Of a stretch of 28,627 nt of DNA, positions 1-28,627 are shown one piece after another. Position numbers and translations under genes: made by a program. Position 1 is the first letter of the stretch, and the number at the start of each line of letters is the position of its first letter. Source of the stretch: a virus; the IMG/VR virus record IMGVR_UViG_3300033149_002650, positions 1-28,627 of that record; one strand, 5' to 3'. Below the pieces are notes generated by a model. The model worked only from the letters and a program-made list of their open reading frames with translations. It ran no database searches and was not told where the DNA came from.

Positions 1-39
1 TATTCTATTAATTTCATCAGGAGATATTATTTGTACCAT
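1..39 (-). CDS. Hypothetical protein, 5' fragment cut by window edge
   Basis: Only the first 13 codons are inside the window, reading MVQIISPDEINRI. The ATG at 39 follows a good Shine-Dalgarno site (AAGGAGAT, about 46-53) that overlaps the stop of the upstream coiled-coil gene. This spacing matches the other genes of the operon, so a real gene continues beyond position 1. Nothing can be said about its function. Confidence 0.6.
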   Translation of the reverse strand, partial: MVQIISPDEINRI

Positions 40-48
40 ATTATCTCC

Positions 49-990
49 TTATAAACCTGCTTTTATTTTATCCCACCAACTTATACCACTTTTTGTTTTT
101 TCTTTCATTTCTTCTTCAAGATTTAATTCTTTTACAACTAAATCTTTATAAGGCTTAGGAAGATTTTGTATTTTCACCTCTTTCCATTCACCATTTTCAT
201 CTAGATAACCACCTTGATTTACTATCATTTTATAATTATCTAGTGTTCGTTGATCTACTTTTGTTGTTTCTCCATCTCCTACACCAAGAATTTTCTTTGC
301 ATAAGGTTCTTCAGGTTCTCCATAAAATCCAACTCCAGTATATAATCTAACAATTTCTTCTTGCGACAACCTATCACCATACTTTTGTTGCAAATCACCA
401 AGCGTTACTCCTTTTTGTGCATCATCTAATAATTCTCTTTTTACACTTTCAGCTTTTTCACTAGCTGTTGCTTTCCTAGACTGTGCTTGTTGCCGCTGCC
501 ATTTAAATATTTCCCAAGCCCTATCTTCAGCCCTCTGTTTCCGTTTCTCCTGTAACTGTAATACACCAAATATAGTTCCAAGCACATTCTGTAAAGCATT
601 TCCTTCAAGCGATTTATAAGCCCCAATGGCTTCAAAAATATCTCCTACTCCTCTAGCTCCAGCCTGAATATACTGTGAACTTGGAACATAAATATCGGCA
701 GGATTAGGCACTACATCAGCGCCATACATACTTGTTCTTTGTCCAGCGAGAGGGTCATACTTTCCTTCTAACTGTCTGTCAAAAGCGTACAGGGCTTTTA
801 ATTGTTCTTCACCGGCCTTTTTATATTTACTAACAGGACTGCCAGCCTCTAGTTTAGTAGCAAATTCCTTTACCTTGCTAATAGCACCAGAATAATCTGG
901 TTTATAATCTCCTGGCGAACCACCAAATCTAGTGCCTCTTTCTTCTGCTTCTTTTTCTTGTAATTCTTCTGTTTCGGCCTCGTTAGCCAT
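49..990 (-). CDS. Putative virion-internal or ejection-type protein
   Basis: A 313-residue protein of no family I can name. The first 30 residues are rich in Glu and the body is mostly predicted helix. Residues about 105-150 hold a Gly/Ala/Leu-rich stretch (GARGVGDIFEAIGAY, then NVLGTIFGVLQLQ) that could be an amphipathic or weakly membrane-interacting helix. A charged coiled-coil stretch rich in Lys, Arg, Glu and Gln follows at about 150-190. The ATG at 990 has a strong site (GAGGTG). It sits at the distal end of the tail operon, after the fibre and tail-hub genes. In podoviruses, helical proteins injected with the DNA are often encoded there. The ejection role is inferred from position and composition only; a scaffold or assembly factor is equally possible. 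Confidence 0.75.
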   Translation of the reverse strand: MANEAETEELQEKEAEERGTRFGGSPGDYKPDYSGAISKVKEFATKLEAGSPVSKYKKAGEEQLKALYAFDRQLEGKYDPLAGQRTSMYGADVVPNPADIYVPSSQYIQAGARGVGDIFEAIGAYKSLEGNALQNVLGTIFGVLQLQEKRKQRAEDRAWEIFKWQRQQAQSRKATASEKAESVKRELLDDAQKGVTLGDLQQKYGDRLSQEEIVRLYTGVGFYGEPEEPYAKKILGVGDGETTKVDQRTLDNYKMIVNQGGYLDENGEWKEVKIQNLPKPYKDLVVKELNLEEEMKEKTKSGISWWDKIKAGL

Positions 991-1015
991 TATTCACCTC
1001 GCTTTCTTTTTAACC

Positions 1016-1663
1016 TTAGGCTTTTTCCATAGCCTCTCTTTGTAATGCTAAACCTTCTCTTTGTAATGCTTCCTGTCTTGCCTGAAATGCCCTCTGTTCT
1101 TCAGCCTGTGCTATACTAAACTGCCTGCCAAATTTTGCTCCTGCCATACTAGCAGATTCCTTTTCATGCTCTCTTGCCAGGGTCTGTTTGCCTCTTTCAA
1201 ATTCACTTTCTGTTTTTTCCATACCAAATCCTCTTCCTTTTTCTAATCTCGTTTTTTTAAATTCTAATGCCCTATCTATTGCTTCTTTGCGAATTGCCTG
1301 GCTTTCTTTAAGACGCTTCATTTCTTTACCAACTAATCCTCCGCCTGGCTCCGCCTCTGTCGCCTCGCCTACAATTCCTCTTTTGCCAGCCGTACTCCAA
1401 AACGCTTCTTGTTCGCTTGGAAAAGTTATCGCTTGTTCTCTACTCTTTAATTCAAACTCGCTCTTGCTCTCTCTAAGTCCTTGAGTATAACTAAACTCAA
1501 TCATCCGTTTAGCTAAATCAAAATCTCCTTTGGCAAGCTCAAGCATTTTTTTGTAGTAAGGCCTTAACTTTTCGTATGCTCTTTGAACTTCAGCCGTCCA
1601 GTCAAAACTGAAATCTCCAAAAGTATATTTACCGCCTTCGTATGTTGTCTCTGGTTGTGCCAC
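1016..1663 (-). CDS. Putative coiled-coil virion-internal or ejection-type protein
   Basis: A 215-residue, almost entirely helical, highly charged protein. Residues 1-25 carry aromatic residues (Tyr/Phe/Trp). Residues about 25-70 form one helix set. There is a Gly-rich break near GGGLVGKEMKR (about residue 108), and after about 110 a long Lys/Arg/Glu/Gln/Ala coiled coil ending in REALQREGLALQREAMEKA-like repeats. The start is GTG at 1663, overlapping the TAG of the upstream gene by one base (TAGTG), with AAAAGGAG as the ribosome site, so translation is probably coupled. With the following gene it forms a pair of helical proteins at the operon end. No family is recognised and the role is inferred from context. 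Confidence 0.75.
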   Translation of the reverse strand: MAQPETTYEGGKYTFGDFSFDWTAEVQRAYEKLRPYYKKMLELAKGDFDLAKRMIEFSYTQGLRESKSEFELKSREQAITFPSEQEAFWSTAGKRGIVGEATEAEPGGGLVGKEMKRLKESQAIRKEAIDRALEFKKTRLEKGRGFGMEKTESEFERGKQTLAREHEKESASMAGAKFGRQFSIAQAEEQRAFQARQEALQREGLALQREAMEKA

Positions 1664-1893
1664 TATTTACTCCTTTTTACTTTTTTTCTTTTAACCACTT
1701 CTGCCTCAAAATCCTTAAAGTGTGCTTTTGTTATTTCTCTTAAATCAATTCCTCTTTTTGCTCCTTTAGCATCAATATCATCAGGTGTTACATAATAAAT
1801 TTTATGATATTTCTCGGTAAACTTAATCCTGCCGTCTGGCATTTTTTCCCAATCTATGCCATTATAGTCATAATCTCTATATGTTAAAGCCAT
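1663..1893 (-). CDS. Small hypothetical protein with basic C-terminus
   Basis: A 76-residue protein starting at ATG 1893 behind AAAAGGAGG. The N-terminal half is rich in Tyr and Asp (MALTYRDYDYNGIDWEKM), the middle looks like a short beta/alpha unit, and the last 12 residues are strongly basic (KRKKVKRSK). Its stop overlaps the GTG start of the next gene, so the two are probably co-translated. It lies between a lectin-like tail protein and two coiled-coil proteins. I recognise no family. A small tail, plug or assembly protein is a guess from position. Confidence 0.7.
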   Translation of the reverse strand: MALTYRDYDYNGIDWEKMPDGRIKFTEKYHKIYYVTPDDIDAKGAKRGIDLREITKAHFKDFEAEVVKRKKVKRSK

Positions 1894-1904
1894 ATTTCCT
1901 CCTT

Positions 1905-2564
1905 TTATAATGGAATTTGACCTCCCATTTTACTTACTTCTTGATCATTCAAATACCTTGGATATACTGCAAAAAAATCATAAATTCCTTGAAACCGGCT
2001 GTTATTATTTAATTTAAAATAAGTATCATGTGTTCCAGTACTATCTGTAGACACAGATGGTCCTAAAATACTTTGCCCATCTAAAATTGTATTATATTTA
2101 CTATTAGATTGATCTATTCTAAAAATTACTGTATACCATTCATTAATAGAAAGAACTGGTCCAGAACCATCAGTATTCATTACGCCTTTACTTAGTGACT
2201 GACTTCTTATCTTGCCCGATGGTAAAACCCATAATCCAACATCTCCAGTTCCACCACAATTACAGTAAAATAAGTCCCTATTATGATCCTCCCCTATAGA
2301 TGTTAATTTAAATCTTATAATTGCTGACCAAAGGTCACTATTAAAAGACCAACTAGAACTTTCGACATTTCCGCTAAATTCTGTATATATAATTCCTTTG
2401 CCATAACAACCATCTGTAATTGATCCCCCAGTTCTAGTTCCATGTCTGCCATTACCACTTGAGTCTTGTGGATTGCCGCTAGTTTCATTCATTTTCCATA
2501 TTAAGGCTGGACTGGATGGATTATTTTCATCTGCATCTCGATGATAATATCTATGAAATTTCAT
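1905..2564 (-). CDS. LamG/concanavalin A-like lectin domain tail protein
   Basis: 219 residues that read as one concanavalin A-like (LamG/Laminin_G_3) jelly-roll. Typical signs are the entry LIWKMNETSGN followed by DSSGNGRHGT near residues 22-43, the alternating strands with aromatic residues, the NEWYTVIFRIDQS strand near 140-150, and the closing strand IYDFFAVYPRYLNDQEV near 195-210. In tail proteins such domains bind cell-surface or secreted glycans, so a receptor-binding or capsule-binding role is likely. The gene starts one base after the stop of the fibre gene just upstream, so the two may form one appendage. There is no signal peptide or catalytic residue pattern of a depolymerase. The fold call is firm; the function is inferred. 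Confidence 0.8.
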   Translation of the reverse strand: MKFHRYYHRDADENNPSSPALIWKMNETSGNPQDSSGNGRHGTRTGGSITDGCYGKGIIYTEFSGNVESSSWSFNSDLWSAIIRFKLTSIGEDHNRDLFYCNCGGTGDVGLWVLPSGKIRSQSLSKGVMNTDGSGPVLSINEWYTVIFRIDQSNSKYNTILDGQSILGPSVSTDSTGTHDTYFKLNNNSRFQGIYDFFAVYPRYLNDQEVSKMGGQIPL

Positions 2565-2565
2565 A

Positions 2566-3219
2566 CTATGTAAAATAAACCACTATTAATAAATCTGCCC
2601 CGGCAACAGTGCTTCCAACTTGATCAATATCAAAGGTTAAATAACTTCCATTGGCTACGCTAGTTGTATCTGGCGTACCTGATGTTCCAGAATGTTCACC
2701 AGCGGCAATTGTCGGTCTTCCCGACTGAGTTGAAAATATTGTTGAACCATCTTTATTAACATCAATAATAAGGCTTGCTCCTGTTGGGGCAGTATCTACA
2801 TATATAAATACTTTATCAATTGTTAATGTATCACCAGTCTTGTTATACCATCTTAAAGTTTGATCTGTTCCTGTAGCTAAATTCCCATAAACTGCTCTCT
2901 CTATTTGCGGTATTCCTGTTGCGGTTGAGTCTTCATTTTTCCACTTATTATCACTACTATCATAAGTTAAAACCTGATTATCAGTAACACCTGATATGGT
3001 CACATTGCTAAGCGTTTCAAGGGCATAAACGGTAAAATCACTAAGACTTGCTCCGGTTTTTGATATTTTACTCCAAGCAATTGCCGCGCTACTAGAAATA
3101 TTGGCATTGGTAATACCACCATTGTAATCGTTTAAGATATTATCAAATTCATCATTTAGGTCTGATGCCGTTAATGTATCGCCTGTATCCCACTCAACGA
3201 GCCTACTCAAGCTTGACAT
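2566..3219 (-). CDS. Tail fibre protein
   Basis: 217 residues. The N-terminus (SRLVEWDTGDTLTASDLNDEFDNIL) is the LTASDLNxEFDNI entry found in many phage tail fibres, followed by short repeats around SSSAAIAWSKISKTGASLSDF. The C-terminal ~90 residues form a beta-sandwich-like module (KVFIYVDTAPTGASLIIDV, then RPTIAAGEHSGTSG, ending ADLLIVVYFT) also common at the ends of virion fibres. The ATG at 3219 has GGAGGCG as ribosome site. It lies between the gp10-like tail hub gene and the LamG gene, consistent with a host-contact appendage. Which end attaches to the tail is not shown. Confidence 0.8.
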   Translation of the reverse strand: MSSLSRLVEWDTGDTLTASDLNDEFDNILNDYNGGITNANISSSAAIAWSKISKTGASLSDFTVYALETLSNVTISGVTDNQVLTYDSSDNKWKNEDSTATGIPQIERAVYGNLATGTDQTLRWYNKTGDTLTIDKVFIYVDTAPTGASLIIDVNKDGSTIFSTQSGRPTIAAGEHSGTSGTPDTTSVANGSYLTFDIDQVGSTVAGADLLIVVYFT

Positions 3220-3256
3220 TTTCGCCTCCTTCCATTGTAATTAATAATACCATAAT

Positions 3257-4768
3257 TTATCCTTCTGCGATTGCCCTTAACCCCCTAGGCTTATATAAGA
3301 CTTGATATTCTCTGATTCTTATTTCGTCTGTGCTTGTATTATTAGTGAATTTATACTGTATTTTATAAGCATTGCCTCCGCCCCAATCCAACCTCTCTCT
3401 AACAATAGTAGCTGTTCCTAGCTTATCATGGTCTAAGATAATCGGAAAAACAGAACTTGTTCCGCTTAAATCAACCGTATCCAAATCATCAAAAGTATAA
3501 CCGTCTTTAGAGTAATCAACATCCAGCTCTACATCGCTTTCTACATCGCCTGCTATATATAAATATTTCCATTTGCATTTGCTTTCAGGATACGGGTTAT
3601 ACATCCTTGTCTTAAACTGCATATCAATAGCTTCTCCATTGTCATCTGTTGAGTTATCAAACTTGTAGGTTTTGGCGCTTGCAGATGACTCTCCAAAATA
3701 AATTTCAGGATAACCGCTTATTGTTGACATTGTAAAACATGAGGCATTAATACCTGTATGTCTTGTCCAGCCCTTAGTCAAAGTATCATAAACTAATACC
3801 AGATTATTATAAGTTCCACTATTAGTTACCGCCCACCATAGTTTCCTGCCATCATAAATACCAGCACAATTTTTAAGTTGCGATTTAACTAAACCATCCA
3901 TTGTTGCTTCAATCGAATCAGATATAATTTCACCAGCTAATATCTGTCCGTACCTTGTTCTTAAAACACTCTTAAAATGCGGTATATTCCCCGCTAATGT
4001 CAAAAAGTAAATATCATTATCTGTTTCTATTATTGACCTTCTTGATTGTGCCCCTAGTCCCGTTAATCGCTCCCCCATATCGTCTACTGTAAAATCAGTT
4101 GCCCCAAAGCCAGTTAAAGACCAAACTCTATTCTTTTTAAAAATAAACAGCTCGTCTTTTAATACTCCCATGCCTATTGCTGTATCACCATCATTTGGAT
4201 TAATATCAATATAGTCATTGGCGGTATCCCAAGTGTCAGGGTCATTTAATGCCGACCAATAAAGTCTACCTGCGGCGGTGAGAACAAACATATAGTTATG
4301 AAACCACTTAGCATCTACACCCTTTGGAAAAGCGGCCACTGTTGATGTTGAAGTACCATTAGTTGTTTTTAAAACTGTATCAGTGTCGTTGACAATATAA
4401 GTAGCATCTTTGGCAGTCACAAAAACATGGTCTTTGCCCGCTGTTTGAGCCGAAGCCCCCGTCAATGCCGCCCAAGCCCCACTTCCATCCCAGGCCTCAA
4501 CTACACAATTGGAACTATCAGCATTGTCTCTCGCCCTAATAATAAATTTAGTGCCGCCTGAAAATTCAATCATCCCTAATGCAAGGATGGGCTTGCTAAT
4601 TTTTACATCTGTTCCCTCTTCTGAGTAACCGCTTCTTTTCTTAATCAGCTGGTCGTCTAAAAAGCAATTTAAAGCATCGGCACAATAACCTTCCGACAAT
4701 AGTTCGGGCTTAAGTTTGTCATTATAGCCTATAAATTTGGTTTCTCGAATAACTTTCAGTCGTTGCAT
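3257..4768 (-). CDS. Tail hub/stabilisation protein, P22 gp10-like beta-propeller
   Basis: 503 residues. The N-terminal stretch with EGYCADALNCFLDDQLIKKRSGY matches the 'ALNxxxDxxGxLxKRPGY' entry of phage stabilisation proteins (P22 gp10 type, which plug the adaptor and carry the fibres). The next ~350 residues are repeated beta-blades with WxG/WxH-type strands (VVEAWDGSGAW, RLYWSALNDPDTWD, VWSLTGFGATDF, VYDTLTKGWTRHTG), as expected for a propeller. A final beta-sandwich of ~100 residues follows. It lies next to a gp4-like adaptor, the same pair as in P22-type short tails. The propeller is inferred from the blade pattern; the exact blade number was not counted. Confidence 0.8.
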   Translation of the reverse strand: MQRLKVIRETKFIGYNDKLKPELLSEGYCADALNCFLDDQLIKKRSGYSEEGTDVKISKPILALGMIEFSGGTKFIIRARDNADSSNCVVEAWDGSGAWAALTGASAQTAGKDHVFVTAKDATYIVNDTDTVLKTTNGTSTSTVAAFPKGVDAKWFHNYMFVLTAAGRLYWSALNDPDTWDTANDYIDINPNDGDTAIGMGVLKDELFIFKKNRVWSLTGFGATDFTVDDMGERLTGLGAQSRRSIIETDNDIYFLTLAGNIPHFKSVLRTRYGQILAGEIISDSIEATMDGLVKSQLKNCAGIYDGRKLWWAVTNSGTYNNLVLVYDTLTKGWTRHTGINASCFTMSTISGYPEIYFGESSASAKTYKFDNSTDDNGEAIDMQFKTRMYNPYPESKCKWKYLYIAGDVESDVELDVDYSKDGYTFDDLDTVDLSGTSSVFPIILDHDKLGTATIVRERLDWGGGNAYKIQYKFTNNTSTDEIRIREYQVLYKPRGLRAIAEG

Positions 4769-4774
4769 ATTAAT

Positions 4775-5482
4775 TTATAATGTATGGCTAAAATCTAAAT
4801 CTAAACCAACAGTATCAGTAACTCCTTTAATATCGTCTGCTTTTCTGTCCTCTAATTCCCTCTGCATTTTTGCCACTCCCGCCTCAAATTCTAATAAATA
4901 TCTGGCCGCTGCTGTTTCCTCTTGTTGACCTTTTCTTAATAAAGTCCCCGCCGCCCCTAAAGAAATTAATCCACCATACCGATCAGGAAATGGGATATCA
5001 ATGGTATCGCTGGCCGCATCTAATTCATCAGGAATACTTACATACCAAATAGTTATATTGTCAGAACCATCCTCATCGGGTATTGGCAAAAATCCTACAT
5101 AATCGCCCCTTAAGTAATATGCTGGGGCTCTATGGACTGCCACCCCTATATTGGTATTGGCTAAATCCCTTCTAACATCATCAATGCCTATAGGCAACGC
5201 TCTTTTGGCTGTTGAATTAGCAGTATTAGGGTCATAGTTAATTTCTACCCTTTGTATCTTCCAAAAATCGCTTGGCAAAGCATATTCCTGTTGGTCTTCC
5301 ACTGAGCCTGCAGTTACCTTCTTGCTATAGTAGCTTTCAAATACTTCGCAGATAGCAGTAAATAAACTCATATAATAATGGTTTATTTCCCTATCTACTT
5401 CAGCCTGTGTCCAGTCTGCAGTGACGGCCTCATCTAAATAACTTCTAGTTTGTCCTCTTAAATTTGTAAGACTTTTACTCAT
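4775..5482 (-). CDS. Head-tail adaptor, P22 gp4-like
   Basis: 235 residues. The start (LTNLRGQTRSYLDEA, then WTQAEVDREINHYYMSLF) is the helical entry of connector proteins that bind under the portal. A beta section follows, with EYALPSDFWKIQRVEI near residues 70-85 and YYLRGDYVGFLPIPD near 120-135, and the protein ends in a long C-terminal helix (ETAAARYLLEFEAGVAKMQRELE). Length and layout agree with gp4-like adaptors of short-tailed phages. The ATG overlaps the upstream stop by four bases (ATGA, 5479-5482), and the gp10-like gene follows 6 bases later. The family call rests on recognised motifs, not an alignment. Confidence 0.75.
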   Translation of the reverse strand: MSKSLTNLRGQTRSYLDEAVTADWTQAEVDREINHYYMSLFTAICEVFESYYSKKVTAGSVEDQQEYALPSDFWKIQRVEINYDPNTANSTAKRALPIGIDDVRRDLANTNIGVAVHRAPAYYLRGDYVGFLPIPDEDGSDNITIWYVSIPDELDAASDTIDIPFPDRYGGLISLGAAGTLLRKGQQEETAAARYLLEFEAGVAKMQRELEDRKADDIKGVTDTVGLDLDFSHTL

Positions 5483-5715
5483 GTATCACTCCAATCTGTT
5501 GTTGGTTTAGTTGATTCAGTCCAGCTAGTTGTTGGTTTAGTTGACTCAGTCCAGCTAGTTGTCGTTGGTGTTGGACTTGGCCAGACGACATTTGCTTCGC
5601 TATCAGTTATCCTATCATTAAAAAAGTATCCCTTACTTGCATAAGGACTAGACACATTAAAAGCATTTGTATCATTAAATAGTGTTTCTGGTTGGTATCT
5701 AATTGTTGATGTCAT
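5479..5715 (-). CDS. Small Thr/Trp-repeat virion protein
   Basis: A 78-residue protein. The first 45 residues are mixed (YQPETLFNDTNAFNVSSPYASKGYFF). A Pro-Thr linker (WPSPTPTTT) is followed by two exact copies of a 10-residue unit, SWTESTKPTT, and a third degenerate copy. It is joined by four-base overlaps to both neighbours (5712-5715 upstream, 5479-5482 downstream), so its expression is tied to the DNRLRE-type protein and the adaptor. Short TxxWTxxxK repeats are familiar from small phage structural proteins, but I know no function. It could be a tail-tip or head-fibre linker. Confidence 0.75.
   Translation of the reverse strand: MTSTIRYQPETLFNDTNAFNVSSPYASKGYFFNDRITDSEANVVWPSPTPTTTSWTESTKPTTSWTESTKPTTDWSDT
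5497..5556 (-). repeat. Tandem 30-bp coding repeat (two units)
   Basis: Two 30-bp units, each encoding SWTESTKPTT, differ by one base (GATTCA versus GACTCA on the plus strand). A partial third unit continues toward the stop. Near-identity at DNA level suggests recent duplication, unlike the scrambled codons of the SPS arrays elsewhere in the window. Confidence 0.85.
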
Positions 5716-6725
5716 AAAAATACTGGTGCCCCCCTTAATGATAAAGTATAAGTAATCACTAATTTAGGCTTGTTTGAGCCATTATCAGCAAAATATCCTT
5801 TCCAGTATGATCTTGCCGATGGGGCATTATTATCAACATCGTTAGCTGGTCTAATTCCCAACTTAGTTATTCCAGTTAAAGAAATGGCATTTTTTCCATC
5901 TGCATTTAATGTAAGCGTGTGATATTCAGAAGTAGCAGCTAAAGTTGAAATAGAATAATCGGTAGCAAATCTTGTTGACCCCCATTTTGCTATATCAAAA
6001 TCAGCGGCCACTAATCCTGTATTAGAAGCAGGGTTACATGAAACTAGACTTAAATCCGCAGGATAGGTAGCTTCCGTAGTATCTCCAGTTGTTGTACTAT
6101 AAAAAGATATTTCTGCATCAGTAACATTATTCTCCCCCCCAATGGAACTAGTATCAAAGAGAAAAGGACACCTACTAATTACATAAAAATATGGGTCAGC
6201 TACATATTCTCCTTGGGTTAATGGCAGTTCAACATCACTATCCTGAACTTCAGTTGCTGTTGCTGCTCCCCTTGCGTCTGCCCAAGTAGAATTACCTTCT
6301 GTTTCAAGCCTTCCATCAACACTTGTACTTTCTGGATCAACATCGGGATAAAAAGTATCAGTAGCTCTCATTATTAACGGCAACCATGCCCTAGGAGCAA
6401 TTAATCCCTGAAAATGAGGGATAACGATTTCATAATTATAAATTTTGTCAATCAATTCCCCCGCTATTTCTAGTCCTTCTAAAGCCAACCTAAACTTCTT
6501 TAAATATGGGCTTTTACTAAAAAACACCGCCTGATAAATAGGCAGACCTTTTTTAGTGTATTCTCCAGTAAAAAAGTGAATACCATCAGGAGATACTTTA
6601 ACAATTTTATAGTTATTCTTAATCTTGGCCCACTTTTGTAGCTCAAGATAACCTCTGCCATACCAAGTATTAGCAAAAGCCAGAAGATATTTTTGATATT
6701 TGTTAAAAAGCGACCTGATTAACAT
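5712..6725 (-). CDS. DNRLRE-like beta-domain virion protein
   Basis: 337 residues in two parts. Residues about 1-115 are helical and basic (LFNKYQKYLLAFANTWYGRG, then LKKFRLALEGLEIAGELIDKIYNYE). Residues about 125-330 form a beta-rich domain ending SNKPKLVITYT, the typical last strand of DNRLRE domains, with TLTLNADGKNAISLTGITKLGIR before it. It is paralogous over its whole length to the non-repeat part of the protein encoded at 11883-13469: both share YQKxLxxxAN, GR, FQGL and KPKL/EDPKL-type motifs. The ATG overlaps the upstream stop (TAATG). DNRLRE modules occur in surface and carbohydrate-related proteins, so a virion surface role is likely but unproven. Confidence 0.75.
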   Translation of the reverse strand: MLIRSLFNKYQKYLLAFANTWYGRGYLELQKWAKIKNNYKIVKVSPDGIHFFTGEYTKKGLPIYQAVFFSKSPYLKKFRLALEGLEIAGELIDKIYNYEIVIPHFQGLIAPRAWLPLIMRATDTFYPDVDPESTSVDGRLETEGNSTWADARGAATATEVQDSDVELPLTQGEYVADPYFYVISRCPFLFDTSSIGGENNVTDAEISFYSTTTGDTTEATYPADLSLVSCNPASNTGLVAADFDIAKWGSTRFATDYSISTLAATSEYHTLTLNADGKNAISLTGITKLGIRPANDVDNNAPSARSYWKGYFADNGSNKPKLVITYTLSLRGAPVFL

Positions 6726-7702
6726 TATTTAATCTCCAACAACCAATACATTAGCTTAGCATCCCCCGTAGCGTCATCTCCAGCATTATTAGCATCTCTG
6801 CCAACCTGTAAACTTAAACTGTCTCCCGCTGTCCATGCTGTAGTTGTTAATGTCTTGCTTGCTATTTTAATTTTAGTAACAGCGTCTGCAACTGTATCTG
6901 CTGTAAAAGTATCAGTTTGAGCATACGCTTCATCCCAAGTTTCACCACTTGCTACTCCATTATGTTTACAATACCAAACTACCTTTTTATCAGTAGCTGA
7001 AGCCATTCTATAAACAATATATAAAGTAGCTGAAGCAATAGTAATTCCTAATGGTATAGGCACTTGCCACTCATCCCACTCATCTGAATCAGCATCAAAG
7101 TCTAAAGTAGTATCTTTTAAATTAGTTCCATTATTTACTGTTTTAGCTGGTTTACTAGCGTTATTAGTGTTCTGGTCAGCTGATAAGGCATTACCCATAA
7201 TTCTAACTACGGTATGAGTATGTAGAGTTGTATTGCCGCCACCAGTTAAAGTATTCAAATTAGCGGCTGTTACATTAGCTGAAGCTCCATCAAGTTTATT
7301 TAGTTCCGCAGTTGTTGAAGTCAACCCATCTAATTTATCAAACTCTGTTGTTGTTACTCCAGTTGCTCTTAAATCTTTTGCATAATTAAGGTCATCTTTT
7401 GTTCCAGTAAAACCATCTAATTTGTTTACTTCTGCCGCTGTTGCTGTTATATCGCTTATCCCACCAGCCAAAGTATGCTTATGACCAGGATTACATGAAC
7501 TGCTATTAGTCAATTTATAATTTAAACTATCACTATCAGCAGAGTTAGTAATACCAACATTATTCTGTAACTTTTTTATAGCGTCATTTTGAAACGACTC
7601 TAATCCAGCATGATCTACTGTTCCCGTTACACTTGTAGCCGTTGGGTCAACAGGACTATCCTTGCTAGTTGGAAAAGCTGATGTTGCCGGTGTATATGCC
7701 AT
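6725..7702 (-). CDS. Tail fibre with AAEVNKLDG-type repeats
   Basis: 325 residues. The centre (about 85-155) holds the classic fibre repeats TATAAEVNKLDG, TTTEFDKLDGLTSTTAELNKLDG and TAANLNTLTGG, which form triple-helical or coiled shafts in phage fibres. The N-terminal 75 residues contain VDHAGLESFQNDAIKKLQNNVG, likely the attachment part, and a GHKHT metal-binding-like turn. The C-terminal ~140 residues are a beta-sandwich (PLGITIASATLYIVYRM to AKLMYWLLEIK). The start is ATG at 7702. The product is probably a trimeric receptor-contacting fibre. The related C-terminal style in the 2566-3219 gene suggests a modular set of appendages. Confidence 0.85.
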   Translation of the reverse strand: MAYTPATSAFPTSKDSPVDPTATSVTGTVDHAGLESFQNDAIKKLQNNVGITNSADSDSLNYKLTNSSSCNPGHKHTLAGGISDITATAAEVNKLDGFTGTKDDLNYAKDLRATGVTTTEFDKLDGLTSTTAELNKLDGASANVTAANLNTLTGGGNTTLHTHTVVRIMGNALSADQNTNNASKPAKTVNNGTNLKDTTLDFDADSDEWDEWQVPIPLGITIASATLYIVYRMASATDKKVVWYCKHNGVASGETWDEAYAQTDTFTADTVADAVTKIKIASKTLTTTAWTAGDSLSLQVGRDANNAGDDATGDAKLMYWLLEIK

Positions 7703-7705
7703 ATT

Positions 7706-7969
7706 TTATCTCCGTGCACAAATATATAAAGTTCCACCGCTTGAAACTGCCAATGCTGATATCCTGGTAAACTCAACAGGAAAATCAAACATAGTATCTG
7801 CCTTTAGCAAAAAATCTCCAGCTTGTGCTCCGCGATCGAATGCAATATACGCATCTTCTGTACAATGGAGAATTGCTCCTTTACATTTATTTTCAAAATC
7901 TGCTTCTTTTGCAATTGTTGTGCTGGTAGAAATTTGTTCCATTTCTACCGCTTTATCTGTGTCTGCCAT
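7706..7969 (-). CDS. Small beta-rich virion protein
   Basis: 87 residues, almost all predicted beta strands after residue 25: KGAILHCTEDAYIAFDRG, GDFLLKADTMFDFPVEF, then SALAVSSGGTLYICARR. This pattern (an 'IxFD...GxxLKAGD...F...AVSSxGTL' sequence) is common in small phage proteins found beside fibre or head genes, often a single small beta-barrel. The ATG at 7969 lies within the end of the upstream glycosyltransferase gene (17-bp overlap), and its ribosome site GCGAGGTG is inside that gene. A decoration, spike-base or fibre-linker role is inferred only. Confidence 0.75.
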   Translation of the reverse strand: MADTDKAVEMEQISTSTTIAKEADFENKCKGAILHCTEDAYIAFDRGAQAGDFLLKADTMFDFPVEFTRISALAVSSGGTLYICARR

Positions 7970-8603
7970 TATTCACCTCGCTTTCCTGCCATTTTGATAC
8001 TGGCTCTAATTTTTTTATATTATAAGTTCCGTTATTATATTCTCGACGGTTTAAGTCTAAACACCTAAGATGTCCACACTCAATGCCTTCGAGTTGGTAA
8101 ATTTTAAATCCATATTTTCTTAACTCAATTCCAAAGAATATATCATGTCCGCCATATTTCATTGGTATATCTAATACTTTTCCCGTCTTAGCGTCTATTG
8201 ATTTATCTGTCTTAAACCATGGTTCTGGTATTGTTTCAAACACTTTTCTCTTTATTAAAGTGCAACCTAGTCCGCAGTGCTGAATTTCTCCATTAACTTT
8301 TTTTATTGTTGACCAGCCATTAGCAAGTGGATAATCAACACATACCACATCTTTATCCATTGCCAACATTTTTTTTAGAGTATTTTTAGGAAAAGTATTA
8401 TCATCCTCAATCATCCAAAAGTAACTGCAGTCGGTCTTTAAAGCTATTCTAACGGCCTCATTCTGTGCTTCTGGTATGGGTAGACCGATAACAGGAATAA
8501 TTTCACCTTTATAACTATTCAAGTTTTCAAAGAGCGACTTTAAAGTATCTCCGAAAACTAAACCTCGCGTTGGCAACAATACTGCAATCTCACAATCTTC
8601 CAT
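7953..8603 (-). CDS. Glycosyltransferase, GT-A fold
   Basis: 216 residues. The N-terminus CEIAVLLPTRGLVFGDTLKSL is the first beta-strand and helix of a GT-A nucleotide-sugar domain. FWMIEDDNTFP (residues 63-72) supplies the DxD-like metal and donor site (EDD 66-68). HCGLGCTLIKRKVFE and KYGGHDIFFGIELRKYGF (about 150-166) match the acceptor side, and a C-terminal ECGHLR may give the last metal ligand (His 178). There is no signal peptide, so it is cytoplasmic. It overlaps genes on both sides (14 and 17 bp). It stands apart from the other glycosyltransferases, in the fibre operon, so it may modify a virion protein or a host surface sugar. The substrate is unknown. Confidence 0.8.
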   Translation of the reverse strand: MEDCEIAVLLPTRGLVFGDTLKSLFENLNSYKGEIIPVIGLPIPEAQNEAVRIALKTDCSYFWMIEDDNTFPKNTLKKMLAMDKDVVCVDYPLANGWSTIKKVNGEIQHCGLGCTLIKRKVFETIPEPWFKTDKSIDAKTGKVLDIPMKYGGHDIFFGIELRKYGFKIYQLEGIECGHLRCLDLNRREYNNGTYNIKKLEPVSKWQESEVNNGRHR

Positions 8604-8784
8604 GTCTTTTTAAATAGTTTTGTTTCTCCTGCCTTTTTCTTATAATTCTTAATCCCATTTCGCCTTTATATACTCTTCCATCGGGCCCCAACGCCCTTGA
8701 TTTAATATCTCTAAAAGACTCTGGTTTTACACCTGCCTTTTTATAACCGCCTCTATAATAATTTTCTTCGCTAATGTCTTGCAT
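8590..8784 (-). CDS. Small basic hypothetical protein
   Basis: 64 residues with Tyr/Gly near the N-terminus (MQDISEENYYRGGYKKAG) and a basic helix at the end (GLRIIRKRQEKQNYLKRHGRL). The ATG at 8784 has only a weak purine site and lies just beyond the strong hairpin that follows the capsid gene, so its expression may be low. Its 3' end overlaps the glycosyltransferase start by 14 bp. Its existence is supported by the tight packing. No family is recognised. Confidence 0.65.
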   Translation of the reverse strand: MQDISEENYYRGGYKKAGVKPESFRDIKSRALGPDGRVYKGEMGLRIIRKRQEKQNYLKRHGRL

Positions 8785-8791
8785 TTCTCTC

Positions 8792-8821
8792 TTGGGAGGG
8801 GAGAAAAGTCTCCCCTCCCAA
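8792..8821 (-). terminator. Perfect 13-bp hairpin after the capsid gene
   Basis: Positions 8792-8804 and 8809-8821 are exact reverse complements around a 4-nt loop (GC-rich arm TTGGGAGGGGAGA). It starts 17 bp beyond the capsid stop. On the minus strand it is followed by GAGAGAAA, not a U-tract, so it is not a standard intrinsic terminator. It more likely protects the 3' end of the capsid mRNA, slows read-through, or marks a processing point that raises capsid over downstream products. Confidence 0.6.
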
Positions 8822-8837
8822 TTACTCTAAAAATTCC

Positions 8838-9701
8838 TCAGCTTCTGACTTCAATTCCGTGATCGGTTCTCAACGCGGTCACGCCAAAAATCACATCAAT
8901 TGTAACTAAGAAGGCTAAATCCTTCGGAATATAGTTACCTTGAGTTCTTGGTCCAGATTGCATTGCTAAAGCAAATGCCTCCTTGTGGAACAACACATTA
9001 TGAACTTGTGTTGGAGTGCCAGCCGTGGTAATAACCTGATTAGTATAATAGGTTGGAATACCATAAATATCACCCCATAAATAACGATTGTTTGGTCCAA
9101 TCTTTATTGGAGTTGGCTGTTGATATTGACCTAAATAGTCAGCCTTGACAAACTTGTCGAGCTTCATTATTGCTGCCTTCTGAGAAGGTGCAATAACAAA
9201 ATATCTTTCATTCTCTGGTGCATCGGCTTCGTCCAGGGTTTGAATTGCCTTAACGATGGTTGCATCAGTAATGTCTACACCATAAGTTCCAACATCAGTA
9301 GAGGTTAAACTGGAATACAGATTTAATAAAGCTGTATCCACTGCTTTTGCAATTGCATAACCTGCTGACTTAGTGTAAAGGCTTCTCAATTCATAACTTG
9401 CCTGAATTGCAGCAATGTCTTCTATTTCAAAAGAACATTCTTTATGAGTATCAATGTCAAGAGTGGTTTCGCTCTCGCTAGGAACATTGAGCGTAACCTC
9501 GCTATTGGCGCTTTTATCATTGGCCGTTAGTTCAGAGACATCGGGAATATGAAGTTGATCTCCTTTATTCTTAACTTGGCTGTCATACCTCGTTACTAAT
9601 GGTGCCATTACCAATGCTCTTTCTCTAAACATTAATGCTTCGCTTGCCCACACCTCTGGAATGAAGTACTGCATATCAGTTACATCCATTGTATTTGCCA
9701 T
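8838..9701 (-). CDS. Major capsid protein, HK97-fold
   Basis: 287 residues with the order expected of HK97-fold coat proteins of the P22/N4-related type. The N-terminal helix carries EVWASEALMFRERALVMAPLVTRYD. The strand and E-loop region has KGDQLHIPDVSELTANDKS, then THKECSFEIEDIAAIQASYEL. The spine helix is AGYAIAKAVDTALLNLYSSL, and the A-domain strands include RYFVIAPSQKAAIMKL and GIPTYYTNQV. The C-terminal strand is HNVLFHKEAFALAMQSGPRTQ. There is no N-terminal delta domain and no adjacent protease gene, while a scaffold-like gene sits directly upstream, so assembly probably uses a separate scaffold. ATG 9701 follows AAAGAGGTGA. It should be the most abundant virion protein. Confidence 0.88.
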   Translation of the reverse strand: MANTMDVTDMQYFIPEVWASEALMFRERALVMAPLVTRYDSQVKNKGDQLHIPDVSELTANDKSANSEVTLNVPSESETTLDIDTHKECSFEIEDIAAIQASYELRSLYTKSAGYAIAKAVDTALLNLYSSLTSTDVGTYGVDITDATIVKAIQTLDEADAPENERYFVIAPSQKAAIMKLDKFVKADYLGQYQQPTPIKIGPNNRYLWGDIYGIPTYYTNQVITTAGTPTQVHNVLFHKEAFALAMQSGPRTQGNYIPKDLAFLVTIDVIFGVTALRTDHGIEVRS

Positions 9702-9759
9702 ATTATATTTTCACCTCTTTTCAGAATGATAAATAAAAATTAAACGTTATTTGTCTAAT

Positions 9760-10494
9760 TTATCCTTTGGAGAGTTTTTTTAGTAAGGGCTCTAATTTTT
9801 CCCTATTCTTTTCCCACCATACAGGTCCGTCAGGCTGTTTTAACCTCTCTCTAAAAGAAGCTAAAGTGAATGTCTTTTCACCCAACTTGACAGACGCTTT
9901 TGGCTTTTCAGTATAGGTTTTTTTCTTAACTGTCCGCGCTCTTACTTCAGCATCAACCAATTCATCATGGTACATATCCTTATAAGCAGCCTCAAGATTA
10001 CCGCCAAAATATTTAGTTCTGGCATAATCCTCTACTTCGTCAGGAATATATTTGGGCGTACCATCAGATCCGTCATATTTACTCTTCAATCTATCATGCT
10101 CTCTTTCGAGATACATTCTGTCTTGAAGCATACGTAGATCTTCCTTGGTGACTACTCCAGAATCTTTAAGCGGTTGAATCAACTGCTTAACCGCCTCCTT
10201 GATTTCCTCTTTACTTGGAGATCCAATCGGCTTAGTTTCTGTTCTAATATCACCAGGCGGTTGTTGCCTTGCTCTTTCTAGTTCAGCCTCAAGCTCTTTC
10301 TTCTTTTTTACAAGTTGAACGATACGATCTTGAGTTGAACCAGAGAGCTCTCCCCAAATTTTTTCAACTTCTGGATCTGGTTTTTTAACGACTTTACTGT
10401 CGACTTTTTCAGGTCCTTCCGCTGGCGTTTGTTTCTTGGCTGGCGATGCCTTCTGAGTTTCTGCACTCTCAGACTTGACTTTTGTATCAGTCAT
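9760..10494 (-). CDS. Putative capsid scaffolding protein
   Basis: 244 residues, hydrophilic and helical. The first 40 residues are low-complexity Lys/Glu/Pro/Ser/Ala. A coiled coil at about 55-75 (DRIVQLVKKKKELEAELERARQQ) is followed by charged helices (KEEIKEAVKQLIQPLKD, EDLRMLQDRMYLEREHDRLKSKY) and a basic C-terminal helix-turn-helix-like end (ASFRERLKQPDGPVWW to LLKKLSKG). Basic C-termini of scaffolds bind coat protein. Placement immediately before the major capsid gene is the usual site of the scaffold. The start has a very strong site (AGGAAGGAGG). Alternative: another internal head protein. The call is from context and composition. Confidence 0.7.
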   Translation of the reverse strand: MTDTKVKSESAETQKASPAKKQTPAEGPEKVDSKVVKKPDPEVEKIWGELSGSTQDRIVQLVKKKKELEAELERARQQPPGDIRTETKPIGSPSKEEIKEAVKQLIQPLKDSGVVTKEDLRMLQDRMYLEREHDRLKSKYDGSDGTPKYIPDEVEDYARTKYFGGNLEAAYKDMYHDELVDAEVRARTVKKKTYTEKPKASVKLGEKTFTLASFRERLKQPDGPVWWEKNREKLEPLLKKLSKG

Positions 10495-10573
10495 TACGCC
10501 TCCTTCCTCTAGTTACGGTTATGAGCCGGCTCCTTAACGCGGAGCAACGAATTTATAATGGTCAATGTGCTAA

Positions 10574-10766
10574 TTAAATACTAAGTGCTGCGGATGAGGA
10601 TAAGCGTTTGCCTAGGATAACCTCATCAATGTTGGCAGCAGTAGCTTTAAACAATAACGTTTAACCAACATACCGCCTTCTCCCCCTATAATTCCCTGGG
10701 GGCGGTCGGCGTGCCTTAGGCCGCTGCTAACAGCCTTATTCAGCCACTCCAGCACTTAATATTTAA
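10574..10766 (-). ncRNA. Candidate structured RNA closed by a 17-bp helix
   Basis: This 193-nt stretch lies in the 277-bp gap between a small basic-protein gene and the scaffold gene. Positions 10574-10590 and 10750-10766 are inverted repeats with 16 of 17 matches; on the minus-strand RNA the one mismatch becomes a U-G pair, giving a continuous 17-bp closing helix. Inside are GATGAGG/CCTCATC (10593-10599/10621-10627), ATGTTGG/CCAACAT (10629-10635/10665-10671) stacked directly on TTAAAC/GTTTAA (10647-10652/10659-10664) with an 11-nt one-sided bulge, ACCGCC/GGCGGT (10672-10677/10701-10706), CGGC/GCCG (10707-10710/10720-10723) and GCTG/CAGC (10723-10726/10731-10734). The bulge AGCAG could pair with CTGCT at 10724-10728. 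No convincing ORF fills it. A small transposable element with terminal inverted repeats is an alternative. I do not recognise a known class. Confidence 0.6.
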
Positions 10767-10771
10767 AAGAA

Positions 10772-10984
10772 CTAATCAAAATAATCTTGCCATCTTCCTG
10801 TTGGATAAGGATTATTTTTACTCTTTTTCTTTAATTTTCTTCTGGCAGGCTTTTTTGGTATATTCGCTCCTGAACGCCTTGCAACATCAAGGGCAATGGC
10901 AATAGCCTGTCTTCTTGGTTTTCCATGAGCCATTTCTGTTTTAATATTTCTTCCTATATTTTTCTTTCCTTTAAGCAAAGGCAT
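10772..10984 (-). CDS. Small basic protein of the MPLLKGKxxIxxNIK type
   Basis: 70 residues, strongly basic. The N-terminus MPLLKGKKNIGRNIKTEMAHG followed by KPRRQAIAIALDVARR is a pattern often seen in small phage proteins of unknown function, where 'GKP.KQAIAIAL..A' recurs. The C-terminal third is Lys/Arg/Pro-rich (KPARRKLKKKSKNN) and ends YPTGRWQDYFD. ATG 10984 sits two bases after the upstream stop, with a good ribosome site (AAAAGGAG). It is one of three tiny basic proteins before the scaffold and capsid genes. DNA or RNA binding is inferred from charge only. Confidence 0.75.
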   Translation of the reverse strand: MPLLKGKKNIGRNIKTEMAHGKPRRQAIAIALDVARRSGANIPKKPARRKLKKKSKNNPYPTGRWQDYFD

Positions 10985-10986
10985 TT

Positions 10987-11205
10987 TTATCTCCTTTTTC
11001 TTCTTCCTTTTGCGCTTAACTTAGCCATCTTCTTTTTGCCATATTTTTTACGGCCTATGTAGCTCGCTAATGCGGCGGGATTTTTTACTTTTCTCTTTCC
11101 TTTTCTTCTTGCTAAAGTTTTCTTCAGTTTTTTAAAACGGCTTCCAGTTCCTAATTTTCCAGTAACTTTATAACGCTTAGTTTTTCTCTTCTTGCGTTTA
11201 GCCAT
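10987..11205 (-). CDS. Very basic small protein with IGRKKYGKKK motif
   Basis: 72 residues, of which over 40 percent are Lys or Arg. The central KNPAALASYIGRKKYGKKKMAK is a motif I recognise from many small phage proteins ('P.ALA.YIGRKKYG'), of unknown function. It is flanked by Arg/Lys clusters, with few acidic residues. Its ribosome site AGGAGA lies inside the end of the preceding tiny gene. The likely chemistry is nucleic acid binding; a DNA-condensing capsid component or a ribosome-associated peptide are possibilities. The position just ahead of the head genes suggests virion or assembly use. Confidence 0.75.
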   Translation of the reverse strand: MAKRKKRKTKRYKVTGKLGTGSRFKKLKKTLARRKGKRKVKNPAALASYIGRKKYGKKKMAKLSAKGRRKRR

Positions 11206-11207
11206 CT

Positions 11208-11318
11208 TTATCTCCTTTTTCTTCTTCTTCTTTTTTTAGGAAAGTTTTTAAGACTGCCATATTTTTTCTTATGTCTGGCTTTTCGTTGCGCTAAAGTTCT
11301 CGGTATTCCGTATGGCAT
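11208..11318 (-). CDS. Tiny arginine/lysine-rich protein (36 aa)
   Basis: Reading from ATG 11318 gives MPYGIPRTLAQRKARHKKKYG, then SLKNFPKKRRRRKRR and TAA at 11208-11210. A purine-rich AAAGGGGG lies seven bases or so upstream. The stop is two bases before the next ATG, and the ribosome site of that next gene lies in the last codons, the same packing as the true genes. HKKKYGSLKNF echoes the RKKYG motif of its neighbour. It is probably a third member of the small basic cluster. Because it is so short, confidence is moderate. Confidence 0.6.
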   Translation of the reverse strand: MPYGIPRTLAQRKARHKKKYGSLKNFPKKRRRRKRR

Positions 11319-11334
11319 ATTTAACCCCCTTTTT

Positions 11335-11362
11335 ACAAAAGGAGGAGCTTACAAACTCCCCC
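11335..11362 (-). terminator. Intrinsic terminator after the single-gene unit
   Basis: Minus-strand RNA can fold a 9-bp stem (11341-11349 with 11354-11362) with a 4-nt loop, followed by UUUUGU. Two mismatches on the plus strand become G-U pairs on the minus strand, supporting that direction. It begins 27 bp beyond the stop of the 11390-11734 gene. Confidence 0.55.
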
Positions 11363-11389
11363 CGTTGTAATATAAATAAATTTTTAAAT

Positions 11390-11734
11390 TTACTTATCAT
11401 CCCAGATAATAGTTACATCGTCTGCATCTGTATGGACACAGCCGCCATTAAGCTGTAATCCGGGATTGAATTCACTTGAAAAAGTAAGTTCGTAAACCCA
11501 ATTACAACCAGCTGCATGACTTGGCTGCACAAATTTCAAAGCAATGTTAGTAGAATCAACACTACCAATTCCGCTGGCAGAACCATAGGCTCCTACTTTA
11601 TTGTAAAGATTTAGGACATCACCATCACTTGGATTGCCAAAAATAATTTTCTTGATAAAAACATCTTGGTTAGCATTGCCAAAATCTGTAGCGTCGCCTG
11701 CACTTGTATCTGACTCAATATAGGTATAACGCAT
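11390..11734 (-). CDS. Beta-rich virion protein transcribed as its own unit
   Basis: 114 residues of predicted beta structure: MRYTYIESDTSAGDATDFG, VFIKKIIFGNPSDGDVLNLYNKVG, then CNWVYELTFSSEFNPGLQLNGG and DDVTIIWDDK. This reads as one small beta-sandwich of the type found in phage head-decoration and fibre-tip proteins. It is not packed against neighbours: a promoter and terminator lie upstream (11793-11875) and another terminator downstream (11335-11362), so it can be made at its own level. There is no good ribosome site within 15 bases of the ATG; the nearest strong purine run (AAGGGGGG) is about 28 bases away. A decoration protein is a guess. Confidence 0.75.
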   Translation of the reverse strand: MRYTYIESDTSAGDATDFGNANQDVFIKKIIFGNPSDGDVLNLYNKVGAYGSASGIGSVDSTNIALKFVQPSHAAGCNWVYELTFSSEFNPGLQLNGGCVHTDADDVTIIWDDK

Positions 11735-11792
11735 AATAATTCGCTAATTTAGCTTTTTCACCCCCCTTCGAAAAGCCAACTTATAATCTCAC

Positions 11793-11815
11793 AAAAAAAC
11801 CCGCCTTTCGGCGAG
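11793..11815 (-). terminator. Intrinsic terminator just downstream of a promoter
   Basis: On the minus strand a 6-bp GC-rich stem (11800-11805 with 11810-11815, one G-U pair) with a GAAA tetraloop is followed by seven U residues (11793-11799), the textbook form. It lies about 30 bp beyond the -10 element of the promoter at 11847-11875, and also after the stop of the SPS-repeat gene ending at 11883. Confidence 0.8.
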
Positions 11816-11846
11816 TCGTGTTTACCACTCTCTCGTGATTAACTAA

Positions 11847-11875
11847 TATATAGCACTAAAATAAAATTCTGTCAA
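11847..11875 (-). promoter_or_regulatory. Sigma70-type promoter with phage-conserved spacer
   Basis: Reading the minus strand: -35 TTGACA (11870-11875, perfect), 17-bp spacer, then TATATA (11847-11852). The stretch 11849-11864 is identical over 16 bases to 25029-25044 in the second promoter, covering the -10 and half of the spacer. The -35 is in the same register in both. The downstream gene is 11390-11734, across a terminator. Confidence 0.7.
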
Positions 11876-11882
11876 GAGGTTC

Positions 11883-13469
11883 TTACATTCGCATAAATCT
11901 TGTTTGTCTCCTTTGTGGCATATATTTGTATAGCGGGTATGCTGCTACTTCTGTTGTTACATACCAATAATCTGTTTGTAATATTGTTGTTGCTGGCGGA
12001 GATGGGCTTGGCGATATTGAGGGGCTAATACTGGGGCTGACAGATGGACTCAAAGAGGGCGAGATTGAGGGAGATAATGATGGCGATAACGATACGCTTG
12101 GACTGACTGATGGCGAGAGGCTCGGAGATATAGAGGGGCTGATACTAGGACTGATTGAAGGACTGATAGATACACTTGGAGAAACTGAGGGACTAATACT
12201 AGGAGACAAACTTGGTGATAAAGAAGACGAAAGAGAAGGACTTAAAGATACACTTGGACTAACCGATGGGCTTAGACTAGGAGATAAACTTGGTGAAATT
12301 GAAGGTGATAGTGATGGGGACAAGCTAACGCTTGGCGAAACTGATGGGCTTAAACTAGACGAAACACTTGGACTCAAAGAAGGTGAAATTGATGGAGAAA
12401 TTGAAGAAACTGTATAAGTAACCTCTAATTTAGGGTCTTCTGTTGTACCATCTGTTTCCGACATGGAAATATCTACTGCATTTTCTGTTGGACTTGATCC
12501 TGAATCGATTGCACTATTTAATAAATCATGACCCTCCCTCATTCCTATTTTGGTATAACCTGTTTTAGAAATCCAATCTAGGCCAGTTGCATTTAAAGTC
12601 CAAGTATTATAAGCATTAGTATTGATACTTCCAATATCAATCTGATCACTTCCTTCTTCAATCGATGCTTGATCAGCCCTGCCAGCAGTACCATTATCTG
12701 AACCACAATCAATATAATCATCATTTTGTAAAGCAGTATTGCTTGCCTGAAAGGTTTCAACGATTGCTAAATAATCATCGCCATCATTATCATCATTAAC
12801 TTTTGAATTAACATATCCCTTGAAAACAGCCGCACTAATTTCTGAACTTGATCCTATCTCAGAAGTATCAATAGGAAAAAACAAACGCTTAATATAATAA
12901 ACATTGTTAAAAAATAAAGTAGTAACTGGTGATGCCGCAGAAGTATAATCACTTTCTTCTCCTGTACTATCGTGGGCAGTATTCCAATTAGCATCAGAAA
13001 CAACACACTGTCCATCTCCGGCCCCAGAATATATAGGGTCCCCAGAAGCTAAGAATAATTGAGGGAATACTCTTGGTTGTTCAAATAGCCCGCAGTAATT
13101 TAAAAGTCCTTGATATTGGCTTAAATCAGCATAAATCTTATAATTTCTTTCCTTTTTAAGACTCTCTAAAACATTAACAGCAGCTAAAGCATAATAAAGT
13201 TTTTTAGCAAAAAGAGGATAAGTTCTAAAAACAGCTTTATTCTTATAAAAATAGGCATTAGGAACAAGTTTGTGGATTTTTTCTGAAGGTTTAATTTCGT
13301 GATTGATACCTAAGAATTTTCTACCAAACCGATTATTAGCAAGTTTAATAAGAGGTTTTTGATACTTTTTAAATATATCTTTAACCTTTTGTCTATTTTC
13401 CTCAATCTTCTTTTCTTTTCTTATTTGGTAGTATTCTGGAGAATAAACTCCATTTTCTTTTTTAAACAT
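11883..13469 (-). CDS. DNRLRE-like protein fused to SPS repeat array
   Basis: 528 residues from ATG 13469, which has AAGGCGG upstream and directly follows the upstream TAA (TAATAATG); an in-frame TTG at 13499 would overlap that gene and lacks a site. Residues about 1-120 are helical and basic (KDIFKKYQKPLIKLANNRFGRK). About 130-350 is a beta domain ending TEDPKLEVTYT, the DNRLRE-type closing strand. About 355-491 is a Ser-Pro-Ser-(I/L/V) array. The tail is PPATTILQTDYWYVTTEVAAYPLYKYMPQRRQTRFMRM. It is paralogous to 5712-6725 apart from the array. It is probably an extended virion surface fibre whose array acts as a stiff or glycosylated stalk; that role is inferred. Confidence 0.75.
   Translation of the reverse strand: MFKKENGVYSPEYYQIRKEKKIEENRQKVKDIFKKYQKPLIKLANNRFGRKFLGINHEIKPSEKIHKLVPNAYFYKNKAVFRTYPLFAKKLYYALAAVNVLESLKKERNYKIYADLSQYQGLLNYCGLFEQPRVFPQLFLASGDPIYSGAGDGQCVVSDANWNTAHDSTGEESDYTSAASPVTTLFFNNVYYIKRLFFPIDTSEIGSSSEISAAVFKGYVNSKVNDDNDGDDYLAIVETFQASNTALQNDDYIDCGSDNGTAGRADQASIEEGSDQIDIGSINTNAYNTWTLNATGLDWISKTGYTKIGMREGHDLLNSAIDSGSSPTENAVDISMSETDGTTEDPKLEVTYTVSSISPSISPSLSPSVSSSLSPSVSPSVSLSPSLSPSISPSLSPSLSPSVSPSVSLSPSLSSSLSPSLSPSISPSVSPSVSISPSISPSISPSISPSLSPSVSPSVSLSPSLSPSISPSLSPSVSPSISPSISPSPSPPATTILQTDYWYVTTEVAAYPLYKYMPQRRQTRFMRM
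11997..12407 (-). repeat. Ser-Pro-Ser-X coding repeat array (shorter copy)
   Basis: About 137 codons of the tetrapeptide Ser-Pro-Ser-(Ile/Leu/Val), with a periodic slip SVS(L/I)SPS in which one Pro is absent. Serine codons switch freely between TCN and AGY and the Pro codons vary, so the DNA is far less repetitive than the protein. It is the same repeat type as the larger array in the neighbouring gene. Confidence 0.9.
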
Positions 13470-13471
13470 TA

Positions 13472-16400
13472 TTAAACCGCCTTCTGATAAACCCTGCAAA
13501 CTATTACATTACTAGCGCTTTTGTAATTGGTTAAATCTGCTATATTTCCGCTTAAAGTAAAATCAGTGTCTACAGCCGAACTATTGTCGCTGTCTACTGT
13601 TTCCCAAGCAGACGTATCATGATTATATATTTGTAAGTAAACTGTTGAGAAAGACGGCGCGCAGTTTGTCTGTCCCTCCCACTCTAAACTAACAGAATTA
13701 GAAGCTCCCACATAATCCTTAAACTGATGAATTGCATATTCGTCTGTCGCACTCTGGCTCACTCTTACATCATTTTTAGTATCTACATCTAAGTAATCTT
13801 GTTCTGAATAATCATTTTCCAAAGCAAGTATTCCTGTTGGTAAACTGGCATAATCGCCTCTAGTATATGCCTCCCATCCTGGACTTGGTGATGGCGATAT
13901 ACTAGGCGAGATTGAAGGGCTTAGGCTTGGACTTACTGATGGACTAAGCGACGGACTCAGACTCGGACTAAGCGATACTGACGGCGACACCGATGGTGAA
14001 AGACTAGGGCTTAAACTCGGTGAAACTGAGGGCGATAGGGACGGACTCAACGAAGGACTAATTGAAATAGATGGTGAGACTGAAGGACTAACCGAGGGAG
14101 ACAGGGACGGTGAAATACTAGGACTTAAAGACGGACTCAAAGAAACAGACGGGCTGACACTAGGACTGATAGAAGGGCTTAAACTCGGTGAAAGACTTGG
14201 TGAAATCGAAGGAGAGAACGAGACTGACGGGCTAATTGAGGGAGAAAGACTAGGTGATAAACTAGGTGATATAGACGGACTTAAACTGGGCGATAGAGAC
14301 GCCGAAGGTGAAACCGATGGCGAAATACTGGGTGATAGACTTGGACTGAGTGAAGGACTGACACTCGGACTCAAAGAAGGACTCAAAGAAACAGATGGAC
14401 TGACCGATGGCGAAATACTTACACTAGGTGATACAGAAGGTGAAATAGACGGGGAAATACTCGGGCTGATTGATGGGCTAATACTTACTGACGGGCTTAC
14501 CGATGGGCTAATTGAAGGAGATATACTAGGGGACAAACTCGGGCTTATAGATGGTGAGATTGAAGGACTGACTGAAACAGAAGGAGAAACACTCGGTGAA
14601 ATTGAAGGGCTTAAACTAGGTGAAACACTAGGACTTATGCTTGGCGACAGGGACGGACTAATAGATGGGCTTATAGAAGGAGATAAACTCACACTCGGAC
14701 TCACAGAAGGACTAATTGAAGGAGATAAACTTGGTGATAAGCTTGGCGACAAAGAAGGTGAAAGTGACACACTCGGTGATACTGACGGCGAAACTGAAGG
14801 AGACAACGATGGACTTATGGATGGTGATATAGACGGGCTTAGTGAAACAGACGGACTAACACTGGGCGAGATAGATGGACTAATTGATGGACTTAGTGAC
14901 ACTGATGGGCTGACCGAAGGTGAAATACTCGGTGATAAACTTGGACTAATTGAGGGACTCAAACTGGGACTGATTGATACTGATGGCGATACCGAGGGAC
15001 TGATTGACGGTGATAGGCTCGGAGATAAACTAGGACTTAAAGAAGGAGACAACGACACGCTGGGCGAAACCGAAGGGCTGATGCTCGGGCTGATAGACGG
15101 AGAAATTGAAACTGATGGAGAGACACTAGGAGAAATAGACGGACTTAAACTAGGACTTAAACTAGGACTCAAAGAAACTGAAGGACTTACGCTGGGACTG
15201 ATGGAAGGGCTTAAACTCGGCGATATGCTTGGTGAAATTGAAGGCGAAAGTGATACTGACGGACTCACAGACGGAGAAATACTTGGCGATAAAGACGGAC
15301 TCAAAGATGGACTAATACTCGGCGATAAAGATACTGATGGCGAAACGCTAGGAGAAATAGAAGGGCTAATACTAGGACTGATTGAAGGACTAAGAGATGG
15401 CGATATAGATACCGAAGGACTAACTGATGGACTGATTGAAGGAGAAATTGATGGTGAAAGAGATGGACTAATGCTTGGACTTACAGAACCCGCCGTTGTA
15501 TAAGTGCAGTAAATAGCCATCTCGCGGTCTCTACTGGCATCCTCAACAAATGGATCAGGCCAAGTTCCGTAAGTCTGTACGTCTTCTTTGAAATAATCAG
15601 CCGTTCCCGTGTCATACCAGTAACGAATATTTGGCCTACACCAAAAGACCAAATAGTAATCAGTGCTGGCCGATAAAGAACCGCCTGTCAAATCAACAGT
15701 CCATTGCTGTTTTGTGGTGGAATTAATATAAGCCTCATCCGTTCCCCCATCTATTAAGTTATAGCTTAAATCATAAATAGCCGCTTTGACATTTGCATAA
15801 TCACCAGAACCAACAGCATTACTATAAAAACTCATTGAGGATGCCGTTCCAGCCGTCGCTCCCATTGTAAATCTAGATCCCCTAATACGATCGTCACTCC
15901 AATAACCGCTTGAGGCTCCCTCGCTTTCTGTCCCAAAAAGAGGATCAACGCTTACAGGATAAACTGCTTTGTTTAACCAGTCTTGGTCGATTGTGATTGT
16001 TAAAGTATCACGAGCCTTATCTATTTTTAATTCTCCCCAAATTTCTTTTCCAGCCGCGTCTTTTATTTTTGGCCTATAAATATGAAACGCCTTGCCTGTT
16101 TTATAATTTTTGCCGCCCACTTGAGAATAATCGTTCTTCTTGGTCGCATGATAAACAGCGTAAGACCCGATTACATTTTCAGGCCGATGACAACCTTCAT
16201 CTTTTTCTTCTTGGGTTAATTCAGGTTGATAAAGAAATCTTAATCCCTTGGTTTCTATTGAAAATTCAAGGATATTAGAAGCGGGCTTTTCTTTAAGGAT
16301 GACTTCAAATTCATAATTCTTGCCATCCTCATAGAAGTAAACCTCTTTCTTGCTACCAATCAGCTTTATCTTTTCGCCTTCAGTAGTTAAAGTTTTTGGC

Positions 16401-16615
16401 TCGTCGTCAATTAACCTAAACGAAGCATTAACTTCATTCGACCACCTGGATAATTTAAACTGAGGCCTGAAAACCGACAAGTCTTTGTCGTCTCCCAAGA
16501 CAATATCAATTCTATCTTCCCAATTTTCCTTTACACACTTTAAAATAGCCTTTTTTCCAAGGTCTAAGTTGTATCCTTTATCCATCAGTGTTTTTGGTAA
16601 TTCTGTTATTTCCAT
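13472..16615 (-). CDS. Giant virion protein with 536-residue SPS array
   Basis: 1047 residues. Residues 1-228 form a mixed domain whose second half (GCHRPENVIGSYAVYH, then TGKAFHIYRPKIKDAAGKEIWGEL and KAVYPVSVDPLFG) is a module I recognise from tail-type proteins of uncultured phages. Residues about 229-374 are a beta-sandwich (GSRFTMGATAGTASSMSF, STDYYLVFWCRP). Residues 377-912 are an uninterrupted Ser-Pro-Ser-(I/L/V) array. Residues 913-1047 form a final beta-sandwich (VSLEWEGQTNCAPSF to VIVCRVYQKAV). It looks like a long stalk joining two globular ends. It follows the glycosyltransferase cassette directly, 0 bases from the GT stop, and the Ser-rich array is a natural O-glycan acceptor. The role as fibre or spike is inferred. 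Confidence 0.8.
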   Translation of the reverse strand: MEITELPKTLMDKGYNLDLGKKAILKCVKENWEDRIDIVLGDDKDLSVFRPQFKLSRWSNEVNASFRLIDDEPKTLTTEGEKIKLIGSKKEVYFYEDGKNYEFEVILKEKPASNILEFSIETKGLRFLYQPELTQEEKDEGCHRPENVIGSYAVYHATKKNDYSQVGGKNYKTGKAFHIYRPKIKDAAGKEIWGELKIDKARDTLTITIDQDWLNKAVYPVSVDPLFGTESEGASSGYWSDDRIRGSRFTMGATAGTASSMSFYSNAVGSGDYANVKAAIYDLSYNLIDGGTDEAYINSTTKQQWTVDLTGGSLSASTDYYLVFWCRPNIRYWYDTGTADYFKEDVQTYGTWPDPFVEDASRDREMAIYCTYTTAGSVSPSISPSLSPSISPSISPSVSPSVSISPSLSPSISPSISPSISPSVSPSVSLSPSISPSLSPSLSPSISPSVSPSVSLSPSISPSISPSLSPSISPSVSPSVSLSPSLSPSLSPSISPSVSPSVSISPSISPSISPSVSPSVSLSPSLSPSLSPSLSPSISPSVSPSVSISPSLSPSISPSLSPSISPSVSPSVSLSPSISPSISPSVSPSVSLSPSISPSISPSLSPSVSPSVSPSVSLSPSLSPSLSPSLSPSISPSVSPSVSLSPSISPSISPSLSPSISPSVSPSLSPSISPSVSPSVSVSPSISPSISPSLSPSISPSISPSVSPSVSISPSISPSISPSISPSVSPSVSISPSVSPSVSLSPSLSPSVSPSLSPSLSPSISPSVSPSASLSPSLSPSISPSLSPSLSPSISPSVSFSPSISPSLSPSLSPSISPSVSPSVSLSPSLSPSISPSLSPSVSPSVSPSISISPSLSPSLSPSVSPSLSPSLSPSVSPSVSLSPSLSPSLSPSVSPSLSPSISPSISPSPSPGWEAYTRGDYASLPTGILALENDYSEQDYLDVDTKNDVRVSQSATDEYAIHQFKDYVGASNSVSLEWEGQTNCAPSFSTVYLQIYNHDTSAWETVDSDNSSAVDTDFTLSGNIADLTNYKSASNVIVCRVYQKAV
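13880..15487 (-). repeat. Ser-Pro-Ser-X coding repeat array (1.6 kb)
   Basis: 536 codons of Ser-Pro-Ser-(Ile/Leu/Val), residues 377-912 of the giant protein. A higher-order rhythm is set by the slip motif PSVS(L/I)SPS, which recurs roughly every 20-30 residues and shifts the tetrapeptide phase. TCN and AGY serine codons are intermixed and all Pro third positions vary, so direct DNA repeats stay short. Rare Ala or Phe replace the aliphatic position (PSASLSPS, PSVSFSPS). Confidence 0.92.
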
Positions 16616-17587
16616 CTATCTCTCTTTTCTTTTTAACTCTTTAAGGTCTTTATCTGACCATCCTGGAACTGGCCAGAACTTCTCAACTAACCAGCTAACA
16701 GGATATTTTTGATTGACCAGTCTGCCACCCATTATTTGTCTCCAAACGTTCTCCTTTGTTTTAAGCTGTTCTCTACCAGAAACAGGCCATGGGAATTTGA
16801 GATTTTGATTAGTTCTAAATAAATGCGCGTACCATGTATTGTGATTAACCAATACCCTCCCGCCTGAAAGCCACATTTTACAGCTTACTTCTATCCCTTG
16901 ATGTCCCCAACTCCCAAGAGTTTCATCGCAAAGATTTAATTTTAAATATTTCTTTCTAGTTACCATAAAACACGACCCCTGAATACTCATGGTTTCGGTT
17001 AATCCTTTTTCTTTCTTATTTTTAATATACTGGGGTCTATGTTTCCAATCTTCAAAATAACAAAAAGTCGGCACGGCATTAAAACAATAAGATGTGCTTT
17101 GGGGATTATGTTTACCAATCCACACCAGTTTCTTCCTTATATATCTTGAGTCATTACAGCCAGGACACCTCATTCCCTTTTTCCCATTGGCTTGATATAC
17201 TTTATAACCACATCTATAGCACTTCCAGTCAAACGCCCACAAATTTCTCATAATCGGGAGCATAACCACGTTGTCCCCTGTTTTCTTAAACGCTTCCAGC
17301 ATTTTTACATCAAATCCCTCATCAAAAGCGCAATGAGCATCCAGCTTCATCACATACTTGCCCTGCGCCAATGAGACACAACGGTTAGTTATCGCCCGCT
17401 GGCCAATAGACTCAGGATAGTAAATGATATTTACGTCAGGATTTTGAACTAATGGCGGGTCTGCCCATTGACCATCCAGCCCAACAATAACTTCAGTATC
17501 AGCCCGTTTGTTTTTAAGAATATCTTCAACAGTATTCTTTAAAAATTCTTCTTGTCTCGCTGGTATTAGTATTGATAAATCTTTCAT
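16616..17587 (-). CDS. GalNAc-transferase-like GT2 with inserted zinc ribbon
   Basis: 323 residues. The GT-A entry is LSILIPARQEEFLKNTVEDIL, with VIVGLDGQW at 33-41. KLDAHCAFDEGF (81-92) gives the DxH metal motif (83-85), the form used by polypeptide GalNAc-transferases. MSIQGSCFMVTRKKYL (200-215), GSWGHQGIEVSCKMWLSGG (225-243) and TWYAHLFR (251-258) match the acceptor and gate region of the same superfamily, including the final metal-type His. Between them, residues 123-144 carry CxxC-x14-CxxC, a zinc ribbon rarely seen in GT2 enzymes. The ATG overlaps the upstream stop (ATGA) and its stop abuts the giant SPS protein. It is cytoplasmic, with no signal peptide. Sugar and acceptor are unknown; O-glycosylation of the SPS array is a hypothesis. 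Confidence 0.82.
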   Translation of the reverse strand: MKDLSILIPARQEEFLKNTVEDILKNKRADTEVIVGLDGQWADPPLVQNPDVNIIYYPESIGQRAITNRCVSLAQGKYVMKLDAHCAFDEGFDVKMLEAFKKTGDNVVMLPIMRNLWAFDWKCYRCGYKVYQANGKKGMRCPGCNDSRYIRKKLVWIGKHNPQSTSYCFNAVPTFCYFEDWKHRPQYIKNKKEKGLTETMSIQGSCFMVTRKKYLKLNLCDETLGSWGHQGIEVSCKMWLSGGRVLVNHNTWYAHLFRTNQNLKFPWPVSGREQLKTKENVWRQIMGGRLVNQKYPVSWLVEKFWPVPGWSDKDLKELKRKER

Positions 17588-17892
17588 AGCTTTTCCCTTT
17601 TTAATAGTGTTGTTGATGTTGATATCGCAGCAGGTGAACCAAATGTTCCTGGTGGAATTTTGTTCCTTTTACATTTCACATTAGTACAATAAAAAGCTGT
17701 AACATAATTACACATCACACAATCTAATTTACTTCCACATAAATCACATGGCTCTTTGAGTTTCCCTTCAACATATTTCTCAAAATCTCTTCGTGCCTTT
17801 TTCCACTTCTTATTCATATCGCCACCACAAACAACACATTTACCATCTACCGAACTAGTTGGTTTTTTACATTTACAATGTTTCATTCTCAT
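17584..17892 (-). CDS. Cysteine-rich zinc-ribbon protein
   Basis: 102 residues with ten Cys: CKC near 6-8 with CVVC 19-22, CDLC 49-52 with CVMC 58-61, and C69/C74 (YCTNVKC). Two or three zinc sites are likely. A basic helix (KKWKKARRDFEKYVEGKL) separates the first two. The C-terminal 25 residues are Ser/Thr-rich and low complexity (PAAISTSTTLL). ATGA overlaps join it to the genes on both sides within the glycosylation cassette. Zinc ribbons can bind RNA, DNA or protein. It might assist the adjacent glycosyltransferase, which also holds a zinc ribbon, but no function is shown. Confidence 0.72.
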   Translation of the reverse strand: MRMKHCKCKKPTSSVDGKCVVCGGDMNKKWKKARRDFEKYVEGKLKEPCDLCGSKLDCVMCNYVTAFYCTNVKCKRNKIPPGTFGSPAAISTSTTLLKREKL

Positions 17893-18632
17893 AAGTTAAA
17901 TATCTCCTCCATTGTTCCCCAATAGGGCAATTTATATCTTCTTTTTGTCCCCCGCCTATTTTTAGTTAAATTATTACTGTGTCTAATATCTACATTTGGA
18001 ATAGTAGTTCTCCAATTCTTTCCCTTATATTTAGATAAATATTGTTTTAATTTCTCTCTTACATGAGCAATGCTTTTACCTCTAGCCAATCTCATCGCAT
18101 GGTCATAGTCCATCGCTCCTGCCTCGCCTATTCTTCCCGATGGATACCTTTTAAACCAAGCAGGATCGCTCATCATATCTATCCTATCTTGGGTAGCTTG
18201 GATCATTATTTTAGTACCACAGATAAGCTGAGAATTAACCTTCCGTTTCTTAAAAAATGAAAACATACCATTGTATTGAGGATTGTCTTTACTGTAATAC
18301 TGCAACATATAAACATTTTCGTTATACCAGAATGTTTCTTTATCTGGGGGAACAAAAGTAAAATGTTCTTTGGTATAAAGACAGTCATGTTCCGCTATTG
18401 CGATAAAATCAGTTTTCACTATTTTTAAGGCTTCCATCATTTGTTTATTTATTGTCAAACTATTTCTCTCCATTTTTCCGACGCAGATATTATGTCCAAA
18501 ATCAATAGGTTTCTGAGACACAGATATTAATGGAAGGTCGCCAATAGATTTAAGAATATTTTTTTGGCACATCAAAAATATATCTCTGTCTAATACATTG
18601 TCTGTGATATATATAACAGTTTTATTTTTCAT
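17889..18632 (-). CDS. Glycosyltransferase-like protein (EHDCLY family, copy 1)
   Basis: 247 residues. DLPLISVSQKPIDFGHNICVG (32-52) and TDFIAIAEHDCLYTKEHFTFVPP (74-96) contain the likely nucleotide-sugar and metal motif EHD (81-83), a DxD variant. The end carries KLPYWGTMEEIF. The gene at 19277-19933 shares all these blocks (SVSQKP, NICVG, ExDCLY, PYWG), so the two are paralogues. A DYDHAMRLARG segment near residue 175 is likely on the acceptor side. There is no signal peptide. It overlaps the zinc-ribbon gene by four bases and follows the methyltransferase by three. GT-A fold is inferred from motif order; donor and acceptor are unknown. Confidence 0.72.
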   Translation of the reverse strand: MKNKTVIYITDNVLDRDIFLMCQKNILKSIGDLPLISVSQKPIDFGHNICVGKMERNSLTINKQMMEALKIVKTDFIAIAEHDCLYTKEHFTFVPPDKETFWYNENVYMLQYYSKDNPQYNGMFSFFKKRKVNSQLICGTKIMIQATQDRIDMMSDPAWFKRYPSGRIGEAGAMDYDHAMRLARGKSIAHVREKLKQYLSKYKGKNWRTTIPNVDIRHSNNLTKNRRGTKRRYKLPYWGTMEEIFNL

Positions 18633-18635
18633 ATA

Positions 18636-19247
18636 TTAACGGATAAAAAACCAGCTCAGTGCATGATCTTTTTGCATCTTTCCATTTGTTTCTCCTAAAA
18701 TATACCAATTCTTTATTCTCAAAGCCTTCATAAATGCATCTACAACAGGACCAACATGATTAATATTATTGCGGATAGATAAAATAGGGGTAAAATAATC
18801 GTGTCCCGCAACTATTCCTCCTTTTCTAACCTTCCATGTCCAATCGTAAATATCTTCCGCAACATGCTTAAAATTATGATCCCCATCAATGTATACAAAG
18901 TCCAAACTCCTATCTTTGAAATAATGAACAGCATCCATTGACGTTTTTCTAATAATCGTGCAATCATTATAGGGAGCTAATGCTCTTTGCGTATGCTTAT
19001 AAAGAAATTCTTGTCTTTCTTGATTTTTTGCTCCCCTTCCAGTACTAGCGTAAGAATGCCACGGATCGATCGCATACATCTTCAGCCCCGCCTTACAAAA
19101 CTTCTCTGTAAACGCCCCCTTATAAACACCAATTTCTGCCCCGACCGTATAACCCATTTGCTTAAAAAACTCTGGCAGTTCGTCCCTTGAACAATCAGGT
19201 ATTTCAAATGGGCTTCCTTTTTGTTTAATTCCTTCAATTATTTTCAC
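18636..19247 (-). CDS. Class I SAM-dependent methyltransferase
   Basis: 203 residues with the full Rossmann set: GAEIGVYKGAFTEKF (36-50, SAM glycine motif), MYAIDPWHSY (57-66, acidic residue binding the ribose), DFVYIDGDHNFKHVAEDI (116-133, motif of the Methyltransf_24/TylF-like group) and GGIVAGHDY (143-151). Length fits that group, whose members often methylate sugars or small hydroxyl groups. The start is GTG at 19247 with AAAGGAG five bases upstream. Placed among glycosyltransferases, it probably methylates a sugar or a sugar precursor used by them. Nucleic acid methylation is less likely, since no target-recognition domain or NPPY-type motif is seen. Confidence 0.85.
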   Translation of the reverse strand: MKIIEGIKQKGSPFEIPDCSRDELPEFFKQMGYTVGAEIGVYKGAFTEKFCKAGLKMYAIDPWHSYASTGRGAKNQERQEFLYKHTQRALAPYNDCTIIRKTSMDAVHYFKDRSLDFVYIDGDHNFKHVAEDIYDWTWKVRKGGIVAGHDYFTPILSIRNNINHVGPVVDAFMKALRIKNWYILGETNGKMQKDHALSWFFIR

Positions 19248-19276
19248 AAATACTCCTTTCTATTGGCATAATTATT

Positions 19277-19933
19277 TTATTTAATATATTTAATCCGCAA
19301 TAAGTCTGCTCGTCCCCAGTATGGGATTTCTGACCTGTCTATTCTGTCAGAATGAGTATATGTCCTCATTGATTGGCTTGTCTTAATCTGAACAACAGGA
19401 TTTTTGGTTTCCCAATACTCTATTTTATTAAACACATCAACCTTGCGATGCCGCTCCCGGGGGAAGTTTTTTTCTTCTACGCTCCATTTTGGCGCCCCCT
19501 CAAATAAATAATTCAACCTATCCAAATAATATTTTCTGCCGATAACTTGAGCATGGGTTGCTCCTTCTTCTTTTTTCCAAAAGATGGGTCTTTTATGCGC
19601 CATTACATACAGGTTGGAATTGCGATAACAGATATCATCTCTTTCGGGAATAAACTTGAAATAATCTGGCGGGTATAGACAATCTGCTTCTGCTGATATA
19701 ACAAACTTGGTCTTGGCTTGGTTTAATCCTATCTGGACTTGACGAAACATATTAAATCCTGACGCTCCGACATCTCCTACGCAGATATTCTTTCCCAATC
19801 TCATTGGCTTTTGCGACACGCTGATAATGGGTAAATCCCCGCCAACTTTTAATAAATTGTCAATAATCCGTTTTTCAAAATCAGGTTTTTCTTTATTGGA
19901 TGTATAGTATAAAATTGTGGCTAAACTTTTCAT
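19277..19933 (-). CDS. Glycosyltransferase-like protein (EADCLY family, copy 2)
   Basis: 218 residues, paralogue of the protein at 17889-18632. Shared blocks are DLPIISVSQKPMRLGKNICVG (33-53), FVISAEADCLYPPDYFKFIPE (77-97, EAD 82-84 as the DxD-like motif) and the C-terminal EIPYWGRADLL. The middle diverges (HKRPIFWKKEEGATHAQVIG, KYYLDRLNYLFEG), suggesting a different acceptor. No membrane segment or signal peptide is present. It starts at ATG 19933, two bases after the upstream stop. Two retained, diverged copies suggest sequential addition of two different sugars or acceptors, which is inferred. Confidence 0.72.
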   Translation of the reverse strand: MKSLATILYYTSNKEKPDFEKRIIDNLLKVGGDLPIISVSQKPMRLGKNICVGDVGASGFNMFRQVQIGLNQAKTKFVISAEADCLYPPDYFKFIPERDDICYRNSNLYVMAHKRPIFWKKEEGATHAQVIGRKYYLDRLNYLFEGAPKWSVEEKNFPRERHRKVDVFNKIEYWETKNPVVQIKTSQSMRTYTHSDRIDRSEIPYWGRADLLRIKYIK

Positions 19934-19935
19934 TT

Positions 19936-20730
19936 TTATAATGCTATAAAATCTTTATTTTTAAATCTTCCCTTTTTAGTTCCTGTAATTCCATAAGAAC
20001 GAAACAGTTTAATCAATCTTTCTGACATTAAAGGAATACCTAATTTATTTTTACCATACATAAAGATATTTAAAGGGATATCTGGCATGGCGCTATCCTT
20101 ATAGTAAGGGAAAAAATGAACAACCTTCAGGGGTTTGGTAGCAAGATTATAATTATGCTCAACGTTCCTCATTCCAATTTGATAGGTTATATTTAACTCT
20201 TTGATTCTACTGTTAATATTATCTTTGTTCTCTTTGGTTAATTTTACTAAGGCTCTCTCGTCTTCATTTTGAATTTCATAAATTGTATCCACTATCGCTT
20301 TAAAAATATCTTTTGCCGATAGTTTGAAAAAATAACTACCTAGACACCATTTTTTAGACCAACCATAAGTTGTAAATCCTGCATCGTAATTATCAAGCTC
20401 TAATTCTGAATCTTTTATAGGATAATTTTGATAAGCCTCAAGGTCATGAGACCAATATATTTCATCTTCCTTTAATAAATCTTTCTCCAATAAATATGAC
20501 ACCACAGTAGTTTTTGTTGAACACGCCCTATTTTTAACCGTGCAAAATCCTTCATCGCCAATAACAATAGATTTAATTCCATTATATTGATAATCAAAAT
20601 TAGTCATTACTATTATATCTTCTTTCTTCCATCCTAAATCATAGCTATTATCAATCTGAAATCTCATTAAATTTTCATACGAATCAAGAAAACGTTTCTC
20701 TGGAGTTACAAATGTTAATAAATTCTTCAT
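19936..20730 (-). CDS. Glycan-modification protein, GT-A-like, unassigned
   Basis: 264 residues from ATG 20730, chosen because it gives a four-base ATGA overlap; a TTG three codons earlier (20739) is weaker. The N-terminus MKNLLTFVTPEKRFLDSYENL and the IIVMTNFDYQYNGIKSIVIG strand-turn suggest a nucleotide-sugar fold. CSTKTTVVSYLLEKDLLKEDEIYWSHDLEAYQ carries a possible SHD metal motif (94-96). AGFTTYGWSKKWCLGSYFFKLS resembles the acceptor side of GT-A enzymes. I do not recognise the family. Its place between two glycosyltransferases makes a role in the same glycan most likely. Confidence 0.6.
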   Translation of the reverse strand: MKNLLTFVTPEKRFLDSYENLMRFQIDNSYDLGWKKEDIIVMTNFDYQYNGIKSIVIGDEGFCTVKNRACSTKTTVVSYLLEKDLLKEDEIYWSHDLEAYQNYPIKDSELELDNYDAGFTTYGWSKKWCLGSYFFKLSAKDIFKAIVDTIYEIQNEDERALVKLTKENKDNINSRIKELNITYQIGMRNVEHNYNLATKPLKVVHFFPYYKDSAMPDIPLNIFMYGKNKLGIPLMSERLIKLFRSYGITGTKKGRFKNKDFIAL

Positions 20731-21509
20731 ATTCCCCAACGTTTTTTAATTTCTTTCTCGTAATAATCCCGCCAAACCTTCAAAGCATACAATCCGCTTT
20801 CTCTTCTTAATGACGGGTTTTCTTTAGTCCCTTCATGCCTGCCCTGCGTAAAACTTCTGTGCTTGTGAGCATACCAAGTCTTCTTATTTAATATCAATCG
20901 GCCGCCCCTTTTCCAATATTTAAATACCATTTCATGCGAGTCCTGATACATTTGCCCATAACCTTCAGTTTGCAATTCGCCGACAATATCCACAAAACAT
21001 TTTTTCCTTGTTACCCACATTGATCCCTGCATGGCCATTGTTTCCACCAAGTCCCTATTTTTATACTTTTCATCCCTTGAACGCCACCTTTGTCCAGAAA
21101 ATTTCCTGCCATCCTGAATGACTAATTTCTGAGTTAAAACCGGCTCTATATTCATCACTTCCCATTTAATAGGGTCAAGAAAATACTGGGGGGCTGTGAC
21201 GATCCATTTGCGCGGACAATTTTCTGTTAATATCCTGTCATAGCCCTCGCCAAACATACAATGCTGGTCTGTCCGCATTATATACTTGCCCCTAGAAACA
21301 GCTACGCCGGCATTAATAGCCCCTCTCATGCCGCGGTTCTTGCCTAAATGGACTATTTTTATTCTTCTGTCTTCTTTAATTTGAGTAACAGGCCAATAAC
21401 CATCTAATACGGGGATAACCTCAATCTCGCCTCTGGCATTTTTAAGAAGGGAATCTATTGTTTTATGAAGTAATGGATCCCTATAGCTTGGGATGATAAC
21501 TGAAAGCAT
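20727..21509 (-). CDS. GalNAc-transferase-like GT2 glycosyltransferase
   Basis: 260 residues. MLSVIIPSYRDPLLHKTIDSLL is a typical GT2 start, VIPVLDGYW (31-39) the first donor motif, and GKYIMRTDQHCMFGEGYD (74-91) holds DxH (81-83). TMAMQGSMWVTRKKCF (157-172), GYGQMYQDSHEMVFKYWKRGG (183-203) and TWYAHKHR (211-218) follow in the same order as in the enzyme at 16616-17587, so the two are paralogues; this one lacks the zinc ribbon. ATG 21509 has GGAGG six or so bases upstream. It opens the cassette right after a structural gene. A cytoplasmic transferase acting on a phage protein or nucleotide-linked sugar is likely. Confidence 0.82.
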   Translation of the reverse strand: MLSVIIPSYRDPLLHKTIDSLLKNARGEIEVIPVLDGYWPVTQIKEDRRIKIVHLGKNRGMRGAINAGVAVSRGKYIMRTDQHCMFGEGYDRILTENCPRKWIVTAPQYFLDPIKWEVMNIEPVLTQKLVIQDGRKFSGQRWRSRDEKYKNRDLVETMAMQGSMWVTRKKCFVDIVGELQTEGYGQMYQDSHEMVFKYWKRGGRLILNKKTWYAHKHRSFTQGRHEGTKENPSLRRESGLYALKVWRDYYEKEIKKRWGI

Positions 21510-21511
21510 CT

Positions 21512-22327
21512 TTAACCTCCAGTTTTTTCGTTAGAAATTTCCATCACCCTTACATTGGCGCTTCCAGCAGAAGTCCGACCATATAAGATCATTCTCGTTC
21601 CAGCATCTATTACTGGAGAATATGTCTGAGCTAAAATAGGCAACCCAGTCAGTGAAGTAACATTACTTCCGCCAATATAAATAGTGGTAGAACTAGAATT
21701 GTTAAAGATCATAATAGCCCGTCTGTCATCAAGAACCCCATAGGTGGGTAATTTAGTTAGGCTTGTTGTCACTGTTGCCGCCGTTGTATGAATAAAACCC
21801 CTTAAAGGATTAATATTAACATTGGTAACAGGCATTGGGGTTTTAGTTGGAGGAAAGTTACCAACATTTATAGTGTCTGGAAAATCAATTTTTGGGATCT
21901 CAAACTTAATCTTTTTAATAGCTTTTATAATTTTATCACTATTATCTACTACGGGCTTAGTTTTTTTAGCCAAAAGCTTTTCTATTCTTGTAAGGTTGTT
22001 TATAATGCCAACATCAGAATAACCGCGTTTACTTTTCATAACTGAAACAAGTTTATCAACTGCCTGTACTACTGGCCTCATATCTGGAGCAGATATCTTA
22101 ATCGCCTCGCCAATCTCATTTTTTAAATCCTTCAACAAAACTACTAGCTTTTCATAGCCTTTATCTCCCTTAACCGCATTTAATATCTTGTCAATTGTAA
22201 GCTGTGAATCTTTAAAAGATAAAGCTAGCTTTTTATATCGATCTTTTTCTTCCTGCGCCATTTTCTTTAATAAGCGGTCAGCATTGTCTCTTAACCTTAA
22301 TAGTTTTGCTTTAGTAAATTTTGCCAT
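21512..22327 (-). CDS. Coiled-coil and beta-domain structural protein
   Basis: 271 residues. Residues 1-150 are helical with heptad-like spacing (KAKLLRLRDNADRLLKKMAQEEKD, YEKLVVLLKDLKNEIGEAI, VDNSDKIIKAIKKIKFEI). A Pro-rich linker (NVGNFPPTKTPMPVTNV) leads to a C-terminal beta-domain of ~90 residues (GVLDDRRAIMIFNNSSSTTIYIGGSNVTS, then GTRMILYGRTSAGSANVRVMEIS) of the type common on phage virion surfaces. The ATG overlaps the portal stop (TAATG), so it is probably made in ratio with the portal. A head fibre or head-neck spike is plausible; no family name is certain. Confidence 0.72.
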   Translation of the reverse strand: MAKFTKAKLLRLRDNADRLLKKMAQEEKDRYKKLALSFKDSQLTIDKILNAVKGDKGYEKLVVLLKDLKNEIGEAIKISAPDMRPVVQAVDKLVSVMKSKRGYSDVGIINNLTRIEKLLAKKTKPVVDNSDKIIKAIKKIKFEIPKIDFPDTINVGNFPPTKTPMPVTNVNINPLRGFIHTTAATVTTSLTKLPTYGVLDDRRAIMIFNNSSSTTIYIGGSNVTSLTGLPILAQTYSPVIDAGTRMILYGRTSAGSANVRVMEISNEKTGG

Positions 22328-24570
22328 TATACTTCTTCTCCTATTTCTGCCAGACTTTGCATTAGAGCCTGTTCCTCAGGCGTTGGCTGGGGCGTTCCCG
22401 ATGGTGCCCCCGCTGGCATACCTGCCATTCCTGGTGTTGGAATAGGCACTGGCGCAGCCATTCTTTGTTCTGCTGCACCTCTTGCTCCGTATTTTTTAGC
22501 AAGTTCTTCATGTAAAGCCATGTGTTTTTCTAGTAATGGATTAGGCGTGATACCAAGCGCCTCCTGATGAACAATATTATGGACGCTATGATGGTCAGTT
22601 ACTTCTACTGGAACATCTATCCCTTCTTGAACTATCATTATATTTTCCTGCCTAGCAATATCTTCATCAGTAACTCCGCCTTCTGCTCCAACCGCCTGTT
22701 TTCGTCTCATCTCCTTTAAAACTTCTTCTTTTCTGGTAGACTCAATAATATCGTCAACATCCGAGAATTCTAAGTGTTGCAAGGCTGTTTTTTGGTCAAT
22801 TAAACCAGCGTTGAATAATTCCTTAATCCTCTCTTGTCTTGCTGTTTTAGTATAAGCAAGCCATGATCCTATCGTTACTCTAATCTCGTTATCCGAACCA
22901 ATTATCGCCAAGTCAAAAGTGTCTACGCCAATTTTAACTGTCCTTTTATTTTTTCTCTTCTTACCGGCTTCGCCAATCGCCGCAAAGTGTTTAATATTGC
23001 CGCCCATGCCTAAATCTTTAATTACTTTTGGCACATCATAATTTTCAGCTACCGCCTTAAGTATTTTCTTACCGACCTGAACCATAAAATCTTCTAGGTT
23101 ATCAACTAAGTCTGATTGGTTCGTGCTGTCAGCTTGTTTTAATTCAGCGATAGCGATCCCCGACTTGATAGCCACAGGCAATCTTCCCATAGAAATTTCA
23201 TGACTTCCCCCTAAATCCTCAATATATCGGCGGCAACTTTCTATCTGCGTCCGATAACTAGGCGGCAACGGAGCAAGCGGTAAAGATGTAACTTCAGCCC
23301 CCCTATTTTTCTCGATAAAATCACCGTGTTGATTAGAAATAAGCCTTACGCCAGAGTTTTTGTCAATCACAATTCTGCCAATTGCATATCGATAGTTATA
23401 CATAAATACTGAACCCTCAAGGGCGTTTAGCATTTTATTAACTGGAATTATATGTTTAGCCCACGATTCACCATAAAGCTCGCATGGATTTATATCTGCT
23501 TGATATAAAACAAACGGAAATTCATCTGTCCGTTTTAGTTGGACTTTTAAAGGATCAACTTTAAAATCTACATAGTGGATTATTCTCATTAAAACCTCGC
23601 CTATTTTTAAGTTATCGGCATCTTCGTTATTTCTTATAAGCTCTGCTTTAAGTTCTTTAACATTGTCTTCGCTGACCCTTACTTTAATCCAGGCTTCCTT
23701 TTCGATCGCTCCTTCCTCTTCTTCCTCTTTAGTTGTACCGCCCCTGTGTCTTAAAGCTTGTTTTAAAAATTGTTTAGCCGGCGATACTGCCAACATCGCT
23801 TCGCCTTTTTCAGGCATATCATCATAAAAATCATATTCCTCGTTAGTAGTAATCTCGCTCAGTGTTTTTCTAACCGCTTTAATTACATACTCAGCATCCT
23901 CAATACTAGTGGCATTGGGATCAACATAGAAGTCATAGGGATCAATAAGCCAAACATAAACCTCTCCCTTGCCGTGATCGCCATTAGGATCATAACCGAT
24001 CTGCCATGGTCCGCCTACGGAAAACAAAAGTCCCTGCATTACTGTTTCCTTAATCATTTTCCTGAGATTAAGGCGATTATAGTAATAATCAAGCAATCTG
24101 CCTGAATATCTAGCGTTATTAACTGACTCCTCGGTTTTGCCACAAGGCAACACTTCCCACTTTGGTTTAAAATTAGTTACTTGGTTCTTGACGCTTCGCA
24201 TCTGTGCCCATAGAAGATTGATGGGGATTTTAACTTTGCGTCTGCTTGTAAGCAAAACGGTCTTACTATCAGGACTATAACTTGAGAATTGATAGCCGCG
24301 CCTAAACAAGTCTCTAGTCAGCCACTCCCAATCATAACGCTCTCTCGCTTCAAAAGCTGACTTAAACAAGGATTGCGCTTTGCTCTTTAACTCCTGATTT
24401 CTAATTCGCTCCAAAATCTGCTCTTTTTCCACTTGTTTTTTGGTTTTACTATCTGCCTTATCGCCGGCGTTGCCCTTTTTGCCAACACTAGACTTAACTT
24501 GCTTTGGTTTTGACTTCACCTGTTCAGTTTTTTTGGCATGGAGCCTCTTTATCTTGGTCGCTTTTGCCAT
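22327..24570 (-). CDS. Portal protein, P22-like
   Basis: 747 residues, within the large P22-type portal size range. The N-terminal 45 residues are Lys-rich. The portal body begins with SAFEARERYDWEWLTRDLFRRGYQF (about 65-90) and KIPINLLWAQMRSVKNQVTNFKPKWEVLP (about 115-143), the 'Nxxxxxxxxxxxxxxxxxxxxx..P' region that opens most podovirus portals. VYVWLIDPYDFYVDPNATSIEDAEYVI (about 205-232) and the stem region INKMLNALEGSVFMYNYRYA follow. Later there is a helical barrel-like part, and the end is a Pro/Gly/Ala-rich tail. It forms the dodecameric DNA gate at one vertex. It lies upstream of the head genes and downstream of the terminase, as usual. ATG 24570 with AAAGGAG. Confidence 0.85.
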   Translation of the reverse strand: MAKATKIKRLHAKKTEQVKSKPKQVKSSVGKKGNAGDKADSKTKKQVEKEQILERIRNQELKSKAQSLFKSAFEARERYDWEWLTRDLFRRGYQFSSYSPDSKTVLLTSRRKVKIPINLLWAQMRSVKNQVTNFKPKWEVLPCGKTEESVNNARYSGRLLDYYYNRLNLRKMIKETVMQGLLFSVGGPWQIGYDPNGDHGKGEVYVWLIDPYDFYVDPNATSIEDAEYVIKAVRKTLSEITTNEEYDFYDDMPEKGEAMLAVSPAKQFLKQALRHRGGTTKEEEEEGAIEKEAWIKVRVSEDNVKELKAELIRNNEDADNLKIGEVLMRIIHYVDFKVDPLKVQLKRTDEFPFVLYQADINPCELYGESWAKHIIPVNKMLNALEGSVFMYNYRYAIGRIVIDKNSGVRLISNQHGDFIEKNRGAEVTSLPLAPLPPSYRTQIESCRRYIEDLGGSHEISMGRLPVAIKSGIAIAELKQADSTNQSDLVDNLEDFMVQVGKKILKAVAENYDVPKVIKDLGMGGNIKHFAAIGEAGKKRKNKRTVKIGVDTFDLAIIGSDNEIRVTIGSWLAYTKTARQERIKELFNAGLIDQKTALQHLEFSDVDDIIESTRKEEVLKEMRRKQAVGAEGGVTDEDIARQENIMIVQEGIDVPVEVTDHHSVHNIVHQEALGITPNPLLEKHMALHEELAKKYGARGAAEQRMAAPVPIPTPGMAGMPAGAPSGTPQPTPEEQALMQSLAEIGEEV

Positions 24571-24660
24571 AATTCTCCTTTAAACATTTATGATCTCCCG
24601 AGGTGTTATATTTCACCCCGTTGAAAGTCCACAGTTGAACTCCCCTCGACAAACCATAAA

Positions 24661-24969
24661 TCATTTATATAATTTTATTTTCCTTGCTGGTCCATCGTCT
24701 ACCTTAACATTGACAATATCTTCCCATGGAATTCTGTTCTCTTCAGTTAATTCTACTATGTTGGGTTCAGCCTTAATCTTATTGGGCGGCGCTTTCTTGC
24801 CCGCCCTAATCCTATTCCATTCTTGAAAACTGCCAGCCATAAGCATTTCATTGGCTGATTGCATCTGCTTTAATAAAACTTGTTGTTTCTTTTGAGAATC
24901 AAAATAAATAAAACTAGCGAAGCCTAAAACTGCTAGCAACAATATAGATAAAATAATAAATTCTACCAT
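24661..24969 (-). CDS. Small single-pass membrane protein
   Basis: 102 residues. Residues about 3-23 form one strong hydrophobic helix (EFIILSILLLAVLGFASFIYF), followed by a Lys/Gln-rich cytosolic or periplasmic helix (SQKKQQVLLKQMQSANEML) and a mixed C-terminal domain (NRIPWEDIVNVKVDDGPARKIKLYK). The N-terminal helix with a charged tail resembles a membrane anchor or spanin/holin-like part, but no lysis partner is near. There is no ribosome site before ATG 24969; the U-tract of a terminator lies there instead. Placement between terminase and portal is unusual. The membrane call is firm, the function unknown. Confidence 0.7.
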   Translation of the reverse strand: MVEFIILSILLLAVLGFASFIYFDSQKKQQVLLKQMQSANEMLMAGSFQEWNRIRAGKKAPPNKIKAEPNIVELTEENRIPWEDIVNVKVDDGPARKIKLYK

Positions 24970-24975
24970 GGCTAT

Positions 24976-25000
24976 AAAAAAAATCGCCTTTCAGCGATTT
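24976..25000 (-). terminator. Intrinsic terminator just downstream of a promoter
   Basis: On the minus strand a perfect 7-bp stem (24981-24987 with 24994-25000), 6-nt loop, and a run of eight U residues (24976-24983). It lies 26 bp past the -10 of the promoter at 25027-25055 and ends seven bases before the ATG of the membrane protein. Confidence 0.82.
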
Positions 25001-25026
25001 CGGATATATTCCCTTAATCTACTTAT

Positions 25027-25055
25027 TTTATAGCACTAAAATAAGTAATTGTCAA
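25027..25055 (-). promoter_or_regulatory. Sigma70-type promoter with phage-conserved spacer
   Basis: Minus strand: TTGACA (25050-25055), exactly 17 bp, TATAAA (25027-25032). Bases 25029-25044 are identical to 11849-11864 in the first promoter. It lies in the 141-bp gap upstream of the membrane-protein gene (24661-24969), beyond the inverted repeat at 25067-25099. Confidence 0.75.
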
Positions 25056-25066
25056 TTGATAACCTA

Positions 25067-25099
25067 ATTAAGCAGTGAAAGTCTGCCCCGCTGCTTAAT
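25067..25099 (-). repeat. 9-bp perfect inverted repeat after the small post-terminase gene
   Basis: ATTAAGCAG (25067-25075) and CTGCTTAAT (25091-25099) are exact reverse complements around a 15-nt loop, beginning about 11 bp beyond the stop of the gene at 25111. There is no U-tract, so it may be an operator or an mRNA 3' hairpin. It lies about 12 bp upstream of the -35 of the promoter at 25027-25055. Confidence 0.55.
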
Positions 25100-25110
25100 C
25101 CAATCATCAA

Positions 25111-25302
25111 TTACTTCTTTTTGTGCAAATACTTTTTAGCGTGAATTATATCGGTGCTAAATACTTTGCCCCCCCTTACTATACAACTTACTGACACATC
25201 GCCGTACCCAGTGGCATTCGCCACTTTCTCAATCTCCTTCTCTAATAAATAAAGATATGGTTTATCTGCTTGAAGTATTTTTAACAACTTTTCTTCGTTC
25301 AA
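25111..25302 (-). CDS. Small hypothetical protein after terminase
   Basis: 63 residues, starting at TTG 25302 in a TTGA overlap with the terminase stop; GGAGG lies seven bases upstream, so the rare start is credible. The N-terminal half is helical (EEKLLKILQADKPYLYLLEKEIEK). The centre reads VANATGYGDVSVSCIVRGGKVFSTDII, a possible beta-hairpin, and the end is basic (HAKKYLHKKK). I know no family. Tight coupling to the terminase suggests a packaging or regulatory accessory. Confidence 0.65.
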   Translation of the reverse strand: MNEEKLLKILQADKPYLYLLEKEIEKVANATGYGDVSVSCIVRGGKVFSTDIIHAKKYLHKKK

Positions 25303-27809
25303 AATAAATCCTCCAGTTCTCTGTCCTGCGGAATTATATTTTTATTAGATTGCGCTTGGATTGATTGCGTTAATGGTCTTTCTTGGGCTTTAGTAATTGG
25401 ATTATCTGTCTGTTTTGTGTCTTGCGATACGGCAAAATAACGCAAACTATCCATACAGTCGTCAAATACTTTCTCTGGCATATCTGGTTCGGTCGCATCC
25501 TGCGTCTGTATTGTTGTCCGTTTCTGCTTCCACTTATAATTCTCAAACTCCCTTATAGTATTAACACACCTGCTAAATACATAAAGTCTGGGCATCTTAT
25601 AAATACCATTTTCGCCGTATTTAGTGGGGTATATCTTTTGTATATGAGGCACAAAGTGTCCTGGCATTACTTTTAATGCTTCAGCGATTTTCTCAATACC
25701 CAGCCTAACCCAATGCCCCTGCTGTGTTCCCGTTTCCTTAATTGCCTTTGTCATATAAATACCTCTATCTCTAAACTCATCAATCCATTGGGCGCCGCTA
25801 GGATCGGCATAGGCATATAGAACGCGGCCAAAATAAGGATTAGATTTAATTACACCAGCATGATAATCAATCGTCTTGCCCGACTCAAAGTATTCGTCAA
25901 TAACAAACCAGTTACCATCGTTATCAACCGCTATCCATAAAAATACCGTCGGATGTCTTGTGCCAAAATCAACGCCTCCGTATATCTGCCAACCTCCAGG
26001 AATATCGAAAGGTTCAACAACATGAATATTGCGATCAAATTCCTTATACACTAATCCTGTAAATTTGGTGAATTTGGCTAAAACTTCTTGATCAAAATAA
26101 CCCTTTGTTGATTCTTTTCTAATCTTCTCAATTTCCTCTCTTGTAATATAAGGATTATCGTATGTAGTAAACCTGTAAGTAATATAGTCTGGGTCAAGTT
26201 CAACCGGCGCTAACGGCTCGCCCTCAATAATATTATTATGATCGCCTCGCTTAGCCAAAGTATGAAAGTGATTATATCCCCTCGGCTTGCTAATAAATAA
26301 AGCTCCAGCGCCAGTGTCCATTAACATCGGCCTTAATGAGCTTTGCCAACATTCATCCCAGTTCTTAGCCGCCGCTATCTCATCGCCGACAAAATAACTT
26401 AAGCCAACCCCCTCTAAAGACACAGGATTATCCAAGCCTTTAAGAGCAATTTTATTACTGTTGCATAATTGAATTGATAATTCAGTTTCGTTGTCTTTCT
26501 TTGGATTTCTAAGCGGCGGTCTGGCGAATTTTTTAAGCATACGCCACGCTATTTGTTTAGCCTGCTTATATGTTGGCGCCGCATACCAGAAAGGAAACTC
26601 AGCCGGCTTCCTAAGCGCCCTTACAATCAACTCATTAACTGACAGGGTCGTATTATGAGTAGCAATTAATCCTTTTCCTGCTAAAAACAAATGTGACTTA
26701 CTATCTACTTCTAAACATTTCACTGGCACGCTTTTTACTTTCTCAACATTAATTATAAATTTCCTACCAATATCTGTTTTTCCATTTCTATTATATTTCT
26801 TTTTTCTTTCAACTCTTGCTATTTCCTCTTTGGCAGTAAAATGAACCCTATATCTTTTTCCACAATTCTTTCCATTTAAAGTAGCCATACCAACACCCAC
26901 AGTTGCCTTTAATCCTAGCGACCTACAAAGTCGTAAATAATCTTGAGATAGCCTTTTTAACTTAGTTGATATTTCTATATATCCCTTATCTCTAACATGG
27001 CCATCGCTATCCACTAGTCCCTTAAGCAATTCTTTTCTTTGTTCAATACTTGATAACAAATATTCTAAAGGAATATGTTTATTTTCCAAGACATTTAACT
27101 TTCTCAAGGCGCCCTGTAATGTAAAACCTTTTCCTCCTGCCTTGCCTGTTGTAATAGAATATCTAACAATTCTGTCTTTAGTATTAGTTTTTGTAACTTG
27201 CATCGAAAGCCTATCAGCATATTCATATAAATACTTTATAATTTCTTTCTCCGCAGTAAAAATACCCACATTCCCACTTGAACCATCGCCAAGCCATAAT
27301 CCTAGAAAATAGGGCTCAATCGGCAAGTCCTTTTTATCCATTTCAACTGGTAAAGCAACGGGAATAGCATAATTATGTTCAATTCCTTTATCTGGTCGAA
27401 TAAATAAATATGACTTATATATCTGCTCAGTTGTTAACTTTTGTTTTCTAATTTTAGTATTTTTAGTGCGGGCAATATTCTTTCTATATGATTTTGTCTC
27501 CACTATCCAATCATGAGAAGCATCGGCAATTATCTTTGCGCCATCTGAAAAGGTAATTTTATAGCATTCCCTATTTTTGTATTCTGGAGAAACATAAATT
27601 ACTTTAGTTTTCTTTCCTTTTTCATTAAACACAATATCGCCTATTTGTATATCTCTTAATCTTTTAAAACCACTAACTGTTAAAATTGGAGTTTCTATCC
27701 AAAGTGCTTTTCCAAATCTCCTCCCGCATACCAAAGTTCTAAACCTATGCTTATCCTTATGAATTATTAATTGTGCTGGATGTGGTTTGTATATTGAATC
27801 ATAGTTCAT
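25299..27809 (-). CDS. terL: Terminase large subunit with intein in Walker A
   Basis: 836 residues; 484 after splicing. The extein start has TLVCGRRFGK (25-34), the Walker A loop, cut by the intein after Lys 34 and resumed at TTLSVNELIV (387-396). Walker B is LSYFVGDE (470-477) with the catalytic Glu at 477, and the coupling motif SKPRG follows at 507-511. The RNase H-like nuclease shows GGVDFGTRHP (611-620; Asp 614), YADPSGAQW (667-675; Asp 669) and DDCMDSLRY (783-791; Asp 783/784/787). This is the motor that packages DNA into the procapsid and cuts concatemers. Until the intein is removed the ATP site is split, so the precursor should be inactive. ATGA overlaps link it to the gene before and a TTGA overlap to the gene after. 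Confidence 0.93.
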   Translation of the reverse strand: MNYDSIYKPHPAQLIIHKDKHRFRTLVCGRRFGKALWIETPILTVSGFKRLRDIQIGDIVFNEKGKKTKVIYVSPEYKNRECYKITFSDGAKIIADASHDWIVETKSYRKNIARTKNTKIRKQKLTTEQIYKSYLFIRPDKGIEHNYAIPVALPVEMDKKDLPIEPYFLGLWLGDGSSGNVGIFTAEKEIIKYLYEYADRLSMQVTKTNTKDRIVRYSITTGKAGGKGFTLQGALRKLNVLENKHIPLEYLLSSIEQRKELLKGLVDSDGHVRDKGYIEISTKLKRLSQDYLRLCRSLGLKATVGVGMATLNGKNCGKRYRVHFTAKEEIARVERKKKYNRNGKTDIGRKFIINVEKVKSVPVKCLEVDSKSHLFLAGKGLIATHNTTLSVNELIVRALRKPAEFPFWYAAPTYKQAKQIAWRMLKKFARPPLRNPKKDNETELSIQLCNSNKIALKGLDNPVSLEGVGLSYFVGDEIAAAKNWDECWQSSLRPMLMDTGAGALFISKPRGYNHFHTLAKRGDHNNIIEGEPLAPVELDPDYITYRFTTYDNPYITREEIEKIRKESTKGYFDQEVLAKFTKFTGLVYKEFDRNIHVVEPFDIPGGWQIYGGVDFGTRHPTVFLWIAVDNDGNWFVIDEYFESGKTIDYHAGVIKSNPYFGRVLYAYADPSGAQWIDEFRDRGIYMTKAIKETGTQQGHWVRLGIEKIAEALKVMPGHFVPHIQKIYPTKYGENGIYKMPRLYVFSRCVNTIREFENYKWKQKRTTIQTQDATEPDMPEKVFDDCMDSLRYFAVSQDTKQTDNPITKAQERPLTQSIQAQSNKNIIPQDRELEDLF
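26652..27707 (-). other. LAGLIDADG intein inside TerL (352 aa)
   Basis: Residues 35-386 of the precursor. The first residue is Ala (ALWIETPILTVSGFKRL, splicing block A), the block B equivalent is ADASHDW, and the end is CLEVDSKSHLFLAGKG, then LIATHN with the usual terminal His-Asn, followed by Thr as the +1 residue. Ala at position 1 implies direct attack by the +1 residue on the N-terminal junction, as in other Ala-start inteins. A homing endonuclease is embedded: LGLWLGDG (intein 135-142) and LLKGLVDSDG (intein 227-236) are the two LAGLIDADG motifs, both with Asp. All blocks look intact, so splicing and homing may both be active. Confidence 0.9.
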
Positions 27810-28213
27810 TTTGCCCAGTCCGGTAAATTGATATTAATCTGTGTTGCCTGCGTTGGCGTTTGCTGTTCTATTCCCAGCCATTTAGCGGCAATCTCAGCCG
27901 CTTTTAACCTTGTTGGATGATCTGGCACTTTATAATCTGGCTCCGTGTGCGAAGTAATAACTTTCTCTGCCCGTGTAGCATCTTTTACAACCTTTACTAC
28001 TTTACCAAAAGAAAGCCCTTGCGATTCAAGATATAAAAGTGTCGGATTCTTAACCTTTCTTAATATCTTGTTTGCTATAACTCCGGCAACATTTCTATTT
28101 TTACATTTATAAACATTCATTGCCGCTTCCGTTCCATTGCCGCTCTCCAACCATTTAACTATAAATGCCGCTTCTTTCGGCTTTAATGTGGTTAAAAACT
28201 TATCAACTCTCAC
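27806..28213 (-). CDS. Putative terminase small subunit
   Basis: 135 residues. LKPKEAAFIVKWLESGNGTEAAMNVY (10-35) is the helix-turn-helix-like entry of small terminase proteins (seen as '...L..KE..FI..YL..GNATEAA...Y'), followed by NRNVAGVIANKILRK. The second half (TRLKAAEIAAKWLGIEQQ) is typical of the linker helix, ending in a short beta tail (INLPDWAK). It starts at GTG 28213 in a GTGA overlap with the zinc-finger gene and ends in an ATGA overlap with terL, the expected position. It should bind the packaging start site on phage DNA and load TerL. No alignment was run. Confidence 0.78.
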   Translation of the reverse strand: MRVDKFLTTLKPKEAAFIVKWLESGNGTEAAMNVYKCKNRNVAGVIANKILRKVKNPTLLYLESQGLSFGKVVKVVKDATRAEKVITSHTEPDYKVPDHPTRLKAAEIAAKWLGIEQQTPTQATQININLPDWAK

Positions 28214-28572
28214 AGCTTCGCCACCTTTCTTTGAGCCAATTTCCTTTTACAACCATTGCACCAAGCAACAACAAAAAAATCATTTCTTATTGATATATCA
28301 AGTGTATCTACTTGACCGCCGCAATTAGAACACTGCCCAGTCCACTTATATGTCAATTTCAATGGTTCTGGTTTCACCTTGGGCTTTTCAACTGCTGCAG
28401 GTTTTGGTTTATTAATCTGCTTTGGTTTTTTAACATCAATAGTGTGATGTGTTTTCATGTGTTCCCTCCATTCTTCCTCTGTCTCAAACTCCAATGGTCC
28501 TGTTTCCTCGCTAAAACACTGAGGACAAATCCAAGTCCTATTTTTTTTTGATCTTCTTGCTTTTGCCTGCAT
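28210..28572 (-). CDS. Zinc-finger protein with C2H2 and C4 sites
   Basis: 120 residues from ATG 28572, chosen because AAGGAGG lies about seven bases upstream; an upstream in-frame GTG (28581) would overlap that site. The first zinc site is CPQC (16-19) with H38 and H42/H43 (HMKTHH), a C2H2 finger. A Lys/Pro linker (45-72, KPKQINKPKPAAVEKPKVKPEP) leads to a second site, CSNC (81-84) with CNGC (105-108), a zinc ribbon. It is the first gene of the packaging operon and ends in an overlap with the small terminase. DNA or RNA binding is likely; a role in packaging or late-gene control is inferred. Confidence 0.75.
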   Translation of the reverse strand: MQAKARRSKKNRTWICPQCFSEETGPLEFETEEEWREHMKTHHTIDVKKPKQINKPKPAAVEKPKVKPEPLKLTYKWTGQCSNCGGQVDTLDISIRNDFFVVAWCNGCKRKLAQRKVAKL

Positions 28573-28627
28573 TACCCCCACCTCCTTACACCAAATTCTT
28601 GTTTCTTATCCTGTTTTAAAGGATTTT

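Follow-up and report, generated by a model that had tools for sequence, protein, structure and literature searches.

A cassette of glycosyltransferase genes found in a tailed-phage fragment probably encodes a sugar-coating kit for Ser-Pro-Ser-X (SPSx) proteins, given that its enzymes are almost always encoded beside genes for such arrays. We judge it likely that this is a self-contained module for stepwise protein O-glycosylation in the cytosol, with the adjoining SPSx-array proteins as its substrates. No published description of the cassette was found in the open-licence literature.

The window, meaning the whole stretch of DNA analysed, comprises 28,627 nt of virus record IMGVR_UViG_3300033149_002650. 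Protein scans recognized phage genes for TerS, TerL, the portal and the major head protein on the record that encodes the glycosyltransferases, and the cassette is flanked by the portal and capsid (major head protein) genes. An earlier note made from the DNA letters had proposed a cassette at this site; its open reading frames lie where it placed them, all on the minus strand, and the cassette is real (Table 1). Most neighboring genes overlap or lie apart by a few bases only; the methyltransferase and GT_D are 29 bases apart. A Pfam scan of the window's cassette proteins found no glycosyltransferase of another type (for example, GT group 1).

Table 1. Cassette genes and adjoining array genes in the window
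Feature	Coordinates	Strand	Evidence or remark
GT_A, DxH GT2-type glycosyltransferase, 260 aa, first cassette gene, GT_B paralogue	20727-21509	-	PF00535 1.7e-14
GT_E, conserved cassette protein, 267 aa, invariant H98-D99, E161, H208-F209	19936-20739	-	Relatives in 18 GT_B loci
GT_D, E-A-D type GT_C paralogue, GT-A fold presumed from GT_C	19277-19933	-	Invariant E, D, F
SAM-dependent methyltransferase, Methyltransf_24 family	18636-19247	-	PF13578 2.7e-15
GT_C, E-H-D type GT-A-fold protein	17889-18632	-	AF2 pLDDT 91.6; GT-A enzyme PDB fold matches
Small Cys-rich protein, 102 aa, particular to the window	17584-17892	-	No Pfam match above cut-off
GT_B, polypeptide GalNAc-transferase-like, 323 aa, Cys4 insert	16616-17587	-	phmmer, profile, AF2, Foldseek
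First SPS-array protein, 1047 aa, proposed substrate	13472-16615	-	Directly after GT_B
SPSx array of first array protein, 536 residues, codons 377-912	13880-15487	-	
Second SPS-array protein, 538 aa, array roughly 12000-12410	11883-13499	-	N-terminal part in 4 loci

The first array gene starts at 16615, the base adjoining the end of GT_B at 16616, and its product holds exactly 536 residues of SPSx, both as the earlier note had described. These residues comprise 268 Ser, 125 Pro and 143 others (almost all Ile, Leu or Val), with no Thr. The serines are written with 112 AGY and 156 TCN codons, and the 122 SPSx units give 112 distinct 12-mers with a mean nucleotide identity of 0.55; given this codon diversity and low identity between units, the array did not arise by recent expansion of a DNA repeat. 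The N-terminal part of the protein recurs in 10 cassette loci, as does the C-terminal part in 10, and the second array protein follows the first. Tat signal peptides were sought on the array proteins and none were found. A plus-strand ORF of 288 aa (14637-15503) was rejected as a gene, being the antisense mirror of the array.

By sequence, profile and fold, GT_B groups with the polypeptide GalNAc-transferases (GalNAc-Ts), which initiate mucin sugar chains in animals, rather than with capsule GT2 enzymes. It matches PF00535 in Pfam (4.1e-11), phmmer matched it to ppGalNAc-T10 in the PDB (5.8e-6), and a profile search of the PDB matched it to GalNAc-T1 (2.6e-11). For its AF2 model (pLDDT 93), GalNAc-Ts make up all 50 of the top 50 PDB matches in Foldseek (best 1.2e-17); they are absent from the top 50 Foldseek PDB matches of GT_C, a different GT-A protein. 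Residues D83, H85 and H255 are invariant in the alignment and retained in nearly all of 112 rows of a second, and H255 aligns with the histidine of GHVFR/GHIYR. In GalNAc-T2, the corresponding DxH and third metal-binding histidine are D224, H226 and H359, and GT_B retains three putative metal ligands. The HxFR...FP loop (H255-x-F257-R258 and F265-P266) is also conserved, aligning to GHVFRKATPYTFPG of GalNAc-T1.

The likeness has limits. The WGGEN donor motif of GalNAc-Ts is replaced in GT_B by WGHQG, WGNQG or WGSQG, so donor and acceptor may differ, and by Pfam the 323-aa protein has no ricin-type lectin domain; with motif and domain both missing, the labels 'GalNAc' and 'mucin-type' are not established. 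Mammalian GalNAc-Ts prefer Thr to Ser, which counts against the model in that the arrays here are almost free of Thr. GT_B carries a conserved Cys4 insert, and its longer relatives bear a GT_C/D domain or GIY-YIG/NUMOD3. A set of 50,697 phage records yielded no relatives of GT_B and one partial match to GT_A.

GT_A and GT_B are paralogous by profile comparison (probability 100, E 9.4e-73), and both have the DxH motif, in agreement with the earlier note; its attribution of WGHQG and WYAHxFR blocks to both enzymes stands only in part, since WGHQG occurs in GT_B only, GT_A showing no more than DxH and WYAHxxR. The PDB matches of GT_A include GalT1 (7e-5) and GalNAc-T4 (3.5e-4), and most cassette loci have a GT_A-like gene. 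The pair of EHD/EAD-type paralogues, GT_C and GT_D, was correctly recognized in the same cassette. The AF2 model of GT_C has GT-A enzymes as its PDB fold matches (for example, WrtF, SpsA, AvpGT and TarP), and GT_C is probably a later-step glycosyltransferase; a GT_C/D-type gene is present in 71 of the 78 IMG/VR loci with the cassette. The GT_C/D alignment is very divergent, too much so for a collection scan. GT_B is fused with GT_C/D in 47 ORFs, which we counted in favor of enzymes acting in a chain; homology of GT_C/D to GT_B from a profile match (E 2e-52) was discarded because the GT_B set includes these fusions. The SAM methyltransferase, also named earlier, occurs in 58/78 loci and has a profile match to PDB 6g7d (1.4e-5); it plausibly methylates sugars. 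GT_E had been called a fifth GT-A-like protein, a label not borne out, as we found no convincing relative in Pfam, PDB or NCBIfam. The Cys-rich protein exists as described, yet has no relative in other cassette loci (GT_B itself has the conserved Cys4 insert).

Gene order in the 78 loci is mostly as in the window, and the predicted co-occurrence of the glycosyltransferases with SPS arrays is strong whether the search begins with GT_B or with the arrays. Starting from GT_B, 51 viral loci extend 3 kb or more beyond this gene on its downstream side, and every one of them has an SPS array. On the same strand, 43 of the 51 have an array gene whose start is no more than 3 kb downstream of GT_B, and in half of the 43 the distance is about 150 bp or less. 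Counting against the model, some loci have their array upstream of the cassette or at a distance of several kb. Starting from arrays, with records gathered without reference to glycosyltransferases, both GT_B and GT_C/D were present in 9 of 16 records with Ser-type arrays of at least 100 aa, versus a cassette in none of 34 records with Thr-type arrays (Fisher p 4.6e-6). The seven cassette-less Ser-type records, which also weigh against the model, comprise five SPSx fragments of at most 28 kb and two with SPSP or SPSR repeats. An initial array pattern restricted to TC codons returned mostly short SP runs, so a seven-unit pattern was adopted; in the TC-codon set, no locus with an array below 100 aa had the cassette.

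The association spans different phage backbones. Among 50 cassette-bearing records, 30 have a TerL match, whereas only 4 contain the window's portal and 3 its major head protein, a variation that we counted as evidence of backbone independence; portal-based retrieval in IMG/VR found no sister phages. Outside the viruses, 31 of 37 bacterial GT_B loci come from named Patescibacteria, and the host of the cassette phages is probably a member of this group of tiny bacteria. GT_B occurs in 4 of 287 Patescibacteria genomes, and the three genomes richest in array-pattern matches (96, 84 and 62) are among these four. Among 30 array loci from 30 Patescibacteria genomes, only one has SPSxSPS repeats, and its genome is GT_B-positive; the remaining 29 hold mainly TPT arrays, with some SP-dipeptide arrays. 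The chromosomal GT_B copies cluster in the GT_B tree, and tatC neighbors the module in these chromosomes. Two chromosomal islands examined in full keep the arrays and have housekeeping genes on their flanks; no phage head genes were recognized in them. TerL (phrog_2), the only marker in our prophage check, was found in 3 of 16 GT_B-bearing bacterial genomes, and in none of the three did it share a contig with the best GT_B match, so prophage remnants could lie elsewhere. As Patescibacteria chromosomes bear it too, the module is not confined to phages. Comparisons across backbones and chromosomes reduce lineage effects, but do not remove them.

In the mechanism we propose, GT_B, as initiating enzyme, and/or its paralogue GT_A would start the glycan by moving a sugar from a nucleotide-sugar donor onto array serines, GT_C and GT_D would extend the chain, and the methyltransferase would cap the sugars. 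The densely glycosylated array would then form a rigid stalk or fibre of the virion. We infer the glycosylation itself, the order of steps, the sugar and the methylation target; that the arrays are virion parts is suggested by their location among head genes. Counted for the module was the likeness of GT_B, in sequence and model, to enzymes that glycosylate protein Ser/Thr directly, and for a cytosolic route the lack of multi-pass membrane proteins: none of 553 ORFs in viral cassette spans has two or more predicted TM segments. The earlier suggestion that the phage O-glycosylates its own stalk is partly supported: the GalNAc-T likeness and the co-occurrence with arrays favor it, and the missing WGGEN motif and lectin domain and the chromosomal copies qualify it.

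It is unlikely that the cassette instead alters host surface glycans (capsule, LPS or another envelope glycan) as in serotype-converting phages, with the arrays as neighboring fibre genes. Some phage GT2 enzymes do modify host surface glycans. Some cassettes hold UDP-glucose/GDP-mannose dehydrogenase or sugar-epimerase genes, and groundwater Patescibacteriota phages are reported to carry O-antigen nucleotide-sugar genes (PMC12911398). However, neither a flippase or polymerase nor any other multi-pass membrane protein is encoded in the viral cassettes (such proteins could come from the host), the association is specific to Ser-type rather than Thr-type arrays, and GT_B is closest to protein-modifying enzymes. 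We see a slim chance that other virion proteins are glycosylated and the arrays only co-travel in the module. This would suit a cassette lying between portal and major head protein genes, and capsid and tail-tube subunits are reported to be glycosylated in mycobacteriophages (Freeman et al. 2023, according to PMC12619734 and PMC11256854); yet it is the array that stays constant from one cassette phage to the next, whereas head protein and portal vary, and the two chromosomal copies keep arrays with no recognized head gene. Quite unlikely, too, is that cassette and arrays are joint markers of Patescibacteria-associated phages and bacteria through shared ancestry or hitch-hiking, with no enzyme-substrate relation: the predominance of named Patescibacteria and the clustered chromosomal copies fit this, but the association persists inside Patescibacteria, spans phage backbones and involves direct adjacency. 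Hypermodification of phage DNA bases is very improbable, even though phage glycosyltransferases can act on DNA (PMC12619734) and part of the methyltransferase matches a PHROG named DNA methyltransferase, in view of the array association, the bacterial chromosomal copies, the similarity of GT_B to peptide-acting enzymes and the lack of any recognized base-hypermodification gene among the window proteins scanned.

Serine-rich repeat glycoprotein (SRRP) loci of Gram-positive bacteria (Fap1, GspB) resemble the favored O-glycosylation module in function more closely than mucins do. They too have a long Ser-rich repeat protein encoded beside several soluble glycosyltransferase genes. Their glycan is built stepwise inside the cell by clustered glycosyltransferases, Fap1 glycosylation involving six genes (PMC5207161), with dedicated export in cells (PMC5578698). 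The cassette differs in its SPSx repeat, its usual methyltransferase, a GalNAc-T-like candidate initiator in place of the GtfA/GtfB pair (Gtf1/Gtf2 in Fap1), and its setting among phage head genes or, in Patescibacteria, beside tatC. Unlike SRRP loci with SecA2/SecY2 export, viral cassettes lack multi-pass membrane proteins and hence SecY2. With GT27 polypeptide GalNAc-transferases, GT_B shares the GT-A fold, DxH, a third putative metal-binding His and the HxFR...FP loop, and the cassette a likely Ser/Pro-rich substrate; GT_B differs in having WG(H/N/S)QG for WGGEN, a Cys4 insert and no ricin-type lectin domain, and in being a soluble phage protein. Mycobacteriophages likewise encode glycosyltransferases, held responsible for virion glycans, but their glycans are on capsid and tail-tube subunits, whereas the conserved partner here is a long array protein. 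SdgA/SdgB, described in PMC3794999 as dedicated to staphylococcal SD-repeat proteins, also serve long Ser-containing repeats, of a different kind.

More broadly, it is possible, if doubtful, that tailed phages and Patescibacteria have in common a mobile O-glycosylation module with a GalNAc-T-like start on SPSx, giving mucin-like phage stalks and Tat-associated bacterial surface stalks, a prokaryotic counterpart of mucin-type O-glycosylation that may be related to its origin. If the proposed module is real, it would give a substrate and function to a widespread, unnamed glycosyltransferase cassette and a function to the giant SPSx proteins of uncultured phages and Patescibacteria, linking phage structure to protein glycosylation. 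Its enzymes, compact and soluble, might be put to use in E. coli for glycosylating Ser-Pro repeats, and in GT_B the polypeptide GalNAc-transferases would have a prokaryotic relative open to direct tests of its sugar and its history. The cassette may also double as a sequence marker for Patescibacteria phages.

The window, a virus record of 28.6 kb, comes from a tailed phage, whose small and large terminases, portal (SU10/P22 type), major head, head-closure and adaptor proteins are all encoded on the minus strand. Between the genes for the portal and the major head protein lies the putative glycosylation cassette, transcribed in the order GT_A, GT_E, GT_D, methyltransferase, GT_C, a cysteine-rich protein and GT_B, then two proteins with long Ser-Pro-Ser-X (SPSx) arrays. 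The array of the first comprises 536 residues (268 Ser, 125 Pro and 143 others, nearly all Ile, Leu or Val) and has no Thr. Its serine codons are mixed (112 AGY and 156 TCN) and its 12-base units are only 55% identical to each other, indicating that the amino-acid pattern is kept rather than a DNA repeat. A 288-residue open frame antisense to this array was rejected, since it arises from the codon pattern of the repeat. A protein with a lectin domain, of a kind reported for groundwater Patescibacteriota phages (PMC12911398), is encoded close to where the structural genes end.

Features with coordinates in the window (no prefix) and in other viral or bacterial loci (L prefix)
Feature	Location	Strand	Support
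Laminin_G_3/concanavalin-A-like lectin domain protein	1905-2564		
Rejected open frame	14637-15503	plus	
Large terminase with intein-like insertion, intein-type homing endonuclease	25299-27809	minus	Hom_end 7.2e-14, LAGLIDADG_3 1.4e-7
Homing-endonuclease extensions of GT_B	L031:10001-11668; L048:9992-12328; L055:10001-12100		GIY-YIG, NUMOD3
Rare cassette members	L020:6459-7532; L051:8190-8888		radical SAM/SPASM, TOD1/MUCI70-like glycosyltransferase
UDP-L-FucNAc-like genes, chromosomal island	L353:1531-4737		WecB-type above cut-off; FnlA-, WbcJ-like below
Patescibacteria islands, cassette and SPS array beside tatC	L352:7987-8718 and L353; L356:15801-16532		
Small ORFs near cassette	L325:370-582; L327:5256-5519		RRKFLK at start

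The paralogous DxH enzymes GT_A and GT_B both match Pfam GT2. When GT_B was searched against the PDB as a single sequence, 15 of 16 matches were polypeptide GalNAc-transferases (GalNAc-Ts; best 5.8e-6), as were all of the best 15 matches to a 33-sequence profile (best 2.6e-11) and all of the top 50 Foldseek matches to its AlphaFold2 model (pLDDT 93; best E 1.2e-17, TM 0.66 by query length). Among its conserved features are D38, D83-x-H85, H255-x-F257-R258, F265-P266 and a Cys4 insert, with H255 aligned to the GHVFR histidine of GalNAc-T1, a metal ligand in that enzyme. GT_B is not filed under CAZy family GT27, because the donor motif WGGEN is changed to WG(H/N/S)QG and a lectin domain is absent, though it probably works like a member of that family. 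GT_A lacks the WGxQG block. Homing-endonuclease domains extend some GT_B ORFs, and so this gene seems to be used as a site by homing elements.

GT_C and GT_D are likewise paralogous; they have diverged and share invariant E, D and F residues. GT_C yields a confident GT-A model, with fold matches to WrtF, SpsA, AvpGT and TarP (best E 2.5e-7, TM about 0.45). GT_E is conserved among cassette loci and matched no known family convincingly. The methyltransferase belongs to PF13578, its profile having a sole PDB match, 6g7d, titled just 'Methyltransferase domain protein'. Fusions of GT_B with GT_C/D in 47 ORFs, 25 of them viral, suggest successive enzymatic steps. Some cassettes include sugar dehydrogenase or epimerase genes, and three adjacent genes in one chromosomal island, which resemble those of the UDP-L-FucNAc pathway, may hint at the sugar used. 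Two further members are rare.

Among 78 relatives of GT_B in IMG/VR, GT_A, GT_C/D, methyltransferase and GT_B mostly keep the same order, with array genes next. Every one of the 51 loci having at least 3 kb beyond GT_B contains an SPS array, which in 43 cases is on the same strand and no more than 3 kb downstream. These arrays, called by composition thresholds, belong to the Ser type, averaging 46% Ser, 3% Thr and 17% Pro, with a median length of 185 residues and a maximum of 951. We also retrieved records by arrays of at least 100 residues, without reference to the glycosyltransferases: among the matches listed, GT_B occurred in 9 of 16 Ser-type records (one mixed), GT_C/D in the same nine, and neither in any of 34 Thr-type records (Fisher p 4.6e-6). 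Considering only records of at least 20 kb, again among the matches listed, the cassette was present in 7/10 versus 0/28 (p 9.5e-6). All loci compared are fragments, and the SPSx records lacking the cassette among those matches are 10 to 28 kb long. Long Thr-Pro-Thr (TPT) arrays form a separate, common class on viral contigs (L201-L312).

The cassette crosses phage backbones. One family model detects TerL in 30 of 50 cassette records, but only four of the 50 have a recognisable counterpart of the window's portal and only three, with one close relative, of its major head protein. Viral and bacterial clades interleave in the GT_B tree, where supported branches force at least five changes of bacterial label.

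Of 37 GT_B loci in bacterial assemblies, 31 carry Patescibacteria names; four have no phylum, one is assigned to Proteobacteria (a 3.2-kb contig) and one to Sedimentisphaerales (Planctomycetota). They have the same cassette, often with arrays. From such relatives only, the host of the window is probably a member of the Patescibacteria. In two chromosomal islands analysed in full, one on a 916-kb Woesebacteria chromosome, cassette and arrays lie between housekeeping genes, and tatC adjoins the array gene. TatC is encoded in 14 of 16 genomes with such GT_B loci and at most 15 kb from GT_B in 11 of the 14, where about 3% per genome is expected (p 2e-14). The 78 viral loci yielded no tatC and are thus not simply mislabelled pieces of these chromosomal islands. 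GT_B occurred in four of 287 sampled Patescibacteria genomes; the three with the most array matches, among the matches listed, were all GT_B-positive, and the fourth GT_B-positive genome had no array match. Array loci were inspected in 30 of the 86 array-positive genomes among the matches listed: SPSxSPS repeats occurred in one, from a GT_B-positive genome, and the other 29 were TPT or SP-dipeptide arrays. This contrast within Patescibacteria is an incomplete control against a pure lineage effect.

By a hydropathy rule, none of 553 ORFs in viral cassette spans is predicted to have more than one membrane segment; the viral cassettes thus appear to lack a flippase, polymerase or oligosaccharyltransferase, which favours direct cytosolic transfer from nucleotide sugars. 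GT_B, GT_A or both would place the first sugar on array serines, GT_C/D would act next and methylation would come last. Since the phage array proteins have their genes amid those for the head and no signal peptide was seen on them, their likely destination is a virion fibre or stalk. For bacteria, Tat-linked export of the arrays is only a guess, since no Tat signal was found on the array proteins examined. Small ORFs near two cassettes start with a textbook Tat signal motif.

By analogy, the serine-rich-repeat glycoprotein (SRRP) locus offers the closest working model: the glycan of Fap1 is built in steps by the products of six genes (PMC5207161), and the SRRP glycan is assembled inside the cell (PMC5578698, abstract). 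Virion glycosylation is known from mycobacteriophages, as PMC12619734 and PMC11256854 describe. For groundwater Patescibacteriota phages, the accessible text of PMC12911398 reports sugar-nucleotide and lectin genes and no cassette of the present kind, and we found no published description of the cassette in the open-licence literature. The principle is already known; what is new, as far as could be checked, is that a GalNAc-T-like enzyme is combined with SPSx arrays, with phage mobility and with a link to Patescibacteria.
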